DNA of 64,000 bases, taken from positions 1,674,001 through 1,738,000 of the forward strand of contig NC_007778.1 of the NCBI RefSeq assembly GCF_000013365.1, written 5' to 3'. Both the position numbers and the translations under genes were made by a program. Shown here piece by piece: positions 1 to 64,000 of the stretch (positions are counted from its first letter, which is position 1; each line of letters opens with the position of its first letter). Source of the stretch: Rhodopseudomonas palustris HaA2 (GTDB lineage Bacteria; Pseudomonadota; Alphaproteobacteria; Rhizobiales; Xanthobacteraceae). The notes under the pieces were generated by a model, which saw only the letters and a program-made list of their open reading frames with translations, searched no databases and was not told where the DNA came from.

Positions 1-797
1 AGCTGATCGGCGCGCGGAATCGCGATGGTCAGCGGTTGCGGCGCACGCGGGCGCAGCTCGATTGCGCCGGCATCGGTTCGGCTCATCGGATCCAGCACGT
101 CGAAGCCGGCGATGTTTTCGAGGATCTCGTAGGCGTCGTCGGCGAATTTGCAGAACACCGGGATGCAGTCGAACGAGCGGTTGTTGTAGACGAGGCCACG
201 CGAGCTCACCAAACCGATGGTCGGCTTCAGCCCGACGATGCCGTTGCAGGCCGCCGGCACCCGGCCGGAGCCGCCGGTGTCGGTGCCGAGCGAGAACGCC
301 ACGATGTCGCGCGCCACCGCGACCGCGGAGCCGGAGCTGGAGCCGCCGGGGATGTAGGCCGGGTCGATGGCGTTGCGGCACAGCGGATCCGGGCTGCGGG
401 TGCCGTTCAGCCCGGTGGCGAACTGATCCAGCGTGTTCTTGCCGATCAGCACCGCGCCGGCCTGTTCGAGCAGTGTCACGGCATGCGCGGAGTCTTTCGG
501 CTCGAGCCGCATCGCCGGGCAATTGGAGGTGGTCGGCAGTCCGGCGACATGGATGCTGTCCTTGACCGAGAACGGCAGCCCGAGCAGCGGCAAGACGGCG
601 CCGGCATCGGCGCGCGCCTGCAACTCCTCGGCGCGCGCGATGGCCGCCGCGGGGTCGACCAGCAGCGTGAAGACGCCCTCGCCGGCGGCGGCCTGCGCGC
701 GGCGGCAGGCTTCGGCGATGATCGCGGGAGCTTTGGCGCCGGCGGCCATGGCGCGGCGGATCGAGGCGAAGCTGAAGTCCAAATCGGCCAGAGTCAT
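1..797 (-). CDS. Amidase, allophanate hydrolase-like (3' end cut by window edge)
   Basis: Amidase-signature hydrolase; the first 265 residues are visible and the gene runs off the left edge. The Ser-Ser-Lys catalytic elements are visible: Lys79 in PFSVKD and the Ser-rich GGSSSGS motif at about residues 151-157, followed by SLGTDTGGSGRVPA and GLKPT blocks. These blocks resemble the amidase domain of allophanate hydrolases (AtzF and the urea amidolyase half), which split allophanate to ammonia and CO2. The substrate is inferred from resemblance only; other amidase-signature enzymes are possible. It starts at an ATG 28 nt after the TauE/SafE permease gene on the same strand, so the two are probably co-transcribed. 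Confidence 0.8.
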   Translation of the reverse strand, partial: MTLADLDFSFASIRRAMAAGAKAPAIIAEACRRAQAAAGEGVFTLLVDPAAAIARAEELQARADAGAVLPLLGLPFSVKDSIHVAGLPTTSNCPAMRLEPKDSAHAVTLLEQAGAVLIGKNTLDQFATGLNGTRSPDPLCRNAIDPAYIPGGSSSGSAVAVARDIVAFSLGTDTGGSGRVPAACNGIVGLKPTIGLVSSRGLVYNNRSFDCIPVFCKFADDAYEILENIAGFDVLDPMSRTDAGAIELRPRAPQPLTIAIPRADQ

Positions 798-825
798 GCG
801 CTGTCTTCCTCTTGGTGGCGCCGTC

Positions 826-1593
826 TCAGGCGACGGCTTTTTTCCAGACGGCCAGGCTGGCCGTGATGATGGCGATGCTCATCGCCATGGTGAGCAGTGC
901 CAGCGATACCGAGCGATAGATCCGGCGCGGCAAGTTGGCGAAGGTGAGCAACCCCAATCCGCAGCCGACCGCGGCCGCCGGCACCATCAGCAGGCTGACC
1001 CACCAGATCTCGGCCGAATAAGCGCCGCGCGCGGCCGACAGCGCGATACCGAAACCGGCGCTCATCGCGATGAAGGCAATCAGCGTCGCCCGCGCGCTCA
1101 GCATCGGCATATTGCTGCCGAGCAGCGACACGATCACCGGCGGGCCGCTCATCGCGGTGCTGCCGTTCAGGCAGCCGGACAAGAAGCCGATCGCGGCGAG
1201 GTTCGGCGCGCGCGTCGCCAGCACGTCGCGTTCGCCGCGCCAGGCCCGGAACGCCGCCACCGCGACCGCGAGGCCGAGCAGCAGCCGCATGATTTCAGCG
1301 GGCACCAGCGTCAGCACGCTCAGCCCGACCGGCGTGCCGACCACCGCGCCCAGCGCCAGCCATTTCAGCACCCGCAGATCGACGTGCCGCCATTCCGACG
1401 GCAATGTCAGCAGGCCGATCGCGCATTCCAGCGGAAACACCGACGGCACCGCCGCGGCGGGCGACAGCACCAGCGTCAGGATCGGCATCGCCGCCAGCGC
1501 GAAGCCGAACCCGGAATAGCCGCGGACGAAACCGCCGAACAGGCCCGCGATCAGGATGACCGCGATCCGCTGCGGATCTGAAAACTCGAACAT
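826..1593 (-). CDS. TauE/SafE family membrane permease
   Basis: Integral membrane protein of the TauE/SafE (TSUP) family, 255 residues from the chosen ATG. The family exports or takes up small organic or inorganic anions such as sulfite and sulfoacetate. Several hydrophobic segments are visible, beginning with VILIAGLFGGFVRGYSGFGF near the N terminus, which carries the Gly-rich first repeat typical of the family. The reading frame extends upstream to 1647, but that part is polar and Pro/Ser-rich, so the ATG giving MFEFSDPQ is preferred. It sits just upstream of the amidase gene, so it may move that enzyme's substrate or product; this is inference. Confidence 0.85.
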   Translation of the reverse strand: MFEFSDPQRIAVILIAGLFGGFVRGYSGFGFALAAMPILTLVLSPAAAVPSVFPLECAIGLLTLPSEWRHVDLRVLKWLALGAVVGTPVGLSVLTLVPAEIMRLLLGLAVAVAAFRAWRGERDVLATRAPNLAAIGFLSGCLNGSTAMSGPPVIVSLLGSNMPMLSARATLIAFIAMSAGFGIALSAARGAYSAEIWWVSLLMVPAAAVGCGLGLLTFANLPRRIYRSVSLALLTMAMSIAIITASLAVWKKAVA

Positions 1594-1731
1594 GCACGAA
1601 GCCGGCGGACTGGTGGTTGATCGGAGTGGGCGAGTTGACGCCGACAAAATCCGGCATTTCCGGATTCATTGTGAGCAATTAATTGTCAGTTCGACGCTGC
1701 GGCGGTCGCGTCCGTGATGTCGCGCCGCGGC

Positions 1732-2475
1732 TCACTCGCCGGCGTGCCGACGCAGCGCGGTGAGGTCGTTGACGACCAGCGTGGTGGCGCCCGCCGAAAT
1801 CACGCCGTCGTCCTGCAGCCGGGTCAGCGCCAGGCTGATCGACTGCCTCGTGGCGCCGATCATCCGCGCCAGATTGGCCTGGGTGATGCGGCCGAGCGGA
1901 ATTGGGCCGTCGCCGTCCTGAGCTGCGGCCTCGCACAGCTTCAGCAGCAGCAGCGCCAGCCGCTCGCCGACCTTCTGGCCGCCCAGCGTCTGCGCCAGCG
2001 CCGAATAGGCCTCGCCCTTGAAGCCGAGACAGCCGACCAGAGCAACGGCGAAGGCCGGCGACAGCGCGATCAGGCGGCGGATCGCCGGCTGGTCGAGATG
2101 CAGCGCCTCGACCCGTCCCAGCGCCCGCGCCGACCAGCTGTGCAGATGATAACCGAGCACATGCGGAGCACCGACGAAGTCTCCTTGATGCCAGGTCGCC
2201 AGCAGCAGCTCGCGCTGTTGCTGACCAACATAGGTGCTTTCGACAACGCCGCTCAGGATGATGTGGATGCCGTCGCCCGGCTCGCCCTGCCGCAGCAGAT
2301 AGTCGCGGTTCTGAAACCAGACGATCCGGCCGGTGCGCATCACCAGGTCGAGGTCGGGCGGCGGTAGCGCCTGCAGCAAAAAGCGATGCGTCCCCGCATC
2401 GCTCCGCGCGGCATCCACCGTCTCGATGTCCTCGGTTGCAATGCTTGGTCCCAACACTGCCCTCCAGGTCGTCAC
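1732..2475 (-). CDS. Crp/Fnr family transcriptional regulator
   Basis: About 247-residue regulator with an N-terminal cyclic-nucleotide-binding-type beta-barrel (residues about 25-145, including LRQGEPGDGIHIILSGVVE) and a C-terminal winged helix-turn-helix (about 170-240, ITQANLARMIGATRQSISLALTRLQDDG). No Cys cluster of the Fnr iron-sulfur type is seen. The start is uncertain: the frame opens at a GTG at 2475 without a clear ribosome site, and GTG 2457 or TTG 2454 lie next to a GGAGGG. It lies between the ABC transporter genes and the TauE gene, all on the same strand, so it may control either set. Confidence 0.87.
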   Translation of the reverse strand: MTTWRAVLGPSIATEDIETVDAARSDAGTHRFLLQALPPPDLDLVMRTGRIVWFQNRDYLLRQGEPGDGIHIILSGVVESTYVGQQQRELLLATWHQGDFVGAPHVLGYHLHSWSARALGRVEALHLDQPAIRRLIALSPAFAVALVGCLGFKGEAYSALAQTLGGQKVGERLALLLLKLCEAAAQDGDGPIPLGRITQANLARMIGATRQSISLALTRLQDDGVISAGATTLVVNDLTALRRHAGE

Positions 2476-2553
2476 CTGAAAGGCTACGGCCTGTTGCCAC
2501 TATTGGCAATGCGGCAAAGGCGGACGTCGCGGCGGCCTGCATCGCGCCTCTCA

Positions 2554-2688
2554 CGTGCCCCGGACAAAGCGCACCGCGCCGCGTAGCGGCGTGCTGCAGA
2601 TCCGGGACCCTGGTTCTTGCCGCGCCATCCAGAGCGGGGTCCCGGATCAGCGGTGCAGCGCTGCGCGCCGCACCTTGTCCGGGACACG
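2554..2688. repeat. Large imperfect palindrome, dispersed-repeat type
   Basis: An inverted repeat of about 135 bp fills most of the gap between the substrate-binding-protein gene and the Crp/Fnr gene. The outer arms are cgtgccccggacaa on the left and ttgtccgggacacg on the right; the homology continues inward through a gatccgggacc block to a centre near 2620. The arms match at most positions over about 55 nt. Palindromes built from tcccggac and gatccggga blocks look like the dispersed intergenic repeats of the Bradyrhizobium group; that recognition is from memory, since no second copy occurs in this window. As RNA it would form a long hairpin that could reduce read-through. Confidence 0.7.
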
Positions 2689-2718
2689 AAGCTTGCAAGC
2701 CCGATGCGGCCGCGTTGC

Positions 2719-3723
2719 TTACTTGCCGACTACTTTTTCGATATAGCCAGGCACCAGGAAGGCTTCGAAATCCTTGCGCGGCAGCAGTTTCGGGAGCCGC
2801 TCCTGCTTCACCAGAAAGTCGCCGGTGGCCAGCAGCGTGTCGACGAACTGGCCTTTCTTGGCCGTGGTGCCGAGATAGGTTGCGGTCAGCTGCTTGTCGC
2901 AAGGCACCATGGCGGTGCCGTTCATCATCCGCATCGCGTCTTCCGGCGGCAGCGACAGCTCCTCGGCGATGATCGCCGCGGTCTTGTCCGGGTTCTTGAT
3001 CCAGAAGTCGATGCCGGCGCATTCCGCCTTGACGAATTTCTCGACATAGTCGGGGTACTTCTCCGCGAATCCGTTCATCACCACGCCGATGTCCCAGGTC
3101 GGGTAGCCGCGCTTCTCCATCAGCCCGGACGACATGTAGATGTGGCCGCCGTTCTTCACCGCCTTGTCCAGATTGGGCTCCCACAGCCAGGCGGCGTCGA
3201 GATCACCGCGGATCCAGGCGGTTGCGATGTCGGAGGGCGGCAGATCGAGGATCTTCATCGACGACGGCTCGACGCCCTCGTCGGCCAGCGCCTGCAGCAA
3301 CAAGTAGTGCGTGGTGGAGCCGAACGGCGCCGCCACCGTCTTGCCCTTCAGATCCTTCAGCGACTTGATGTTCTTCGAGGTGCGCACCACCATCGACTCG
3401 ACGTCGCCGAGCATGTTGAGCACCAGGATGCCCTTGATCGGCAGCCCGCGGGTGATGCCGATCGCGGTCGGCGGATTGCCGAGCCCGCCGAAATCGACGT
3501 CGTTGCCGGCGATGCCGCGCAGCATGTCGCCGCCGCCGCCGAATTTGACGTATTTGATCTCGACACCCGGCATCTCTTTGGCCAACAGGCCGAGGTTCTT
3601 GGTCACCAACTGGGCGTTGACCAGATTGAGATAGCCGACCGTGATCTTGGCGGGCTTGTCGGCGGCCTGCGCCGCGGTCAGCGCCAAACCGGCGACGGCG
3701 AGTGAAGCAATCAGTCTCTTCAT
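2719..3723 (-). CDS. ABC transporter substrate-binding protein, TauA/SsuA/NMT1-like
   Basis: Periplasmic binding protein of 334 residues with a cleavable signal peptide (MKRLIASLAVAGLALTAAQA). The mature part has the NMT1/SsuA-like fold signatures: ITVGYLNLVNAQLV at the start, GGGGDMLRGIAGNDVDFGGLGNPP (split here across the ligand cleft) and DLDAAWLWEPNLDKA. Relatives bind taurine, aliphatic sulfonates, nitrate or thiamine precursors. An AGGAGA ribosome site precedes the ATG. It lies 64 nt after the permease gene in the same operon. The ligand is not predictable from sequence; the TauE-type exporter nearby makes an organosulfonate one option. Confidence 0.88.
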   Translation of the reverse strand: MKRLIASLAVAGLALTAAQAADKPAKITVGYLNLVNAQLVTKNLGLLAKEMPGVEIKYVKFGGGGDMLRGIAGNDVDFGGLGNPPTAIGITRGLPIKGILVLNMLGDVESMVVRTSKNIKSLKDLKGKTVAAPFGSTTHYLLLQALADEGVEPSSMKILDLPPSDIATAWIRGDLDAAWLWEPNLDKAVKNGGHIYMSSGLMEKRGYPTWDIGVVMNGFAEKYPDYVEKFVKAECAGIDFWIKNPDKTAAIIAEELSLPPEDAMRMMNGTAMVPCDKQLTATYLGTTAKKGQFVDTLLATGDFLVKQERLPKLLPRKDFEAFLVPGYIEKVVGK

Positions 3724-3787
3724 GGTCGGTTCTCCTGCGACGGGAATCGGTGAGGGAAGGGGCGCGCGCCCGCGTCGTGCGCCCGTG

Positions 3788-4630
3788 TCAGCTTCGGTTG
3801 GTCCACGGCATCAGCACCCGGCCGACCAGCCGCATCGCGAAATCCAGCGCGACGCCGGTCAGTCCCAGCACGATCAGCCCCATGATCACGATGTCGGACA
3901 TCAGGAATTTGGCGGCGTCCCAGATCATCCAGCCGAGCCCGGCGGAAGCGGCGACGATCTCGGCGGCGACCAGAACGGTGTAGGTGAAGCCGAGCGAGAT
4001 CCGCATCCCGGCGAGGATCATCGGCCCGGCGGCCGGCAGATACACCTCGAATAACAAATCGCGGCGCGAGGCGCCGAGCGACTGCGCGGCGCGGATGTAG
4101 ATCCGATCGATGGTGGTGACCGCCTGGATCGTGGAGATCACGATGCCGGGCAGCCCGGCCAGGAACAGCAGCGACAGTTTCGAGGTCTCGCCGATGCCGA
4201 GCCACATCACCAGCAGCGTGTAGAGCCCGAGCGGCGGCAACGGCCGGTAGAACTCGATCATCGGATTGAGTAGCGCACGGGCGTCGCGCGAGGCGCCCAT
4301 CAGCACGCCGAGCGGAATTCCCACCAGGCAGGCCAGCGCGAACGCCACCAGAATCCGGTACAGGCTGGTGCCGACATGCTCCAGCAGTGTCGAGCCCTGA
4401 TAGCCCTTGGTCATGGTCTTGACGAAGGCGTTCCACACCGCCTCCGGCTTCGGCAGGAACAATTCGTTGGCCCAGCCCGCATGGGTGACCACCACCCAGG
4501 TCGCCAGCAGCGTGGCGACCGACAGCGACGACAGCAGGAAGGATCGCGACGGCCGCGGCCATCTCAGCCGCAGCCCGCTGTCGCGGGCGGGCTCGGCCGG
4601 GGCTGCGATCAGTCCGCTGTCGGCGCTCAT
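3788..4630 (-). CDS. ABC transporter permease, TauC/SsuC-like
   Basis: Inner-membrane permease of 280 residues for the neighbouring binding protein. It has about six hydrophobic segments and the conserved cytoplasmic loop (AAQSLGASRRDLLFEVYLPAAGPMIL) that docks to an ATPase. The ATG overlaps the stop of the M20 peptidase gene by four bases (ATGA), which points to translational coupling and fixes the start. The frame stays open far upstream over the peptidase gene, but that part is a shadow. No ATPase gene of this system lies in the window. Confidence 0.9.
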   Translation of the reverse strand: MSADSGLIAAPAEPARDSGLRLRWPRPSRSFLLSSLSVATLLATWVVVTHAGWANELFLPKPEAVWNAFVKTMTKGYQGSTLLEHVGTSLYRILVAFALACLVGIPLGVLMGASRDARALLNPMIEFYRPLPPLGLYTLLVMWLGIGETSKLSLLFLAGLPGIVISTIQAVTTIDRIYIRAAQSLGASRRDLLFEVYLPAAGPMILAGMRISLGFTYTVLVAAEIVAASAGLGWMIWDAAKFLMSDIVIMGLIVLGLTGVALDFAMRLVGRVLMPWTNRS

Positions 4631-5925
4631 GCACGCACTCCCAGGATCCGCATGATGGAGAGCGCGTAGATCCGCGTCGCCATCACCGCCTTGGTGATCG
4701 AGATGTTTTCGTTGTCGACGGCCCAGCCGTCCTCGCCCGGGCCGAAGGTCACCGCATTGATGCCGGCCTCGCGAAACCGGATGGTGTCGTTGAAGGCGTT
4801 CTTGCGGTTGACGCCGGGCTCGGCGCCCATCAACTCGCGATACACCGCGCGCAGCGACACGCAGGGCTCCTGATCGACCGGCACCGGCTCGGTGCCGTTG
4901 ACGAACAGCGAGCCCGGCACCTGCCGGACGGTTGCGGTGACGTCGTTCACCGAGGCAAAGGTCTGGCGAATGGTCTGCTCGATGTCGGCGATCACACTGT
5001 CCAGCGTCATGCCCGGTACCAGCCCGACCGCCGCCACCGTGATGGTGCAGGCGTCCGGCGAAAACTGCATCTCGCCGGGCAGCCCGCCGCGGATTCGCAC
5101 CACCGAACAGCACGGCGGGGTGTGGCCCATGAACGCCGCCGGCACATGCGTGAACGCCATCGCCTGCAGTTGCGGCAGCAATTTGCCGGCCGCCATGATG
5201 GCGTTGACGCTGATGTCGGGCCGCCAGATATGCGACTTGATGCCCTGAACGACGATTTCGATCAGGCAGTGACCCGAATTTGCGACGGACAGGTTCATGC
5301 CCCAGTCGCCGGAGACATCGCCCCAGGCGGTCGGCTCCGCGGTGATCGAATAGTCGGCGGTGAGGCCGACCTGCTGCAGCATATAGATCGAGCCCTCCGT
5401 GCCGTTGCGCTCCTCGTCGACCGTGTAGCAGCACATCAGCGTGCCATCGAAGCGGACGCCGGCCTCGATCAGCGCCTGGACGGCGAGCAGTGAGGCGGCG
5501 AGGTTGCCGCGGGTGTCGGAGGTGCCGCGGGCATAGAGCAGGTCGCCATGCCGGGTCGGCTTGAACGGATCGAAGCCGGTCATGTGCCACTTCTCCGGCT
5601 CCACCGCCGGATAGGTGTCGAGGTGATCGTTGAGGATCAGCGACGGCGCATCCTTGCGGCCTGGCAGCACGCCCAGAATGTTCGGTCGGTGCGGCTGCGC
5701 CGCATGCTTGGTCACCGCCATGCCGAGCGCTTCGAGCTTGCCGGCGATCAGCATCGCGATCGCTTCCTCCTCGGCGGCCGGCAAATCGGGATCGAGTGGG
5801 TTGGTGGCGCGCGGCTGGCCGGTGGTGATCAGTTCACTGGCCAGCGTCAGCCAGCGTTCCTCGGTGATCCGCGACAGCACATCGGCTTCGATGTCGGCGG
5901 TGACAGCAGGCAGTATCATGTTCAT
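4627..5925 (-). CDS. M20 family metallopeptidase (ArgE/DapE/ACY1 type)
   Basis: Zinc-dependent amidohydrolase of 432 residues. The two-metal site is visible: His101 and Asp103 (NDHLDTYP), bridging Asp137 (RGTSDTRG), catalytic Glu171 and metal Glu172 (DEERNG), and Glu197 (TAEPT). The middle region (about 205-325) is the dimerisation lid. Such enzymes remove acyl groups from N-acyl amino acids or split small peptides. It is the first gene of a minus-strand operon with the permease and binding protein, so the transporter may supply an N-acylated or peptide-like substrate; this is inference. Two close ATGs (5925 and 5919) are possible starts. Confidence 0.88.
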   Translation of the reverse strand: MNMILPAVTADIEADVLSRITEERWLTLASELITTGQPRATNPLDPDLPAAEEEAIAMLIAGKLEALGMAVTKHAAQPHRPNILGVLPGRKDAPSLILNDHLDTYPAVEPEKWHMTGFDPFKPTRHGDLLYARGTSDTRGNLAASLLAVQALIEAGVRFDGTLMCCYTVDEERNGTEGSIYMLQQVGLTADYSITAEPTAWGDVSGDWGMNLSVANSGHCLIEIVVQGIKSHIWRPDISVNAIMAAGKLLPQLQAMAFTHVPAAFMGHTPPCCSVVRIRGGLPGEMQFSPDACTITVAAVGLVPGMTLDSVIADIEQTIRQTFASVNDVTATVRQVPGSLFVNGTEPVPVDQEPCVSLRAVYRELMGAEPGVNRKNAFNDTIRFREAGINAVTFGPGEDGWAVDNENISITKAVMATRIYALSIMRILGVRA

Positions 5926-6231
5926 GCGAGTTCATTCGGTTGCAGCGCGATCGGCGCGGGATGAGGAACCGACTCCTCATTGCACTCCGCGTGCCAATCA
6001 CCGAAAAACTGCGTTGGGCGAATAGTATCAGCCGTTTCAATGCTCTAACGGCTTCGGGCGGACCGCAAATTTTTGCATTTGAATGCCGCCATGTGTGGTC
6101 CTGACCAGCAGCTGCGCAATTTTGCAGCGGCCGATTTGACTGCCGAAAGTGCTGTCGGAAGGGCGCGCACCCGCGACGGTCGATCGTGCCGTCGGCGCCT
6201 GCGTCGAGGCAAAGCGCGTAGTCGGCTGTCT
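5926..6231. other. Intergenic region upstream of the M20/ABC operon
   Basis: This 306-nt gap separates the start of the M20 gene from the 3' end of the MFS gene. I see no gene in it. It is AT-richer than its surroundings, including a gcaaatttttgc inverted repeat at about 6066-6077, and should hold the promoter of the minus-strand operon. No convincing Crp/Fnr-type dyad was found by eye. Confidence 0.4.
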
Positions 6232-7515
6232 TCAGCGCGGGCTGACGCGATACGGAATCAGCGCCGCCACGATCGTCAGCGAAGCCACCGCGAAGATGAG
6301 GCTATAGGTCGACGACGCGCTCCAGCCGCTGGCCGTGCCGAAGCCCGCGATGGCGCCGAACGCCCAACTCGCTACCGCGGCGCCCAGGAACACGAACGTG
6401 TTCATCACGCCGAGGCCGCGCCCCCGCATCGACGGGTGAAACAGTTTGCGGCCGTGCGCCATCAGGATCGGGTGCAGCATGCCGATGCTGGCGAGCGCGG
6501 CCATCAGCCCGACCGCGAGATAAGGGTTCGCCGACGGGAAAAAGGTCAGTGCTGCGCCGGCCAGCAGCGACAGCGTCGACCATGCGCCGATCGTCGGCTT
6601 CAGGTCGAAGCGGCGGACCAGGCCCGGAAGCACGAACGCGGTGCAGAACGCGCTGAAGCTCACAAAGGCGAGCCCGAGTCCCCGGACTTCCGCGTTCATG
6701 TGAAAGACGTGGGACAGGTATGGACCGCCCCAGGCGTTGCGAAACGCGGTGCCGGCCGCCATCGCGACGCACATCGGCAGCAACGTCCACAGCGCGCGGA
6801 TCTCGAGCAGCCGCAGGCTGGTCAGGCACATCGATCCCAGCGAGCGGCCTCGAGCTTCGGCATGGCCTTGATCCCTTACCGTGGTCCACACGCCGATGCA
6901 GGCGGCCGCCATGCACAAAGCGGCAACGCCCATCGAGACCCGCCACCCGAACTGCATCGAGGCCCATCCGAGCGGCGCGGTCGCGATCAGGGCGCCGAGC
7001 ATTCCGGTGCCGTTGGAGCGGCTGACGAGCTTCGCATAGTCGGCCTCGTCGAGGATCTCGGCCGCGTAGTGCAGCAATCCCATGAACACCGGCGCGCAGG
7101 CGAGGCCGAGCCCGACCTGAGCGATCATGGCTTGCGGGCCGGACGAGGCGAACGTGAACAGCACTGCGGACAGGGTCCCGACCAGCAGCAAGGCCGCCGT
7201 CGGCCGGCCGACGCCGAGCCGGTCGAACAGCACGCCGACGGGGATCTGCGCCAGGCCGAAGGAAAGAAAGAAGCACGACGACAGCGCCCCGAATCCCTCT
7301 GGCGAGAGGCCGAGGTCGTGCTGCAACTCGGGCGCCATGACCGCGAGACATGTCCGATAGAACTGGCTCAGCGCGAAGGCAAAAGTGAGAAGCGCGATCG
7401 CAGTGCGTCGGCGTCGCCGGGATGTGGTCACGCGAAGAGGCTCGGAGGGCGACATTGCCGAGGACACAGGCTTGTGGTCCGTCTGGTCTGAGAGAGCTGT
7501 GTGGCGTCCGCGCAT
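6232..7515 (-). CDS. MFS transporter
   Basis: Major-facilitator protein of about 407-427 residues with roughly twelve hydrophobic segments. The first spans TAIALLTFAFALSQFYRTCLAV in pieces and is followed by the loop motif GVLFDRLGVGRPT, a form of the MFS GxxxDRxGRR signature between segments 2 and 3. The start is uncertain: ATG 7515 opens the frame, ATG 7455 (MSPSEPLRV) is an alternative, and neither has a strong ribosome site. It is the last gene of a probable operon after the molybdoenzyme and aminotransferase genes, so it likely carries their substrate or product. Direction of transport is unknown. Confidence 0.87.
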   Translation of the reverse strand: MRGRHTALSDQTDHKPVSSAMSPSEPLRVTTSRRRRRTAIALLTFAFALSQFYRTCLAVMAPELQHDLGLSPEGFGALSSCFFLSFGLAQIPVGVLFDRLGVGRPTAALLLVGTLSAVLFTFASSGPQAMIAQVGLGLACAPVFMGLLHYAAEILDEADYAKLVSRSNGTGMLGALIATAPLGWASMQFGWRVSMGVAALCMAAACIGVWTTVRDQGHAEARGRSLGSMCLTSLRLLEIRALWTLLPMCVAMAAGTAFRNAWGGPYLSHVFHMNAEVRGLGLAFVSFSAFCTAFVLPGLVRRFDLKPTIGAWSTLSLLAGAALTFFPSANPYLAVGLMAALASIGMLHPILMAHGRKLFHPSMRGRGLGVMNTFVFLGAAVASWAFGAIAGFGTASGWSASSTYSLIFAVASLTIVAALIPYRVSPR

Positions 7516-7612
7516 GCCGGGAGACCGCCGTTGCGGTGCTCCCGGAGATGCGGTGCAAGAAGCGTCCGCGCAGGCGCGTGGAATTCGCCGATGGAAGAGA
7601 AGCGCTATCGCC

Positions 7613-9004
7613 TCACGTTGCGAGACCTTGGCTCTTCGCCCATGTGTAAGTGTCGTCCAGCGCCTTCGAGAACATCGAGAGCATCAGGTCGATCTCGCTC
7701 TTGGTGATGATCATCGGCGGACAGAACGCGAAGGTGTCGCCGAGATTGCGCGCGATCAGCCCGTGTTCGTGGCTGCGCCCGGACAGATAGGCGCCGACCT
7801 TGCCGACGGGATCGAATTTGCGCTTCGAAGCCTTGTCGGCGACCAGTTCGACGGCGGCGATCATTCCGTCGCCGCGAACCTCGCCGACCATCGGATGGGA
7901 CGCGAAGGCGCCGAGGCCTTCACGCATATAGGCGCCGACCTCCTTGGCATTCGCCACCAGGCCTCGCTCCTCGATGATGGCGAGGTTCTCCAGCGCCACC
8001 GCGGTCGCGACCGGATGGCCGCCGGCCGTCAGGCCGTGCGCGAAGGTGCCCAACGCGCCGGCCTTGTCGGCGATGCCCTGATACAGCTTCTCGGAAAAAA
8101 TCACCGCGCCGAGCGGCTGATAGGACGAGGTGATCTGCTTGGACACGACCAAAATGTCGGGCTCGACCCCGTAATGCTCGGAGGCGAACATCGTGCCCAG
8201 GCGGCCGAAGCCGGTGATGACCTCGTCGACGACCAGCAACACGTCGTATTTGCGGCAGACTTCCTGCACCCGGGGCCAGTAACCGACCGGTGGAACGATG
8301 ACGCCGCCGGCGCCCATCACCGGTTCGCCGATGAACGCCGCGATCGTGTCGGGGCCTTCGGCGACGATGGTGTCTTCGAGCTGCTTGATCAGCCGATCGG
8401 TGAACTGCTGCTCGGATTCGCCTTCAAGGCCGAAGCGATAATAATGCGGGCATTCGAGATGGATCACCGGGATTTTCGGCAGGTCGAACGCGTTGTGGTT
8501 CGCCGGCAGGCCGGTCAGGCTTCCGGACGCCACGGTGATGCCGTGATATCCGTTCTTGCGGGCGATGAACTTCTTCTTCTCGGGGCGTCCGAGGCTGTTG
8601 TTGTAGAACCAGACCAGCTTCACGACGGAGTCGTTGGCTTCCGAGCCGGAATTCGAAAACAGCACGTGGCTCAATTGGCCCGGCGCCATCGCGCAGAGCT
8701 TGTCCGCGAGCCTGATCCCCGGCGAGTGCGATTTGTGCGCGAACAGATGATAGAACGGCAGCATCGACATCTGCTTCGCCGCGGCTTCGACCAGGCGCGG
8801 CTCGCCGAATCCAACCGCCACGCTCCAGAGGCCGGCCAGCGCTTCGAGATAGCGTTGTCCGTTGGTGTCGTAGACGAACACGCCTTCGCCGCGCTCGATC
8901 ACGACCGGCCCGACCTGCTCGTGCTGGCGAGGGTTGGTGTAGGGGTGGAACAAATGCTGGATATCGAGTTCGCGAAGTTCTTTGCTGAGGATGGTCTCGT
9001 TCAT
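7613..9004 (-). CDS. Class III (omega) aminotransferase, PLP-dependent
   Basis: Aminotransferase of 463 residues with class III landmarks: SNSGSEAND at about 117-125 for cofactor phosphate, DEVITGFGR at 260-268 with Asp260 for the pyridine nitrogen, and Lys289 (VSKQITSS) as the Schiff-base lysine. The closest relatives are omega-amino acid or diamine:pyruvate aminotransferases (beta-alanine, putrescine and taurine types). The gene lies 58 nt after the BisC-type gene and before the MFS gene, so amine transfer is probably one step of a short catabolic pathway. A weak GAAAG precedes the ATG. Confidence 0.92.
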   Translation of the reverse strand: MNETILSKELRELDIQHLFHPYTNPRQHEQVGPVVIERGEGVFVYDTNGQRYLEALAGLWSVAVGFGEPRLVEAAAKQMSMLPFYHLFAHKSHSPGIRLADKLCAMAPGQLSHVLFSNSGSEANDSVVKLVWFYNNSLGRPEKKKFIARKNGYHGITVASGSLTGLPANHNAFDLPKIPVIHLECPHYYRFGLEGESEQQFTDRLIKQLEDTIVAEGPDTIAAFIGEPVMGAGGVIVPPVGYWPRVQEVCRKYDVLLVVDEVITGFGRLGTMFASEHYGVEPDILVVSKQITSSYQPLGAVIFSEKLYQGIADKAGALGTFAHGLTAGGHPVATAVALENLAIIEERGLVANAKEVGAYMREGLGAFASHPMVGEVRGDGMIAAVELVADKASKRKFDPVGKVGAYLSGRSHEHGLIARNLGDTFAFCPPMIITKSEIDLMLSMFSKALDDTYTWAKSQGLAT

Positions 9005-9062
9005 GGTGTTCTTTCATTCAGGTCGAAAGGTGTTGAAGCCGGCGGCGCGGCCCGCCAGTTCG

Positions 9063-11384
9063 TCATGTCGCCAGGCTCGCCACGCCGTCCGGCGTGTCGA
9101 AGGCCGAGACCGGCGGTGCCGCGTCGAGATACTTCTCGATGTCGACGAGGCAGGTCTGCGCCGCACAGCCTTGCGAAAACGATGATGCGGCGAGATCGGC
9201 CGTGAGCGCGTTGGGGTTGCCGTGCTTCTCCAGCACCTGGTTTCCGCTCCAATCCTGTGGGTCGAACCATGCGCCCGTCGACAAGCGTACCACCCCGCTT
9301 ACGACATTGGCAGTCACGTTCGCACCGCTCAGGCACGAGCCGCGGGCGTTGAACAGCCGCACGATGTCGCCGGTCCGGATGCCCCGCCGGTCGGCGTCGT
9401 CGGGATGGATGTCGACCGGTTCGCGGCCCTGGATCTTCTGAGATCGGCTCAACGGGCCATGATCGAGCTGGCTGTGAAGCCGCGTCGAGGGCTGATCCGA
9501 TATCAGGTGCAGCGGATAGGTGGTCGCCAGCGGACTTCCGAGCCATTCGGCCGGTTCGAGCCACGTCGCGTGTCCGCCCGGGCAATCCGCGTAACCGAAC
9601 CCGTCGACCGTCGCCGAATAGATCTCGATCTTGCCGGACGGCGTTCCCAGCGGATGGGCCAGCGGATCGTCGCGGAAGGCCTCCAGCATCACGGTCGGCC
9701 GCGAGGGCTTAGGCAGCGCGACGGTCTCGCCGTGCCAGAAGGATTCGAAGTCCGGCAGTGCCACGCCGTCGCCCGCGATCCGCTCGCGCCAGTCGATGTA
9801 GAGATGTTCGATCCATTGCCGCGCATCGCGGTGTTCGGAAAACGCCGCGTCGACGCCGAGGCGGTCGGACAAGCCACGGAAGATGTCGTAGTCGTCGCGG
9901 GCTTCTCCGACGCGGGGAATCGCCTGCTTCATCGGGGCGATCAGGTGCTCCTTGGGCGAGAAGAAGATGTCCTCCCGCTCCAGCGCGGTGGTGGCGGGAA
10001 AGACGACGTCGGCCATCTTCGCCAGCGGAGTCCAGAACTGCTCGTTCACGAACACCGAGTCGGGCAGCCGCCAGGCGTTGACGAGTCGGGTCAGGTCCTG
10101 ATGGTGATGAAACGGATTGCCGCCGGCCCAGTAGACCAGCTTGACGTCGGGATAGTGATGGATCTTGCCCGAATAGGTGAAAGGCTGCCCCGGGCTCTCG
10201 AGCATGTCGACGATGCGCGCGACCGGAATGAAACTGTCGACCGCATTGCTGCCCTGGGGCAGGGTGGGCCCGCTGATCCGCGCATGCGGACTTCCCAATA
10301 GATTCTCGGCGCCATAGCCGACACCGAAGCCGCCGCCGGGCGTGCCGATCTGACCGACCAGCGCGGCGAGCGAGATCAGCGCCCAATACGGCTGCTCGCC
10401 GTGATGGGCGCGCTGCAACGACCACGCGGCGTTGATCATGCAACGCTTGGCGCCCATCTCCCGGGCCAGCGATCGAATCCGCTCCGGGTCGATGCCGGTG
10501 ATGCCTCCGGCCCAGTCCGGTGTCTTGCGCACGCCGTCCTTCTGGCCGAGCAGATAGTTCCGGAAAACCTCGAAGCCGACGCAGTATGTCGCGAGGAACG
10601 TGGTGTCGTGCAAACCCTCCTCGACCAGCACGTAGGCCAGCGCCAGCATCAGCGCCGTGTCGGTGTTCGGGCGGATCGGCCACCATTCGAAGTCGGCGCC
10701 GGTCTCCAGATCTTTCCGGGTCGGGCTGATGTTCACGAATTTGATGCCGGCGCGCTGCATCCGGGCGAGGGCTCCGGGAATACGATGCTCGGCAGTGCCG
10801 CCCTGCGAAATCTGGGCGTTCTTGGCCGGCACGCCACCGAACGTCACGAACAATTCGCAGTGCTCGATCAGCGAGTCCCAGTCGTTGTGCGTCATCATCA
10901 GCTCGCCGATCGGCGCGACCAGATAGGGCAGCAATGGGTGAGCGACGCCGAGGCTGTACGAATTGAGGTGGCGGACGTAGCCGCCGATGCAGTTGAGGAA
11001 GCGGTGGACCTGGCTCTGGGCATGATGAAAGCGGCCGGCGCTGGACCAGCCGTAGGAGCCGCCGAAGATCGCTTGATTGCCGTGCTGCTGCTTCACGCGG
11101 CCGAGTTCGCGGGCCACGAGGTCGAGCGCGACGCTCCAGTCGACTTCGACGAACGGCTCGAGGCCGCGTTGGCCGCGGGATGCCGGGCCGTTCTCCAGCC
11201 AGCCCTTGCGCACGGCAGGGCGCCGAACCCGCGAATCGGACCGCGCCGTCTCCAGCATCTGCAAGCCGATCGGCGACGGGCTCGGATCCGTCGCGAAAGG
11301 ATGGATCGAAACCTCGGCCGTCATCGCGTCGCGGATCTCATAAAGGCCCCAATGGGCCGCCGTCAGCGTCTTCGGGTGATTCAT
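9063..11384 (-). CDS. Molybdopterin oxidoreductase, BisC/DMSO reductase family
   Basis: Molybdenum enzyme of 773 residues, the length of biotin sulfoxide reductase. Ser115 in GGSYGWSSAGRFHHAQ lies where DMSO/TMAO reductases place the serine ligand of molybdenum. No N-terminal Cys cluster for an iron-sulfur centre and no twin-arginine signal are present, so it is probably cytoplasmic like BisC. The C-terminal molydopterin-dinucleotide-binding domain (about 650-773) includes VDIHPDDADRRGI. The family reduces S- or N-oxides. The start at ATG 11384 follows GGATCCTG; an open frame up to 11591 overlaps the divergent regulator and is rejected. First gene of the operon with the aminotransferase and MFS genes. 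Confidence 0.9.
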   Translation of the reverse strand: MNHPKTLTAAHWGLYEIRDAMTAEVSIHPFATDPSPSPIGLQMLETARSDSRVRRPAVRKGWLENGPASRGQRGLEPFVEVDWSVALDLVARELGRVKQQHGNQAIFGGSYGWSSAGRFHHAQSQVHRFLNCIGGYVRHLNSYSLGVAHPLLPYLVAPIGELMMTHNDWDSLIEHCELFVTFGGVPAKNAQISQGGTAEHRIPGALARMQRAGIKFVNISPTRKDLETGADFEWWPIRPNTDTALMLALAYVLVEEGLHDTTFLATYCVGFEVFRNYLLGQKDGVRKTPDWAGGITGIDPERIRSLAREMGAKRCMINAAWSLQRAHHGEQPYWALISLAALVGQIGTPGGGFGVGYGAENLLGSPHARISGPTLPQGSNAVDSFIPVARIVDMLESPGQPFTYSGKIHHYPDVKLVYWAGGNPFHHHQDLTRLVNAWRLPDSVFVNEQFWTPLAKMADVVFPATTALEREDIFFSPKEHLIAPMKQAIPRVGEARDDYDIFRGLSDRLGVDAAFSEHRDARQWIEHLYIDWRERIAGDGVALPDFESFWHGETVALPKPSRPTVMLEAFRDDPLAHPLGTPSGKIEIYSATVDGFGYADCPGGHATWLEPAEWLGSPLATTYPLHLISDQPSTRLHSQLDHGPLSRSQKIQGREPVDIHPDDADRRGIRTGDIVRLFNARGSCLSGANVTANVVSGVVRLSTGAWFDPQDWSGNQVLEKHGNPNALTADLAASSFSQGCAAQTCLVDIEKYLDAAPPVSAFDTPDGVASLAT

Positions 11385-11416
11385 CAGGATCCGTCTGAGA
11401 TACCTACGTGGCCCTA

Positions 11417-11443
11417 TCATGCGGACGGATGTTGCTGTTTCAT
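11417..11443 (-). CDS. Possible 8-residue leader peptide upstream of the BisC-type gene
   Basis: On the minus strand a near-perfect AAAGGAGGTG ribosome site is followed after about ten bases by an ATG that opens a nine-codon frame, MKQQHPSA and stop. It ends 32 nt before the BisC-type start and is out of frame with it. The ribosome site is stronger than that of the main gene, which suggests that translation of the short frame could influence the operon. It may equally be chance sequence in a divergent promoter region. Confidence 0.3.
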   Translation of the reverse strand: MKQQHPSA

Positions 11444-11484
11444 AAAGCCAGCACCTCCTTTCGGTAAGGCCAGCAGGAAACCCG

Positions 11485-12978
11485 ATGCAATCAGACGAAG
11501 ACCGGCTGATGTGGAAGGAACTGCTCGGCCGCAGTGCCAAAGAGGGCGTCCAGTTGCAGGCGCAATTGCGCAACGCCTTCGTCGACGCCATCGTCGATGG
11601 AAATCTGCCTGCGGGGCGCAGGGTGCCGTCGAGCCGCGAACTGGCGGCGCTCGCAGGCGTGTCGCGGACGACAGCTTCGCTGGTGCTGGAGAAACTGGCC
11701 GCGGACAGCTTCCTGGAGGCGCGCCCGCGAGACGGCTTCTATGTGTCGTCGGCGCTGAAGCGGCGTCAGGTCACCTTCGGACGCGCGGTCGGCAACGCCG
11801 ACCAGCCCGACTGGGCCGCGCGGCTGGTCCACGCCGAGGTCGGATATCCCTGGCAGGAGCGGCCGCGAGGCTGGGAAAGCTGCAAATATCGGTTCGTTTA
11901 CGGCGAGGTGAACGCCCAGACGTTTCCGTTCACGGACTGGCGGGACGCCAGCCGGTCGGCGCTGACCAGTCCGGCCATCCAGCATTGGGGCCAGGACAGC
12001 GGCGGCGAAGACAGCCGGCCGCTGATCGAGCAGATCATCAACAAGATCCTGCCGCGACGAGGCATCGCCGCCGCGGCGGACCAGGTGATGCTCACACTCG
12101 GAACGCAACACGGGCTGTATCTGATCGCCCAGACCCTGCTGGGCCCCGGTCTCAAGGTCGGGGTCGAGGAGCCCGGCTACATGGACGCGCGCTTCATCTT
12201 TCTCCGCAGCGGGGCGGATCTCCTCTCCATCCCGATCGATGCATTCGGCATGACGATCGACAAGCGATCGCTCGACTGCAACTACCTGTATTGCACGCCG
12301 AGCCATCAGGCGCCGACCGGCGTGACGATGAGCACGGAGCGGCGTCTGTCGCTGCTCAATCAGGCGATCGTGCAAGATCAGATCATCATTGAGGACGATT
12401 ACGAGCCCGAACTGAAATATGACGGCGCCGCCGCGGCGGCGCTGAAGGCGATGGATCGGTCGGGGCGCGTGATCTATCTCAGCAGCCTGTCGAAGCTGGT
12501 CTGCCCCGGCTTGCGGATCGGCTATCTGGTCGGCCCAGAAACGCTGATCGCCGAACTCAAATCGCTGCGACGCTTGATGCTGCGGCAGTTGCCGGGCAAC
12601 AATCTGGCCAGCGCCGCGCAGTTCATTCGGCAGGGGCACTACGACCGCTTGATGACCGAGATGCGGCGCTCACTCGAGACGAAGGCCAAGCTGATCGTCG
12701 ATACGCTGCGCAGGGAACTGCCGATCGCTGAGTACGAGGCGCCGACCGGCGGCTCCGCGATCTGGATGCGGATCCCGGGATGCCGCAGCCCGTCGAAGCT
12801 GCGCGCCGCCTGCTTCGATGCCGGAGTTCTGATCGATCCGGTCGAGCCCTACTTTGCCCTGGCGCCGAAGGAGACCTGGGTGCGCCTCAACTTCGCGTCG
12901 ATGCCGAGACAACTGGTGGAAGCCGGCACGGTGGCGTTCGCCCGGACTGTGAGCAAGCTGATCCGGAGCGGCGGGTAG
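11485..12978 (+). CDS. MocR-family regulator (GntR domain fused to aminotransferase fold)
   Basis: Chimeric PLP-dependent regulator of 497 residues. The N terminus (about 20-85) is a GntR winged helix (SRELAALAGVSRTTASLVLEKL, shown in part) and the remainder is a class I aminotransferase fold that binds PLP; the lysine in YLSSLSKLVCPGLRIGY is the expected Schiff-base residue. Such proteins (PdxR, GabR, TauR) sense PLP adducts of amines or amino acids. AGGAAACCCG precedes the ATG. The gene is divergent from the BisC, aminotransferase and MFS operon, 100 nt apart, and is very likely its regulator. Confidence 0.93.
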   Translation: MQSDEDRLMWKELLGRSAKEGVQLQAQLRNAFVDAIVDGNLPAGRRVPSSRELAALAGVSRTTASLVLEKLAADSFLEARPRDGFYVSSALKRRQVTFGRAVGNADQPDWAARLVHAEVGYPWQERPRGWESCKYRFVYGEVNAQTFPFTDWRDASRSALTSPAIQHWGQDSGGEDSRPLIEQIINKILPRRGIAAAADQVMLTLGTQHGLYLIAQTLLGPGLKVGVEEPGYMDARFIFLRSGADLLSIPIDAFGMTIDKRSLDCNYLYCTPSHQAPTGVTMSTERRLSLLNQAIVQDQIIIEDDYEPELKYDGAAAAALKAMDRSGRVIYLSSLSKLVCPGLRIGYLVGPETLIAELKSLRRLMLRQLPGNNLASAAQFIRQGHYDRLMTEMRRSLETKAKLIVDTLRRELPIAEYEAPTGGSAIWMRIPGCRSPSKLRAACFDAGVLIDPVEPYFALAPKETWVRLNFASMPRQLVEAGTVAFARTVSKLIRSGG

Positions 12979-13036
12979 CGCGCCGTGCCCTCACTGCGGA
13001 CCCTGATGTTCCGCAGCGAGGGCGTGCGCGACTGGA

Positions 13037-14554
13037 CTAGTCGTCGTCCTGCAGCGCCGATTTCACCGCTTGGGTGAAGGCGACGACCTCCGCCACCCTG
13101 TCGTGCTCGCCGGGGCCGCGGTATCTCGGCTGCGGAAATGCGCCGAGCGTGACGATGGCGAGCTGCTCGGCGCGGTTGATGTAGATCCGCTGCCCGGCGA
13201 AGCCCACCGCCGTCATCGCGTCGTCCTCGGCGATCCACCAACTGTAACCGTAGCCGTCCAGCGCCCCCGAACTGATCTGGGGCATCAGGGCCCGGTCGGC
13301 ATCGGAGAACTTATAGGCCCGGCGGTTGGCGTCGTCGTTCCATCCCGCCGGCAGCAGGCGCGCGCCGTCCACGACGCCGTCGTCGAGCACGAATTGCGCG
13401 AACCGGCCGAAATCGCGCAGCGCGATGCCTGCGCGGCTGCCGCCGATCTCCAGTCCGTCCGGCGACTCCAGCGTATAGAACGCGTCGAATTCCATGCCGC
13501 AGGGCTGCCAGATCTTGCGCGACATGTAGTCGGCGAGCGGCATGCCGACGGCGCTGCGCAACACCGCGCCGAGCAGGAAGGTGTCGCCCGTGTTGTAGTG
13601 CCAGTGCGCGCCGGCTGCGTGCTCACGCGGCAGCGCCTTCAGCAGAGCAAAGACGCCACCGGGCACGCCGTCGGCGAGAGATTTGCTGTAGCGGTTCACG
13701 TCCGATTGCTTGTCGGTATAGTCTTCGTTCCATCGGATGCCGGACGACATCGTCAGCAGGTGCTTGACGGCGACGTCTTCGTAGGCGGAGCCTGCGAGCG
13801 ACGGCACGTAATTCGTCACCGCGTCGTCGAGCGAATGGATCGCGCCGTCCTGCAGCGCGACGCCCACCAGGGTCGCGGTGATCGATTTGACGGTCGACAT
13901 CGTGCTCCAGCGGTCGGATGGCAACAGCCCCAGCCCGTACTGCTCGATCACGACCTTTCCGTTCTTCAGGACGATGAGGCCGCTCAGCGAATTCCGATCG
14001 ATGAAATCGTCGAGCGACAACGTCGCTCCGTCGCTTCGGTACTCGATCTGGACGTGCTGCCCATAGCGGAGTGGGCGCGGCGAGGGGCCCTTGCGGATGA
14101 CGCGGGAGTTGAACAGCTTGTCGACGATCCGATAGCCGTAGGCCTGGACGTTCGGCGGCCACAGCAGAAAATCCTCGGCCCTGGGCAGATGCGCGGTCGG
14201 CGTCGCCGGAGTGCCCGACCCGTTCCGCGCCGTCGCCGCGTAGCCGGGCGGCGCGGGCACGTCCATCTCCAGCAGCGCCGAACTCAGCGACTTGCCGTGG
14301 CTGTCCAGCGACAGCGATCTGGCGACGCCGCCGCCCAGCGCGTCGTCGAGCACGAAGTTGAAGGCACCGACATTCGGCAAGTCGTAGCGTTCGACGGCGC
14401 CGTACACGATGTGGCGCAGATGTTCCTTCACGCGTTCGGCGGTGACGATGTCGCGCAGGTGCTGATAGTGCGACGCATCGTAGGGAATCAGGGAGATGTT
14501 CGACCTGTTGCCTTTGTCGCCGGTGCGCGAATGCGCGAGTTCCCGAAGCTTCAT
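13037..14554 (-). CDS. Fusion: AtuA-related N-terminal domain plus class C beta-lactamase-type serine hydrolase
   Basis: 505 residues in two parts. Residues 1-100 (MKLRELAHSRTGDKG, LPNVGAFNFVLDDALGGG) match the small partner domain usually found with AtuA/DUF1446 proteins. Residues about 150-500 are a beta-lactamase/esterase/6-aminohexanoate-dimer-hydrolase fold with an SxxK motif at Ser220-Lys223 and Tyr320 in HYNTGD as candidate base. No signal peptide is present, so it is cytoplasmic and unlikely to act in cell-wall defence. The start codon directly follows the stop of the AtuA gene with no gap (TAG then ATG). The domain fusion is odd; it suggests that amide or ester hydrolysis is linked to AtuA chemistry. 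Confidence 0.85.
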   Translation of the reverse strand: MKLRELAHSRTGDKGNRSNISLIPYDASHYQHLRDIVTAERVKEHLRHIVYGAVERYDLPNVGAFNFVLDDALGGGVARSLSLDSHGKSLSSALLEMDVPAPPGYAATARNGSGTPATPTAHLPRAEDFLLWPPNVQAYGYRIVDKLFNSRVIRKGPSPRPLRYGQHVQIEYRSDGATLSLDDFIDRNSLSGLIVLKNGKVVIEQYGLGLLPSDRWSTMSTVKSITATLVGVALQDGAIHSLDDAVTNYVPSLAGSAYEDVAVKHLLTMSSGIRWNEDYTDKQSDVNRYSKSLADGVPGGVFALLKALPREHAAGAHWHYNTGDTFLLGAVLRSAVGMPLADYMSRKIWQPCGMEFDAFYTLESPDGLEIGGSRAGIALRDFGRFAQFVLDDGVVDGARLLPAGWNDDANRRAYKFSDADRALMPQISSGALDGYGYSWWIAEDDAMTAVGFAGQRIYINRAEQLAIVTLGAFPQPRYRGPGEHDRVAEVVAFTQAVKSALQDDD

Positions 14555-15919
14555 CTACGCCTCCAACATGGTGACGACCGGACTCGTCTGGTCGCGCGGG
14601 ATCAGCACCGATTGCACCGCGATTACCTCGCGGACCAGTTGAACCACGCCGCCGCCGCCGGCCGGACCATTGGTGTAGAGCGACTCGACCTCACGGGCGA
14701 CGGCCTCGGCCAGCGTCCGGGTCGCGACCCTGGCGGCGACCCGCAGCCGTACTTCGTAGGGATCGCCTATGCCGCCAGCGAGGCGTTGCCCGTGCAGCGA
14801 GTCGATGCCGATCAGATCGACCTTCAGTTCATCGACGGCGACGCCGGCGCGCGCCAGCCGCTGGCGCACGATGTCGCCGGCCAGCCGGGCCCTGGTGACC
14901 GCGCCACTGCCGCCATACGAGATCTGCCCCTCTCCGATATAGCCGTCCCGGTAGGCGACCGAGACTTTCAGGGTCGCGGGCCGGGGCGATCCCTTGGCGC
15001 CGGTCAGACGAACGCGGTCTTGCCCGAGGACTTCGATGCGAACGTCGGAGAAATCGGCGATGACGTCGGGCTGGTAGTACGCACGCGGATCGTGGATTTC
15101 GTAGAGCAACTGCTCCTTGCAGGTCGCCGCCGTGACGCATCCGCCGGTGCCGGGAAGCTTGGAGATCACCAGGTCGCCGGTCTCGTCGACCTCGCCGATC
15201 GGGAAGCCGAGATTGCCGAGATTCTCCACGTCCTTGTAGCCCGGGTCGGCGAAATAGCCGCCGGAGACCTGACCAGCGCATTCCAGCATGTGGCCGATCA
15301 GCGTTCCCCGCCCCATCAGGTTCCAGTCCGTCATCGACCAGCCGAATTCATGCACGAGGGGGCCGAGAAACAGCGCCGGATCCGAGACGCGCCCGCAGAT
15401 CACGATATCCGCCCCCGCATCGAGCGCCGCGCAGATGCCGGATGCGCCGAGATAGGCGTTCGCCGCGATGATCTCGTGCGATCGGGCGTCGAGCGCTTCG
15501 CCCGATTCCAGGAAGCGCGCGGACGAGCCCTTCACCTGCGCGAGCACGTCGTCGCCTTCGAGCACGGCGATCTTCAGGCCCGCGATGTTCAACTCTCCGG
15601 CGATCGCCTGCGCCAAGCGCCCGGCCGCCGCGGGGTTGACGGCGCCCATATTGGTGACGATGCGGAAACCTTTCTCGCGCTGGATCGGCAGCACCGCGCG
15701 CATTCGCGCCTCGAACATCGGATCGTAGCCGAGCTCGGGCGAGGTCTGCTTCTGCTGTTGGGCAAGCGCGATGGTTCGCTCCGCGAGACATTCGAAGATC
15801 AGGTAGTCGAGCTTGCCGTCCCGCGCCAGATCGAGTGCGGGTTCGATGTGGTCGCGCGCAAAGCCTGCGCCCGCTCCGAGTCTGACGACCCGGCGCTCCA
15901 CGGTTTCCCTGGTGTTCAT
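14555..15919 (-). CDS. AtuA (DUF1446) family protein
   Basis: 454 residues of the AtuA/DUF1446 family, named from acyclic terpene utilisation in Pseudomonas, with a still poorly defined biochemical role. Landmarks include RVVRLGAGAGFARD at the start, NMGAVNPAA, ICGRVSDPALFLGPL and LPGTGGCVTAATCKEQLLYE. The frame is open upstream over the ATPase gene, but the ATG at 15919 after a short 14-nt gap starts the family-typical N terminus. Downstream, the AtuA-related small domain is encoded as part of a fusion protein. Its place in a peptide-type ABC operon suggests that it processes the imported compound. Confidence 0.85.
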   Translation of the reverse strand: MNTRETVERRVVRLGAGAGFARDHIEPALDLARDGKLDYLIFECLAERTIALAQQQKQTSPELGYDPMFEARMRAVLPIQREKGFRIVTNMGAVNPAAAGRLAQAIAGELNIAGLKIAVLEGDDVLAQVKGSSARFLESGEALDARSHEIIAANAYLGASGICAALDAGADIVICGRVSDPALFLGPLVHEFGWSMTDWNLMGRGTLIGHMLECAGQVSGGYFADPGYKDVENLGNLGFPIGEVDETGDLVISKLPGTGGCVTAATCKEQLLYEIHDPRAYYQPDVIADFSDVRIEVLGQDRVRLTGAKGSPRPATLKVSVAYRDGYIGEGQISYGGSGAVTRARLAGDIVRQRLARAGVAVDELKVDLIGIDSLHGQRLAGGIGDPYEVRLRVAARVATRTLAEAVAREVESLYTNGPAGGGGVVQLVREVIAVQSVLIPRDQTSPVVTMLEA

Positions 15920-15933
15920 GCGTCCTTCCCGAT

Positions 15934-17532
15934 CTAGTTTCTTTTTGGAACCGCCGCGATCAATTGTCTGGTGTAGGCCTGGGTCGGAGCGCCCAGCACG
16001 TCCTGGGCGGTTCCCTGTTCGACGACCCGGCCGGACTGCATCACGAGGATGCGGTCGCACAGGCGGGCCGCGACCCGCAGGTCGTGGGTGATGAACAACA
16101 TCGCCAGCCCAAATTGGGCCTGGATCTCTTCCAGCAGGTCGAGAATCTGCTTCTGCACCGAGACGTCGAGCGCGGACACGGCTTCGTCGGCGATCAGCAG
16201 CTTCGGTTCGCAGGCCAATGCGCGCGCGATACAGATGCGTTGGCGCTGACCGCCCGAGAATTCGTGCGGATATCGTTTGAGCCCCGCTTCCGGCAGCCGC
16301 ACGCGGTGCATCAGGTCGCGGGCCCGGTCGACCGCCGCAGCGCGCGGCACGCCGAAATTCATCGGTCCTTCGATCAGCGACTCCAGCACGCTCAGTCTCG
16401 GATTCAGGGAGCGGTACGGATCCTGGAAGACCATCTGGACCTGGCGGCGAACCTCCAGTTCTTCCTTCCGGGATCGCGTGGCGACGAGCGGCAGACCGTC
16501 GATGAAGATCTCGCCGCTGTCGAAGTCGTTCAGTCGGGCGATGCAGCGTGCCAGTGAGGATTTCCCCGAACCGGACTCGCCGACGACGCCGACGGTTTCG
16601 CCTGGGCGGACGAGCAGGCTGATGTTGTCCGCCACCACCGTTTCGCGGCGCTTGCCGAACCAGCCGCCCTGACGGTAGGCGTTGTTCAGCTTGATCACCT
16701 CGAGTGCGACCTTCCTGGACGCGCTCGGCTCGGTTCGCATCGGTTCGATCGACGGCACCGCTGCGATGAGCATCCGCGTGTAGTCCGTCTTGGGTGTCTG
16801 CAGAGTCTCCTCGCAGCTGCCGCTTTCGACGATGTCGCCAAGGCGCATCACCACCACCCGGTCGGCGATCTGCTCGGCGACGCCGATGTCGTGCGTGATG
16901 AACAGGATCGCAGTGCCGGTCTGGTTCTTGAGCTCCACGATGAGCTTGAGGATTTCGGCCTGGGTGGTGACGTCGAGGGCGGTCGTCGGCTCGTCGCAGA
17001 TCAGCAATGCCGGCTTCATGCAGAGCGCCAGCGCGATCATCACCCGTTGTCGCTGGCCGCCGGAGAGCTGATGGGGAAACGACCGATAGACCCGTTCGGG
17101 CTCGGCGAAGTGGACCTGCCTCAGCATGTCGAGCACGCGCGCGCGCCTTTCGGATGCAGGCGCCACGCCGTGAATCAGCAGCAGCTCCTCGATCTGAGCC
17201 CCGCACCGCGCCACCGGATTGAGCGCGGTCATCGGCTCCTGGAAGATCATCGACATCCGCTTGCCGCGCAGCTCCATGAGCTTGTCGGACGCCATTGAAG
17301 CGACATCGTCTCCCAGCACGCAGATCCGGCCGGACGAGATCGTCAGGGCCTTGGGCAGCAGGCCCATGATGGCGTGGGCGATCACCGATTTTCCGGAGCC
17401 GGATTCGCCGAGCAGACAGACGATCTCGCCGGCGGCGATCGACAGGTTCATGCCCTTGACGGCGTGAGACCGGTCGCCGCTGGCGGGCAGGTCGACGACC
17501 AGATTGTCGATCTCGAGGACGGGGCTCTTCAT
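15934..17532 (-). CDS. Dipeptide/oligopeptide-type ABC transporter ATPase, two domains fused (DppD-DppF like)
   Basis: 532-residue protein carrying two complete ATPase domains in one chain. Each has a Walker A of the form GESGSGKS, a Q loop, a signature (LSGGQRQR in the first, FSGGQRQR in the second) and a Walker B (LLICDEPT and LLIADEA). It drives import through the two permeases encoded upstream. The ATG shares one base with the stop of the second permease gene (TGATG), so translation is coupled. A fused pair in place of separate DppD and DppF subunits is known in the family (GsiA/YejF type). Confidence 0.93.
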   Translation of the reverse strand: MKSPVLEIDNLVVDLPASGDRSHAVKGMNLSIAAGEIVCLLGESGSGKSVIAHAIMGLLPKALTISSGRICVLGDDVASMASDKLMELRGKRMSMIFQEPMTALNPVARCGAQIEELLLIHGVAPASERRARVLDMLRQVHFAEPERVYRSFPHQLSGGQRQRVMIALALCMKPALLICDEPTTALDVTTQAEILKLIVELKNQTGTAILFITHDIGVAEQIADRVVVMRLGDIVESGSCEETLQTPKTDYTRMLIAAVPSIEPMRTEPSASRKVALEVIKLNNAYRQGGWFGKRRETVVADNISLLVRPGETVGVVGESGSGKSSLARCIARLNDFDSGEIFIDGLPLVATRSRKEELEVRRQVQMVFQDPYRSLNPRLSVLESLIEGPMNFGVPRAAAVDRARDLMHRVRLPEAGLKRYPHEFSGGQRQRICIARALACEPKLLIADEAVSALDVSVQKQILDLLEEIQAQFGLAMLFITHDLRVAARLCDRILVMQSGRVVEQGTAQDVLGAPTQAYTRQLIAAVPKRN

Positions 17533-18479
17533 CAGCTTTCGACCGGTGCGTATTTGGGATCGAGCACGTCTCTCAGGCCGTCGCCGATCATGTTGATGGC
17601 GACGATGGTCACCGCCAGGAACGCACCGGGGATGAGGACGAGATGCGGCGCCAGGTTGAAATTGACACGGCCGTCGGCCATCACATTGCCCCAGGTCGGC
17701 ACGTCGCTGGTGAAGCCGACGCCGAGGAAAGAGAGAACCGCTTCGACCAGAATCGCCGAGCCGAAAATGAACGTTCCCTGGATCGCGAGCGGCGCCATCA
17801 CGGCAGGGAGGATGTGTCGCCACATGATCTTCCACCACGGCGTACACATCATCCGGGCGGCCTCCACGAAGGCGATCGTCTTGACCGACAAAACCGTCGC
17901 ACGCACCACGCGCGCCACCCGGGGAAGGTCGGGAATGGCGATGGCGATCACCAGCGTCGTCAGCGACACGTTCCACAGCGACACGAGGGCGATGGCGAGC
18001 AGGATCGAAGGAACCGCCATCAGACCGTCCATGACGCGCATCAACGGGCCGTCGAGGCGTCGGACATAGCCTGCGAACAGGCCGATCAAACAGCCGACGA
18101 CGATGCTCGCCGCGGCCACAGAGGCCCCCACGGTCAGCGAGATCCGCGCGCCGTAAACGACACGGCTGTAGACGTCGCGACCCATACTGTCCGTGCCGAA
18201 CACGAAGTAGTGCGCGAACGAGTCGCCGGACAGATCGGTGAAGGTCGTACTCGTTCCGATCGGAATGCTGACCAGCATCGGATCCATCGATGCGGGGTCG
18301 ATCGTGTAGAGATAGGGGGCGAAGACGGCGATCAGCACGATCAGCAGGAACAGGAGGCCGCCGATCTGGACTCCGGAGTGCCGCAGCAGGCGGCGCAGCG
18401 TCCCGCGCCACGGCGCTTCGGCCGACACCGGGGCTGCGTCGGGCGACAATCCGTCTTCGGGGGAGACGATCGAATTCAT
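17532..18479 (-). CDS. Peptide-type ABC transporter permease (DppC-like)
   Basis: Inner-membrane permease of 315 residues. It has a hydrophobic first segment (GGLLFLLIVLIAVFAPYLY), a periplasmic loop with the FGTDSMGRDVYSRVVYGARIS block typical of DppC/OppC (quoted in part), and the EAAR cytoplasmic loop that contacts the ATPase. The ATG at 18479 lies 11 nt after the stop of the first permease; the longer open frame to 18752 overlaps that gene. It forms the pore with the DppB-like protein. Confidence 0.92.
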   Translation of the reverse strand: MNSIVSPEDGLSPDAAPVSAEAPWRGTLRRLLRHSGVQIGGLLFLLIVLIAVFAPYLYTIDPASMDPMLVSIPIGTSTTFTDLSGDSFAHYFVFGTDSMGRDVYSRVVYGARISLTVGASVAAASIVVGCLIGLFAGYVRRLDGPLMRVMDGLMAVPSILLAIALVSLWNVSLTTLVIAIAIPDLPRVARVVRATVLSVKTIAFVEAARMMCTPWWKIMWRHILPAVMAPLAIQGTFIFGSAILVEAVLSFLGVGFTSDVPTWGNVMADGRVNFNLAPHLVLIPGAFLAVTIVAINMIGDGLRDVLDPKYAPVES

Positions 18480-18490
18480 GCCGGCTCCGC

Positions 18491-19432
18491 TCAATATCGA
18501 ATGCGCGGGTCGAGCGCGACGTAGAGGACGTCGACCAGCAGGTTGATGCCGACATAGGTGAACGAGAAAAAGATCACGAGGCCCTGGACCACCGGGAAGT
18601 CCCGCGCCAGCACCGAGTCGACGGTCAGTTTGCCGAGCCCGGGAATGGCGTAAACGGTCTCGGAGACGACCACGCCGCCGATCAGCACCGCGAAGGACAG
18701 CCCGATGATGGTGACGATGGGGACCGCGGCGTTGCGAACGGCGTGGCGCCACAGAACCCGCTTTGCGGAGGCGCCCTTCGCGTAGGCGGTCTTGATGAAA
18801 TCCTCGTGCAGGACGTCGATGACCGAGGCGCGCGTTACGCGTGTCAGCAGCGCGATCTGGCCGAACGCCAGTCCGACGGCCGGAAGGATGAAGTATTTGA
18901 GTTTCGTCAACAGTCCGGCGTCCGCAGGGCCGGTGCCCTGCACCGGAAGCAGACCCATTTTCAGCGCAAACAGCCAGATCAGGACGTAACCCAGCACGAA
19001 GACGGGTATGGAGAATGCGATGACGGCGCTCGCATTCACCATGCGATCGATCGAGCTTCCTTGCCGGGACGCCGCCAGTGCGCCGAGATAGACGGCGATC
19101 GGGACCGAGATGAGCATGGTCAGGATCGCCAGGCTTGCCGTCGGAGGCAGGCGCTGGCCGATGAGCGTGGTGACGGGGATGTGGTAGTAGAGGGACTGGC
19201 CGAGATCCAATCGGAGCAGCGATTCCCCCCAGATGAGGAATTGCTGCAAAATGCTCTTGTCGAGGCCGAGCTGGGCCCGAAGGGCTTCCAGTTGTGCCGG
19301 CGTCGCGCCGTCCCCGGCGATGGCCAAAGCCGGATCGCCGGGGGCGAGCCGCAGAACAAAGAAGATGAGAGCGGCAACGACAACCACCACGGGGATGGTG
19401 GACGCCAGCCGTCGCACAAGATAGCTACCCAT
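18491..19432 (-). CDS. Peptide-type ABC transporter permease (DppB-like)
   Basis: Inner-membrane permease of 313 residues. The N terminus MGSYLVRRLASTIPVVVVVA and the LRLAPGDPA block are characteristic of the DppB/OppB/NikB family, and the cytoplasmic EDFIKTAYAKGASAKRVLWRH segment is the ATPase contact. It is the second gene of the operon, 43 nt after the binding-protein gene. Confidence 0.93.
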   Translation of the reverse strand: MGSYLVRRLASTIPVVVVVAALIFFVLRLAPGDPALAIAGDGATPAQLEALRAQLGLDKSILQQFLIWGESLLRLDLGQSLYYHIPVTTLIGQRLPPTASLAILTMLISVPIAVYLGALAASRQGSSIDRMVNASAVIAFSIPVFVLGYVLIWLFALKMGLLPVQGTGPADAGLLTKLKYFILPAVGLAFGQIALLTRVTRASVIDVLHEDFIKTAYAKGASAKRVLWRHAVRNAAVPIVTIIGLSFAVLIGGVVVSETVYAIPGLGKLTVDSVLARDFPVVQGLVIFFSFTYVGINLLVDVLYVALDPRIRY

Positions 19433-19475
19433 TCTTGCCCAGCCGAAGTTGGAGCTGCGTGACTTGCCGGTCCGG

Positions 19476-21050
19476 TTACTTGCCGGTCACCGACACGTTC
19501 CAGAACACGGTCGAGGCGATCCGCGGCAGCAGGCCCTCGAGCGAGCCCTTTCGCATCACGCTGAACTGATCCGCCTGGCCGAGCGGCGCGATCGCGCCTT
19601 GCTCCAGGATGCGAGTCTGAATCTTGGTCGCGATGGCCTTCTGCTCGGGCAGATCCGGGGCATTGATGAACTGGCCCAGCAGCGCTTCGACCTGAGCGTC
19701 TTCGAACCAGCCGGGCCATCCGGCCCTGCCGTTCGCGGTCAGCGGCGCCGAGGAGATCGGAACCGTAAGGTCGTAGGGGGACCAGGCGGCTATGAACAGA
19801 TTCCAGCCGCCATCCTTGGCGGGCGCCGTGTTGGTCCGCTTCTGCAGCCAGCTCGCCCAATCCAGCGGAAGCAGCTGGGTCTTGAAGCCGGCCTGCTGGA
19901 GCAGGGCCGACATCATCGGCGCGGTCTTGCTTTGAACGCGGACCTCGGGCGCATCGAGGATAACGATCGGCGTCCCGTCGTATTTGGCCTCAGCCAGCAG
20001 CTTCCTGGCTTCGGCGAAATTCGGTTTGCCGGTGTAGTTGTCCGGCGTGCTCGAATAGATCGTTCCGCAGGGATAGACCGAGGCGCAGCTCTGATAAGCG
20101 CCGGGTACGCCGATCTGCACCTTGAGGACGGCGTCCTGGTTGACGGCGAGCATTGCCGCACGTCGCACCCTGAGATCGTTGAACGGCGGCGTCAGGGTAT
20201 TGAACCGCATCACGAAGGAGAGCGACAGCGGACGGTTGACGATATCGATGTTGGGGTCCTTCTGCAGGTCGGCGACCTGCTCGTAGGAAGGCTGGTCGAT
20301 GTAGTCGATCTCCTTGTTGCGCAGCGCGTTCACCGCGGTCTGGGCGTCCTTGAGGAAGATCCATTCGACCTTGTCGAGCTTGACCACCTTGCCGCCGGAT
20401 GTTCCCGACGCCGGCTCGCTGCGCGGCTTGTACGCTTCGTTCTTGACGTACACCGCGCGCTCGCCGGGCTTGAATTCGTTTGCGACGAACTTGAAAGGAC
20501 CCGACCCGATGATCTTGGTGATGGGCCCGCTGCCGGCCTCGTCGATCACGGCCTTCGGCATGATGAACGGAACGATCGCCGAGGGCTTGCCGAGGGCGGT
20601 GAGCATAGGGCCGAACGGCGCTGACAGTTTGATCTGGAAGGTCCGGTCATCGACCGCGGTCATGGCGGTCGTCCGGGCTTTCATCTTGCCGCCGAGGGTG
20701 TCCTTCGACTGCCATCGCTGCAACGAGGCGATGGCGTCCGCAGAGGTCACCGGGCTGCCGTCGTGAAAGGCGAGCCCTTCGCGCAACGTGAAGGTCCAGG
20801 TCGTGGCGGCCTCGTCGACGGCGTATTTTTCCACCATCTCGGGATGCACCTTCCCCTCGAGGTCGGTCCCGAACAGGGTGTCGTAGACCATGAAGCCATG
20901 GTCCCGCGTAATGTAGGCCGTCGTGGACAACGGATCGAGGATCTGAAGCGGCGCGGTCGGAACGACGCGAAGCGTGTCGGCCTGCGCGAAAGTTGCGGTG
21001 GTCGCCAGAAGGAGGCCGGCTACGCACGATTTCAGTCTCAAGCTGCTCAT
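19476..21050 (-). CDS. Peptide-type ABC transporter substrate-binding protein (SBP family 5)
   Basis: 524-residue periplasmic binding protein of the DppA/OppA family with a signal peptide ending at about TFAQA. Family blocks are visible: PLSTTAYITRDHGFMVYDTLF, TWTFTLREGLAFHDGSPVTSADA (both quoted in part) and FNTLTPPFNDLRVRRA. The start at ATG 21050 is preceded by GGGGAAGTTC, better than the upstream codon at 21065. It is the first gene of the six-gene operon and sets its substrate, which may not be a peptide: the AtuA and serine hydrolase genes downstream point to another amide or ester; inference. Confidence 0.9.
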   Translation of the reverse strand: MSSLRLKSCVAGLLLATTATFAQADTLRVVPTAPLQILDPLSTTAYITRDHGFMVYDTLFGTDLEGKVHPEMVEKYAVDEAATTWTFTLREGLAFHDGSPVTSADAIASLQRWQSKDTLGGKMKARTTAMTAVDDRTFQIKLSAPFGPMLTALGKPSAIVPFIMPKAVIDEAGSGPITKIIGSGPFKFVANEFKPGERAVYVKNEAYKPRSEPASGTSGGKVVKLDKVEWIFLKDAQTAVNALRNKEIDYIDQPSYEQVADLQKDPNIDIVNRPLSLSFVMRFNTLTPPFNDLRVRRAAMLAVNQDAVLKVQIGVPGAYQSCASVYPCGTIYSSTPDNYTGKPNFAEARKLLAEAKYDGTPIVILDAPEVRVQSKTAPMMSALLQQAGFKTQLLPLDWASWLQKRTNTAPAKDGGWNLFIAAWSPYDLTVPISSAPLTANGRAGWPGWFEDAQVEALLGQFINAPDLPEQKAIATKIQTRILEQGAIAPLGQADQFSVMRKGSLEGLLPRIASTVFWNVSVTGK

Positions 21051-21067
21051 GAACTTCCCCGTCACCC

Positions 21068-21085
21068 CTTGCGATGTGTCGCAAG
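21068..21085. promoter_or_regulatory. Inverted repeat, candidate operator for the divergent LysR/ABC promoters
   Basis: A perfect 7-bp dyad CTTGCGA, four bases, TCGCAAG lies in the divergent intergenic region, 18 nt before the binding-protein start and 115 nt before the LysR start. Interrupted dyads of this size are typical LysR-type or other dimer binding sites. It does not exactly match the T-N11-A pattern, so LysR binding is inferred from position. Confidence 0.5.
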
Positions 21086-21199
21086 CTCGTTGTCGTCAGC
21101 CCTTGCGGCCAACCTCCAAATACCTGAGCCCTATTGTTGGGCATGCCTAAATATATTACAAATGAATTAGTAGCATCGTTGATTTCGAGAATCGAATTA

Positions 21200-22126
21200 A
21201 TGGCTGAACCGACCCTGAAACAGATTCGTATGTTTCTCGCTGTGGCCAGGCACCGCAGTTTTCGTGTCGCGGGCGACCGGGTTTCGGCGTCCCAGTCGAG
21301 TATTTCCATTCAGATCAAGCAGTTGGAAGATCGTGTCGGGCTTGCTTTGTTCGACCGCACGACCCGGGTGGTGAAACTGACCCCGGCGGGCTCGGAACTG
21401 CTCGCGGATTTCGAGCGTCTCGCGGCCATGGCCGACGAGGTCCGCGTCAAATGTGCGCAATTGGCCGCCGGGCGAACCGGTCAACTCAGGATCGGGGTGC
21501 TTCCGTCGATTGCCGAGCATTTGCTTCCCGAGGTGATCGCCGAGTTCAGCCGCGAGCTTCCCGGCGTTCACTTTGAGATCTTTGAAGCCGTCGAGCAGGA
21601 ATTGATCGCCGCCGTCAAAGTCGGGCGATGTGATCTCGGCCTGACCAGCGCGCGCATGCTCGAGCGTGGCATGACGTTCGAGGGATTGTTCAGCGACGAC
21701 CTGTTCGCCGTCATGCTGTCGTCGCACCCCCTGGCCTCGCTGGACGAAATTCCAATCGCGGCTCTCGCCGAGCGGCCGCTCATCTTGACGAAATGGGGGA
21801 CCAGTCTGCGTCTGGCGGCGAGCCAGGCCTTCGAGGACGAGGGCATCGCCATCGTGCCCGCCTATGAAGTGACGAACATGGCGACGGCCCTTGGATTTGC
21901 CGCGAAGGGTCTCGGCGTCGCGCTGCTGCCGGCCAGCGCAGTCAGGAACATGCAGAACGTCGCGACCGTCGCGAGGCCGCTGCGGGGGCAGGCTGGTTCG
22001 CGCATGATGGGCATTCTTCAGCTCGAAGGCGCCGTCAGCTATCCTCTCCAGCAAAGGTTCATCGCGCTGCTGCGCAGCGTCGTTGCGACAGCCGCGTCGC
22101 GACAGGTGCTTGCGCCGGAATCATGA
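21200..22126 (+). CDS. LysR-family transcriptional regulator
   Basis: 308-residue regulator. The N-terminal winged helix spans about residues 4-64 (TLKQIRMFLAVARHRSFRVA, DRVSASQSSISIQIKQLE), followed by a periplasmic-binding-protein-like effector domain. The start chosen gives MAEPTLKQI; the frame continues to 21134, but the extra residues come from AT-rich promoter DNA. It is divergent from the six-gene ABC/AtuA/serine-hydrolase operon and probably activates it in response to the imported compound or a product. Confidence 0.9.
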   Translation: MAEPTLKQIRMFLAVARHRSFRVAGDRVSASQSSISIQIKQLEDRVGLALFDRTTRVVKLTPAGSELLADFERLAAMADEVRVKCAQLAAGRTGQLRIGVLPSIAEHLLPEVIAEFSRELPGVHFEIFEAVEQELIAAVKVGRCDLGLTSARMLERGMTFEGLFSDDLFAVMLSSHPLASLDEIPIAALAERPLILTKWGTSLRLAASQAFEDEGIAIVPAYEVTNMATALGFAAKGLGVALLPASAVRNMQNVATVARPLRGQAGSRMMGILQLEGAVSYPLQQRFIALLRSVVATAASRQVLAPES

Positions 22127-22175
22127 ACTCAAGGCCCGCGGCGGTCAGATCGCAGCAGTGCGGAGCGGCTGTCCC

Positions 22176-22186
22176 GGGGGGGGGGG
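22176..22186 (+). repeat. Homopolymeric tract of 11 G
   Basis: Eleven consecutive G residues between the converging ends of the LysR and Lrp genes, outside coding sequence. Such tracts are prone to slippage in replication and also to sequencing error, so its exact length is uncertain. No regulatory role can be assigned. Confidence 0.75.
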
Positions 22187-22215
22187 CGGCTTTATCGCAT
22201 GGGCGCCGGGATGGG

Positions 22216-22692
22216 CTAACCGCCGAGCGCGGCCGGCGAGATGCTGCGCTCGATGACGCTGCGCATGACGAAACTCGAATGCAGGCGCGACACCCCAGGC
22301 ATGCGGGACAGATGCTGTTTGTGGATGCGCTCATAGTCCTGCATGTCGCGGGCCTGCACCTGCACGAGGTAGTCGTCGTTTCCCGACATCAGAAAGCAGG
22401 ACACCACGTCGGGGCATTTGACGATCTCGCGTTCGAACGCCGACAGCGCATCCTCGCTCTGTTTGTCCAGCGTGATGTGCACCAGCACCGTCATCGTGAA
22501 GCCGAGCTCGGCGGCGTCGACGTCGGCCGAGTATCCTCTGATGACGCCGGTCTTCTCGAGTTGGAGCATCCGTCGCGTACAAGCCGTCGGCGACAGCCCG
22601 ACCCGTTCGGAGAGGACGACCTGACTGATCCGCGCGTCCTGGACGAGATGGCGGAGGATCTTTCGGTCGATCGGATCGGTCTCGGTCGTCAT
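22216..22692 (-). CDS. Lrp/AsnC family regulator, probably of the alanine racemase/D-amino-acid dehydrogenase genes
   Basis: 158-residue Lrp-type protein: helix-turn-helix at about 8-60 (DRKILRHLVQDARISQVVLSERVGLSPTAC, quoted in part) and a C-terminal RAM effector domain (TMTVLVHITLDKQSEDALSAFE in part). It is transcribed away from the alanine racemase gene with about 155 nt between. In Pseudomonas the dadRAX arrangement places an Lrp-type activator beside dadA and dadX and responds to L-alanine, so the same role is likely here. Confidence 0.9.
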   Translation of the reverse strand: MTTETDPIDRKILRHLVQDARISQVVLSERVGLSPTACTRRMLQLEKTGVIRGYSADVDAAELGFTMTVLVHITLDKQSEDALSAFEREIVKCPDVVSCFLMSGNDDYLVQVQARDMQDYERIHKQHLSRMPGVSRLHSSFVMRSVIERSISPAALGG

Positions 22693-22847
22693 GACGCCAA
22701 ATCGCCTCTTCTGCAGGAATATCGACTAAATCCGGCGGATTGCGCAGAATTCCGTCGTTGAATGGACGGTTACCATAAAAATTCGCCAACAACCACCGCG
22801 CTCTTCCTGACATCCTGTTGCAGGCGACACTGGCAGAGGATGGGGAC

Positions 22848-24026
22848 GTGAGCGTCGAGATGAGGCTGGGGCATCGTCATGCCGGGGCGACGCTGACGAT
22901 CGATCTGGCGGCCATCCGGTGGAATTATCGCCGTCTGGCCGAGATGGTAGGACCGAAGGTCCGCTGCGGCGGGGTCGTCAAGGCGGATGCCTACGGGTTG
23001 GGTGCGCGCCAGGTCGCTCCGGCGCTCTATGGCGCCGGATGCCGGGATTTCTATGTCGCCCATCTCGATGAGGCGCTCGATCTGCGACCGCATCTGCCGC
23101 CCGACGCATCGATCGTGGTCCTGAACGGGCTGCCGCGCGGCGGCGAAGACGATTGCGCCGATGCAGGCATCGTGCCCGTCCTCAATTCGCTCGCGCAACT
23201 CGATGACTGGTCGGCCTGCGCGCGCAAGGCGGGCCGCGTGCTGGGGGCGATCGTACAGATCGACAGCGGCATGTCGCGGCTCGGGCTCTCGCCACGAGAA
23301 CTTGACGAGCTTTCGCACGCGCGCCTGCGCGGCATCGATATTCGCCTGGTGATGAGCCATCTGGCCTGCGCCGATGTCGCCGATCACGCGGCGAATGCGT
23401 ATCAGCGGGCGCGGTTCTGTGCGCTGGCCGATCGCTTCGGAGGGATTCCGAAGTCGCTGGCGAATTCGTCCGGAATCTTTCTCGGCCCCGACTTTCACTA
23501 CGACGCCGCCCGGCCGGGTGCGGCGCTCTACGGCATCAATCCCACGTCGTCCCGGCCCAACCCGATGCGGCCGGTGGTTCGGCTCGCGGCCGCGATCGTT
23601 CAGACGCGCGAGATCGAAGCCGGCGATCACGTCGGCTACGGCTGGGATTTCCGCGTCGAACGGCCGTCGCGGTTGGCGACGCTGTCGATCGGTTATGCCG
23701 ACGGCCTGCATCGCGCGCTGGGGCGAGCCGGCGCGGTGTACTTCGAGGGCCGCGCCCTTGCGATCGCCGGACGGGTGTCGATGGACAGCATCACCGTCGA
23801 TCTCGGTGATCTGCCGGCCGAGCGCCTCGGGCGTGGCGCAGAGATCGAACTGATCGGTCCGCATCAGTCGGTCGACGAACTCGCCTCCGCGAGCGGCACC
23901 ATCGGCTACGAAATCCTGACCAGCCTCGGCGATCGCTTTCGACGGATTTATCGCGATGCCGCCGACCGGCCGCAGGACAGTGACCTCCAAAAAAGAGACG
24001 ATGCCATGAAAGCGCTGATGCCATGA
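22848..24026 (+). CDS. dadX: Alanine racemase, catabolic type
   Basis: PLP-dependent racemase interconverting L- and D-alanine. The N-terminal barrel has [15 protein letters not shown] and the cofactor lysine in [14 protein letters not shown]; the C-terminal beta domain has GYADGLHR and [12 protein letters not shown]. The start is not certain: GTG 22848 has AGGA seven bases upstream and is used here; ATG 22860 and TTG 22818 are in frame. Overlap of its last four bases with the dehydrogenase start (ATGA) indicates a coupled pair that converts L-alanine to pyruvate through D-alanine. The symbol follows from context; a sole biosynthetic Alr cannot be excluded. Confidence 0.9.
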
Positions 24027-25300
24027 AAGTTCTGGTGATGGGAGCCGGCGTGATCGGCGTCACGACGGCTTATTATCTGGCCAAGGCCGGCTTCGAGGTC
24101 ACCGTGATCGACCGTCAGCCCGGCCCCGGCCTCGAGACGAGCTTCGCCAATGCGGGCGAAGTCTCGCCCGGATATTCTTCGCCATGGGCCGGCCCGGGCG
24201 TGCCGCGCAAGGCGATTCAATGGATTCTCGATCGCCACGGACCGCTGGTGGTGCGGCCGCAGATCGACCCGGCGATGTGGCGCTGGGTTGTCCAGATGCT
24301 GCGCAACTGCACCGCCAGCCGCTACGCGCTCAACAAGTCGCGGATGGTCGGCATCGCCGAATACAGCCGGGACTGTCTGCGCGCTCTGCGCGCTGATATC
24401 GGCATTACCTACGACGAGCGCAGCCAGGGCACGCTGCAGCTGTTTCGCAAGCAGTCGCAGCTCGATGCGATCGGCGGAGACGTCGAGATCCTGCGTCAGT
24501 ACAATGTCCCGTTCGAAGTTTTGGATCGGGCCGGCTGCATTCGCGCGGAGCCCGGACTGGCCGCGGTGCAGAATTCGTTCGTCGGCGGCCTGCGACTGGT
24601 CGATGACGAGACCGGCGATTGTCATCTGTTCACGCAGCGGCTGGAGGCGGCCGCGGCCGCGCTGGGTGTGAATTTCGTCTACGAAACGACGATCCGGAGT
24701 ATCGATGCGCAGGGCGGCGCGGTCGCCGGGGTGACGACCGACAAGGGCAGGTTCGTCGCCGACCGCTATGTGATGGCGCTCGGCAGTTTTTCGCCGTTGC
24801 TGCTGCGGCCGCTCGGCATCGATATTCCGGTCTATCCGGTCAAGGGCTATTCGATCACCGTTCCGATCGTCGACGAACCGGCGTCGCCGCGATCCACCGT
24901 AATGGATGAGAGCTACAAGGTCGCGATCACCCGGCTCGGCGATCGCATCCGCGTCGGCGGGACGGCGGAAATCGGCGACTACCAGCCGCGCCTGCGGCCG
25001 AACCGCCGAGTGACGCTGGATCGGTCATTGACCGATCTGTTTCCCGGCGCAGGTGACCTGTCGCAGGCGACGTTCTGGAGCGGATTGCGGCCCATGACGC
25101 CGGACGGGCCGCCGATCATCGGGCCGACCCGCCTCGCAAACCTGCATCTGAACACCGGGCATGGCACGCTGGGCTGGACCATGGCCTGCGGCGCGGCGCG
25201 CGTCGCGGTGGATCAGCTTCGGAGCGTCGAGCCCGAGATCGACGCGCGGGCGCTGTCGCTCAGCCGCTACCAATCGGGAGCGGCATCACTTGGCGCATGA
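24023..25300 (+). CDS. dadA: D-amino-acid dehydrogenase
   Basis: FAD-dependent dehydrogenase of 425 residues that deaminates D-alanine and other D-amino acids to keto acids, passing electrons to the respiratory chain. The N terminus has the dinucleotide fold ([20 protein letters not shown], Glu/Asp-type end at VTVIDRQ), then [19 protein letters not shown] typical of DadA, and the C-terminal FAD contact [15 protein letters not shown]. It overlaps the racemase gene by ATGA. Length and motifs agree with the family. Confidence 0.95.
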
Positions 25301-25330
25301 GCCTCGAAAGGCATGATGCGGAAACAAGTA

Positions 25331-25374
25331 GCTGGAGCAGCGTGACGGCTTCGAAGCCGTTGTCCTGCTCCAGC
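25331..25374. repeat. Nested palindrome, terminator-like hairpin between convergent genes
   Basis: A perfect 10-bp outer stem gctggagcag/ctgctccagc encloses an inner 14-base palindrome cggcttcgaagccg. It lies 30 nt after the dadA stop and before the 3' end of the convergent DUF4142 gene. The element lacks a T run, so it is either a structural terminator-like hairpin or a small dispersed palindromic repeat. Confidence 0.55.
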
Positions 25375-25447
25375 AGCACCCGCGAAGCGGATGATCGGAT
25401 CGTGCGAAGACGACCGCGACATCCTGGCGGCAGCGGGTCGAGGCTGT

Positions 25448-26029
25448 TTACTTGGATGCCGGAGCCGCCGCTTGCCCGCCCTGGCGATCGAGCGCCTGCG
25501 CCATCTGCAGATGGTGCTTCAGCGCCGGCACGGTGTTGGCCGCCCATTCCTTCAATTCGGCGTTGTCGCCATTGGCCGCATAGCGTTCGAACAACGCGAT
25601 CGCCTGATTGTGCGCCTCGACCTGCTGCGCAGTGTACAAGGCCGTGAACTCCTCGCCGCGCGCGTTGTTCAGGGCGTCGTATTTGCCCTGATGCGCGCTG
25701 TCGAGCTGGCTCGGCACGTCGATGTCGACTTTGCCGACGACGATGAAGCGCTTCAGTTCGGCCGACGTCTTGCCGTGGTCCTCGATCATTCGGTTGGCGA
25801 AGGCCTTCTGCGCGTCGGTGCCGCGCGCGAGAGCCAGCCGGGCGGTCGCGAGTTCGAACAGATCCGAGATCGTGACCTGCTGAATGAATTTCTGCGTGTC
25901 CGCGCTGATCCTCACGGCAGCGCCGGAGCCGGTCTGATTGGTCGCCGGCTGGGCGGAAACCTGGGTCGGGAGCAGGCATATCTGCGCAGCGAGCGTGAGG
26001 CAGCTCAGTGCGATGGCGGCGCGTTTCAT
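25448..26029 (-). CDS. DUF4142 family exported protein
   Basis: 193-residue protein with a signal peptide (MKRAAIALSCLTLAAQICLL to about VSAQP). The mature part is helical and fits DUF4142, a ferritin-like four-helix family: TQKFIQQVTISDLFELATARLA, AFANRMIEDHGKTSAELK and YTAQQVEAHNQAIALFERYA (each quoted in part). The start at ATG 26029 has AGGAACACTCG upstream; the frame reaching to 26155 lacks such a site. The function of the family is unknown; members often accompany stress genes, as the divergent SDR gene suggests here. Confidence 0.85.
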   Translation of the reverse strand: MKRAAIALSCLTLAAQICLLPTQVSAQPATNQTGSGAAVRISADTQKFIQQVTISDLFELATARLALARGTDAQKAFANRMIEDHGKTSAELKRFIVVGKVDIDVPSQLDSAHQGKYDALNNARGEEFTALYTAQQVEAHNQAIALFERYAANGDNAELKEWAANTVPALKHHLQMAQALDRQGGQAAAPASK

Positions 26030-26172
26030 CGAGTGTTCCTTTCTGCATCGCGCGGACTGATCGGACGCTGAACGTCGGACGAATCCGCATTGTGCGGCTT
26101 CAAACCACGACGAGACGCACGGTTCCTGCGCAGGCGACGGCTGCATCGGACACAATGGCGCAGCCGCGGCCG

Positions 26173-26208
26173 CCGATCCGCCGTCGAGCGGTTTCGCCGG
26201 CGGATCGG
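26173..26208. promoter_or_regulatory. 11-bp inverted repeat upstream of the SDR gene
   Basis: Perfect arms ccgatccgccg and cggcggatcgg separated by 14 bases, ending about 48 nt before the SDR start. It could be an operator or a 5' leader hairpin. It lies in the divergent region shared with the DUF4142 gene. Confidence 0.4.
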
Positions 26209-26256
26209 AACGACACGCGCTCCGTTCGATTGATCCCGACCCTGGAGGAGCCCGCC

Positions 26257-27117
26257 ATGCCGTCGACCTATCCGAAGCCGCCCTATCCGAAGCAGCAGCA
26301 ATCGATGCCGGGAACGACCGGCGAGATGAACCCGCGCCCCGATCACGGCGAGACGACTTACAAGGGGGCCGGCCGGTTGGAGGGCATGAAAGCTCTCATC
26401 ACCGGCGGCGACAGCGGCATCGGTCGCGCCGTGGCGATTGCCTATGCGCGAGAGGGGGCCGACATCCTGATTTCGTATCTGAACGAAACGGAAGACGCAG
26501 CGGAGCTGAAAGCGCTGGTCGAGAAGGAGGGTCGCAAGGCCGTTCTGGTCGCCGGCGATCTGCAGGATCCGGCGCATTGCCGGTCGGTCGTGACGCGCGC
26601 GGTCGATGAACTCGGTGGTGTCGACATCCTGGTCAACAATGCGGCTCACCAGGCGACGTTCAAGGACATCGGCGACATCAGCGACGAGGAATGGGAGTTG
26701 ACGTTCAAGGTCAACATCCACGCGATGTTCTATCTCACCAAGGCGGCGGTGCCGCACATGAAGCCCGGTAGCGCCATCGTCAATACGGCATCCATCAATT
26801 CGGATGCGCCGAACCCCTCGCTTCTCGCCTATGCGACGACAAAAGGGGCGATCCAGAACTTCACGGCCGGGCTGGCGCAGCTGCTCGCCGAGAAAGGCAT
26901 CCGCGCGAATGCGGTCGCGCCCGGGCCGATCTGGACGCCGTTGATCCCCTCCACCATGCCGGAAGAGGTCGTCGAGAATTTCGGCAAGAACGTGCCGATG
27001 AAGCGCGCCGGCCAACCGGCCGAACTGGCGACGGCCTATGTCATGCTCGCCGATCCCCGCTCGAGCTACACATCCGGGACGACGGTCGCGGTGACGGGCG
27101 GGAAACCGTTCATCTGA
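26257..27117 (+). CDS. Short-chain dehydrogenase/reductase, general-stress (YghA/YhdF) type
   Basis: 286-residue SDR oxidoreductase. It has a 45-residue Pro/Gln-rich N-terminal extension (MPSTYPKPPYPKQQQSMPG), typical of stress SDRs such as YghA and YhdF. The cofactor motif is TGGDSGIGRA, NNAA follows, and the active site includes Ser in NTASIN and YATTK. It probably uses NAD(P)H on an aldehyde or sugar alcohol. The start is fixed by GGAGGAG six bases before ATG 26257; the longer frame from 26008 is promoter DNA. Confidence 0.92.
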   Translation: MPSTYPKPPYPKQQQSMPGTTGEMNPRPDHGETTYKGAGRLEGMKALITGGDSGIGRAVAIAYAREGADILISYLNETEDAAELKALVEKEGRKAVLVAGDLQDPAHCRSVVTRAVDELGGVDILVNNAAHQATFKDIGDISDEEWELTFKVNIHAMFYLTKAAVPHMKPGSAIVNTASINSDAPNPSLLAYATTKGAIQNFTAGLAQLLAEKGIRANAVAPGPIWTPLIPSTMPEEVVENFGKNVPMKRAGQPAELATAYVMLADPRSSYTSGTTVAVTGGKPFI

Positions 27118-27176
27118 ACGCGCGTTGTCGCGTGCCGCCGCGGGCGAGAGATTTGTGACGAAAAGGAGACGAGGAC

Positions 27177-27482
27177 GTGCAGCAGGCCATCAGCGGAGAA
27201 TTTTCGACGAGGCGCGGCGCCGAGCTCGCCGTCGAGCAGCTCGTACAGGAATATGGCATCGACCGCGCGGCGATCGCCGTGACGGCGCGGGGCGCGGCGA
27301 ATAGCTCCGGGTCCGAGGTCGCCGGCGCCGATGCCGAAAGCGGCCATCCCGGCGTCGAGAAGCAGAGCTCGCCGAAATTGAGCGGAGCGATCGACGTGTC
27401 GATCAGCTGCAACAAGTCGGAAGAGCCGTCAGTCGAGGCCGCGCTGAAGAAGACCGGCGCACAGCGGATCGTCAAAGGCTGA
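27177..27482 (+). CDS. Small conserved-looking protein, possible stress-protein fold
   Basis: 101 residues, starting at GTG 27177 after an AAGGAG site. The sequence (GEFSTRRGAELAVEQLVQEYGID, in part) has the alternating pattern of small ferredoxin-like stress domains that begin with a TRxxAExAVxxL segment, and ends in a basic tail. No catalytic residues stand out. It follows the SDR gene by 59 nt on the same strand and may be co-expressed with it. I do not recognise a named family with confidence. Confidence 0.65.
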   Translation: MQQAISGEFSTRRGAELAVEQLVQEYGIDRAAIAVTARGAANSSGSEVAGADAESGHPGVEKQSSPKLSGAIDVSISCNKSEEPSVEAALKKTGAQRIVKG

Positions 27483-27531
27483 GACCGGGCCGGCCGCGGG
27501 ACGGCGTATCGCAACTGGGGAGAGCCACTTC

Positions 27532-27756
27532 ATGGTGGGAAGCGAGCCGAGTGACGAGGCGGTCGCGGTGCTGGCCGATATCGCGCGCACCGCAGGCCGC
27601 GATTTGAACGCGGGGCAGCGTCTCGAACTCGACCATCTGGTGTCGCAGGGACTGGTCGCCGTGGTCTCGCCTGGGTCGACGTATCGCAGCTACCAGGTGA
27701 CGGCCAAAGGGCAGCGCCTTCTCGATCGACGAGGCGTCGGCGCGAACGAGGCGTGA
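27532..27756 (+). CDS. Small protein with possible winged-helix fold
   Basis: 74-residue protein. LNAGQRLELDHLVSQGLVAVVSP followed by YQVTAKGQRLLDRRG (first quoted in part) resembles the recognition helix and wing of small winged-helix proteins. A GGGGAG site precedes the ATG by about ten bases. It lies 49 nt after the previous small gene, on the same strand. Function unknown. Confidence 0.55.
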   Translation: MVGSEPSDEAVAVLADIARTAGRDLNAGQRLELDHLVSQGLVAVVSPGSTYRSYQVTAKGQRLLDRRGVGANEA

Positions 27757-27887
27757 CTTGCCCCATCCATCCCCATCGGGAGAGCCTCCGCTGCGCCGCA
27801 GCTTGCGCTGTCGGCGCGGTTGCCTCAGACTTCCGCACCATTGTCGGTTCGCGACAATGATCGCGGCTCGAGAACAGCGGGGGGCGC

Positions 27888-28211
27888 ATGATCGGATTTG
27901 GACGGGACGGCTGGATTGGGGCTCTGCTGGTGGCGGCGGCCCTGCAGTTCGCATCGACAGGCGCTGTGGCCTATACCGCCGATCAGCAGCAGGCCTGCAC
28001 CGGAGACGCGATGCGATTGTGCGGTGCGTTCGTGCCTGATGTCGATCGGATCACCGTCTGCATGGTCCAAAACAAGACACGGCTCACGCCCGCATGCCGC
28101 GCCCATTTTGGGCCGCCGCCGCGCGCCCGGGCGGCCAAAGCGCCTCGTTCCAATCCAGCTGTCGCCAGGTCGAAACGCGCGCAGAAGCCTGCTCAACGCG
28201 AATTCCGCTGA
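27888..28211 (+). CDS. Small exported Cys-containing protein
   Basis: 107 residues with an N-terminal hydrophobic segment (WIGALLVAAALQFASTGAVA) that should be a signal peptide. The mature part has four cysteines in the order C-x7-C-x12-C-x10-C (QQACTGDAMRLCGAFVPDVD, CMVQNKTRLTPAC), and a basic, Ala/Pro/Lys-rich tail. The Cys pattern suggests two disulfides in the periplasm. Similar short proteins are common in the Bradyrhizobium group, by memory; none has a function I can name. Confidence 0.65.
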   Translation: MIGFGRDGWIGALLVAAALQFASTGAVAYTADQQQACTGDAMRLCGAFVPDVDRITVCMVQNKTRLTPACRAHFGPPPRARAAKAPRSNPAVARSKRAQKPAQREFR

Positions 28212-28290
28212 CAGCACGAGCCCGGGCGGATGCGGGTTTCCCGCCAAAACTGCTCTGGCAACGGTCCCGCCGGGGCCCTATCTGCTATGG

Positions 28291-28698
28291 ATGAACAACA
28301 ACCTGAACGACACCGACCATCGTGCTGAACTCGATCGCCATATGGCCTGGTTCGAGTCGAAGCTGCCGCCCAAGCCCGCCGGCTTCGTCGGGTGGCTGCG
28401 CAAGCCGTCGTCGAAATATGTCCGGCTGCCCGTCGGGGTGTTGCTGGTCGGAGGCGGCGTGTTCAGCTTCCTTCCGGTGCTGGGATTGTGGATGTTGCCG
28501 CTGGGTCTCGTCCTGATCGCACAGGATGTGCCTGCGCTGGAGAAGCCGACCGCGCGCACGCTGGGCTGGCTCGAACGAAAATGGGTGGCGCGGCAACGCA
28601 AGAAGGGCGTCGATATCACTCCGTTCGCTGCTGCTCAGGACCCGGACTCCGTCATGACGGCTTCAGACTCTGCCGGCGAATCGCGCGCTAAGGCTTGA
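28291..28698 (+). CDS. Small membrane protein, PGPGW-like
   Basis: 135 residues with a polar N terminus, then two adjacent hydrophobic segments at about 49-80 (LPVGVLLVGGGVFSFLPVLG and WMLPLGLVLIAQDV), and a basic tail (WLERKWVARQRKKG). This is the layout of the small PGPGW transmembrane-type proteins. The ATG at 28291 is chosen because the frame upstream overlaps the previous gene. Function unknown. Confidence 0.65.
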   Translation: MNNNLNDTDHRAELDRHMAWFESKLPPKPAGFVGWLRKPSSKYVRLPVGVLLVGGGVFSFLPVLGLWMLPLGLVLIAQDVPALEKPTARTLGWLERKWVARQRKKGVDITPFAAAQDPDSVMTASDSAGESRAKA

Positions 28699-28794
28699 TA
28701 CGCCGGCATGGCAAGCGATTAGTGTGACTCAAAAGCCAACCTGCCGATACAATTCGGCGAGGTATGACTCGCTGCATGCAATTTTGTCTTTCAC

Positions 28795-28812
28795 GAATCA
28801 GCGTCCTGATTC
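28795..28812. promoter_or_regulatory. Dyad upstream of the ParA-like gene
   Basis: A 7-bp inverted repeat GAATCAG, four bases, CTGATTC, lies 36 nt before the ParA start in an AT-richer gap. It is a candidate operator, possibly for autoregulation. No other copies were seen nearby. Confidence 0.4.
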
Positions 28813-28848
28813 ACCTTTGTCAACTATTGGTGAATGGGAGGCCATCGT

Positions 28849-29529
28849 ATGAATGTCATCGTTTTTGCTTCGCGTAAGGGCGGCTCCGGGAAAAGTACCC
28901 TGACCGCGCATCTGGCTGCTCACGTCAACAAAGCGTCGCGCCCGTGTCTGCTGATCGATGCCGATCCTCAGGGGTCGCTGACATTGTGGCACAAGCTGCG
29001 TGGTACCAATGAGCCGCCGCTGCGCACCGCGACGCGGTCGGTCGGCGAGATCATCGCATCCGCCAAGCGCGACGGCATCGAATGGGTGTTCATCGACACG
29101 CCGCCGAATCTGTCCGCGGTGGTGGAGGACGCGATCCGCAACGCGACGATGGTGATCATTCCGGCGCGCCCGGGCGTGTTCGACGTCAACGCGGTGCAGG
29201 ATACGATTCAGACCTGTCGTGCCAACCGCAAGCCTTACGCCATCGTGCTCAACGGTGCACCGGCTCTGCGCGGCGAGGGTGAAAGCCGGATCGTGACGAT
29301 CGCCCGCGATGCGCTGGCCAAGTTCAAGGCGCCGGTCTGGGGCGGCCAGATCACCAACCGCGCCGATCTGCTGATGGCGCTCGGCGAGGGGCAGGGCGCC
29401 CGCGAATATGCGGCAGAAGGCCGCGCCGCCTACGAGATCAACCGTCTCTGGGCCGCGATCGAGCGTTCGGTGAAGGCGATCCGTGGGGCCGGCTCGGCCG
29501 GCGGTGCCATGCACAAGCAGGCCGCGTGA
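28849..29529 (+). CDS. Orphan ParA/MinD-type ATPase
   Basis: 226-residue deviant Walker ATPase. KGGSGKST (residues 10-17) carries the signature lysine of ParA proteins, VFIDTPPN is the second motif (Walker B region with switch II), and DADPQGS follows strand 2. It has no N-terminal helix-turn-helix, so it resembles small ParA and partition-like positioning ATPases. No parB gene or other partner is adjacent: the neighbours are a small membrane protein and a LysR gene. GGGAGG seven bases before ATG 28849 fixes the start. Confidence 0.9.
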   Translation: MNVIVFASRKGGSGKSTLTAHLAAHVNKASRPCLLIDADPQGSLTLWHKLRGTNEPPLRTATRSVGEIIASAKRDGIEWVFIDTPPNLSAVVEDAIRNATMVIIPARPGVFDVNAVQDTIQTCRANRKPYAIVLNGAPALRGEGESRIVTIARDALAKFKAPVWGGQITNRADLLMALGEGQGAREYAAEGRAAYEINRLWAAIERSVKAIRGAGSAGGAMHKQAA

Positions 29530-29547
29530 GTTCACTCGACTAAGGCG

Positions 29548-29565
29548 CGCGCGGGATCCCGCGCG
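29548..29565. repeat. Perfect GC palindrome after the ParA gene
   Basis: An 18-base perfect palindrome, cgcgcgggatcccgcgcg, lies 19 nt after the ParA stop. It has no T run, so it may help end transcription only weakly. Confidence 0.4.
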
Positions 29566-29678
29566 TTCATCGTTGCAGGTCGGCCGAGCACTGTGCTGTC
29601 CGCGCCGTCGTCGATCTGGACAGGCATCCCGCCATCGTCGACGAAACGGGTCTCATCGAGCCGCGGCACGTTCCCCCC

Positions 29679-29708
29679 AAAAAAAACCGGGCTCGCGAGG
29701 GAGCCCGG
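29679..29708 (-). terminator. Intrinsic terminator (minus strand)
   Basis: Read on the minus strand, an 8-bp perfect stem CCGGGCTC/GAGCCCGG with a 6-base loop is followed by eight T. It is one of the strongest terminators in the window. The next minus-strand coding sequence upstream, the LysR gene, ends about 180 nt away, so it may end a separate RNA or a long LysR 3' region. Confidence 0.85.
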
Positions 29709-29790
29709 CTAAGGTCGTGGCCAAGTAGGGCCGACACAATCACCTTCCAAGAGGGATAACTGAGACTCCACACCACTGGAGGAGGGGGAC

Positions 29791-29826
29791 ATGCGTAGTG
29801 CGAACCCTCAGCGTGGAGCCATTTGA
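29791..29826 (+). CDS. Possible 11-residue peptide with a very strong ribosome site
   Basis: GGAGGAGGGGG lies two bases before an ATG that opens MRSANPQRGAI and stops. The close spacing is not ideal. The purine run is the complement of the C/U loop of the candidate minus-strand RNA, so only one of the two readings may be meaningful. Confidence 0.2.
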   Translation: MRSANPQRGAI

Positions 29827-29889
29827 TCTGCGAACGCCAGTCGCGGCAAGCAGGGCGCCCGCATGTCAGTCATGCGGGGACCGGGGCCT

Positions 29890-30813
29890 TCAGCTCGGCC
29901 AGCGCTGCGCCTTGTTGACCACGAAATCGCGGAACACCTGCACGCGCGCCACCGTCTTCAACTCTTCCGGATAGACGAAATAGGTGTCGAGCTGGATTGA
30001 ATCTTCCTCGCCGAACAATTGCACCAGCCGGTTGGGATCTTCGACCAGGTAGTCCGGCAGCGCGGCGATGCCGAGGCCCTGCTGGCAGGCGCGCACCAGG
30101 CCGAGAATGTTGTTGACCTTGAAATACGGCTCGCGGGGGCCGGAGCCGTTGCGGCCGGCGTCGACCAGCCAGCTCCGGTTCTGCAGATGCGGCGGCACCT
30201 GGCTGTCGCTCAACATGATCAGGCGGTGATTGTCGAGTTCCTCGAGCGTCCGCGGCGTGCCGAAATGCTTGATGTATTCCGGCGAGCAATAAGCGTGGAA
30301 GCCGATCGAGAACAGCTTGCGCTGGATCAGGTCGGGCTGGGTCGGCTTGCGGGTCCGGATCGCGACGTCGGCCTCGCGCATCGACAGGTCGAGTTCTTCG
30401 TCGGTGACGATCAGCGAGATCCGGATCTCGGGATACAGCGCGGTGAATTCGCCGAGCCGCGGCACCAACCAGTGAATGCCCAGGCCGGGGGTGGTGGTGA
30501 TCTTGAGATCTCCGCTCGGCCGTTCGCGGCTGTCTGTCAGCTTGGCGCGCGCGGCCTGGAGCTGCATGAACACGTCGTGCGCGGTGCGGAACAGCAGGTC
30601 GCCCTGTTCGGTCAGGATCAGGCCGCGGGCGTGGCGGTGGAACAGCGAGACCGAAAGCTCCTGCTCCAGCGCGCTCACCTGCCGCGACACCGCCGATTGC
30701 GACAGCCCGAGCTGCTCACCCGCATGGGTGAAGCTGCCGGCTTCGGCGGCGGCGTGGAAGACCTTGAGCTTATCCCAATCCATATCGGTGAACCCGTCGC
30801 GGTGTCGAGCCAT
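29890..30813 (-). CDS. LysR-family transcriptional regulator
   Basis: 307 residues (or 297 from the second ATG at 30783, MDWDKLKVF, which starts closer to the family norm). The winged helix spans about 14-73 (LKVFHAAAEAGSFTHAGEQLGLSQSAVSRQVSALEQEL, quoted as separate parts of the usual motif), followed by the effector domain. It begins two bases after the stop of the thioredoxin reductase gene, so the two form an operon, an arrangement that suggests redox-related or linked control. Effector unknown. Confidence 0.9.
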   Translation of the reverse strand: MARHRDGFTDMDWDKLKVFHAAAEAGSFTHAGEQLGLSQSAVSRQVSALEQELSVSLFHRHARGLILTEQGDLLFRTAHDVFMQLQAARAKLTDSRERPSGDLKITTTPGLGIHWLVPRLGEFTALYPEIRISLIVTDEELDLSMREADVAIRTRKPTQPDLIQRKLFSIGFHAYCSPEYIKHFGTPRTLEELDNHRLIMLSDSQVPPHLQNRSWLVDAGRNGSGPREPYFKVNNILGLVRACQQGLGIAALPDYLVEDPNRLVQLFGEEDSIQLDTYFVYPEELKTVARVQVFRDFVVNKAQRWPS

Positions 30814-30815
30814 GT

Positions 30816-31781
30816 CTACTCCGCCGCCTGGCGTTCGCTGGCGCGCAGGGCGAGGAAGCGTTCGGCTTCCAGCGCGGCCATGCAGCCGAGGCCCGCGGCG
30901 GTGACGGCCTGGCGATAGATTTCATCGGCGACATCGCCCGCGGCGAACACGCCGGGGACCGAGGTCGCGGTGGAGTTCGGGGCGACTTCGACGTAGCCCG
31001 ACGGCTTCAGCCGGAGCTGGTCCTTGACCAGTTCGGTCGCCGGCGCGTGACCGATCGCGATGAAGACGCCGTCGGCGCGAACCTCGCTGAGCGCACCGGT
31101 CTTGACGTTCTTCAGCCGGACATGCGTGACCTTGGTCGGGCTGTCGCTGCCGCAGATCTCGTCGACCTCGCTGTCCCACACCACCTTGATCTTCGGGTGC
31201 TTGAACAGGCGCTCCTGCAGGATGCGCTCGGCGCGGAAATGATCGCGGCGATGCACGATGGTGACGCTGGCGGCGAAGTTGGTCAGGAACAGCGCTTCCT
31301 CGACCGCGGTGTTGCCGCCGCCGACCACGACGACGTCCTTGCCGCGATAGAAGAAGCCGTCGCAGGTCGCGCAGGCCGAGACGCCGAAGCCCTTGTAGGT
31401 CTGCTCCGACGGGATGCCGAGCCAGCGCGCCTGCGCGCCGGTGGCCAGGATCACGGTCTCGGCGATGTAGACGTCGCCGCTGTCGCAGGTCAGCCGGAAC
31501 GGCCGCTGGTTGAGGTCGAGATCGACCACGAGGTCGGTCACGATCTTGGTTCCGACGTGCCGGGCCTGCCGCTCCATCTGCTCCATCAGCCAGGGGCCCT
31601 GGATGACGTCGGCGAAGCCCGGATAGTTCTCGACATCGGTGGTGATGGTGAGCTGCCCGCCGGGCTGGATGCCCTGGATCAGGATCGGCTCGAGCATGGC
31701 TCGCGCGGCATAGATCGCGGCGGTGTAACCGGCCGGCCCGGAACCGATGATCACGACTTTAGCCTGGACTCGACTGGGCAC
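30816..31781 (-). CDS. trxB: Thioredoxin reductase
   Basis: FAD- and NADPH-dependent disulfide reductase of 321 residues that keeps thioredoxin reduced in the cytoplasm. The FAD site is VIIGSGPAGYTAAIYAARA (about 10-28), the redox pair is Cys137-Cys140 (ACATCDG), the NADPH motif is VVGGGNTAVEEA, and GVFAAGDVAD is the second FAD contact. Length and motifs agree fully with bacterial TrxB. It is divergent from an Lrp-type regulator and is followed by the LysR gene. Confidence 0.96.
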   Translation of the reverse strand: MPSRVQAKVVIIGSGPAGYTAAIYAARAMLEPILIQGIQPGGQLTITTDVENYPGFADVIQGPWLMEQMERQARHVGTKIVTDLVVDLDLNQRPFRLTCDSGDVYIAETVILATGAQARWLGIPSEQTYKGFGVSACATCDGFFYRGKDVVVVGGGNTAVEEALFLTNFAASVTIVHRRDHFRAERILQERLFKHPKIKVVWDSEVDEICGSDSPTKVTHVRLKNVKTGALSEVRADGVFIAIGHAPATELVKDQLRLKPSGYVEVAPNSTATSVPGVFAAGDVADEIYRQAVTAAGLGCMAALEAERFLALRASERQAAE

Positions 31782-32037
31782 GTTTCAGCTCCCCAGATTT
31801 AGGGCGGCGCGAAGCAGGGATTTGCCTGGCAGGGACATCGCCGTTGCGCGGACGATTCATTCGGAAGTCTATGTCATCTGGGAAGCTATGCAAGATTTGC
31901 AACACGTATGTGCAGGATTTCCCACCGTGTTTGGCAAACGAGGTGTGATCATCGCGAAATAAAATTGCGCAAGTTTGGACAAGTGCGTTATGAGGGGGAC
32001 GATTTGCCGCCCAGACCGCAACACGGGATTTCGCCGC
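31782..32037. promoter_or_regulatory. Divergent promoter region of trxB and the Lrp gene
   Basis: About 250 nt between the divergent starts, AT-richer than the flanking genes. It contains short inverted stretches such as gcaagatttgc near 31890 and ttgcaa...gtgcagg blocks that could be Lrp sites. No consensus promoter can be assigned by eye. Confidence 0.35.
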
Positions 32038-32520
32038 GTGTCCAAGAGCCTCGATCAGATCGATCTCAAGATCCTCCAGGAGATCCAGGAAGACGGCCGA
32101 ATCACCAATGTCGAATTGGCGAAACGGGTCGGCATCTCGCCGCCGCCCTGTCTGCGCCGCGTCCGGACGCTGGAGGAGGAGGGCTACATCCAGGGCTATC
32201 GCGGCCTGCTCGATCCGGCCCTGCTCGGCTTCGACGTCACCGTGTTCGCCTCGGTGCATCTGGCGAGCCAGGCCGAAGCGGATCTGCGCGGCTTCGAGGA
32301 ATTCGTGCGCAACGAGCCGCTGGTCCGGGAATGCTGGATGCTGTCGGGCGAGGTGGATTTCATCCTGAAATGCGTGGCGCCGGACATGGCGACATTCCAG
32401 AATTTCGTCGCGCATCTGACCGCGGCGCCGCATGTGCGCAACGTCCGGACCTCGCTGGTGCTGCGCAATTCGAAATACGCTCCCGCGGTGCCGCTGGAAT
32501 TGAAGGCGGCGGCGACCTGA
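32038..32520 (+). CDS. Lrp/AsnC family regulator
   Basis: About 160 residues from GTG 32038 (VSKSLDQIDLKILQEIQ), the start that gives a normal Lrp N terminus; ATG 31990 and ATG 31975 in the same frame would add a non-conserved leader. The helix-turn-helix covers ITNVELAKRVGISPPPCLRRVRTLEEEG (in part), and the effector domain includes RECWMLSGEVDFILKCVAPDM. The gene diverges from trxB. Confidence 0.9.
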   Translation: MSKSLDQIDLKILQEIQEDGRITNVELAKRVGISPPPCLRRVRTLEEEGYIQGYRGLLDPALLGFDVTVFASVHLASQAEADLRGFEEFVRNEPLVRECWMLSGEVDFILKCVAPDMATFQNFVAHLTAAPHVRNVRTSLVLRNSKYAPAVPLELKAAAT

Positions 32521-32541
32521 GCGGACGCCACCGCAACGCCG

Positions 32542-32949
32542 TCAGCGCGAGCGGATGATCCTGTCGAGGCTGATCGGCCCGCCGCCCGCCGTCGCCAGAT
32601 ACAGGCAGGCGAAGCAGAACAGAATGGCGGAAGTCCCGCCGTTGAGCAGCGGCAGCCAGACCGGCGTGTCGCCCTTGAACATGTGACCGAGGAAATAGGC
32701 GAACGCCATTTCGCCGGACAGGATGAACGCCACCGGACGGGTGAACAGCCCGAGCATCAGCAGCGCGCCGAGGATCAGTTCGAGCGTGCCGGCAGCCCCG
32801 ATCAGCGAAAACAACTCGACCTTGGCGAAGTAGGGCACGGCCGGATATTTGAACAGCTTCGCCACGCCGTACTGAAACAGCAGCAATCCGGTGATGAAGC
32901 GAAACAGGCTCAGCACGAAGGGCTGCGCTTTGGCGGCAAAGTTGTCCAT
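32542..32949 (-). CDS. DoxX family membrane protein
   Basis: 135-residue membrane protein with about four hydrophobic segments. LSLFRFITGLLLFQYGVAKL at the N terminus and GTLELILGALLMLGLFTRPVAFILSGEMAFAYF (quoted as two known DoxX blocks) identify the family. Members act in quinone-linked sulfur or redox reactions or have unknown roles. The ATG at 32949 is preferred over an upstream frame to 33054 that is polar. Stands alone, convergent with the Lrp gene. Confidence 0.88.
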   Translation of the reverse strand: MDNFAAKAQPFVLSLFRFITGLLLFQYGVAKLFKYPAVPYFAKVELFSLIGAAGTLELILGALLMLGLFTRPVAFILSGEMAFAYFLGHMFKGDTPVWLPLLNGGTSAILFCFACLYLATAGGGPISLDRIIRSR

Positions 32950-33101
32950 GGTCGGTGAGGCTCCGCTGATCGATGTCGATCGCTGATACTTGGCGCCCCG
33001 CGCCGCTGTCCATCCACCCGGGACAGCAACACGGACAAGTGATCCCGATCTCATCGCGCGTGATCAGTCCGGATCCGCGCCGGAAGCCTGCTCAGAACAG
33101 C

Positions 33102-33126
33102 AAAAAGGCCGCCCGCGGCGGCCTTT
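33102..33126 (-). terminator. Intrinsic terminator of greA
   Basis: On the minus strand GGCCGCC and GGCGGCC arms with a 3-base loop are extended by A-T pairs and followed by five T. It lies 31 nt after the greA stop. Confidence 0.85.
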
Positions 33127-33156
33127 CAGCACGACTGTTGCTGCCGTACAGCGCGG

Positions 33157-33633
33157 TCAGCGCCACTCGACCTTGGCGATCTCGTAGGCCTTGGCGCCGC
33201 CGGGGGCGACGACCTCGACCGAGGTGCCCTTGGTCTTGCCGATCAGCGCGCGGGCAAGCGGCGAGGTGATCGAGATCTTGCCCTTCTTGGCGTCCGCTTC
33301 GTTTTCGCCGACGATCTGCCACACCGCCTTCTTCTCGGTGTCCTCGTCGATCAGCGTCACGGTGGCGCCGAACTTGATGGTGTCGCCGCTGAGCTTGCTG
33401 ATGTCGATGATGTCGGCGCGCGCCAGCTTGTCCTCGAGCTCGGCGATGCGGCCCTCGTTGTGCGACTGCTCTTCCTTGGCGGCGTGATACTCCGCGTTTT
33501 CGGACAGGTCGCCATGCGAGCGCGCCTCGGCGATATGCTCGATGATGCGCGGACGATCCACCGACTGGCGCTTCTTCAATTCGTCCGAAAGCGCGGCGTA
33601 GCCGCCCGCCGTCATCGGTACCTTTTCCACCAT
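33157..33633 (-). CDS. greA: Transcription elongation factor GreA
   Basis: 158 residues, the standard length. The N-terminal coiled coil (about 1-75) includes [17 protein letters not shown], the family signature [23 protein letters not shown] (in part) whose acidic tip reaches the polymerase active site, and the C-terminal FKBP-like domain ends at [21 protein letters not shown]. GreA stimulates cleavage of backtracked RNA in stalled polymerase. The start at ATG 33633 gives MVEKVPMT; the open frame upstream is not conserved sequence. The carB gene lies upstream on the same strand, a common neighbourhood in alphaproteobacteria. Confidence 0.96.
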
Positions 33634-33836
33634 CTTGCCTTTATCCTTCAGCATTCGTCGCGGGCGCCTTGGTCTGCGCATCCGCGAAGTCGTCAGCTTA
33701 CATAAGGGGAGCGATCCGCCAAAGCGGTGCCCCGAGAATACTTCCAGCCGTACCCTGGGTCGCCGCGAAACGCCGGATAAAACAATCCAGAAGCTGGCGG
33801 GTTCCCGGCCTGCCGGCGTCGTTGCCAATCAGTTTG

Positions 33837-33857
33837 CCGGGCGCGCCACGCGCCCGG
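33837..33857 (-). terminator. Possible hairpin terminator after carB
   Basis: A 9-bp perfect stem ccgggcgcg/cgcgcccgg with a 3-base loop lies seven nt after the carB stop. No T run follows on the minus strand, so it may pause rather than end transcription. Confidence 0.4.
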
Positions 33858-33863
33858 TGATGA

Positions 33864-36800
33864 TCAGGATTCGGAAAAGTAGCTCTGCAGGGTCCGAACC
33901 TCAAGGTCTCCGCCAAGATAGGCCCGGATTCCTTTGGCGGCGGCTACGGCCCCGGAAAGAGTGGTGTAATACGGAACCTTATGCAAGAGGGCAGCGCGTC
34001 GCAACGACCGGCTGTCGGCCAGCGCCTGCGGCCCCTCGGTGGTGTTGAACACCAGTTGCACCTCGCCATTCATGATGGCGTCGACGATGTGCGGTCGGCC
34101 TTCCAGCACCTTGTTGATCTTCTCCGCCGGGATGCCGTGGTCGCTGAGATAGCGCTGGGTGCCCGAGGTGGCGATCACCTTGAAACCGACCTCGTGCAGC
34201 AGCTTCACCGCGACGGCGATCCGGGTCTTGTCGCTTTCGCGGACCGACACGAAAACCGTGCCCTTGCGCGGCACCCGCGTGCCGCCGCCGAGCTGGCTCT
34301 TGGCGAAGGCGATCTCGAACGAGCGATCGAGCCCCATAACCTCGCCGGTCGAGCGCATCTCCGGGCCGAGCACGGTGTCGACGCCGGGGAAGCGCGCGAA
34401 CGGAAATACCGACTCCTTGACGCCGACATGGTCGAGCTTGCGCTTCTTCAGACCGAGGTCGGCGATCTTCTCGCCGGCCATGATCCGGGCGGCGAGCTTG
34501 GCCACCGGCATGCCGATCACCTTGGCGACGAACGGCACCGTGCGCGAGGCGCGCGGATTGACTTCGAGCACGTAGATCTCGCCGTCCTTGATGGCGAACT
34601 GCACGTTCATCAGCCCGACCACGTCGAGCCCGAGCGCGAGCTCGCGGGTCTGTCGCTCGAGCTCGGCGATCATCGGCGCATCGAGCGAATGCGGCGGCAG
34701 CGAGCAGGCCGAGTCGCCGGAGTGGATGCCGGCTTCCTCGATGTGCTCCATGATTCCGACGATGAAAGTATCCTTGCCGTCGCACAGGCAATCGACATCG
34801 ATCTCGATGGCGTCCGACAGATAGCGGTCGAACAGCAGCGGGTTGGTACCGAGCACGGTGTTGATCTGGCCGGTCTTGTCGTTCGGATAACGCGCCTTGA
34901 CGTCGGCCGGCACCAGCTCCGGCAAGGTGCCGAGCAGATAGTCGCTGAGCTGATTGTCCTCGCGGATGATCTGCATCGCGCGGCCGCCCAGCACGTAGGA
35001 CGGGCGCACCACCAGCGGCAGGCGGAGTTCGGCGGCGACGAGGCGCGCCTGCTCGACCGAATAGGCGATGCCGTTCTTCGGCTGCTTGAGACGAAGTTTG
35101 TCGAGGATGCGCTTGAAGCGGTCGCGGTCCTCGGCGAGGTCGATCGCGTCCGGCGAGGTGCCGAGGATCGGCACGTCGGCAGCTTCCAGCGCCCGCGCCA
35201 GCTTGAGCGGGGTCTGGCCGCCGAACTGCACGATGACGCCTTTCAGCGTACCGTTGCTGCGTTCGGTGTCGATGATCTCCAGCACGTCCTCGGCAGTCAG
35301 CGGCTCGAAATACAGCCGGTCCGCGGTGTCGTAGTCGGTCGACACGGTTTCCGGGTTGCAGTTGACCATGATTGATTCATAGCCGGCGTCGTGCAGCGCG
35401 AAGCAGGCGTGACAGCAGCAATAATCGAACTCGATACCCTGGCCGATCCGGTTCGGGCCGCCGCCGAGAATGATCACCTTGTCCTTGGCCGAGGGGTGGC
35501 TTTCGTCCGACGCCGGACCGGCGAACGGCGATTCGTAGGTCGAATACATGTAGGCGGTCGGCGAGGCGAACTCCGCCGCACAGGTATCGATCCGCTTGAA
35601 CACGGGCCGCACGCCGAGCGCGCGGCGCTTGGCTTTCACCTCGGCTTCGGTAGTGCCGGCCAGCACCGACAGGCGGGCGTCGGAAAAGCCCATCGCCTTC
35701 AGTGTCCGCATCCCGAACGCGTGGTCCGGCAGGCCGCTGGCGCGGACCTTGTTCTCCATCTCGACGATGCCGCGCAATTGCGCCAGGAACCACGGATCGA
35801 TCTTGCAGGAGTTGAAGATCTCGTCGTCGGTCCAGCCGAGCCGCATCGCCTGGGCGACCTGCAGCAGCCGGCTCGGCGTCGGGGTGCCGAGGGCCGCGCG
35901 AATGGCGTTCTTGTCGTCGCCGCGGCCGAGGCCGTCGATCTCGATTTCGTCGAGTCCGGTGAGGCCGCTTTCGAGGCCGCGCAGCGCCTTCTGCAGGCTT
36001 TCCTGGAAGGTGCGGCCGATCGCCATCACCTCGCCGACCGACTTCATCGAGGTGGTCAGATTGTGCGAGGCGCCGGGGAATTTCTCGAAGGCGAAGCGCG
36101 GAATCTTGGTGACCACGTAGTCGATGGTCGGCTCGAATGCCGCCGGCGTGGCGCCGCCGGTGATGTCGTTGGCGATTTCGTCGAGCGTGTAGCCGACCGC
36201 GAGCTTGGCCGCGACCTTGGCGATCGGGAAGCCGGTCGCCTTCGAGGCCAGCGCCGAGGAGCGCGACACCCGCGGATTCATTTCGATCACGACCAGCCGG
36301 CCGTCGTCCGGATTGACCGCGAACTGCACGTTCGAGCCGCCGGTCTCGACGCCGATCTCGCGCAGCACCGCCAGCGAGGCGTCGCGCATGATCTGGTATT
36401 CCTTGTCGGTGAGCGTCAGCGCCGGCGCGACCGTGATCGAATCGCCGGTGTGCACGCCCATCGGATCGAGATTTTCGATCGAGCAGACGATGATGCAGTT
36501 GTCCTTCTTGTCGCGGACAACCTCCATCTCGTATTCTTTCCAGCCGAGGATGGATTCCTCGATCAGCACTTCGCTGGTCGGCGACGCATCGATGCCGCTC
36601 TCGACGATCTCGATGAATTCCGCCTTGGTGTAGGCGATGCCGCCGCCGGTGCCGCCCATCGTGAAGGACGGCCGGATCAGCGCCGGGAAGCCGATCTCGT
36701 CGAGCGCGCGCAGCGCGTCGGGAAGATTTTTGACCTGGCGCGAGCGCGGCGTCTCGAGGCCGATCTTGGTCATCGCCTCGCGGAAGCGCTCGCGGTCCTC

Positions 36801-37193
36801 GGCCTTGTCGATGGCGTCGGCGGTGGCGCCGATCATCTCGACGTCGAATTTCTCCAGTGTGCCGAGCTTGCGAAGCGACAGGGCGCAATTCAGCGCGGTC
36901 TGGCCGCCCATGGTCGGCAGCAACGCGAAGCCGCCGGGGATGACGTAGCGTTCCTTCTCGACGATCTTGGCGACGATCTCGGGTGTGATCGGCTCGATAT
37001 AGGTCGCGTCCGCCAGTTCCGGATCGGTCATGATCGTGGCCGGATTGGAATTGACCAGGACGACCCGGTAGCCTTCCTGCTTCAGCGCCTTGACCGCCTG
37101 GGTGCCGGAATAGTCGAATTCACAGGCTTGGCCGATCACGATGGGACCGGCGCCGATGATGAGGATGGTGGAGATGTCTGTTCGTTTGGGCAT
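33864..37193 (-). CDS. carB: Carbamoyl-phosphate synthase large subunit
   Basis: 1109 residues, full length. It makes carbamoyl phosphate for arginine and pyrimidine synthesis from bicarbonate, two ATP and ammonia delivered by CarA. Two homologous ATP-grasp halves are visible, the first beginning [20 protein letters not shown] and the second near [22 protein letters not shown] (in part); the C-terminal 140 residues are the allosteric MGS-like domain. ATG 37193 is chosen; a TTG at 37196 also opens the frame. carA is not adjacent. Confidence 0.98.
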
Positions 37194-37228
37194 CAAATCT
37201 CGCTGACGCGGGCGGGAATTTCGGGCAC

Positions 37229-37256
37229 AAAAAAAGGGCGCGCAGCCGCGCGTCCC
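37229..37256 (-). terminator. Intrinsic terminator upstream of carB, downstream of the tRNA-like gene
   Basis: On the minus strand GGGACGCGC and GCGCGCCC pair with one bulged base around a 4-base loop and are followed by seven T. It lies 36 nt before the carB start and about 110 nt after the tRNA-Cys-like gene, so it most probably ends that RNA. Confidence 0.8.
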
Positions 37257-37366
37257 TTGTTCTACAAGCGCCGGGCTTCCCAGGCGCGCGGCCGTGTCTT
37301 AGACCAGTTTCCCGGGCTGCGAAAGGGCTTAGAAGCCGCCGTCAACCGGCATTTCGGAGAGAAATC

Positions 37367-37442
37367 TGGAGGCCCAGCCTGGACTTGAACCAGGAAAAAA
37401 GAGCGTTGCACCGCCCCCGCGTTGATCTTCCGCCACCGGGCC
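37367..37442 (-). tRNA. tRNA-Cys-like gene with abnormal D and anticodon arms
   Basis: 76 nt on the minus strand including an encoded CCA. The 7-bp acceptor stem GGCCCGG/CTGGGCC (one G-U) and 5-bp T stem CCTGG/CCAGG with loop TTCAAGT are intact, and base 73 is U, as in tRNA-Cys. The central part reads U-G-C-A-A after a GGGCG stem paired with CGCTC, giving anticodon GCA (Cys) but a 6-base loop GTGCAA instead of 7. The D arm has only three pairs (GCG/CGC) and lacks G18-G19 in its loop (GAAGATCAA). The variable region is a run of U. It looks maintained rather than random: its stems and CCA are intact and a terminator follows. It may be a pseudogene or a special-purpose tRNA. Confidence 0.55.
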
Positions 37443-37727
37443 GCGTGCATTGTGGCTCGTTCGCGTGCGACATTCCAGCACGACTCAAGGTTAACCTTAC
37501 CCTTTCTGCAGGCAGCCCAAACCCCTTCTGCTGGCAGGCATCATCGGGCCTGGGCCCGTGGCCGCAAGCCCGCGCATGTCGCTGCCGCGGCTTCACGCAC
37601 TCGTGTGCGCCGGCTCGTAACATTCGGCACGGAGCTGCGTATCTTGGACAGCCGCGGGTGGAGCGGCAGGGGCCCGCCCGCCCGCTGCCTGCCCCCGCAC
37701 CGTCCGTCGAATCCGCGAGGAACCCCC

Positions 37728-38438
37728 ATGCGCTTCATCAGCCGTCTTGCTCGTAGCGCCGCCGCCCTGAGCGCGCTGGCCCTGTCCGCGAGTTTCACGC
37801 CCAGCCTTGCCGCCGAGGACGCGGTGGTGATCCCGCCGCCAGCGCTCGACGTCAGTTCGGCGGACGGCACCCAGACCGCGGTGTTCGCGGGCGGCTGTTT
37901 CTGGGGCGTGCAGGGCGTGTTCCAGCACACGGCGGGCGTGCTCAACGCGGTGTCGGGCTATTCGGGCGGCAGCCAGGCGACCGCGAACTACACGGCGATT
38001 TCGACCGGCGCCACCGGCCACGCCGAGGCGGTGGAGATCAAGTACAATCCGAAACAGATCAGCTACGGCCAGCTGCTGCAGATCTTCTTCTCGGTGGTGC
38101 ACGATCCGACCCAGCTCAACCGGCAGGGCCCCGACGTCGGTACGCAATATCGCTCGGCGATCTTCACCGTGAACGACGAGCAGAAGAAGGTCGCGGACGC
38201 CTATATCGCCCAGCTCGACGCCGCGCGGGTCTACAAGAAGCCGATCGTCACCAAGGTCGGCCCGCTGGACGGCTTCTATGCCGCGGAGGCGTATCATCAG
38301 GACTACCTGACGCTGCACCCGACCCAGCCCTATATCGTCTATAATGATCTCCCGAAGATCGAGAACCTGAAGAAGCTGTTCCCGAAGGACTATCTCACCA
38401 AGCCGACGCTGGTGAGCAGCGCCAGGGCCACGAACTAG
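37728..38438 (+). CDS. msrA: Peptide methionine sulfoxide reductase MsrA, exported form
   Basis: 236-residue enzyme reducing the S-epimer of methionine sulfoxide. The active-site motif GCFWGVQG contains the catalytic Cys, followed by GYSGGSQATANY, GHAEAVEIKY and the HQDYL block. A Sec-type signal peptide (MRFISRLARSAAALSALALS to about SLAA) makes it probably periplasmic. The ATG follows GAGGAACCCCC; the open frame from 37422 is not conserved. The msrB gene lies 30 nt downstream on the same strand, so the two are probably co-transcribed. Confidence 0.95.
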   Translation: MRFISRLARSAAALSALALSASFTPSLAAEDAVVIPPPALDVSSADGTQTAVFAGGCFWGVQGVFQHTAGVLNAVSGYSGGSQATANYTAISTGATGHAEAVEIKYNPKQISYGQLLQIFFSVVHDPTQLNRQGPDVGTQYRSAIFTVNDEQKKVADAYIAQLDAARVYKKPIVTKVGPLDGFYAAEAYHQDYLTLHPTQPYIVYNDLPKIENLKKLFPKDYLTKPTLVSSARATN

Positions 38439-38468
38439 CGGCGATCGCCCACACGTTCAGGAGTTGCC

Positions 38469-38882
38469 ATGACCGATACCAAGACGATACCCGGCAAGGT
38501 CGCCAAGAGCGAGGCCGAGTGGCGCAAGGAACTGACCCCGATGCAATACGCCGTGCTGCGCGAGAAGGCGACTGAGCGCCCGTTCTCGGGCGAATATGAG
38601 TACGAGACCACGCCGGGCACCTATGTCTGCGCCGGCTGCGGCCAGACCCTGTTCGAGTCCGATGCGAAGTTCGATTCCGGTTGCGGCTGGCCGAGCTTCA
38701 CCGCGCCGGCGTCCGACGGCCACATCGACGAAGAGCGCGACGTCAGCCACGGCATGATCCGGACCGAGGTGCTGTGCGCGCGCTGCAATGGGCATCTCGG
38801 CCACGTGTTTCCCGATGGTCCGGGGCCGACGGGACTGCGCTATTGCATCAATTCGGCGGCGCTGAAGCTGAAGCCGCGGTAG
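38469..38882 (+). CDS. msrB: Peptide methionine (R)-S-oxide reductase MsrB, cytoplasmic form
   Basis: 137 residues without a signal peptide. The zinc site is formed by two CxxC pairs, CAGC (in YVCAGCGQ) and CARC (in [14 protein letters not shown]); the catalytic Cys lies in [11 protein letters not shown] near the C terminus, and SGCGWPSF is the second family block. It reduces the R-epimer. An AGGAGTTGCC site precedes the ATG. Confidence 0.96.
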
Positions 38883-38998
38883 GCTCGCCCTGGGTCAGGG
38901 CCCCCAGCCGGGCGGGTCGCAATTGCTGAGATCGGGCGTATCATCCCTCCAGAGCCGGAGCGGCGCTTGCGCGCCGCGTGCCGGCCGGGGAGGGCGAT

Positions 38999-39163
38999 AT
39001 GTCGATCGCAACCATTCTCATCCTCGTTTTGATCATCCTGCTGCTCGGTGGCCTCAGCCGGCGCTTCGGCGGTTATGGCTACGGTCAGGGCCACGGCCTG
39101 ACCGGGCTGATCGGCGTCGTTCTGATCGTGTTCCTAGTGCTTCTGCTGCTCGGCAAGGTCTAA
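38999..39163 (+). CDS. DUF3309 family membrane miniprotein
   Basis: 54 residues: a hydrophobic N-terminal segment MSIATILILVLIILLLGGL, a Gly/Tyr-rich turn (RRFGGYGYGQGHG) and a second hydrophobic segment ending LLLLGKV. This matches the DUF3309 miniproteins common in alphaproteobacteria. GGGGAGGGCGAT precedes ATG 38999. Function unknown; a small inner-membrane protein is likely. Confidence 0.8.
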   Translation: MSIATILILVLIILLLGGLSRRFGGYGYGQGHGLTGLIGVVLIVFLVLLLLGKV

Positions 39164-39345
39164 CGCCGGCGCCGGCCCGTTCCGGGATCGACCTCGGCTG
39201 AAGGTCAGGCGCCCCCCGATGGGGTCGCATTTTGCCACAGAGTGCCTATATCAGAGGGTGCATCCGTTGGGCGCTGCCTGGCTGCCCGCAATGGCGCGGC
39301 TGACGCGTCCGATTCACCCTTTTCTGTCAGAAGGTTAGTCGCGCC

Positions 39346-39636
39346 ATGGCATTCAGCTTCGAGACTTCCGCCGAATTATTTCCCGCCGCGATCCGCAAGA
39401 AGAAGCGTGCCGGCTTCACCTATCGCCGCTTCGACAATGCGGCGGACGCCGTGCGTTTCGCCATTGAGGAACTGCCGGCGGATTCGCTGAATGGCGCCTA
39501 TCTGCAGGTCGACGAAGCCCGGTTCGACCAGAAGGGCATCCGCTCGCTGTACGAGAGCGAGACCTTCCCGCTCGAGCGCCGGCTGCCGGTCGCCGAGCCC
39601 GAGGCCGAGCAGCACGTCAAGGAAGACGCCGCCTAG
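39346..39636 (+). CDS. Conserved-looking small protein, unknown function
   Basis: 96 residues, soluble, acidic tail (AEPEAEQHVKEDAA). The pattern KKKRAGFTYRRFDNAADAVRFAIEELP (in part) with GAYLQVDEARFDQ is reminiscent of a small alpha/beta fold; I do not recognise a named family. The start has AGAAGGTTAGTCGCGCC upstream of the ATG. Codon use looks coding, with strong third-position GC. Confidence 0.65.
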   Translation: MAFSFETSAELFPAAIRKKKRAGFTYRRFDNAADAVRFAIEELPADSLNGAYLQVDEARFDQKGIRSLYESETFPLERRLPVAEPEAEQHVKEDAA

Positions 39637-39745
39637 CGTCTTTCCGGTCCGGATCGATCAGAACGGACTCTGGATGCTGTTGCCGGGTTCTTGACGCGAA
39701 CACGATCCAGCTCGCTCGAACACGCTCTCGGCGCGATGGCAGGAA

Positions 39746-40108
39746 TCAATCCCGTCGGCCTGACTGCAACGGCACGAACGACTGAAGTTCGCAGCGATCG
39801 ACGATCGCTGCGAAGCGCGACGAAACCAGTTTCGTATCGCGATAGAATAGGGCGTAGATCTGCCTCGACTGATCTGGCGATGTACTGCGTAGACAGATGA
39901 TCCACGGCGCCACCGTGGCGGGTTCTGCCTGGATCGGGCCGGCGACTTCGAGAGGTTCGATGAGTTTCACTTCGCCGGCGATCCTCTTGAGGTCGGCGGT
40001 TGCCGCCTCGATCGTCGGGGTTTGGCCAGGGGGCTCCGGAAGCGATTCCAGAAATGACGAGCACGCAGTCAGCGGAACAACGACAATAATGGAGGCGAGC
40101 CTGTGCAT
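39746..40108 (-). CDS. Putative lipoprotein, unknown function
   Basis: 120 residues with a short hydrophobic N terminus and a lipobox VPLTACSS, so the mature protein would start at Cys16 and be lipid-anchored. The C-terminal half contains two Cys (WIICLRST and DRCEL) that may form a disulfide. No family recognised. A 12-bp perfect palindrome at 39788-39814 lies within its 3' part. Confidence 0.6.
   Translation of the reverse strand: MHRLASIIVVVPLTACSSFLESLPEPPGQTPTIEAATADLKRIAGEVKLIEPLEVAGPIQAEPATVAPWIICLRSTSPDQSRQIYALFYRDTKLVSSRFAAIVDRCELQSFVPLQSGRRD
39788..39814. repeat. Perfect 12-bp inverted repeat inside the lipoprotein gene
   Basis: Arms ttcgcagcgatc and gatcgctgcgaa with a 3-base spacer. 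It encodes FAAIVDRCE in the lipoprotein, so it may be a coincidence of codons, but a 12-bp perfect arm is unusual. Confidence 0.6.
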
Positions 40109-40265
40109 CGATTTGGAGTTTCGAAAGTGAATGATCGTCTCGTCCCTGCGCGCCTAGCCTGGACCGCCAGCCTACATCAATAAACGAGCCGGACAACTTC
40201 TAACCCGATCCTGCCTGTTCTCACTCGCTGTGTTCACGATGCCGGCATCAGGATAACGTTGCCCT

Positions 40266-40664
40266 ATGCTGCGAGCCGTCCGCCTCATCCCATTGTTGTT
40301 CTCGGCGGCCGTTCTAGGCGGCTGCGCGGTGGACGCGCATATCAACTACGTCCCGGACTTCATGAAGCAGCCGGTGCCGAGCCAGCCCGTCAATCTTCCG
40401 CCGGACGTCGGCGAAATTCTCAAGGGCAATGTCGCCGCGGTGTTTGCGCAAGGGGCGTCCCCCACGGCCATAAGCTATTCGTCGCCGGTGCCGGGCAAGT
40501 TTGGCGGCTGGGACACTTGCGTTCAGGGCGACGTCGTCGGCGTGACCGGCAAGCCGCTCGGCGTGCAACTCTTCCTGGTCAACATCGATCGCGATCGGAT
40601 CGGGCGACGCGAGCGGGTCGGGGACGATCATTGGTGTGCGACCCAGGTGTTCAAATCGCTTTGA
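40266..40664 (+). CDS. Putative lipoprotein, unknown function
   Basis: 132 residues. The N terminus LIPLLFSAAVLGGCAVDA is a clear lipoprotein signal with lipobox LGGC. The mature part begins with a Pro-rich linker (PSQPVNLPPDVGEIL) and has two Cys (WDTCVQGDVV, WCATQVF) that may pair. No family recognised. It converges on the phosphomannomutase gene with about 200 nt of non-coding DNA between. Confidence 0.65.
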   Translation: MLRAVRLIPLLFSAAVLGGCAVDAHINYVPDFMKQPVPSQPVNLPPDVGEILKGNVAAVFAQGASPTAISYSSPVPGKFGGWDTCVQGDVVGVTGKPLGVQLFLVNIDRDRIGRRERVGDDHWCATQVFKSL

Positions 40665-40869
40665 GGGAAGCGCTCGCGGTCTTGGTGGATCGAAATCAGG
40701 GAGCCGCGCGAGGCCCCCAAGCAATTGCCGAAAGCCCACTGACCATCCGGCGAAAGACAGCGAGGCCCTCCGCCTGCTTCAGGTCGAGCGCAATCGCGCG
40801 CGTGTTGCGGGAGGTTCTGGAAGTCCGCCGCTCGGCGCGGTCCGTCGGGCCGCACGGCGCCGCGGCCGT

Positions 40870-42366
40870 TCAGATCGTCTGGTTGTAGGCGCCGACTTCC
40901 GGATGCCGGCGCAGCACGACGTTCACCGCCTCGAACATCTCGTGCATCCGCGCTTCCGACACCGGGCTTTCGACGACGACGACGAGTTCGGGCTTGTTCG
41001 AGGAGGCGCGGACCAGCCCCCAGCTGCCGTCCTCGCAGGTGACCCGGACGCCGTTGACGGTGACGAGGTCGCGGATCGGCTGTGCGGCGACCTTGTCGCC
41101 ATTCGCCTGCGCGGCTTCGAAATGCTTCACCACCGCGTCGATCACGCCGTATTTGGTCTCGTCGTCGCAATGCGGCGACATCGTCGGCGACGACCAGGTC
41201 TTCGGCAGCGCGTTCTTGAGGTCCGACATCGACTTGCCGGGCGCGCGATCGAGCATCTCGCAGATCGCGATCGCCGACACCAGGCCGTCGTCATAGCCCC
41301 GGCCGGGCGGGACGTTGAAGAAAAAGTGGCCGGACTTCTCGAAACCGGCCAGCGCCTTCAATTCGTTGGTGCGGCGCTTCATGTAAGAATGGCCGGTCTT
41401 CCAATATTCCGTGCGCGCGCCCTGCGCCTGCAGCACCGGATCGGTGTGGAACAGCCCGGTGGACTTCACGTCGACCACGAACTGCGCGTCGGGCGTGATC
41501 GCCGACATGTCGCGCGCCAGCATCACCCCGACCTTGTCGGCGAAGATCTCCTCACCGGTGTCGTCGACCACACCGCAGCGATCGCCGTCGCCGTCGAAGC
41601 CGAGGCCGAGATCGGCCTTGTGCTGCAGCACCGCGTCGCGGATCGCGTGCAGCATCTCCATGTCTTCCGGATTGGGATTGTACTTCGGAAAGGTGTGATC
41701 GAGTTCGGTATCGAGTGGGATCACCTCGCAACCGATCGCCTCCATCACCTGGGGCGCGAACGCGCCTGCGGTACCGTTGCCGCAGGCGACCACGACCTTG
41801 AGCTTGCGCGCGAGTTTGGCGTGCTTGGTGAGGTCGGCGATATAGCGCGCCGGATAGTTCTCGTGAAACACATAGGAGCCGGCGCCGCTGGCGAACTGCG
41901 CGTTCAGCACGATCTCCTTGAGCCGGCCCATCTCGTCCGGCCCGAAGGTCAGGGGGCGGTTGGCGCCCATCTTGACGCCGGTCCAGCCATTGTCGTTGTG
42001 CGAAGCCGTCACCATGGCGACGCAGGGCACGTCCAGATCGAACTGAGCGAAATAGGCCATCGGCGTCACCGCCAGCCCGATGTCGTGGACCTTGCAACCC
42101 GACGACATCAAGCCCGCGATCAGTGCGTATTTGATCGAGGCGGAGTAGCCGCGGAAATCGTGTCCGGTGACGATTTCCTTGGGCTGGCCGAGTTCGGCGA
42201 TCAGCGTGCCGAGCCCCATGCCCAGCGCCTGCACGCCCATCAGGTTGATCTCCTTGCCGAACAGCCAGCGCGCGTCGTATTCGCGGAATCCGGTCGGCTT
42301 CACCATCGGCTCGGATTCGTAGGCGTAGGTATTGGGAAGGAGTAGTGGCTTCGGCGGAGGAAACAT
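40870..42366 (-). CDS. Phosphomannomutase/phosphoglucomutase
   Basis: 498-residue alpha-D-phosphohexomutase (AlgC/ManB type) that makes mannose-1-phosphate for GDP-mannose. The phosphoserine is Ser122 in TASHN, the metal loop is GFDGDGDRCG, and the sugar-binding loop and C-terminal phosphate loop (VRASSNKPELVVVVES) are present. It is 94 nt downstream of manC on the same strand, so the two genes supply GDP-mannose to the plus-strand gmd and fcl genes. Confidence 0.93.
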   Translation of the reverse strand: MFPPPKPLLLPNTYAYESEPMVKPTGFREYDARWLFGKEINLMGVQALGMGLGTLIAELGQPKEIVTGHDFRGYSASIKYALIAGLMSSGCKVHDIGLAVTPMAYFAQFDLDVPCVAMVTASHNDNGWTGVKMGANRPLTFGPDEMGRLKEIVLNAQFASGAGSYVFHENYPARYIADLTKHAKLARKLKVVVACGNGTAGAFAPQVMEAIGCEVIPLDTELDHTFPKYNPNPEDMEMLHAIRDAVLQHKADLGLGFDGDGDRCGVVDDTGEEIFADKVGVMLARDMSAITPDAQFVVDVKSTGLFHTDPVLQAQGARTEYWKTGHSYMKRRTNELKALAGFEKSGHFFFNVPPGRGYDDGLVSAIAICEMLDRAPGKSMSDLKNALPKTWSSPTMSPHCDDETKYGVIDAVVKHFEAAQANGDKVAAQPIRDLVTVNGVRVTCEDGSWGLVRASSNKPELVVVVESPVSEARMHEMFEAVNVVLRRHPEVGAYNQTI

Positions 42367-42460
42367 GAAAGATCTCTGAGCTTCGCGGATTTGGCTCGCC
42401 GGCTGCGATAGCGCGGCGAGGCGCCATCGTCGGCGCCTGCGCCCGTCCGGTGCTCTCGGA

Positions 42461-43873
42461 TCAGGCGCGTTGATAGTCGTCTTCGATTCTGACGATGTCG
42501 TCCTCGCCGAGATAGCTGCCGGTCTGGACTTCGATCAGCTCCAGCGGAATCTTGCCGGGGTTCTCCAGCCGGTGGGTTGCGCCGATCGGGATGTAGATCG
42601 ATTCGTTTTCGTGAATAGTCTTGAAGCTGTCGTTGATCGTCACCAGCGCCGCGCCGCGCACCACGATCCAGTGCTCGGAACGATGGTGGTGCTTCTGCAA
42701 CGACAAGCGTTCTCCAGCCTTGACGATGATGCGTTTGACCTGGTGACGATCGCCGTTGTCGAGCGACTGGTACGATCCCCAAGGACGGTGGACCTTGAGG
42801 TGGTGATCGGTCACTTCGGGGGCGACCGTCCTGAGCTTCGCGACCAGCCGCTTGAGCCCGTTCGCGTCCTTTTGACGAGAAACCAGAACGGCGTCCTGCG
42901 TCGCCACGACGACCAGATCATCGACGCCTTCGAGCGCCACCAGCGTGCCGTCTGTCGAAACGTTGCAGTTGCGGCAGTCCTCGAACACGGCCGTGCCTTG
43001 CGCGGCGTTACCGCTCTCGTCCTTCTGCGACAGTTCCCACACCGCGTGCCAGGAGCCGACGTCGGACCAGCCGCACGACACCGGGACGACCGCAGCGAGC
43101 TTGGTCTTCTCCATCACGGCGTAGTCGATCGAGATCGATTTGGCCTTGCCGAACGCATCCGGTTCGAGCGTGACGAAGCCGAGATCCTGTCCCGCCAAGG
43201 ATACTGCGTCGGAAATCGTCTGCACGCTTTCGGCGTCGAGGTTGCGATACTCGTCGAGCAGGATGTCCGCGCGAAACATGAAGTTTCCGCTGTTCCAGAG
43301 ATAGCCGAGCCGGAAATAGTCGGCCGCCGTCGCGGCGTCCGGCTTTTCGACGAATCTCTCCACGGCGCGGACATCGTCGGCGATCGCGTCGCCTGCGCTG
43401 ATATAGCCGTATTCCGTCGCGGCACGATCGGGGTTCACGCCGAAAGTGACAATCCGCCCGGAATTGGCCGCCGAAAGACCCTTGCGGCAAGCCTCGACGA
43501 ATGCCGGGTTGTCGCGAACGACGTGATCTGCGGCGAGCGCCAGGACGACCGCGTCGGTGTCTTGCTGCTGCGCGAACACGGCGCCCGCGGCGATTGCCGG
43601 GCCGGAATCCCGCCGCGAAGGTTCGAGCAGGACATCGGCGTCGAGGCCGAGCTCCGCGAGCTGCTCGCGAACCATGAACCGATAGGCCACGCTGGTGATC
43701 ACAATCGGTCGTCCGAACAAGGTCGAATCGGCTACCCTGAGCAGGGTATCCTGAAAGGTCGAACGTGGTCCGAACAACGGTAGGAATTGCTTGGGGCGGA
43801 CCTCGCGGGAAGCCGGCCACAATCGTGTTCCGGCCCCGCCACACATGATAAGGGGGGTGATCTTCTTGGTCAT
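42461..43873 (-). CDS. manC: Mannose-1-phosphate guanylyltransferase/mannose-6-phosphate isomerase, bifunctional
   Basis: 470 residues (AlgA/ManC type II). The N-terminal nucleotidyltransferase has GGAGTRLWPASREVRPKQFL (the GTP site and its signature Lys) and FVEKPD; the C-terminal cupin (about 360-470) with LSLQKHHHRSEHWIVV is the isomerase. It converts fructose-6-phosphate to mannose-6-phosphate and mannose-1-phosphate to GDP-mannose. ATG 43873 is preceded by AGGAATGGGACG; the frame upstream to 43930 lies in the divergent promoter with gmd. Confidence 0.96.
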   Translation of the reverse strand: MTKKITPLIMCGGAGTRLWPASREVRPKQFLPLFGPRSTFQDTLLRVADSTLFGRPIVITSVAYRFMVREQLAELGLDADVLLEPSRRDSGPAIAAGAVFAQQQDTDAVVLALAADHVVRDNPAFVEACRKGLSAANSGRIVTFGVNPDRAATEYGYISAGDAIADDVRAVERFVEKPDAATAADYFRLGYLWNSGNFMFRADILLDEYRNLDAESVQTISDAVSLAGQDLGFVTLEPDAFGKAKSISIDYAVMEKTKLAAVVPVSCGWSDVGSWHAVWELSQKDESGNAAQGTAVFEDCRNCNVSTDGTLVALEGVDDLVVVATQDAVLVSRQKDANGLKRLVAKLRTVAPEVTDHHLKVHRPWGSYQSLDNGDRHQVKRIIVKAGERLSLQKHHHRSEHWIVVRGAALVTINDSFKTIHENESIYIPIGATHRLENPGKIPLELIEVQTGSYLGEDDIVRIEDDYQRA

Positions 43874-44053
43874 CGTCCCATTCCTGAGGCGACCCTGAAT
43901 AGCAACTGCGAATAGGCAAGGCAAACTCAATCGGGTGCGTCCTCCCTATTTGATTGATCGAATGGGGGCATGCTAAGTCTTCGGCCTTCTTTCCAGAGAG
44001 TGGTCTCTGGCGGGCGGCTTGCAGCCCCTCGCGTCGGCGCAAGAGGAGTTAAT

Positions 44054-45136
44054 TTGGCTAATCCGAGTTCGAAACGAGTTGCGCTCATCACTGGGGTCAC
44101 GGGGCAGGACGGCGCATATCTTGCCGAATACCTGCTGGGGCTCGGTTACACCGTCCACGGGGTCAAGCGTCGATCATCCTCCTTCAACACCGGGCGGATC
44201 GATCATCTTTACCAGGACCGTCACGCGGCCAATGTGCCGTTCCTCCTCCACTACGGAGACATGACCGACGCCACCAATCTGATCCGTCTGATTCAGGAAA
44301 TTCAGCCAGACGAAATCTACAACCTGGCGGCGCAGAGTCATGTTGCGGTGAGTTTCGAGAGCCCGGAGTATACCGCCAATTCCGACGCAATCGGCGTCCT
44401 GCGCTTGCTGGAGGCGATCCGGATTCTCGGGATGGAAAAGAAGACGCGCTTCTACCAGGCGTCCACGTCCGAGCTCTACGGGCTCGTCCAGCAAATTCCT
44501 CAGACGGAGAAGACGCCGTTTTATCCGCGCTCGCCCTATGCGGTCGCGAAATTATACGGCTACTGGATCACGGTCAATTATCGAGAAGCCTACGGAATGT
44601 TCGCCTCGAACGGCATCTTGTTCAATCACGAGAGCCCGATCCGGGGCGAAACATTCGTGACGCGCAAGATCACGCGGTCGATCGCCCGCATCGAACTGGG
44701 TGTCGAAAATTGTCTGTATCTCGGAAACCTCGATGCGAAGCGCGATTGGGGACATGCCAAAGACTATATCGAGGGCATGCACAAGATTCTCCAGGCGAGC
44801 GAGCCGGACGATTTCGTGCTGGCGACGGGCGAGACCCGGTCGGTGCGCGAATTCGTCGAAGTGGCGTTCTCGGAACTGGGCCGCAGCATCGAATGGCAGG
44901 GCCAGGGGTTGGACGAGATCGGCATCGACAAGGCGTCGAACAAAGTGGTCGTTCGGATCGACGCGAATTATTTCCGGCCCACCGAGGTCGAGCTGCTGAT
45001 CGGCGATGCCACCAAGGCTCGTGAGAAACTCGGCTGGACGCCGAAGACGACTTTCGCCGAGCTGGTGAAGGAGATGGTGGCGAGCGATCTGGCGATCGCC
45101 CGACGAGAGGCCGAGAATGGCAAATCTGCCGTTTGA
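44054..45136 (+). CDS. gmd: GDP-mannose 4,6-dehydratase
   Basis: About 360 residues. The NADP fold is [16 protein letters not shown] (13-28), the RR pair in [10 protein letters not shown] binds the nucleotide, Ser/Thr in [10 protein letters not shown] and Tyr-Lys in [15 protein letters not shown] form the catalytic site, and [16 protein letters not shown] is the substrate loop. The start is decided by the ribosome site: AGGAG lies five bases before TTG 44054 (product [11 protein letters not shown]), whereas ATG 43970 would add a basic leader not seen in the family. It makes GDP-4-keto-6-deoxymannose, the precursor of GDP-fucose. Overlaps fcl by 20 nt. Confidence 0.95.
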
Positions 45137-46070
45137 GCTGAAGGGCAAGCGGATCTACGTCGCTGGTCACGCCGGCATGGTCGGGGGCGCTTTGATGCGT
45201 CGTCTCGAGCAGGAAGACGTGGAAACGCTCGTCGCGGCGAGGGCCGAACTGGATTTGCGGGATCAAGCGGCGGTCAATGGCTGGTTCGCGAGCCATCGTC
45301 CCCAGGTCGTGTTCCTGGCCGCGGCGAAAGTCGGCGGCATTGCCGCCAACGACGCGCTGCGCGGCGAATTCATCTACGACAACATCATGATCGCAGCCAA
45401 CGTGATCCACGCTGCGCACCGCGTCGGCGTCGAGAAGCTGATGTGTCTCGGGTCATCCTGCATCTTTCCGAAGTTTGCGCCGCAGCCACTTCGAGAGGAG
45501 GCGCTGCTGACGGGACTGCTGGAGCCGACCAACGAACCCTATGCGATTGCCAAGATTGCCGCGATCAAGCTGGTCGAGGCCTATCGAAGTCAGTTCGGCT
45601 CCGATTTCATCAACGTCATGCCGACCAACGTGTACGGTCCGGGGGATAATTTTCATCCCGAATACAGTCATGTCGTGGCTGCATTGATCCGACGCTTTCA
45701 CGAAGCAAAGATGGCCGATGCCACCAACGTGCTGGTCTGGGGATCGGGAACGCCGCGTCGCGAGTTCCTGTACGTCGACGATCTCGCGGACGCCTGTGTG
45801 CACCTCATGAGGAATTACTCCGATCCACAGTTCATCAATGTCGGAACCGGAACCGATCTGACGATCGCCGAATTGGCGAAGGTCATCGCATCGGTGGTCG
45901 GGTATGCCGGTGAGATCAGCTTCGATTCCTCTCGTCCGGATGGCACCCCACGGAAGTTGCTCGATGTCAGCCGGCTCACCGGCCTGGGTTGGCGCGCGCG
46001 GACGTCACTGCAAGACGGAATTCGACTGGCCTACGAGGCGTTCATCGATCGGCCTGCGAGCAGGGCATGA
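45117..46070 (+). CDS. fcl: GDP-L-fucose synthase
   Basis: 317-residue epimerase/reductase that turns GDP-4-keto-6-deoxymannose into GDP-L-fucose with NADPH. Cofactor motif GHAGMVG (17-23), catalytic Ser114 and Cys115 region (GSSCIFP), Tyr142 and Lys146 (YAIAK), and the GFS loop [17 protein letters not shown] are all conserved. Overlap of 20 nt with gmd means coupled translation. Confidence 0.95.
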
Positions 46071-46198
46071 CCGGATCTCCGGATCGTTCGCCCGATCGGC
46101 TGGTGGTGTGAGCATGACGTTGCGAAGGCCTAATCCGGGATCGGGAACGCGCATTCGTCGAACCGCGCCGCGCCCTGCGCGTCGACAGTTTCACGAGG

Positions 46199-47143
46199 AT
46201 GGATCAAGACAACCGAAGGGACTCTCCAAGGATGGATAGCTCAAACTCTTCGGGCCCTCGGCAACTCGACGTCATGTCCGTCGAGCGGGCCGATCGTCCC
46301 CGCCATGTCGGGACGGTGCGTCGGCAGGTCGTTCGGGTGTCATGGCTTCCGTCCGTGGTGGTCGATCTGCTGCACGATTTCGGGACGGCACTGCAGAAGG
46401 TCGCGAACGTCCTGAGGTTCGAACGGTTCTGGACCGAGAAGGTCAGAAACGACGATCGCGTCGTCGTGGTGCCGACCTTCAACAAGCAGCTCGGCAAGAA
46501 ACCAATCTGGAATGCCGCGCTGAATTGGATCAATGCGAATTCGACGTCCGGTACAATTCTCGAGTTCGGTACCAATAATGGCGGCTGGCTGAAATACTTC
46601 ACGGATCACCTGCCGGAGAAGTTTCACCTGGTGGGCTTCGATTGCTTCGAGGGACTGCCGGAGGCATGGGACGGTCTGCCGGCGGGGTCGATCAAGGGTT
46701 TCGGCGCTCCGGTGGAGCTTTGGGCGGACGATCCAGCGGCGCGCGCCAAGGTGATCGCCGATGCCGCCGCGGGCATTCGATTTCCGCCGCCGCCGCAGCC
46801 GAACGTCTCGATCGAGTCGGGCCTGTTCAGCGAATCGCTGCCCCGCTTCCTCAGCGCCGGCTGGCCGCACGATCTGCGTCTCGTGCACTTCGACGCGGAT
46901 CTCTACATTTCGACGCGTCCGGTTCTCGATACGCTCTGTGGATCGTTGAGGCATCGTTATCTGATCCTGTTCGACGAGTTCTATTCGGTCAATCACGAGT
47001 TCAAGGCGTGGTACGAGTTCGTTGCGTTGTACAAGTTGCGCGACTGGCGGGTGATCGCGACCAGCGAGGACGGCTCGCAGGTTCTGATCGAGGTCAATTC
47101 CCGCTCCGCCGTCGATGTTCCGGACGTCGGCGCCACGTCGTGA
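46199..47143 (+). CDS. TylF/MycF-like SAM methyltransferase
   Basis: 314 residues (or 303 from ATG 46232). After a basic N-terminal region, the SAM site appears as GTILEFGTNNGGWLKYF (about 120-136), then FHLVGFDCFEGLPEAW, typical of macrocin-O-methyltransferase-like proteins, and RLVHFDADLYISTRPVL with the metal-binding Asp-Asp pair. It probably methylates a hydroxyl of a sugar in the island's glycan; the target is unknown. It lies between the two fcl genes. Confidence 0.8.
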   Translation: MDQDNRRDSPRMDSSNSSGPRQLDVMSVERADRPRHVGTVRRQVVRVSWLPSVVVDLLHDFGTALQKVANVLRFERFWTEKVRNDDRVVVVPTFNKQLGKKPIWNAALNWINANSTSGTILEFGTNNGGWLKYFTDHLPEKFHLVGFDCFEGLPEAWDGLPAGSIKGFGAPVELWADDPAARAKVIADAAAGIRFPPPPQPNVSIESGLFSESLPRFLSAGWPHDLRLVHFDADLYISTRPVLDTLCGSLRHRYLILFDEFYSVNHEFKAWYEFVALYKLRDWRVIATSEDGSQVLIEVNSRSAVDVPDVGATS

Positions 47144-47266
47144 ATCGGGAATTTCAAGCGTCTGGCGTCAACTTGTGTCCCATGTCGTTGATGCCTATAA
47201 GATCGATCTTGCGAGCGCCCGCGGCCGGTCGAAACCGTCGAAGAGGCGCAATGGAGTTGATCCTCA

Positions 47267-48280
47267 ATGGCAGGTTTAGCCTTTGATCTGACGGGCCGCC
47301 GCGTCTGGGTGGCGGGCCATCGTGGCATGCTGGGATCCGCGTTGGTGCGACGGCTTTCGCGTGAGAATTGCGAGATTCTGACCGTCGGACGTGATGAACT
47401 CGATCTGCGCCACCAGACCAAGGTGCAGGAGTGGTTCAGCTCCGAACGCCCGGACGTGGTGATCCTCGCCGCAGCTCGGGTCGGCGGCGTCCTCGCGAAC
47501 AGCAAATATCCGGCCAGCTTTCTCTCCGACAATCTCTCGATACAGGACAACGTCATTCAGTCCGCCGCCGCGGCCGGAGTGAAGAAACTGCTGTTCGTCA
47601 GTTCGTCCTGCGTCTACCCGCGACTGGCGAGCCAGCCGATCGAAGAAGATGCGTTGCTGACCGGAGCCCTGGAGCCCACCAATCGGTGGTACGGCGTCGC
47701 CAAGATCGCCGGCATGATGCAATGCGCGGCCTACCGCGAGCAATACGGCTGTGATTTCATCGCGGCCGTGCCTGGAAACCTCTACGGGCCGGGCGATTAC
47801 TTCGACAAGGAGAATTCCCACGTCATCCCCGCGTTTCTCCGGCGCTTTCACGATGCGGTCACCACGGGAGCCGACGAGGTCGCGGTCTGGGGCAGCGGCA
47901 CCGCGCGGCGAGAGTTCGTCTTCGTCGACGAGTGCGCCGACGCGTTGGTGTTCCTTCTGCGCTCCTATTCGTCCGGCGAGATCGTCAACATCGGAAGCGG
48001 AGTCGATGTCTCGATCAGCGAACTCGCGCACCTCGTCGCGGATGTGACCGGCTTTCGGGGGCGCATCGCGTTCGATACGTCGCAACCGGAAGGAGCGCCC
48101 CGGCGCCTGCTCAGCACGAAGCGGCTCGGTGAGCTGGGTTGGCAATCGCAGATGCAATTGCGGGAAGGCCTGAGCAGGACCTATCAGTGGTTTCTGGACA
48201 ATCATTCGGCGGGAACGGTGCTGCGCGGCTACGAGACGGCGGACACCAGCCGAGACGTCGATACGATCAGGACGCGCTGA
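47267..48280 (+). CDS. GDP-L-fucose synthase paralogue (NAD-dependent epimerase/reductase)
   Basis: 337 residues, aligned residue by residue with the first Fcl: cofactor GHRGMLG (17-23), SSSCVYP with Ser114-Cys115, Tyr142-Lys146 (YGVAK). Differences are informative: the loop after NLYGPGDY reads FDKENSH where the true Fcl has NFHPEYSH, and LAAAKVGG is LAAARVGG; a C-terminal tail of about 20 residues is added. It may have the same activity or make a different 6-deoxy sugar, such as GDP-colitose-like or other epimers. The product is not predictable. Confidence 0.85.
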   Translation: MAGLAFDLTGRRVWVAGHRGMLGSALVRRLSRENCEILTVGRDELDLRHQTKVQEWFSSERPDVVILAAARVGGVLANSKYPASFLSDNLSIQDNVIQSAAAAGVKKLLFVSSSCVYPRLASQPIEEDALLTGALEPTNRWYGVAKIAGMMQCAAYREQYGCDFIAAVPGNLYGPGDYFDKENSHVIPAFLRRFHDAVTTGADEVAVWGSGTARREFVFVDECADALVFLLRSYSSGEIVNIGSGVDVSISELAHLVADVTGFRGRIAFDTSQPEGAPRRLLSTKRLGELGWQSQMQLREGLSRTYQWFLDNHSAGTVLRGYETADTSRDVDTIRTR

Positions 48281-48310
48281 CGGATTGCGGTTCGCCGATG
48301 GTCGCTGTCG

Positions 48311-49528
48311 TCATCGCGGCGCGACGAGGTGGGACGTCACTCTCGCCATGAAATCGCCGGCGGCGCGGTCGGGGTGAAAATTCTCGCGATATGCGCGCTG
48401 GCCTGCCTCGCCGATGCGCCGGGCCCACGCCTCGTCCTCGAACGCGCGTCGCATGCGCGCGACGAACGCGTCGCCGTCGCCGGCCAGCGCGGCCGTTTGA
48501 TCGTCGACCAGAGCCGGGTTTCCGAGCGCGACATTTCGATGCGCGATGACCAGCGCGCCCTGACTCATCGCGTAGAGCACACGAGTCCTGTTGCCCACAG
48601 GTACGTCGATCGGGACCAGCACGCCGTGGCAGGCCATCAGCGTCGCGGGCAGGTCTTCGACGAAACCGACCTGCACGAACTCCGGCTTGTCGGCGATCGC
48701 GGAAGCGAACCACGAAGGGATGTTGCCTCGGCCGGCGATCAGAATGCGGAATCCGTTCGGTCCCCAATGTCTGATCAATTTCGGATAGGCCTTGGCGATC
48801 ATGAAATGCAACGCGGAGCGCGATCCCAGTCCCACCAGGTTGCCGAAGAACATGAATGTCGGCACCGCCGGCTTGGCATGCGGTGCAACCGGCGCGTCGT
48901 TCACCGGCCAAGGGTAGGGGCGGTAGCTGTGGTTGCTCAGCCCGAGGCCGGCGATCTGCTTGACGGACGATGCGGCTGATACCAGGACCTCATCGAACTG
49001 CGCCAGCACATCGGCATAGACCCGTCGCCAATTCCGAGCGGCGAGCCAATATTTCGCGAAGGTCACGATCTGCCAGGGATGTTCCTGCAGATTGTAGAGG
49101 CCATGGTAGTAGGTCGTCTCGAAGTTGAGATCGCCGAGCCACACCAGTTTGCGTGGCGCTGTGATGGTCGTCGCGAACCAGGCCGGGAGGATATCGAAGG
49201 CGATCACCAGATCCGCTTGGAACGCGTTGGCGGCGGCATGTGCATCTTCGGTTCCCGCGCGGTTCAGCCGATGCGAGGTGGCGCCTTGCGTAACCAGCTT
49301 CGCCGGCCGGGCGACCACTATCTGGAAGTGATCGTTGCCGGCTGCGGCACGATACGCGTCGCAGGCCTCCTCGCTCTTCGGGTCGGCGTCGAGCAGGACG
49401 ACGTGCAGTACATCGACGTCGGCGTGACGAATTGGTGCGATGAAATTGTGGATGATAACCAGGCTTGCGCCGTCCCGCTCATCCGGAACGCCGAAGGTGC
49501 ACAGCACGATGCGCTTACGTCGACTCAA
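48311..49528 (-). CDS. Glycosyltransferase, family 4/GT-B-like
   Basis: 405 residues in the opposite direction to its neighbours. The C-terminal half (about 215-400) has the GT-B nucleotide-sugar site: PTFMFFGNLVGLGSRS, GPNGFRILIAGRG, FVQVGFVEDLPATLMACHGVLVPID (in part) and GNRTRVLYAMSQGALVIAH, the last in the place of the EX7E region. The N-terminal domain has a Rossmann-like start, RKRIVLCTFGVPDERDGASL. It transfers a sugar to the glycan; donor and acceptor are unknown. Confidence 0.83.
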   Translation of the reverse strand: MSRRKRIVLCTFGVPDERDGASLVIIHNFIAPIRHADVDVLHVVLLDADPKSEEACDAYRAAAGNDHFQIVVARPAKLVTQGATSHRLNRAGTEDAHAAANAFQADLVIAFDILPAWFATTITAPRKLVWLGDLNFETTYYHGLYNLQEHPWQIVTFAKYWLAARNWRRVYADVLAQFDEVLVSAASSVKQIAGLGLSNHSYRPYPWPVNDAPVAPHAKPAVPTFMFFGNLVGLGSRSALHFMIAKAYPKLIRHWGPNGFRILIAGRGNIPSWFASAIADKPEFVQVGFVEDLPATLMACHGVLVPIDVPVGNRTRVLYAMSQGALVIAHRNVALGNPALVDDQTAALAGDGDAFVARMRRAFEDEAWARRIGEAGQRAYRENFHPDRAAGDFMARVTSHLVAPR

Positions 49529-49698
49529 ACGACAATCCTCCGCTCGCGCAGGACATGCCGGGCTGTCGCCGAGCCACTCTTCCGCGGCGCATTTTGCTTG
49601 ATATCCGAGGGATTGTTTGCGAAGAACAGCTGCCTGAAATCAGCCCCGACAGTCAGCGCAGCCTTCATTTCCAGCCACTATTACACGGTTCAGCCGAA

Positions 49699-50700
49699 AT
49701 GAATCAAGCCATAATCGTCACGTCGATCAACGCGCCGAATCCGGTGATGAAGGCGATCGCCAAGGATGCGAACCCCGCGGGATTCGATTTCATCGTGGTC
49801 GGAGACACCAAGACTCCCGACGGCTTTGCGATCGACGGATGTCGATTTCTGAGCATCGACGAGCAGCTTTCGTCCGGCTTGAAGTACGCCAGGGTCGCCC
49901 CGATGGCGAGTTATGCGCGCAAGAATGTCGGATACCTGTCGGCGATCAGTCGTGGCGCGCAAATGATCGCGGAAACGGACGACGACAACTTTCCGCGGCC
50001 GGCATTCTTCGAGGAGCGCCGTCGTCGTCAGACCGTGCCGACGGTTGCCGGCGCCGGATGGGTCAACGCCTATCGGTATTTTTCAGACAGCAACATTTGG
50101 CCCCGAGGTCTGCCGCTCGATCATATTCAACGGGCCGTTCCGGAATGGGAGGCGTTGCCGGTCGGCGACGTCGACAGTCCGATTCAGCAGGGGCTCGCCG
50201 ACGAGAACCCCGACGTCGATGCGATCTACCGGCTCGCCCTGACGCTGCCGCAGAATTTTCGCACCGATCGGACCGTGGCGTTCGGCGAAGGGGCCTGGTG
50301 TCCGTTCAACAGTCAGAACACCAGCTGGTGGCCGGACGCATTCCCGCTGATGTATCTGCCCGCCACCTGCAACTTCCGGGTGACCGACATCTGGCGCAGC
50401 CTGATCGCCCAGCGGATCGCGTGGCAGAACGGCTGGCACATTCTGTTTCACGGCCCGACCGTGTGGCAGGATCGCAACGAACACGACCTGATGGCGGATT
50501 TCGAGGACGAGATCCCGGGCTATCTCAACAATCATCGCATTCGGCTGATGCTGGAACAGTTACCGTTGCAGGGTGGCGTGGCCAATATCGCCCACGATCT
50601 GCATCGGTGCTACGAAGCGATGCTCGGTCTCGGTCTCGTGACCGCCGCTGAAATGACGTTGCTCGAGGCCTGGATCGAAGACATCCAGCGCGTCGGGTGA
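49699..50700 (+). CDS. STELLO (DUF288)-type glycosyltransferase-like protein
   Basis: 333 residues. IIVTSINAPNPVMKAIAK at the N terminus, FIVVGDTKTP, and ETDDDNFPR (92-100) match the STELLO/DUF288 pattern, where the DDD run binds the metal and nucleotide. STELLO proteins are best known from plants, where they help cellulose-synthase assembly, but bacterial members exist. The start at ATG 49699 gives a normal N terminus; the frame from 49465 runs over the divergent promoter. The neighbour downstream is a TylF-like methyltransferase. Confidence 0.75.
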   Translation: MNQAIIVTSINAPNPVMKAIAKDANPAGFDFIVVGDTKTPDGFAIDGCRFLSIDEQLSSGLKYARVAPMASYARKNVGYLSAISRGAQMIAETDDDNFPRPAFFEERRRRQTVPTVAGAGWVNAYRYFSDSNIWPRGLPLDHIQRAVPEWEALPVGDVDSPIQQGLADENPDVDAIYRLALTLPQNFRTDRTVAFGEGAWCPFNSQNTSWWPDAFPLMYLPATCNFRVTDIWRSLIAQRIAWQNGWHILFHGPTVWQDRNEHDLMADFEDEIPGYLNNHRIRLMLEQLPLQGGVANIAHDLHRCYEAMLGLGLVTAAEMTLLEAWIEDIQRVG

Positions 50701-50756
50701 GCCGATCGGTGATGTCGAGCGCCAATCTCTGTTCTGCAATCTGAGAAGTGAATCCG

Positions 50757-51554
50757 ATGGGCTCGATCAATTGGCTGGACCGTCTGAGAACCGCATTGCT
50801 GCCGGCTTACCGATTGTTTCCCGACAGCTGGAAACCGCTCGTGCGCGATACGTTTCGGATGCTGCAGATATCGCGGCTGTCGGCGCGCGGAAGGTGGTTG
50901 CGGACCTATGCGAGGCATATCGACGCCGAACGCGAGTACCTGTTCCTGTGCATCGCTCGTTTCGCGAACGTCAATCGGCCGATCGAAGGTTACTACATGG
51001 AATTCGGCTGCTTCTCGGCCAAGACCATGCGGCTCGCTTACGACAGCTTCCATCATCTCTTCGATTGGCAATATATCGGCTTCGACTCGTTCGAGGGCCT
51101 GCCCGAGATCGCCGCGATCGATCGGCAGGAGGCCTGGCAGAAAGGGAAGCTGGCGACCGCCGAGGAGAACTTCGTCCGGATCTGCCGTCGCCACGGAATC
51201 CCGGCCGAGCAGTTGCGGACGGTCAAGGGGTTCTATTCGGAATCCCTGACGCCGCGCCTTGCCCAAGAGCTGCTACCCAGAAAAGCCGCAGTCATCTATG
51301 TCGACTGCGACCTCTATCTGTCGACGGTTCCGATTCTGTCGTTCGCGGTCGATTTTCTGCAGGTCGGCACGATCATCGTGTTCGACGACTGGAATTGCTT
51401 CGTCGCCGATCCGGACCGCGGTGAACGGAGAGCCTGGCGGGAGTTCCGCGAGGCTCATCCTCGGTTCCGGTTCGAGCCTTTCGTTCAGACGGGGATGCAG
51501 ATGTCTTTCGTTTGCGTCGGGACGTCCGACGCCGCAGCCGATCCGGCGCGGTGA
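50757..51554 (+). CDS. TylF/macrocin-O-methyltransferase-like protein
   Basis: About 265 residues. GYYMEFGCFSAKTMRLAYD is the SAM motif I, YIGFDSFEGLPE is motif II, and AVIYVDCDLYLSTVPILSF is the metal-site block of the TylF family, as in the gene at 46199. It probably methylates a sugar hydroxyl. ATG 50757 is used; GTG 50748 is also possible. The stop overlaps the next start (GTGA). Confidence 0.85.
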   Translation: MGSINWLDRLRTALLPAYRLFPDSWKPLVRDTFRMLQISRLSARGRWLRTYARHIDAEREYLFLCIARFANVNRPIEGYYMEFGCFSAKTMRLAYDSFHHLFDWQYIGFDSFEGLPEIAAIDRQEAWQKGKLATAEENFVRICRRHGIPAEQLRTVKGFYSESLTPRLAQELLPRKAAVIYVDCDLYLSTVPILSFAVDFLQVGTIIVFDDWNCFVADPDRGERRAWREFREAHPRFRFEPFVQTGMQMSFVCVGTSDAAADPAR

Positions 51555-53032
51555 GACTGATCGCCGCGATCCGCGGCCGCTTGGCCGGCCGCATGATCGT
51601 GTTTCTGATCGCGACCTGCGTTCAGGTCGTTCTCGCGATAGCGCTGCTGCCGCTGACCACGGTGGTGCTCACCGCGGCCGATTTCGGCACATACGCCCTG
51701 CTGATGTCGGTCGCCGCCTTCGCCAATGCGCTGGGCGACGGCGGCGGCAGTCTCGCGTTGCCGGCGCACTACGCTGTGGAGCCGGCCCACGAGCGTCGCG
51801 CGATGCTGGCGAGCTTCTTTGTGGTGTCGTTTTGCCTGAGCTCGGCGGTGGCGATTGTCTTCGTCATCGCGGCGCCGCAGCTCGGCGCTTTCCTCGGCGA
51901 CGCCGACGGCAAGGGTTTCGCGTGGTCGATCGTCGGGTTGACCGCCGTGCTGATTCCGTTGCGCGCCGCGTCCGCGCTCGCAACCACGGTGTTTTCGGTG
52001 AGCGGTCGCGGCAACGCGATCGCGGCGCAGATGGTGGCGCAGGCGATCGGGACGTTTGTCGGCACGCTTGTCTGTCTGTTCGGGCTGCATCTGGGTGTGG
52101 TTTCGCTGTTCGGCGGCGCCGTGATCGGGCAACTCGCCGCGCTGTCGGTTTCGGTCGCAGCACTCGGCGCACAGCCGTGGGCTTCGCCGACGAAACGTTG
52201 GCTGCGGGTCGTCCGGCACAACGCGCCCACCGCGGCCTTTGCCGGTGTGACTGACGGCGCGCGCGGGATCGGCGAGAATGCTCTGATCGGAAGCCATCTC
52301 GGTCTGGCGGCGGTCGGCATCCTCAGCCATGCGCGATTGTACTACGGCATGTTGCTCAGCGCGTCGAACGCCGTTGCTCATAACGTCTGGTCGGTTTCGC
52401 TGGCGGAATCACGCGAGGACGGCCGCGCCTTCGCGAGGACGGAGGCTGCCTGGACGCCGGTGCACATGGCTTTCACGCTGTTCGGCGTCGGTTTCGTGTG
52501 TGCCGGAACGGAATTTGTGTCGATGTTGACGAACGATCGTCTGACGCCGGCTGCGCTGTATGTACCCTGGCTGGTGATTGTGCTTCTCGTCCACATATCG
52601 GGGCGCGCGCAAGCCGCGGTGCTGTATGCCCGCGGCGCGGCCCCGCTCGTGAGCCGTACGCGTGCCATCCTTTCGCTGGCAATTCTGGCCGCGCTGCCGT
52701 TCGTGATCGGCAGTTTCGGCGGTATCGGTCTACAACTCGGACTGTCTGGCGCGGTTGCCGCGCTGATCCTGGAAGCCGCGCTGTTTCGCGGCTATCTGCG
52801 CTGGAAATCGGGCAAGTTCGCCGGACCGATGGTTTTCCAGGATGGTTGGGCGTTCGGCGGAATTGTCTTGATCGCCTTGTCGTGGTTACTGTCAGCCGCG
52901 CTGCAACCCTCGTTGCCCGTTCGTGCGATATTCTTTGGCGTTGTCGTGGTTGCGACGATCGCGGTCGAGCGAAAGCGGCTTGCCGAAATGCTCAATGCGC
53001 TCCACAGGCTCTACAAAGCCGCCCATTCGTGA
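51551..53032 (+). CDS. Polysaccharide flippase, Wzx-like
   Basis: 493-residue membrane protein with about 12-14 hydrophobic segments, from MIVFLIATCVQVVLAIALLP onward. The N-terminal half fits the oligosaccharide-flippase (MATE-like) family, with FGTYALLMSVAAFANALGDGG as the usual early block (in part). It moves a lipid-linked glycan across the inner membrane. The GTG start overlaps the stop of the methyltransferase gene (GTGA), which fixes it. Typical position in a glycan locus, but the identification rests on topology and weak motifs. Confidence 0.78.
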   Translation: MRLIAAIRGRLAGRMIVFLIATCVQVVLAIALLPLTTVVLTAADFGTYALLMSVAAFANALGDGGGSLALPAHYAVEPAHERRAMLASFFVVSFCLSSAVAIVFVIAAPQLGAFLGDADGKGFAWSIVGLTAVLIPLRAASALATTVFSVSGRGNAIAAQMVAQAIGTFVGTLVCLFGLHLGVVSLFGGAVIGQLAALSVSVAALGAQPWASPTKRWLRVVRHNAPTAAFAGVTDGARGIGENALIGSHLGLAAVGILSHARLYYGMLLSASNAVAHNVWSVSLAESREDGRAFARTEAAWTPVHMAFTLFGVGFVCAGTEFVSMLTNDRLTPAALYVPWLVIVLLVHISGRAQAAVLYARGAAPLVSRTRAILSLAILAALPFVIGSFGGIGLQLGLSGAVAALILEAALFRGYLRWKSGKFAGPMVFQDGWAFGGIVLIALSWLLSAALQPSLPVRAIFFGVVVVATIAVERKRLAEMLNALHRLYKAAHS

Positions 53033-53067
53033 GTCCGGCGGGACCATCTTGCTCCGAGAATGACGTC

Positions 53068-53880
53068 ATGATCGATGTGAAGAAAGATACGGAATCGGCG
53101 CTTCGCGATGCGGCGGAAGTGACGGCAGAACTCGTGCTCAATGGCTATGTCGAGAAATGGGTCGAGGGAGCGATCTTTCCGAGTGAGATGGCGTTCTTCC
53201 TCGCAAAATGCATGGTGGAAGGCGTCACGACCGTGGTCGAGTCGGGTCGTCAGGACGGCTACTCCACGGAAATCCTCGGAGATTGGGCGAGCCGCGATGG
53301 CCGTCGGATCATCTCGATCGATCTCGAGGATGACGCGGCGCGTGCGGCCGCGTGCCGGCGGCGGCTGTCGCCCTGGCCGATCGAGCTCATCAAGGGAAGT
53401 GCGTATGAGCAGTTCGGGCGCTGGACGAAGAGAACGCCGGATGGTCCGGTCGGCTTCCTGGCTGACGGCCCGAAAGGTTGGCCGGCCATCTCGATGATGG
53501 CGGCGGCCACCACGGATCGCGTTCGAGTCGTCGCGTTGCATAATCTGACGATCGGTAGCGGCGAGCGCGCTCTGTTCGAGCAGATTGGCGGCAAGCAGGC
53601 GTTTTACGAGCATGCGATCGTAGCGCCCGGGCCGCGCTGGACCGAACTGCGAAACCGCGAGATGAACTTCGCCAGCGCAGCCGATGCACAACGATCGCTG
53701 GATGTGTCGTCACTCGGCGTTCTGTCTCTGGATGCGGATCGGAGGGGGATGTTCCGGGGGCTCTGGCGTCCGGAGTTCGGCCTGCATCAACCGGCCGCTG
53801 TCAGAACGCTCTGGAACCTCGGTTTGGCGGTCGCGAGTACCAAACTATACGGGCTGTCGTTTCGCCTGTTGGGGCGCTGA
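53068..53880 (+). CDS. Unknown protein, possible Rossmann-like enzyme
   Basis: 270 residues. TTVVESGRQDGYSTEILGDWA (about 52-72, in part) followed by RRIISIDLEDDAA has the spacing of a degenerate SAM or cofactor motif, and GFLADGPKGWPAISMM may be the next strand and loop. I do not recognise the family. The ATG at 53068 starts 35 nt after the flippase gene; the open frame from 52498 is a shadow over that gene. Its place in the island suggests a sugar- or methyl-transfer role, unproven. Confidence 0.6.
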   Translation: MIDVKKDTESALRDAAEVTAELVLNGYVEKWVEGAIFPSEMAFFLAKCMVEGVTTVVESGRQDGYSTEILGDWASRDGRRIISIDLEDDAARAAACRRRLSPWPIELIKGSAYEQFGRWTKRTPDGPVGFLADGPKGWPAISMMAAATTDRVRVVALHNLTIGSGERALFEQIGGKQAFYEHAIVAPGPRWTELRNREMNFASAADAQRSLDVSSLGVLSLDADRRGMFRGLWRPEFGLHQPAAVRTLWNLGLAVASTKLYGLSFRLLGR

Positions 53881-53886
53881 GCAAGG

Positions 53887-53918
53887 GGGCGGCGCCGCGC
53901 GTTCCGGGACCGCCGCCC
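53887..53918 (+). terminator. Possible hairpin before neuB
   Basis: Perfect arms gggcggcg and cgccgccc with a 16-base loop lie just after the stop of the preceding gene. Without a T run this may be only a pause site. Confidence 0.3.
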
Positions 53919-53996
53919 GCCCTTGATTGAATCTTCGCACTCCGGTATGCCCACATCGGGCTCCAAGGAGTACATCCGCCTAGAAAGCTTGAAAGC

Positions 53997-54995
53997 ATGC
54001 CCGCAACAAGTAATCCGTATATCATTGCGGAAATCGGTTCGGTTCACGACGGGTCGTTCGGCAATGCCTGCCGTCTGCTCGAGACCGCCGCAGAATGCGG
54101 GGCGGATGCGGTCAAGTTTCAGACCCATATCGCAGAGGCGGAAACGCTGCCGAACGCGCCGTCGCCCTCCTACTTCTCGGCAGAGCCGCGCACTGCCTAT
54201 TTCAAGCGGACCGGGTTCTCGCCCGAGCAGTGGCGCGCGCTCGCGGCGCTCGCGAAATCAACGAAGGTCGACTTTTTGTCCTCGCCGTTCTCGCTCGAAG
54301 CGGTGGATCTGCTCGAAGACGTCGGTGTCGCCGCCTACAAGATTCCCTCCGGCGAAGTCAGCAATATTCCCTTGCTCAGCCGCATCGCGCAGACCGGAAA
54401 GCCGGTCTTTCTGTCGTCGGGCATGAGCAATTGGGAAGAGCTCGATGCGGCGGTCGGCGCCCTGCGCGGATCGGCGCTCACCTTGTTGCAATGCACCTCC
54501 AAGTATCCCTGTCCGCCGGAGCAGGTGGGACTGAATGCGATGTGCGTCATGAGAGAGCGCTATGGCATCCCCGTCGGCTATTCGGACCACACGCTCGGAT
54601 TTGCGGCGCCAATCGCCGCCGTCGCCCTCGGCGCCACGGTGATCGAAAAGCACTTCACATTCTCCAAGCTGATGTACGGCAGCGATGCGAAGAACAGCAT
54701 GGAGCCGGACGAGTTTCGGCGGCTTTGCCGAGAGCTCAAGGAGACCGCCCGGATCATCGCCAGCCCGGTCGACAAGGACGATTTGTCGTCGCTGTCCGAC
54801 ATGAAGCTGATCTTCGAGAAGAGCATCGTCTCGGCGACCGATCTGCCGGCCGCAACCGAAATCGAGATGCGTCATCTGGCTTTCAAGAAGCCGGGCGACG
54901 GGATCTCTGCGGCAAAGTACAAGGACGTGATCGGGCGACGCATCGTTCGGGCGTTGCCGCGCGACCACAAGTTCGCATACGAGGACTTCGAATGA
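53997..54995 (+). CDS. neuB: N-acetylneuraminate synthase family protein
   Basis: 332 residues of the NeuB/SpsE type, which condense phosphoenolpyruvate with a hexosamine to make a nonulosonic acid. Landmarks: PYIIAEIGSVHDG, ADAVKFQTH, KIPSGEVSNIPLL, LLQCTSKYPCPP, GYSDHTLG and ATVIEKHFTF with the metal and substrate residues. The C-terminal antifreeze-like SAF domain is short (about residues 270-332). The stop overlaps the neuC start (ATGA). Confidence 0.93.
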   Translation: MPATSNPYIIAEIGSVHDGSFGNACRLLETAAECGADAVKFQTHIAEAETLPNAPSPSYFSAEPRTAYFKRTGFSPEQWRALAALAKSTKVDFLSSPFSLEAVDLLEDVGVAAYKIPSGEVSNIPLLSRIAQTGKPVFLSSGMSNWEELDAAVGALRGSALTLLQCTSKYPCPPEQVGLNAMCVMRERYGIPVGYSDHTLGFAAPIAAVALGATVIEKHFTFSKLMYGSDAKNSMEPDEFRRLCRELKETARIIASPVDKDDLSSLSDMKLIFEKSIVSATDLPAATEIEMRHLAFKKPGDGISAAKYKDVIGRRIVRALPRDHKFAYEDFE

Positions 54996-56149
54996 CCAAA
55001 CGGAAAATCTGCGTGGTCGTCGGGTCGCGTGCCAATTACAGTTCCATCAAATCGGCGATGCGTGCGATCCAGGATCATCCTGCGCTCGAACTGCAATTGA
55101 TCGTCGCCGCCTCCGCGGTCCTCGATCGATACGGATCGGTGGTGAACCTGATCGAGAAGGACGGCTTCCGGCCGCACGCGCGGGTCACCATGCTGATCGA
55201 GGGCGAGACCCCCGCGACCATGGCGAAATCGACCGGGCTCGGGCTCATCGAACTTCCGACTTTGTTCGAGCAACTCGGGCCGGACGTCGTGCTCACCGTG
55301 GGCGATCGTTTCGAAACGATGGCCACGACGTTGGCTGCCGCCTACATGAATATTCCCGTCGCTCACACCATGGGCGGTGAAGTCAGCGGTACCATCGACG
55401 AGAGCATCAGGCACGCCGTCACCAAGTTCGCTCATATCCATTTCCCGGCGAGCCAGGGCGCGGCCGAACGCATCATCAAGCTCGGCGAACTGCCTCGGCA
55501 CGTCCATATGGTCGGCTGTCCGCGCATCGACCTGGTTGCGGAAATCCTCGGGCGTTCGAGCGGCGGACTCGATGCCGGTCTGTTTGATCTGGGGGTCGGC
55601 CAGCAGTTTTCGGTCGATGAGCCCTTCGCTCTGGTTTCCCAGCATCCCGTGACCACCGAATACGGAACCGGCGAGGCGCAGATCACGCTGACGCTCGAGG
55701 CGGTTCGCGAACAGGGCCTCGCGGCCATCGTGCTGTGGCCGAATGCCGACGCGGGGTCCGACGATATCTCCCGTGGTATTCGGAAGTGGCGCGAGCGCAA
55801 GCTGGACGACCGAATGCACTTCTTCAAGAATTTGCCGATCGAGACCTACGTCAATCTGATGCGTTCCGCGGCGTGCCTGGTCGGCAATTCGAGCAGCGGC
55901 ATCAGGGAGGGCGCCTATATCGGCACTCCGGTCGTCAATATCGGCACCCGGCAGCACATGCGTGACCGCGGCGACAACGTGATCGACGTCGGCTACGACA
56001 AGAAACAGATTTCCGATGCGATCGCCAGGCAAGTCGAGCACGGCCGCTACGCGATGGATCCGATTTACGGAGACGGAACCGCGGGCACGAAGATCGCCGA
56101 CATACTCGTCACGGAGAGGGTGGACGTCCAAAAGTGTATCACCTATTGA
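54992..56149 (+). CDS. neuC: UDP-N-acetylglucosamine 2-epimerase (hydrolysing)
   Basis: 385 residues, GT-B-like fold. N terminus KICVVVGSRANYSSIKSAM; catalytic and UDP site residues in TVGDRFETMATTLAAA, GGEVSGTIDESIRHA (the His/Glu active-site loop), GNSSSGIREGA and VNIGTR. It makes N-acetylmannosamine and UDP from UDP-GlcNAc. The ATGA overlap with neuB fixes the start. The LegG-type reaction on UDP-diNAcBac is possible, but no other legionaminate or pseudaminate gene is present. Confidence 0.93.
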   Translation: MTKRKICVVVGSRANYSSIKSAMRAIQDHPALELQLIVAASAVLDRYGSVVNLIEKDGFRPHARVTMLIEGETPATMAKSTGLGLIELPTLFEQLGPDVVLTVGDRFETMATTLAAAYMNIPVAHTMGGEVSGTIDESIRHAVTKFAHIHFPASQGAAERIIKLGELPRHVHMVGCPRIDLVAEILGRSSGGLDAGLFDLGVGQQFSVDEPFALVSQHPVTTEYGTGEAQITLTLEAVREQGLAAIVLWPNADAGSDDISRGIRKWRERKLDDRMHFFKNLPIETYVNLMRSAACLVGNSSSGIREGAYIGTPVVNIGTRQHMRDRGDNVIDVGYDKKQISDAIARQVEHGRYAMDPIYGDGTAGTKIADILVTERVDVQKCITY

Positions 56150-56180
56150 GTCACGGCCTCCGGACGCGGACGCTGGTGAG

Positions 56181-56876
56181 ATGACGCTCGCTGCTGTCAT
56201 CCCGGCACGCGGCGGGTCGAAGGGCATCCCGCGTAAGAATCTCGCGCTGTGCGGCGACCGTTCGCTGCTCGCCTGGACCGCGCAGGCCGCGCTGGAGTCG
56301 CAGGTGATCGACGTCGCCATGCTCTCGACGGATGACGATGAGATCGCCGACGCGGGCAGGGCGCTGGGGCTGGACGTGCCGTTCAGGCGACCGGCCGAGT
56401 TGGCCGGGGACGCGGCCCCGATGCTCGGGGTGATGCAGCACTGCCTCGCCCATCTGCGCCGTGACGGCACGGACGTCGAGGCGCTCGTCTTGCTGCAGCC
56501 GACGTCGCCATTCCGCCGCGCCCATCATGTCCGGGAAGCAGTCCAGAGATTTCGCGCCGGCCAGGCGGCGACCCTGGTCAGCCTCGTGAGGGTCCCCCAT
56601 CGCTTCGTGCCCGAAGGTCAAATGCGCGAGCAGGGTGGCGAGGTGGTCCCGTATTTCGGCGGCGATATCGGAAAGACGCGACGTCAGGACAAGGAGGTGC
56701 TGTTCGGTAGAAACGGGCCGGCCATCCTGATCGTGCGCGCATCCGTTCTCGACTCGGGCAGTCTCTACGGCCATCCGACGATCGGCTTTGAAATGGACGA
56801 AATTTCGTCGATCGACATCGATGCGCCGGAAGACCTCAGGCTCGCGGATCATCTGTTGCGAACGGGCTATGCGTGA
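56181..56876 (+). CDS. neuA: CMP-N-acetylneuraminate cytidylyltransferase (acylneuraminate cytidylyltransferase)
   Basis: 231 residues. The nucleotide-binding motif is AVIPARGGSKGIPRKNL near the start, followed by TDDDEIADAG, LLQPTSPFR and the C-terminal ISSIDIDAPEDLRLAD block with metal-binding Asp. It activates the nonulosonate with CTP to the CMP-sugar donor. The start at ATG 56181 has GGTGAG directly upstream, and the gene begins 31 nt after neuC. Confidence 0.92.
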   Translation: MTLAAVIPARGGSKGIPRKNLALCGDRSLLAWTAQAALESQVIDVAMLSTDDDEIADAGRALGLDVPFRRPAELAGDAAPMLGVMQHCLAHLRRDGTDVEALVLLQPTSPFRRAHHVREAVQRFRAGQAATLVSLVRVPHRFVPEGQMREQGGEVVPYFGGDIGKTRRQDKEVLFGRNGPAILIVRASVLDSGSLYGHPTIGFEMDEISSIDIDAPEDLRLADHLLRTGYA

Positions 56877-58588
56877 TGTCGCGATTGTTCGAGATGCTTC
56901 GCCGCACGCCGTTGGCCGGTCCGGTTGCGGACATCGCCAGCGTCGTGAGACCACCCCATGGCGGGCTGAAGCTGTGGCAGGACGCGCGAACGACGTATCG
57001 AAACGCCGCCTTTGCGCGTGACTTGCCCGCGCCGGCGGCGGATGCTCCGCTGTTGCTGGTGTTGAGCATGTCGAACAACACCTACGCCACGAAGCTGGAA
57101 TGCATGCAGGCGCTGGCGCTGCGCCGGCGGGGCTGGCGCGTGAGCGTGTTGACCTCGAATCTCTACTCGCATGCCAAACGGATTTTCCGGGCTTACGGGA
57201 TCACCGATTTCGTGGCCTTCGAGGACCTCGTCGCGGGACAGCGGGCGCGCAGCGCAATGGCTGCCGAGACGGAACGTCGGGCGGCGTCGCCGATGGATTT
57301 CCAGTCGGTGATGGCCTGGACGTATCGCGAAGCGTGGATCGGTCCGCAATTGCTGTCGTCGGTCTCGCGCCGGCAGTTCGACGGGGCGCCCGATCCGCGC
57401 GATCCCGAGATTCGTGAGGCGTTGCTGAAACTGCTGGCGCAGTCGGTGTGCTTCGTGCACGCCGCCGAGGATTATCTTGCGCGGGCCAGGCCGGCGCTGA
57501 TCCTGGTCAACGAGCCGAACTACCACGTGCTCGGTCCGTTCGTGGATGTCGCCATTGCGCGGGCCATCCCGACGATTCACTTCACGCAGCCGTCCCGTGA
57601 GGACGCCCTGGTGCAGAAGAAACTGACGCCGATCACGCGTCGGATTCATCCGAATTCGATCACGCCCGAGACGCTGGATCGTTTGATGCAGCAGCCGTGG
57701 GGCAGCGAGCAGGATCGCAGGCTCGATCTGGAATTCGAGCAGCGCTACGGTGGCGCCTGGAAAGTGCAGGCGCGCAATCAGCCGGGCACGGTCGATATCT
57801 CCGCGGACGAGGTCGCCGCACAGCTCGGTCTCGATCCGTCCAAGCCCACGGCGGTGCTGTTTTCGCACGTGTTGTGGGACGCCAATCTGTTTTACGGCAA
57901 GGACATATTCGAGAACTACGGCGAATGGTTCATCGAAACCGTCAAGGCCGCGGTCGCCAATCCGCGGCTGAACTGGCTGGTCAAGCTGCATCCGGCCAAT
58001 ATCTGGAAGCGCAAGCTCTCCGGCACCACCGACGAATACGGCGAATTGCGGTTGATCCGCGAGCACATCGGCGCATTGCCGGACCATGTCAAGATTCTGC
58101 CGGCGGACACCAAGATCAGCACGATGTCGCTGTTCAGGATGGTCGACGTCGGCATCACGGTCCGCGGCAGCATCGGTTATGAGCTGCCGTGCTTCGGGGT
58201 GCCGGTGGTGACTGCTGGAACAGGGCGCTATTCGGGATTCGGATTCACCGAAGATTGCACCAGCCGCGCGCAATATCTGGACAGACTGGCGCACCTCGAA
58301 ACCATCGAGCGGCTCGATCCGGCGCAGGTCCGCCGCGCCAGGGTTCATGCGCACGCGCTGTTCGCCCTCCGGCCCTGGATATACCGAAGTTTCAGGACGG
58401 TGATCGGCGCCGACCCGGTCGATCCGCTGTTTCAGAATCTGGTGCCCACCGTCGCGACCGACGGCGAAGTCGCCGCGAACGCCGATCTGGACGACTTTGC
58501 AGCTTGGGCGGAACAGCCGGCTGCGATAGATTATCTCGCCCCGCTCGAGCAGCCCGCCGTCTCGTGCTCGGCGAAAGCCATGGATTGA
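56876..58588 (+). CDS. Large unknown protein, capsule-biosynthesis-like
   Basis: 570 residues, soluble. Parts resemble capsule-polysaccharide transferases: RALVILVNEPNYHVLG-type strands (here RPALILVNEPNYHVLGPF), WLVKLHPANIWKRK, and GITVRGSIGYELPCFGVPVV, which has the shape of the C-terminal donor site of GT-B Kdo/capsule transferases. The ATG shares one base with the neuA stop (TGATG). A sialyl- or other glycosyltransferase that uses the CMP-sugar is an attractive guess but unproven. Confidence 0.65.
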   Translation: MSRLFEMLRRTPLAGPVADIASVVRPPHGGLKLWQDARTTYRNAAFARDLPAPAADAPLLLVLSMSNNTYATKLECMQALALRRRGWRVSVLTSNLYSHAKRIFRAYGITDFVAFEDLVAGQRARSAMAAETERRAASPMDFQSVMAWTYREAWIGPQLLSSVSRRQFDGAPDPRDPEIREALLKLLAQSVCFVHAAEDYLARARPALILVNEPNYHVLGPFVDVAIARAIPTIHFTQPSREDALVQKKLTPITRRIHPNSITPETLDRLMQQPWGSEQDRRLDLEFEQRYGGAWKVQARNQPGTVDISADEVAAQLGLDPSKPTAVLFSHVLWDANLFYGKDIFENYGEWFIETVKAAVANPRLNWLVKLHPANIWKRKLSGTTDEYGELRLIREHIGALPDHVKILPADTKISTMSLFRMVDVGITVRGSIGYELPCFGVPVVTAGTGRYSGFGFTEDCTSRAQYLDRLAHLETIERLDPAQVRRARVHAHALFALRPWIYRSFRTVIGADPVDPLFQNLVPTVATDGEVAANADLDDFAAWAEQPAAIDYLAPLEQPAVSCSAKAMD

Positions 58589-58590
58589 TC

Positions 58591-59307
58591 ATGCCAGCCA
58601 CGCCACGTCCGACTCCGCTGCAATGGGACAACGAGACGTTGTCTCGTTTTTGGGGTTATCATTCGCAGTTTCCCGAGAACTACTTCAGCTATCAAAAAGG
58701 TCGCGACGTCGTCGGATATGTCAGCAGCGGACTGCCGACAGGGGCGACCGTGCTCGACTACGGCTGCGGTCCGGGTCATCTGCTCCCGCATTTGCTCGAT
58801 GCGGGATTCGTGGTGCAGGGCGCCGATATTTCGCTCGAAACGATGGGCTCGGCGGTCGAGCTGGGATCGCGGCAGAACTTCCTGGGCTTTGCGACGATCG
58901 ATGATCTCGTCAAAGGAGCGCGCCGGTTCGACGCCGTGTTCTTGCTCGAGGTCGTCGAGCATCTGGACGACCGCTGGCTCGACCTGACGTTGAAGCAGGC
59001 GCGGGAGCTCCTCAAAGAGAACGGCCAGCTGATTGTGACGACGCCGAACGAGGAAGTGCTCGAGGACAGTGTGGTCTATTGCCCCGTGTCGAATGTCGTC
59101 TTTCACAGGTGGCAGCATGTGCGGAGTTGGTCGTCGGCCTCGCTCAGCGAGTGCCTGTCGGCGCATGGTTTCCGCGAGGTGAAGACCGAGGCCAGGACAT
59201 TTTCGCAGCCGCGGTCGCCGGACGTTTCGATGCTGCGCTACCGTGTCTCCGGCCTGCTCAACCGTTTTCGCAAGCCACAATCGCTGATTTCCATCGCGCG
59301 CAAGTAG
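58591..59307 (+). CDS. Class I SAM-dependent methyltransferase
   Basis: 238 residues. Motif I is TVLDYGCGPGHLLPHLLDAG (about 51-70), with VVQGADIS as motif II and FDAVFLLEVVEHLDD as the following strand, a pattern typical of the Methyltransf_11/23 group. It may methylate a sugar carboxylate or hydroxyl. A one-codon gap separates it from the preceding stop and no strong ribosome site is seen, so coupling is likely. Confidence 0.82.
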   Translation: MPATPRPTPLQWDNETLSRFWGYHSQFPENYFSYQKGRDVVGYVSSGLPTGATVLDYGCGPGHLLPHLLDAGFVVQGADISLETMGSAVELGSRQNFLGFATIDDLVKGARRFDAVFLLEVVEHLDDRWLDLTLKQARELLKENGQLIVTTPNEEVLEDSVVYCPVSNVVFHRWQHVRSWSSASLSECLSAHGFREVKTEARTFSQPRSPDVSMLRYRVSGLLNRFRKPQSLISIARK

Positions 59308-59325
59308 CATGGATCGTTCCTCGTC

Positions 59326-60621
59326 ATGAAGCCGCTCTCGGTGGTGCATCTGGCCCAGTCCGACAGCGAGGGCGGAGCGAACAAGGCGGCCTATCGCATC
59401 CACAAGAATTTGCAGACGCTCGGGCTTCGCTCGACGTTCCATGTCGGTCGCAAGCTTCGCGATGATCCGTCGGTCGTGCCGGCGCATTGGCCCGGTGTCG
59501 GCAGGCTTGGCAGCGACGTGGTCGCCTATCTCAATGCGCGGACGCTGAGGAGCTATCCGCACCGGCTCGGAACGCCGTTTTCGCCGTCGTGCCTGCGCTA
59601 TGGGCACCTGGACCGTGGGCTGATCGCCGGCGCCGACGTCGTCTGCGCGCACTGGATCGCCGGCGCCTTTCTGAATTTCGGGCAGTTGAAGGGCATAGCA
59701 GCACCTTTGGTCTGGAGGCTTTCGGACATCTGGCCGTTCAGCGGCGGGTGCCATTATCCCGGGGGCTGCTCCGGCTTCGAGCGGGCCTGTGGGGGCTGTC
59801 CGCAGCTCGGCAGCACCGAGGAGCACGATCTGTCGCGGAGGGGCCTGCGGGCGCGGGAAGCCGCCTATGGCGACCTCGATCTGACCATCGTCGCCCCGAG
59901 CCGCTGGATCGCCGGTCTGGCGGGCCGTTCCAGCCTGTTTGGCGGCCGGCGGATCGAACATATTCCGACCGGTGTCGATCTGCAGGTGTTTCGGCCGCGC
60001 GACCGGCTGGCGGCGCGCCACACGATCGGACTGCCGGAGAGCGGTACGATCGTCCTGTTCGGCGCTCTGAGCGCGACGGACGATCCGCGCAAGGGCTATG
60101 CGCATCTGCTGCGGACGATCGAGAACCTCGCGGCTGCCGGCCGCAGGGATCTCTCGCTGGTCGTTTTCGGCGGCGCCACCCAGGGGGCCGCCACCTCGAT
60201 CGCCGGTTACCCCGTCCATCACCTCGGCAGCATCGGCAGCGAGGAACGGCTGGCGGAGATCTATTCCGCCGCGGACGTGCTGATCGCGCCGTTTCTGGAA
60301 GACAACCTGCCGAACGTGGTGCTGGAGGCGGTCGCCTGCGGGACGCCGGTCGCCGCATTTGCCGCGGGCGGTATCCCGGATGCGATCGACCATCAGGTGA
60401 ACGGCTATCTGGCATCGACGGGCGACGATGCGGAGCTCGCGCGGGGGGTGGCCAGCCTTCTCGATCGCCCCGATGCTGCACACGTGCGGAGCGCCGCACG
60501 CCGGCTTGCGGAGACCCGATTCGACCTGCTGGACTGTGCGCGACGCTACATCGCCCTGTTCGAGGAACTCGCCGAGGCGTCTCGTTCGCAAATTGACAAG
60601 ACCGCCGGGCGACGACATTGA
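59326..60621 (+). CDS. Glycosyltransferase family 4 (GT-B)
   Basis: 431 residues. N-terminal domain with LSVVHLAQSDSEGGANKAAYRI; C-terminal donor site with IVLFGALSATDDPRKGY, YPVHHLGSIGSEERLAEIYS, and the EX7E-type region LIAPFLEDNLPNVVLEAVACGTPVAAF (in part). A Cys-rich loop (CHYPGGCSGFERACGGCPQL) in the middle is typical of some WcaC/TuaC-like enzymes. Transfers a sugar to the glycan; donor unknown. Ends by TGATG overlap with the next gene. Confidence 0.88.
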   Translation: MKPLSVVHLAQSDSEGGANKAAYRIHKNLQTLGLRSTFHVGRKLRDDPSVVPAHWPGVGRLGSDVVAYLNARTLRSYPHRLGTPFSPSCLRYGHLDRGLIAGADVVCAHWIAGAFLNFGQLKGIAAPLVWRLSDIWPFSGGCHYPGGCSGFERACGGCPQLGSTEEHDLSRRGLRAREAAYGDLDLTIVAPSRWIAGLAGRSSLFGGRRIEHIPTGVDLQVFRPRDRLAARHTIGLPESGTIVLFGALSATDDPRKGYAHLLRTIENLAAAGRRDLSLVVFGGATQGAATSIAGYPVHHLGSIGSEERLAEIYSAADVLIAPFLEDNLPNVVLEAVACGTPVAAFAAGGIPDAIDHQVNGYLASTGDDAELARGVASLLDRPDAAHVRSAARRLAETRFDLLDCARRYIALFEELAEASRSQIDKTAGRRH

Positions 60622-61865
60622 TGGATGCAAATCGGCCGGGCCACCGATCCGGCGACGGAATTGATCCGAAGCCGTCCGTGACGGACGACGCTCCAACCAC
60701 TCGACCGGCCAGAAATTCCGCGCAGCCCCCCATGCCAGTTTCAGTCGCGCACGTCCTGCGAACCTATGGCGTCCATGGCGGCGAGCGTCAGCTGGCGCGG
60801 CTGTTCGCGGCCGAGGATCCCGCCCGCTATAAGATCACCTTCCTCTCCATCTACAACAACCCCGAATGCGAGGACTACTTCGCGCGAATTCCGGGATTGC
60901 GGCAGAAGATCGTGCTCGGATTGAAGGCGCCGGTGTTTCCTGCGCTGCGCAGCGAGATGCTGCTGCTGCTGTTGGTGCTTCCGGTGCTTCAGGTGCGAAT
61001 GCTGTATCTGCTGGCCGCGGGTCGGCATCGAATCTGCGTGGCGCACGGCATTCAGGCCGCCGCCGCGTGCTGGCTCGCGGCATGGTTCATGCCGCGCATT
61101 CGCTTTGTCTATGTCCACCGCGGCACCAAGTCGGAAGCCGGATCCCATCCGATCTTCAAGCTGCTCTACAGGCCGTTCGACGTCGTCGCCGGCGTATCCG
61201 TGGCGACCGCCGCGTCGCTGACGTCGCTGGTTCGCGGCGGGAGGGTGCTGACCCTCGAGAACGGCATCGATTGGCAGGCCTTTGTCAGCGCCGCGGCCGA
61301 TTGCGAAAGGCATCATCCGCCCGGGATCGTGACCCTGATTTCGTCGGCACGGCTGCTTCCACACAAGGCCCAAGCGTTTCTGTTGCAGGCGTTCGCCGTG
61401 CTGGTGCGCGAACGGCCGAATGTCGAACTGATCGTCGCCGGCGACGGACCGGAGCGGGACAATCTGATCGCCCTGGCGGGGCGGCTGGGCATCGCCGACA
61501 AGGTCCGGTTCCCCGGCCACGTCACCGACATCAATTGCCGTATCGTCAACAGCGATATCTTCGTTCATGCCTCCGAGGTGGAGGGGATGAGCAACGCCGT
61601 CCTCGAAGCCATGACGCTGGGGCTGCCGAGCGTCGTGGTCGATGCGCCCGGCGTCTCCGAATGTCACATCGAGGGCGACACCGGATTCATTGTCGAGCGG
61701 AATCCGAATGCGATGGCCGCCAGGCTGATCGCGCTGATCGACGATGCCGAATTGAGGGCCAGAATGGGTCGCCGGGCGCGGCAGCGCGTTGAGGAGCAGT
61801 ATTCGATCGCGGCGAATGTCGAGCGATATCACGCGATGTATGCGGAACTGTTGGCGGGCGCCTGA
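60621..61865 (+). CDS. Glycosyltransferase family 4 (GT-B)
   Basis: 414 residues from the ATG that overlaps the previous stop (TGATG); a second ATG at 60732 (MPVSVAHVLRTYG) starts the folded part. The donor domain has SSARLLPHKAQAFLLQAFAVL, ELIVAGDGPERDNL and SEVEGMSNAVLEAMTLGLPSVV, the classic EX7E motif. It adds a sugar to the same glycan. The stop overlaps the asnB start by one base (TGATG). Confidence 0.92.
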   Translation: MDANRPGHRSGDGIDPKPSVTDDAPTTRPARNSAQPPMPVSVAHVLRTYGVHGGERQLARLFAAEDPARYKITFLSIYNNPECEDYFARIPGLRQKIVLGLKAPVFPALRSEMLLLLLVLPVLQVRMLYLLAAGRHRICVAHGIQAAAACWLAAWFMPRIRFVYVHRGTKSEAGSHPIFKLLYRPFDVVAGVSVATAASLTSLVRGGRVLTLENGIDWQAFVSAAADCERHHPPGIVTLISSARLLPHKAQAFLLQAFAVLVRERPNVELIVAGDGPERDNLIALAGRLGIADKVRFPGHVTDINCRIVNSDIFVHASEVEGMSNAVLEAMTLGLPSVVVDAPGVSECHIEGDTGFIVERNPNAMAARLIALIDDAELRARMGRRARQRVEEQYSIAANVERYHAMYAELLAGA

Positions 61866-63760
61866 TGTGTGGATTGGCGGGCGGCATCTGGCGCGACGAC
61901 AGACTGCTGGCACCATCGATCGGCGCCGCTGCGCTCGCCGCCCTGGCGCATCGCGGGCCCGACGCCGAGGGAGAACACCGCGAAGCCGGCGTCTTTCTGG
62001 GGCACCGGCGGCTCAGCATCATCGATCTCGATCCCCGATCGACGCAGCCGATGCATCTGGGGCCGCTGAGCATCGTCTTCAACGGGGAAATCTACAACTA
62101 CCGCGCGCTGCGTGCGGAGCTCGAGCGTGGCGGCTGTGTATTCCGCACGGAATCCGACACGGAAGTTCTGCTCCAGGCCTTCGCGCGCGACGGACTCGAT
62201 TGCCTGCAGACCCTGGAAGGGATGTTCTCGTTTGCGATCTGGGACCGCAGCGCGCGGCGCCTGACGCTGGCGCGCGATCGCTACGGCGAAAAGCCGATGG
62301 TTGTGTTCGAGGATGGCGAGAAGCTGCTGTTCGCGTCCGAGATTCCGGCGATCGAACGGCTGGCGGGCGACGGCGATCTCGTGATCGATCGGGCCGCCTT
62401 GCCGCTGCTGTTCCGCTTTTCCTATTTGCCGGCGCCGTTCACGCCGTTCGAGCGGATGAAGCAGATCAAGCCCGGCTGCTGGCTGCAACTGACCGTCGAC
62501 GACTGGACGATCCGCGAGGGCTCCTACTACCAGCTCACCACCGGCGGCGCCCCGCTCCGGAAGGCCGAGCCGTCGTTCGACGCCGCGAAGACGCAATTGC
62601 GGCGGCTGCTGACCGAATCCGTCGAACAGCGCCTGGCGGCCTCGGACGTCCCGATCGCGACCTTTCTCAGCGGCGGGCTTGATTCCTCGATCATCGCCAG
62701 CATTGCGGCCGGGATCGCCGGCGACCGGATGACGGCCTATTCGATCGGATTTCCCAACGATCCCGCGTTCGATGAAAGTCCGTATGCGCGATTGCTGGCC
62801 GCCCGCTATCCCCGGATCGACCATCGGGTGATCGACGTGACCGAGGAACGGCTCGCCGATTTCACCGACCGGACCCTCGGGCTCCTGGGCGAACCCTATG
62901 CCGATGCATCGCTGATTCCGACGGCCTTTCTGTGCTCGCATGTCGGCGAGAAGGTCATTCTGGGAGGCGATGGCGCCGATGAGCTGTTCGCCGGATACGG
63001 CGTGTATTCGGCCATGCAGGTGAGTGCGCGCATCCCGGGCTGGATCAAGCGGGTGCTCCGCCGCCTGCCGACACACGGCAATCCCGCCAGCATCGGCAAC
63101 TCGAAGTTGCGGGCGGCGGCCTTCTTCCGCATGCATATGCGGGATACCGCGGGCGAGGAATATTTATCCTGGCGCTCCTACGCGTCGCCGGAGCAGTTGC
63201 AGTCGCTCGGGTTTTCGAACGCCGATGCGTGCGCGCTGCCGGGCGATCTCGTCGACCTCGACCTCCACACGCTGCGCGACATGCTGGTGACGGACATCCG
63301 CTTCAATCTGCCGGCCGATATGCTGAAGAAGGTCGATCTGGCGAGCATGCAGCACGGACTCGAAGTGCGCTTGCCCTTTCTGGACTCGCGGCTGGTGGCG
63401 TTTGCGCTGGGGCTTCCCGACAAGTTCCTGATCAACGGCGGGGTGCGCAAACACATACTGCGCGAGAGTTTCCGCTCCGACCTGCCGCCCGAAATCCTGA
63501 CCCGGGGCAAGAAGGGATTCCTGCTGCCGATCCGCAAATGGATGAGGGATGGCCGTATCCGCGACGAGCTTCTGGACCTGGCCGCCCGCCAGACCACGCT
63601 GGATTCGCGGGCCATCGAGCGATTTGCGACCGAGCACCGCGAATTGCGAGCCGATCATTCCCAGCTGCTGTGGGCGTGCTATGTCTTTCTGAAATGGACG
63701 GGCAGGCGAAACGGCAACCGGTCCGATCGGGGATCGATCAGCTCGGAGATCGCTGGATAA
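61865..63760 (+). CDS. asnB: Asparagine synthase (glutamine-hydrolysing) family amidotransferase
   Basis: 631 residues. The N-terminal glutaminase domain uses Cys2 (MCGLAGGIW) and contains HRRLSIIDLDPRSTQPM and YNYRALRAELERGG; the synthase domain has the ATP-binding PP-loop FLSGGLDSSIIASIA and GGDGADELFAGYG. In glycan loci such proteins often amidate sugar carboxylates rather than make asparagine, so the symbol is by family. The ATG shares a base with the preceding stop (TGATG). Confidence 0.92.
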   Translation: MCGLAGGIWRDDRLLAPSIGAAALAALAHRGPDAEGEHREAGVFLGHRRLSIIDLDPRSTQPMHLGPLSIVFNGEIYNYRALRAELERGGCVFRTESDTEVLLQAFARDGLDCLQTLEGMFSFAIWDRSARRLTLARDRYGEKPMVVFEDGEKLLFASEIPAIERLAGDGDLVIDRAALPLLFRFSYLPAPFTPFERMKQIKPGCWLQLTVDDWTIREGSYYQLTTGGAPLRKAEPSFDAAKTQLRRLLTESVEQRLAASDVPIATFLSGGLDSSIIASIAAGIAGDRMTAYSIGFPNDPAFDESPYARLLAARYPRIDHRVIDVTEERLADFTDRTLGLLGEPYADASLIPTAFLCSHVGEKVILGGDGADELFAGYGVYSAMQVSARIPGWIKRVLRRLPTHGNPASIGNSKLRAAAFFRMHMRDTAGEEYLSWRSYASPEQLQSLGFSNADACALPGDLVDLDLHTLRDMLVTDIRFNLPADMLKKVDLASMQHGLEVRLPFLDSRLVAFALGLPDKFLINGGVRKHILRESFRSDLPPEILTRGKKGFLLPIRKWMRDGRIRDELLDLAARQTTLDSRAIERFATEHRELRADHSQLLWACYVFLKWTGRRNGNRSDRGSISSEIAG

Positions 63761-63799
63761 AATTCCGCAGCAGAGTATCGCATGGAATTCCAGTCGAGA

Positions 63800-64000
63800 T
63801 CACCGCGGCACGACGAGACGCCGCCCCCTGATCCGGTCTCTCAGTCTCGACATCGGCCCCTCGACCAAGACCTGCAAGACGTATGATGCAACGATTGATA
63901 TCGCCACCGTGAGAATTTGAACGATCGGGTTGGGCTCCGGAAACAAAGAATAGGCCGCAACCAAGACGGCATAGTGATTCAGATACAGCGGGTAAGTCAG
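63800..64000 (-). CDS. Acyltransferase family 3 membrane protein (C-terminal fragment, cut by window edge)
   Basis: Only the last 66 codons lie in the window, on the minus strand. LTYPLYLNHYAVLVAAYSLF and TVAISIVASYVLQVLVEGPM look like the final membrane segments of an acyltransferase-3 protein, where a S/TYPLYLxH motif and a VExP end are usual. It may O-acetylate the glycan. It converges on asnB with 39 nt between. Confidence 0.75.
   Translation of the reverse strand: MTYPLYLNHYAVLVAAYSLFPEPNPIVQILTVAISIVASYVLQVLVEGPMSRLRDRIRGRRLVVPR

Follow-up and report, generated by a model that had tools for sequence, protein, structure and literature searches.

A tRNA-Cys-derived, probably non-decoding RNA conserved in Rhodopseudomonas palustris and related genera

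Introduction

Non-decoding tRNAs are known from few cases. Staphylococcus aureus has a set of tRNA-Gly species dedicated to cell-wall synthesis which, in the part of the source drawn on here, have lost G18G19 and carry weak EF-Tu pairs in the T stem, a G51-C63 pair being named as strong for EF-Tu (PMC4052509). The roles of pseudo-tRNAs are described as little known in the excerpted account of a Bacillus cereus example (PMC3399842). As far as the sections used here go, a further source records anticodon stems of 6 bp in tRNA-Pyl and in a mitochondrial tRNA-Ser, and the absence of G18G19 from the former (PMC7609411).

The element described here was met in the 5.33-Mb, one-contig genome of Rhodopseudomonas palustris HaA2, within a window of 64,000 nucleotides, by which we mean the whole stretch of DNA that was analysed. 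It belongs to a family extending over many genera, in which the anticodon has apparently been dismantled in evolution and the acceptor half retained. Judged from its anatomy and evolution, the element may well be a non-decoding paralogue of tRNA-Cys with a non-ribosomal use, a reading that we put forward tentatively; if it were charged, rhizobia and related bacteria would possess a consumer of aminoacyl-tRNA that has yet to be described. In the literature outside most subscription journals, no title or opening of an abstract was found that describes this family.

Results and discussion

The element and its fold

ARAGORN, run over the whole 64-kb window, reported a single tRNA-like gene, at 37442..37367 on the minus strand, and named it tRNA-???. 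From this call, its fold and its conservation, the gene is taken to specify a tRNA-Cys-derived, probably non-decoding RNA of 76 nt including an encoded CCA (37367..37442, minus strand, as are all features of the window given below). Read 5' to 3', the 5' strand of the acceptor stem, GGCCCGG (37436..37442), is followed by TG and by the D arm (37419..37433), whose stem GCG/CGC encloses the loop GAAGATCAA, without G18G19. The anticodon arm (37399..37418), assigned from fold and covariation, has a 7-bp stem, GGGGGCG with CGCTCTT, closed by the 6-nt loop GTGCAA with its UGCA core. There follow TTTT, the T arm CCTGG TTCAAGT CCAGG (37378..37394), the 3' acceptor strand CTGGGCC (37371..37377), and the discriminator U73 with the encoded CCA (37367..37370). 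Fold and alignments together define the T arm, and fold with the paired cells of the alignments defines both acceptor strands; the D arm is assigned from the fold, and the TCCA end from its presence in 117 of 118 distinct copies.

The 7-bp acceptor stem (one of its pairs is G-U), the 5-bp T stem, the 7-nt TTC loop and the CCA end are canonical for a tRNA, and both CysRS determinants, U73 and GCA, are present; the canonical 5-bp anticodon stem with a 7-nt loop, and G18G19 in the D loop, are absent. The minimum-energy fold of the RNA is a cloverleaf with the same 7-bp anticodon stem and 6-nt loop. ARAGORN and the fold thus bear out the preliminary description of this DNA in respect of a 76-nt minus-strand element with a 7-bp acceptor stem, U73, CCA and T arm, a D loop without GG and an anticodon loop of six bases; its further statement that the variable region is all U holds in most of the genus and fails in relatives. 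The folding energy is ordinary (z -1.33; 24 of 200 shuffled sequences were equally stable), and the case therefore rests on conservation.

Searches for ordinary tRNAs do not recover the element. Rfam at its gathering score gave no match anywhere in the window, a local search with the Rfam tRNA family at E up to 10 did not match the element, and none of the 51 matches to RF00005 listed for this genome lies at it. Missed by the Rfam tRNA model and left unnamed by ARAGORN, the element is likely to be absent from annotation or entered as an undetermined tRNA. Elsewhere in the genome, two weak RF00005 matches drew no ARAGORN call: L073 (G000:C1:351134-351207, 30.4 bits), which may be part of a tmRNA, and L074 (G000:C1:3780645-3780716, 25.3 bits), which looks like a tRNA fragment.

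Flanking signals and the carB neighbour

Conserved upstream patches delimit a promoter-like pair, CTGGAA and CACAAT separated by 18 nt, placed 6 nt before G1 (37449..37478). TGGA of this block is invariant in 16 genomes of the genus, the rest of the upstream region being variable; a scan for the sigma-70 consensus over 37180..37600 gave no matches, so that the pair is not a consensus match. Downstream lies carB (33864..37196), encoding the large subunit of carbamoyl-phosphate synthase, an open reading frame matched by NCBIfam NF003671 at 1707.7 bits. The element stands on the strand of carB and upstream of it in 62 of 80 named loci among the matches listed, and likewise in 45 of 67 rows of a further set, in which the flanks were often only 1.5 kb; element and carB stand between about 160 and 2000 nt apart.

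A terminator scan confirmed the intrinsic terminator GGGACGCGCGGCTGCGCGCCC-T7 at 37229..37256, a hairpin of the form GGGACGCGC-loop-GCGCGCCC-T7, which had been credited to the element as its own terminator some 110 nt downstream. It is real, and it belongs to carB: in 101 of 108 carB-linked rows (some genomes counted twice, and one row being a decayed second copy in L016) the terminator pattern precedes carB by a median of 28 nt (range 14-170), whereas its distance from the element runs from 122 to 2000 nt in the same rows. Since its place is fixed relative to carB and not to the element, the terminator is assigned to the carB leader, where it may be an attenuator. The conserved leader (37197..37343) contains a block GGAAACTGGTCTAAGACACG followed by CCGCGCG, and this last sequence could pair with CGCGCGG of the terminator, in what looks like a carB attenuator. 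No terminator other than that of carB was seen near the element in the window.

Distribution and conservation

A DNA similarity search found the element in 25 of 61 genomes: all 16 of the genus (that of HaA2 included), eight of 21 other members of the family and one of 24 other members of the order. Over the 16 genus genomes, 79% of the columns of the element are invariant, against 4% in a 160-nt alignment upstream and 29% downstream, the downstream stretch containing the carB leader. A covariance model searched over 198 genomes of the family gave matches in 181, ordinary tRNA-Cys included. As the latter scores up to about 70 bits, a cut of 70.9 bits was applied; the element reaches it in at least 89 of the 198 genomes by a hand count of the listed matches, and over half of the sample is without a match above it. 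A pattern scan in which the acceptor and T arms were fixed and the anticodon arm left free returned at least 80 named loci, and carriers among the matches listed include Bradyrhizobium, Rhodopseudomonas, Nitrobacter, Afipia, Tardiphaga, Pseudolabrys and Pseudorhodoplanes. Further families of the order also contain the element. The exact pattern, which would miss more divergent forms, matched two of 385 genomes in a sample of the class, both of the same family as HaA2, and none of the 380 outside the order.

The element is a separate gene, a paralogue of tRNA-Cys that coexists with the ordinary one, which in HaA2 lies elsewhere in the genome and which similarity detects in 57 of 61 genomes. Partial copies of ordinary tRNA-Cys, comprising 5' or 3' halves, were seen at G014:C1:1307025-1307068, G009:C56:43791-43827, G044:C218:1446-1488 and G053:C4:202295-202335, and resemble remnants of elements that integrate into that gene.

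Some genomes hold two or three copies of the element (G158, G226, G218, G103, G120, G169, G147 and G131; loci L117-L135). Several of these extra copies have the loop CCGCAAA or CAGCAAA, in which U33 is lost, and downstream of two of them is an open reading frame that is presumably dnaB. The neighbours of 15 loci without carB nearby, considered as open reading frames only, differ from copy to copy and offer no functional lead. A degraded second copy in L016 (2014-2083), lying some 440 bp downstream from the intact element, is a natural example of decay. At many Bradyrhizobium loci, L146, L149 and L150 among them, imperfect palindromes (gccttcgc...gcgaaggc or cgcttcgcc...gcgaagcg) begin at the first base after CCA; they are possibly palindromic repeats that target the 3' end of the element.

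Covariation and anatomy across copies

Alignment A2, whose 15 sequences (14 distinct) were not chosen for their loop, has standard pairs in 99.7% of its pair cells and in all of its acceptor cells. Its covariation score was reached by none of 500 shuffles, and four pairs show changes on both sides. The pair closing the loop is formed in 13 of the 14 distinct sequences (GC 9, CG 2, UA 1, UG 1, unpaired 1). The same pair was followed on a carB tree through 98 carB-linked loci with loops of any size, of which the 90 with a TGCA core were analysed. Of these 90, 78 (87%) form the pair that closes the 6-nt loop; 2000 shuffles gave 39% on average and 56% at most. Along the tree the pair switches state 33 times or more, and the stems are not decaying across relatives. 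A stricter test confined to independent pairs on the tree had only five usable, all in the expected direction (p 0.06). In alignment A4, made up of 55 distinct sequences chosen for the 6-nt loop, with four of the 59 omitted for shifted T arms, the closing pair is GC in 21, CG in 12, UA in 10, AU in 7 and UG in 5; these sequences were preselected for that pair, and only the variety of pair types counts. Acceptor cells of A4 are 99.2% paired, and its measure of further pair types was reached by 32 of 500 shuffles.

The anatomy was surveyed in 118 distinct copies (170 rows with duplicates), of which five anticodon arms could not be parsed; a few T arms are off by one base in the parse. The acceptor stem, U73-CCA and the T arm are nearly invariant across copies, a constancy that was partly selected by the model and pattern searches, so that identity figures overstate it; there are exceptions, among them L135, whose acceptor stem has compensated changes. 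The TCCA end is found in 117 of the 118, an end that the searches likewise favour. The D loop lacks GG in 92 of 118. U8:A14 is kept in 116, and the 15:48 pair is A:U in 91, G:G in 12, G:C in 6 and other in 9 (G15:G48 is a determinant of E. coli tRNA-Cys according to the portion of PMC9976931 used here); the retained U8:A14 and the covarying 15:48 pair are, at the level of the alignment, signs that the L-shaped fold is preserved. Loop lengths in the 113 parsed copies are 6 nt (63), 4 (26), 7 (12), 8 (8) and 5 (4). GCA stands within the loop in 110 of these 113, and three copies of this main set are without it. Immediately 5' of GCA stands U in 93 copies, C in 11, and A or G in 3 each. A base other than U there, as in 17 of 110, is what would be expected if GCA were retained for the sake of CysRS rather than decoding.

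Loss of the anticodon in one genus

Among 297 genomes of the order, the model search gave strong matches in seven genomes of a genus (g81) of another family (f35), and a pattern search of a 397-genome sample found the element in all 13 genomes of this genus. In all 13 copies the anticodon loop is replaced by a GGAA tetraloop. This sits on a stem of 7-8 bp which covaries by most measures in alignment A5, the measure of pairs changed on both sides being reached by 52 of 500 shuffles. The D loop keeps GG in these copies, and the D stem is of the GGG/CCC type as against GCG/CGC, changed on both sides. Over the acceptor and T half, the g81 copies are identical to the window element at 34-37 of 37 positions, to typical ordinary tRNA-Cys of the order at 26-30 of 37 (12 of the 13 copies compared), and to a divergent ordinary tRNA-Cys copy, L325, at 22-24 of 37. 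The ordinary tRNA-Cys of HaA2 and that of g81, again with 12 of 13 g81 copies in the comparison, agree in this half at 33 of 37. All 13 genomes have an ordinary tRNA-Cys.

In the nine g81 copies displayed of the 13, hairpins of -22 to -35 kcal/mol start a few bases after CCA, and these predicted structures suggest a short, tRNA-sized transcript in the displayed copies. At seven g81 loci the neighbours are gyrA upstream (6/7) and coaD downstream (3/7), the names coming from NCBIfam for L272 and L276. In families f6, f23 and f41 a second copy, its loop of 6 nt (L275) or of the usual 7 nt, stands beside ordinary tRNA-Cys. In g134, g107 and L025 the second copy has the usual 7-nt loop, and ARAGORN reports it as tRNA-Cys; an ordinary tRNA-Cys is present in 12 of 12 g107 genomes. 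Judged by their sequences, the forms seem to grade from a tRNA fit for decoding into an RNA without anticodon, no direction of events being implied.

Candidate charging enzyme and consumers

A single full-strength CysRS match was found per genome in all of 24 genomes, so that any charging would fall to the housekeeping enzyme. A second CysRS was considered and rejected: the remaining hits to PF01406 are partial, do not exceed 43 bits and are presumably other class I synthetases. As candidate consumers, LPG_synthase_C (PF09924) was found in none of 24 genomes and FemAB (PF02388) in one of 30, with no match in the HaA2 genome.

Interpretation

The element is, on the evidence of the alignments, genuine and not a decaying pseudogene. 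Its being a pseudogene of a tRNA, or a piece of tRNA that integrating elements left behind, would fit its non-acceptance as a normal tRNA by Rfam and ARAGORN and the decay that duplicates do undergo, as in the second copy of L016, which has lost acceptor pairing and CCA and scores 30.7 bits. Set against the 79% of invariant columns (4% upstream), the 99.7% of pair cells formed in A2 with a score reached by 0/500 shuffles, and synteny across many genera, this is scarcely credible, and as the main explanation it is refuted by the covariation. A cis-regulatory segment of the carB leader, acting on carB, would sit where the element often does, on the same strand and upstream of carB (62/80 loci among the matches listed, 45/67 further rows); but the gap to carB varies from about 160 to 2000 nt while the terminator tracks carB only, several genomes have extra copies elsewhere, and the g81 neighbours are gyrA and coaD, which together make such a role very improbable. 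A functional minor decoding tRNA-Cys whose odd anticodon arm is tolerated has more to recommend it: most copies keep GCA and U73, in g134, g107 and L025 a second copy shows a 7-nt loop and gets an ARAGORN call of tRNA-Cys, and, in the excerpt of PMC7609411, tRNA-Pyl works in translation with a 6-bp anticodon stem and without G18G19, so that such stems, in tRNA-Pyl and in the mitochondrial tRNA-Ser, count against a non-decoding reading. An ordinary tRNA-Cys is nevertheless also present (57/61 genomes; 13/13 in g81; 12/12 in g107), the loop has 6 nt, or 4 should the palindromic forms be fully paired, some lineages have lost U33, and GCA is missing from three of 113 copies of the main set and the whole anticodon from 13/13 of g81. 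Decoding as the job of the element seems unlikely, because the loop is remodelled, G18G19 are mostly missing and in g81 the anticodon is replaced by GGAA; we consider a minor decoder improbable.

The main rival is an uncharged regulatory or decoy RNA, in which the tRNA fold would serve as a protein-binding platform or as part of an sRNA and not as an amino acid donor; CysRS, EF-Tu, RNases and the CCA enzyme are candidates for binding. This is a possibility of some substance, if a minority one, for g81, in losing the anticodon, has given up a feature that ranks with U73 among the main CysRS determinants, and the tRNAOther of B. cereus, a known pseudo-tRNA, is in the partial account to hand poorly aminoacylated in vitro, not on polysomes, and perhaps inside a larger regulatory RNA (PMC3399842). 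A platform would, on the other hand, not need the GCA kept in 110/113 parsed loops or the TCCA kept in 117/118 copies, and the hairpins right after CCA in the displayed g81 copies suggest, for that genus, a tRNA-sized transcript and argue there against a larger RNA.

A tRNA-like molecule with a role outside normal decoding had been raised in the preliminary description. Its premise has stood, since the stems in orthologous loci are not decaying; the role itself we infer from anatomy and evolution. The element keeps the acceptor-end features that tRNA maturation and synthetases would read and, except in g81, mostly the GCA recognised by CysRS, and breaks with what the ribosome would need in loop size, in U33 in some lineages and in the G18G19 contact at the elbow. 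As a non-decoding tRNA-Cys paralogue, its RNA would be transcribed on its own and trimmed as a tRNA is, and its acceptor end would be used by an enzyme. The single CysRS may charge most copies with cysteine through U73 and UGCA, while the distorted anticodon loop and the missing G18G19 would keep the product off the ribosome; the Cys-tRNA, or an uncharged mimic, might then be reserved for a non-ribosomal reaction or for sensing the supply of cysteine. In g81, where recognition would fall to the acceptor half alone, cysteine is least certain because the GCA read by CysRS is gone. It is tempting, though distinctly speculative, to see in the element, conserved as it is in an order, a dedicated aminoacyl carrier tRNA which has shed its decoding half and serves an undescribed tRNA-dependent pathway of cysteine. 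Such a carrier could, with the same reserve, be represented by three forms: a near-normal tRNA-Cys, one with a 6-nt UGCA loop on a lengthened stem, and one with a GNRA-type (GGAA) tetraloop.

Comparison with known systems

The ordinary tRNA-Cys is homologous to the element, having GTGGCGGA at the D arm, U73-CCA and the pairs G1-C72, G2-C71 and C3-G70; in HaA2 the two are identical at 27 of 37 positions of the acceptor and T half. Unlike the element, the ordinary tRNA has a 7-nt loop with U33 and possesses G18G19. The pair concerned in EF-Tu binding is G51-C63 in the ordinary tRNA-Cys of HaA2 as against U51-A63 in the element, an argument that is not general because the ordinary tRNA-Cys of g81 has C51-G63.

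The selC* tRNA-Cys of anaerobic bacteria, as the cited extracts present it, resembles the element in being a second tRNA-Cys with U73 and an unusual structure, and its architecture is 8/4, its variable arm is longer, and in some cases a CysRS* of its own goes with it (PMC7609411); the element by contrast has a 7/5 architecture and a short variable region, in genomes with one full-strength CysRS match each. The tRNAOther of B. cereus also stands beside normal tRNAs and is thought, in the portion of the report used here, to act outside translation, and differs in having a Trp anticodon, in its position at a genomic island and in perhaps belonging to larger RNAs (PMC3399842); the element is akin to tRNA-Cys and has been conserved across many genera within an order. 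A further likeness is to the non-proteinogenic tRNA-Gly species of S. aureus, substrates of FemXAB, which the passages of PMC4052509 consulted describe as extra genes with G18G19 replaced. The element differs from these in being of the Cys type (U73, GCA), in its remodelled anticodon arm, in the absence of the anticodon from one genus and in there being no FemAB match in its own genome; it has in common with non-proteinogenic tRNAs an extra gene, the replacement of G18G19 and an acceptor end that is kept.
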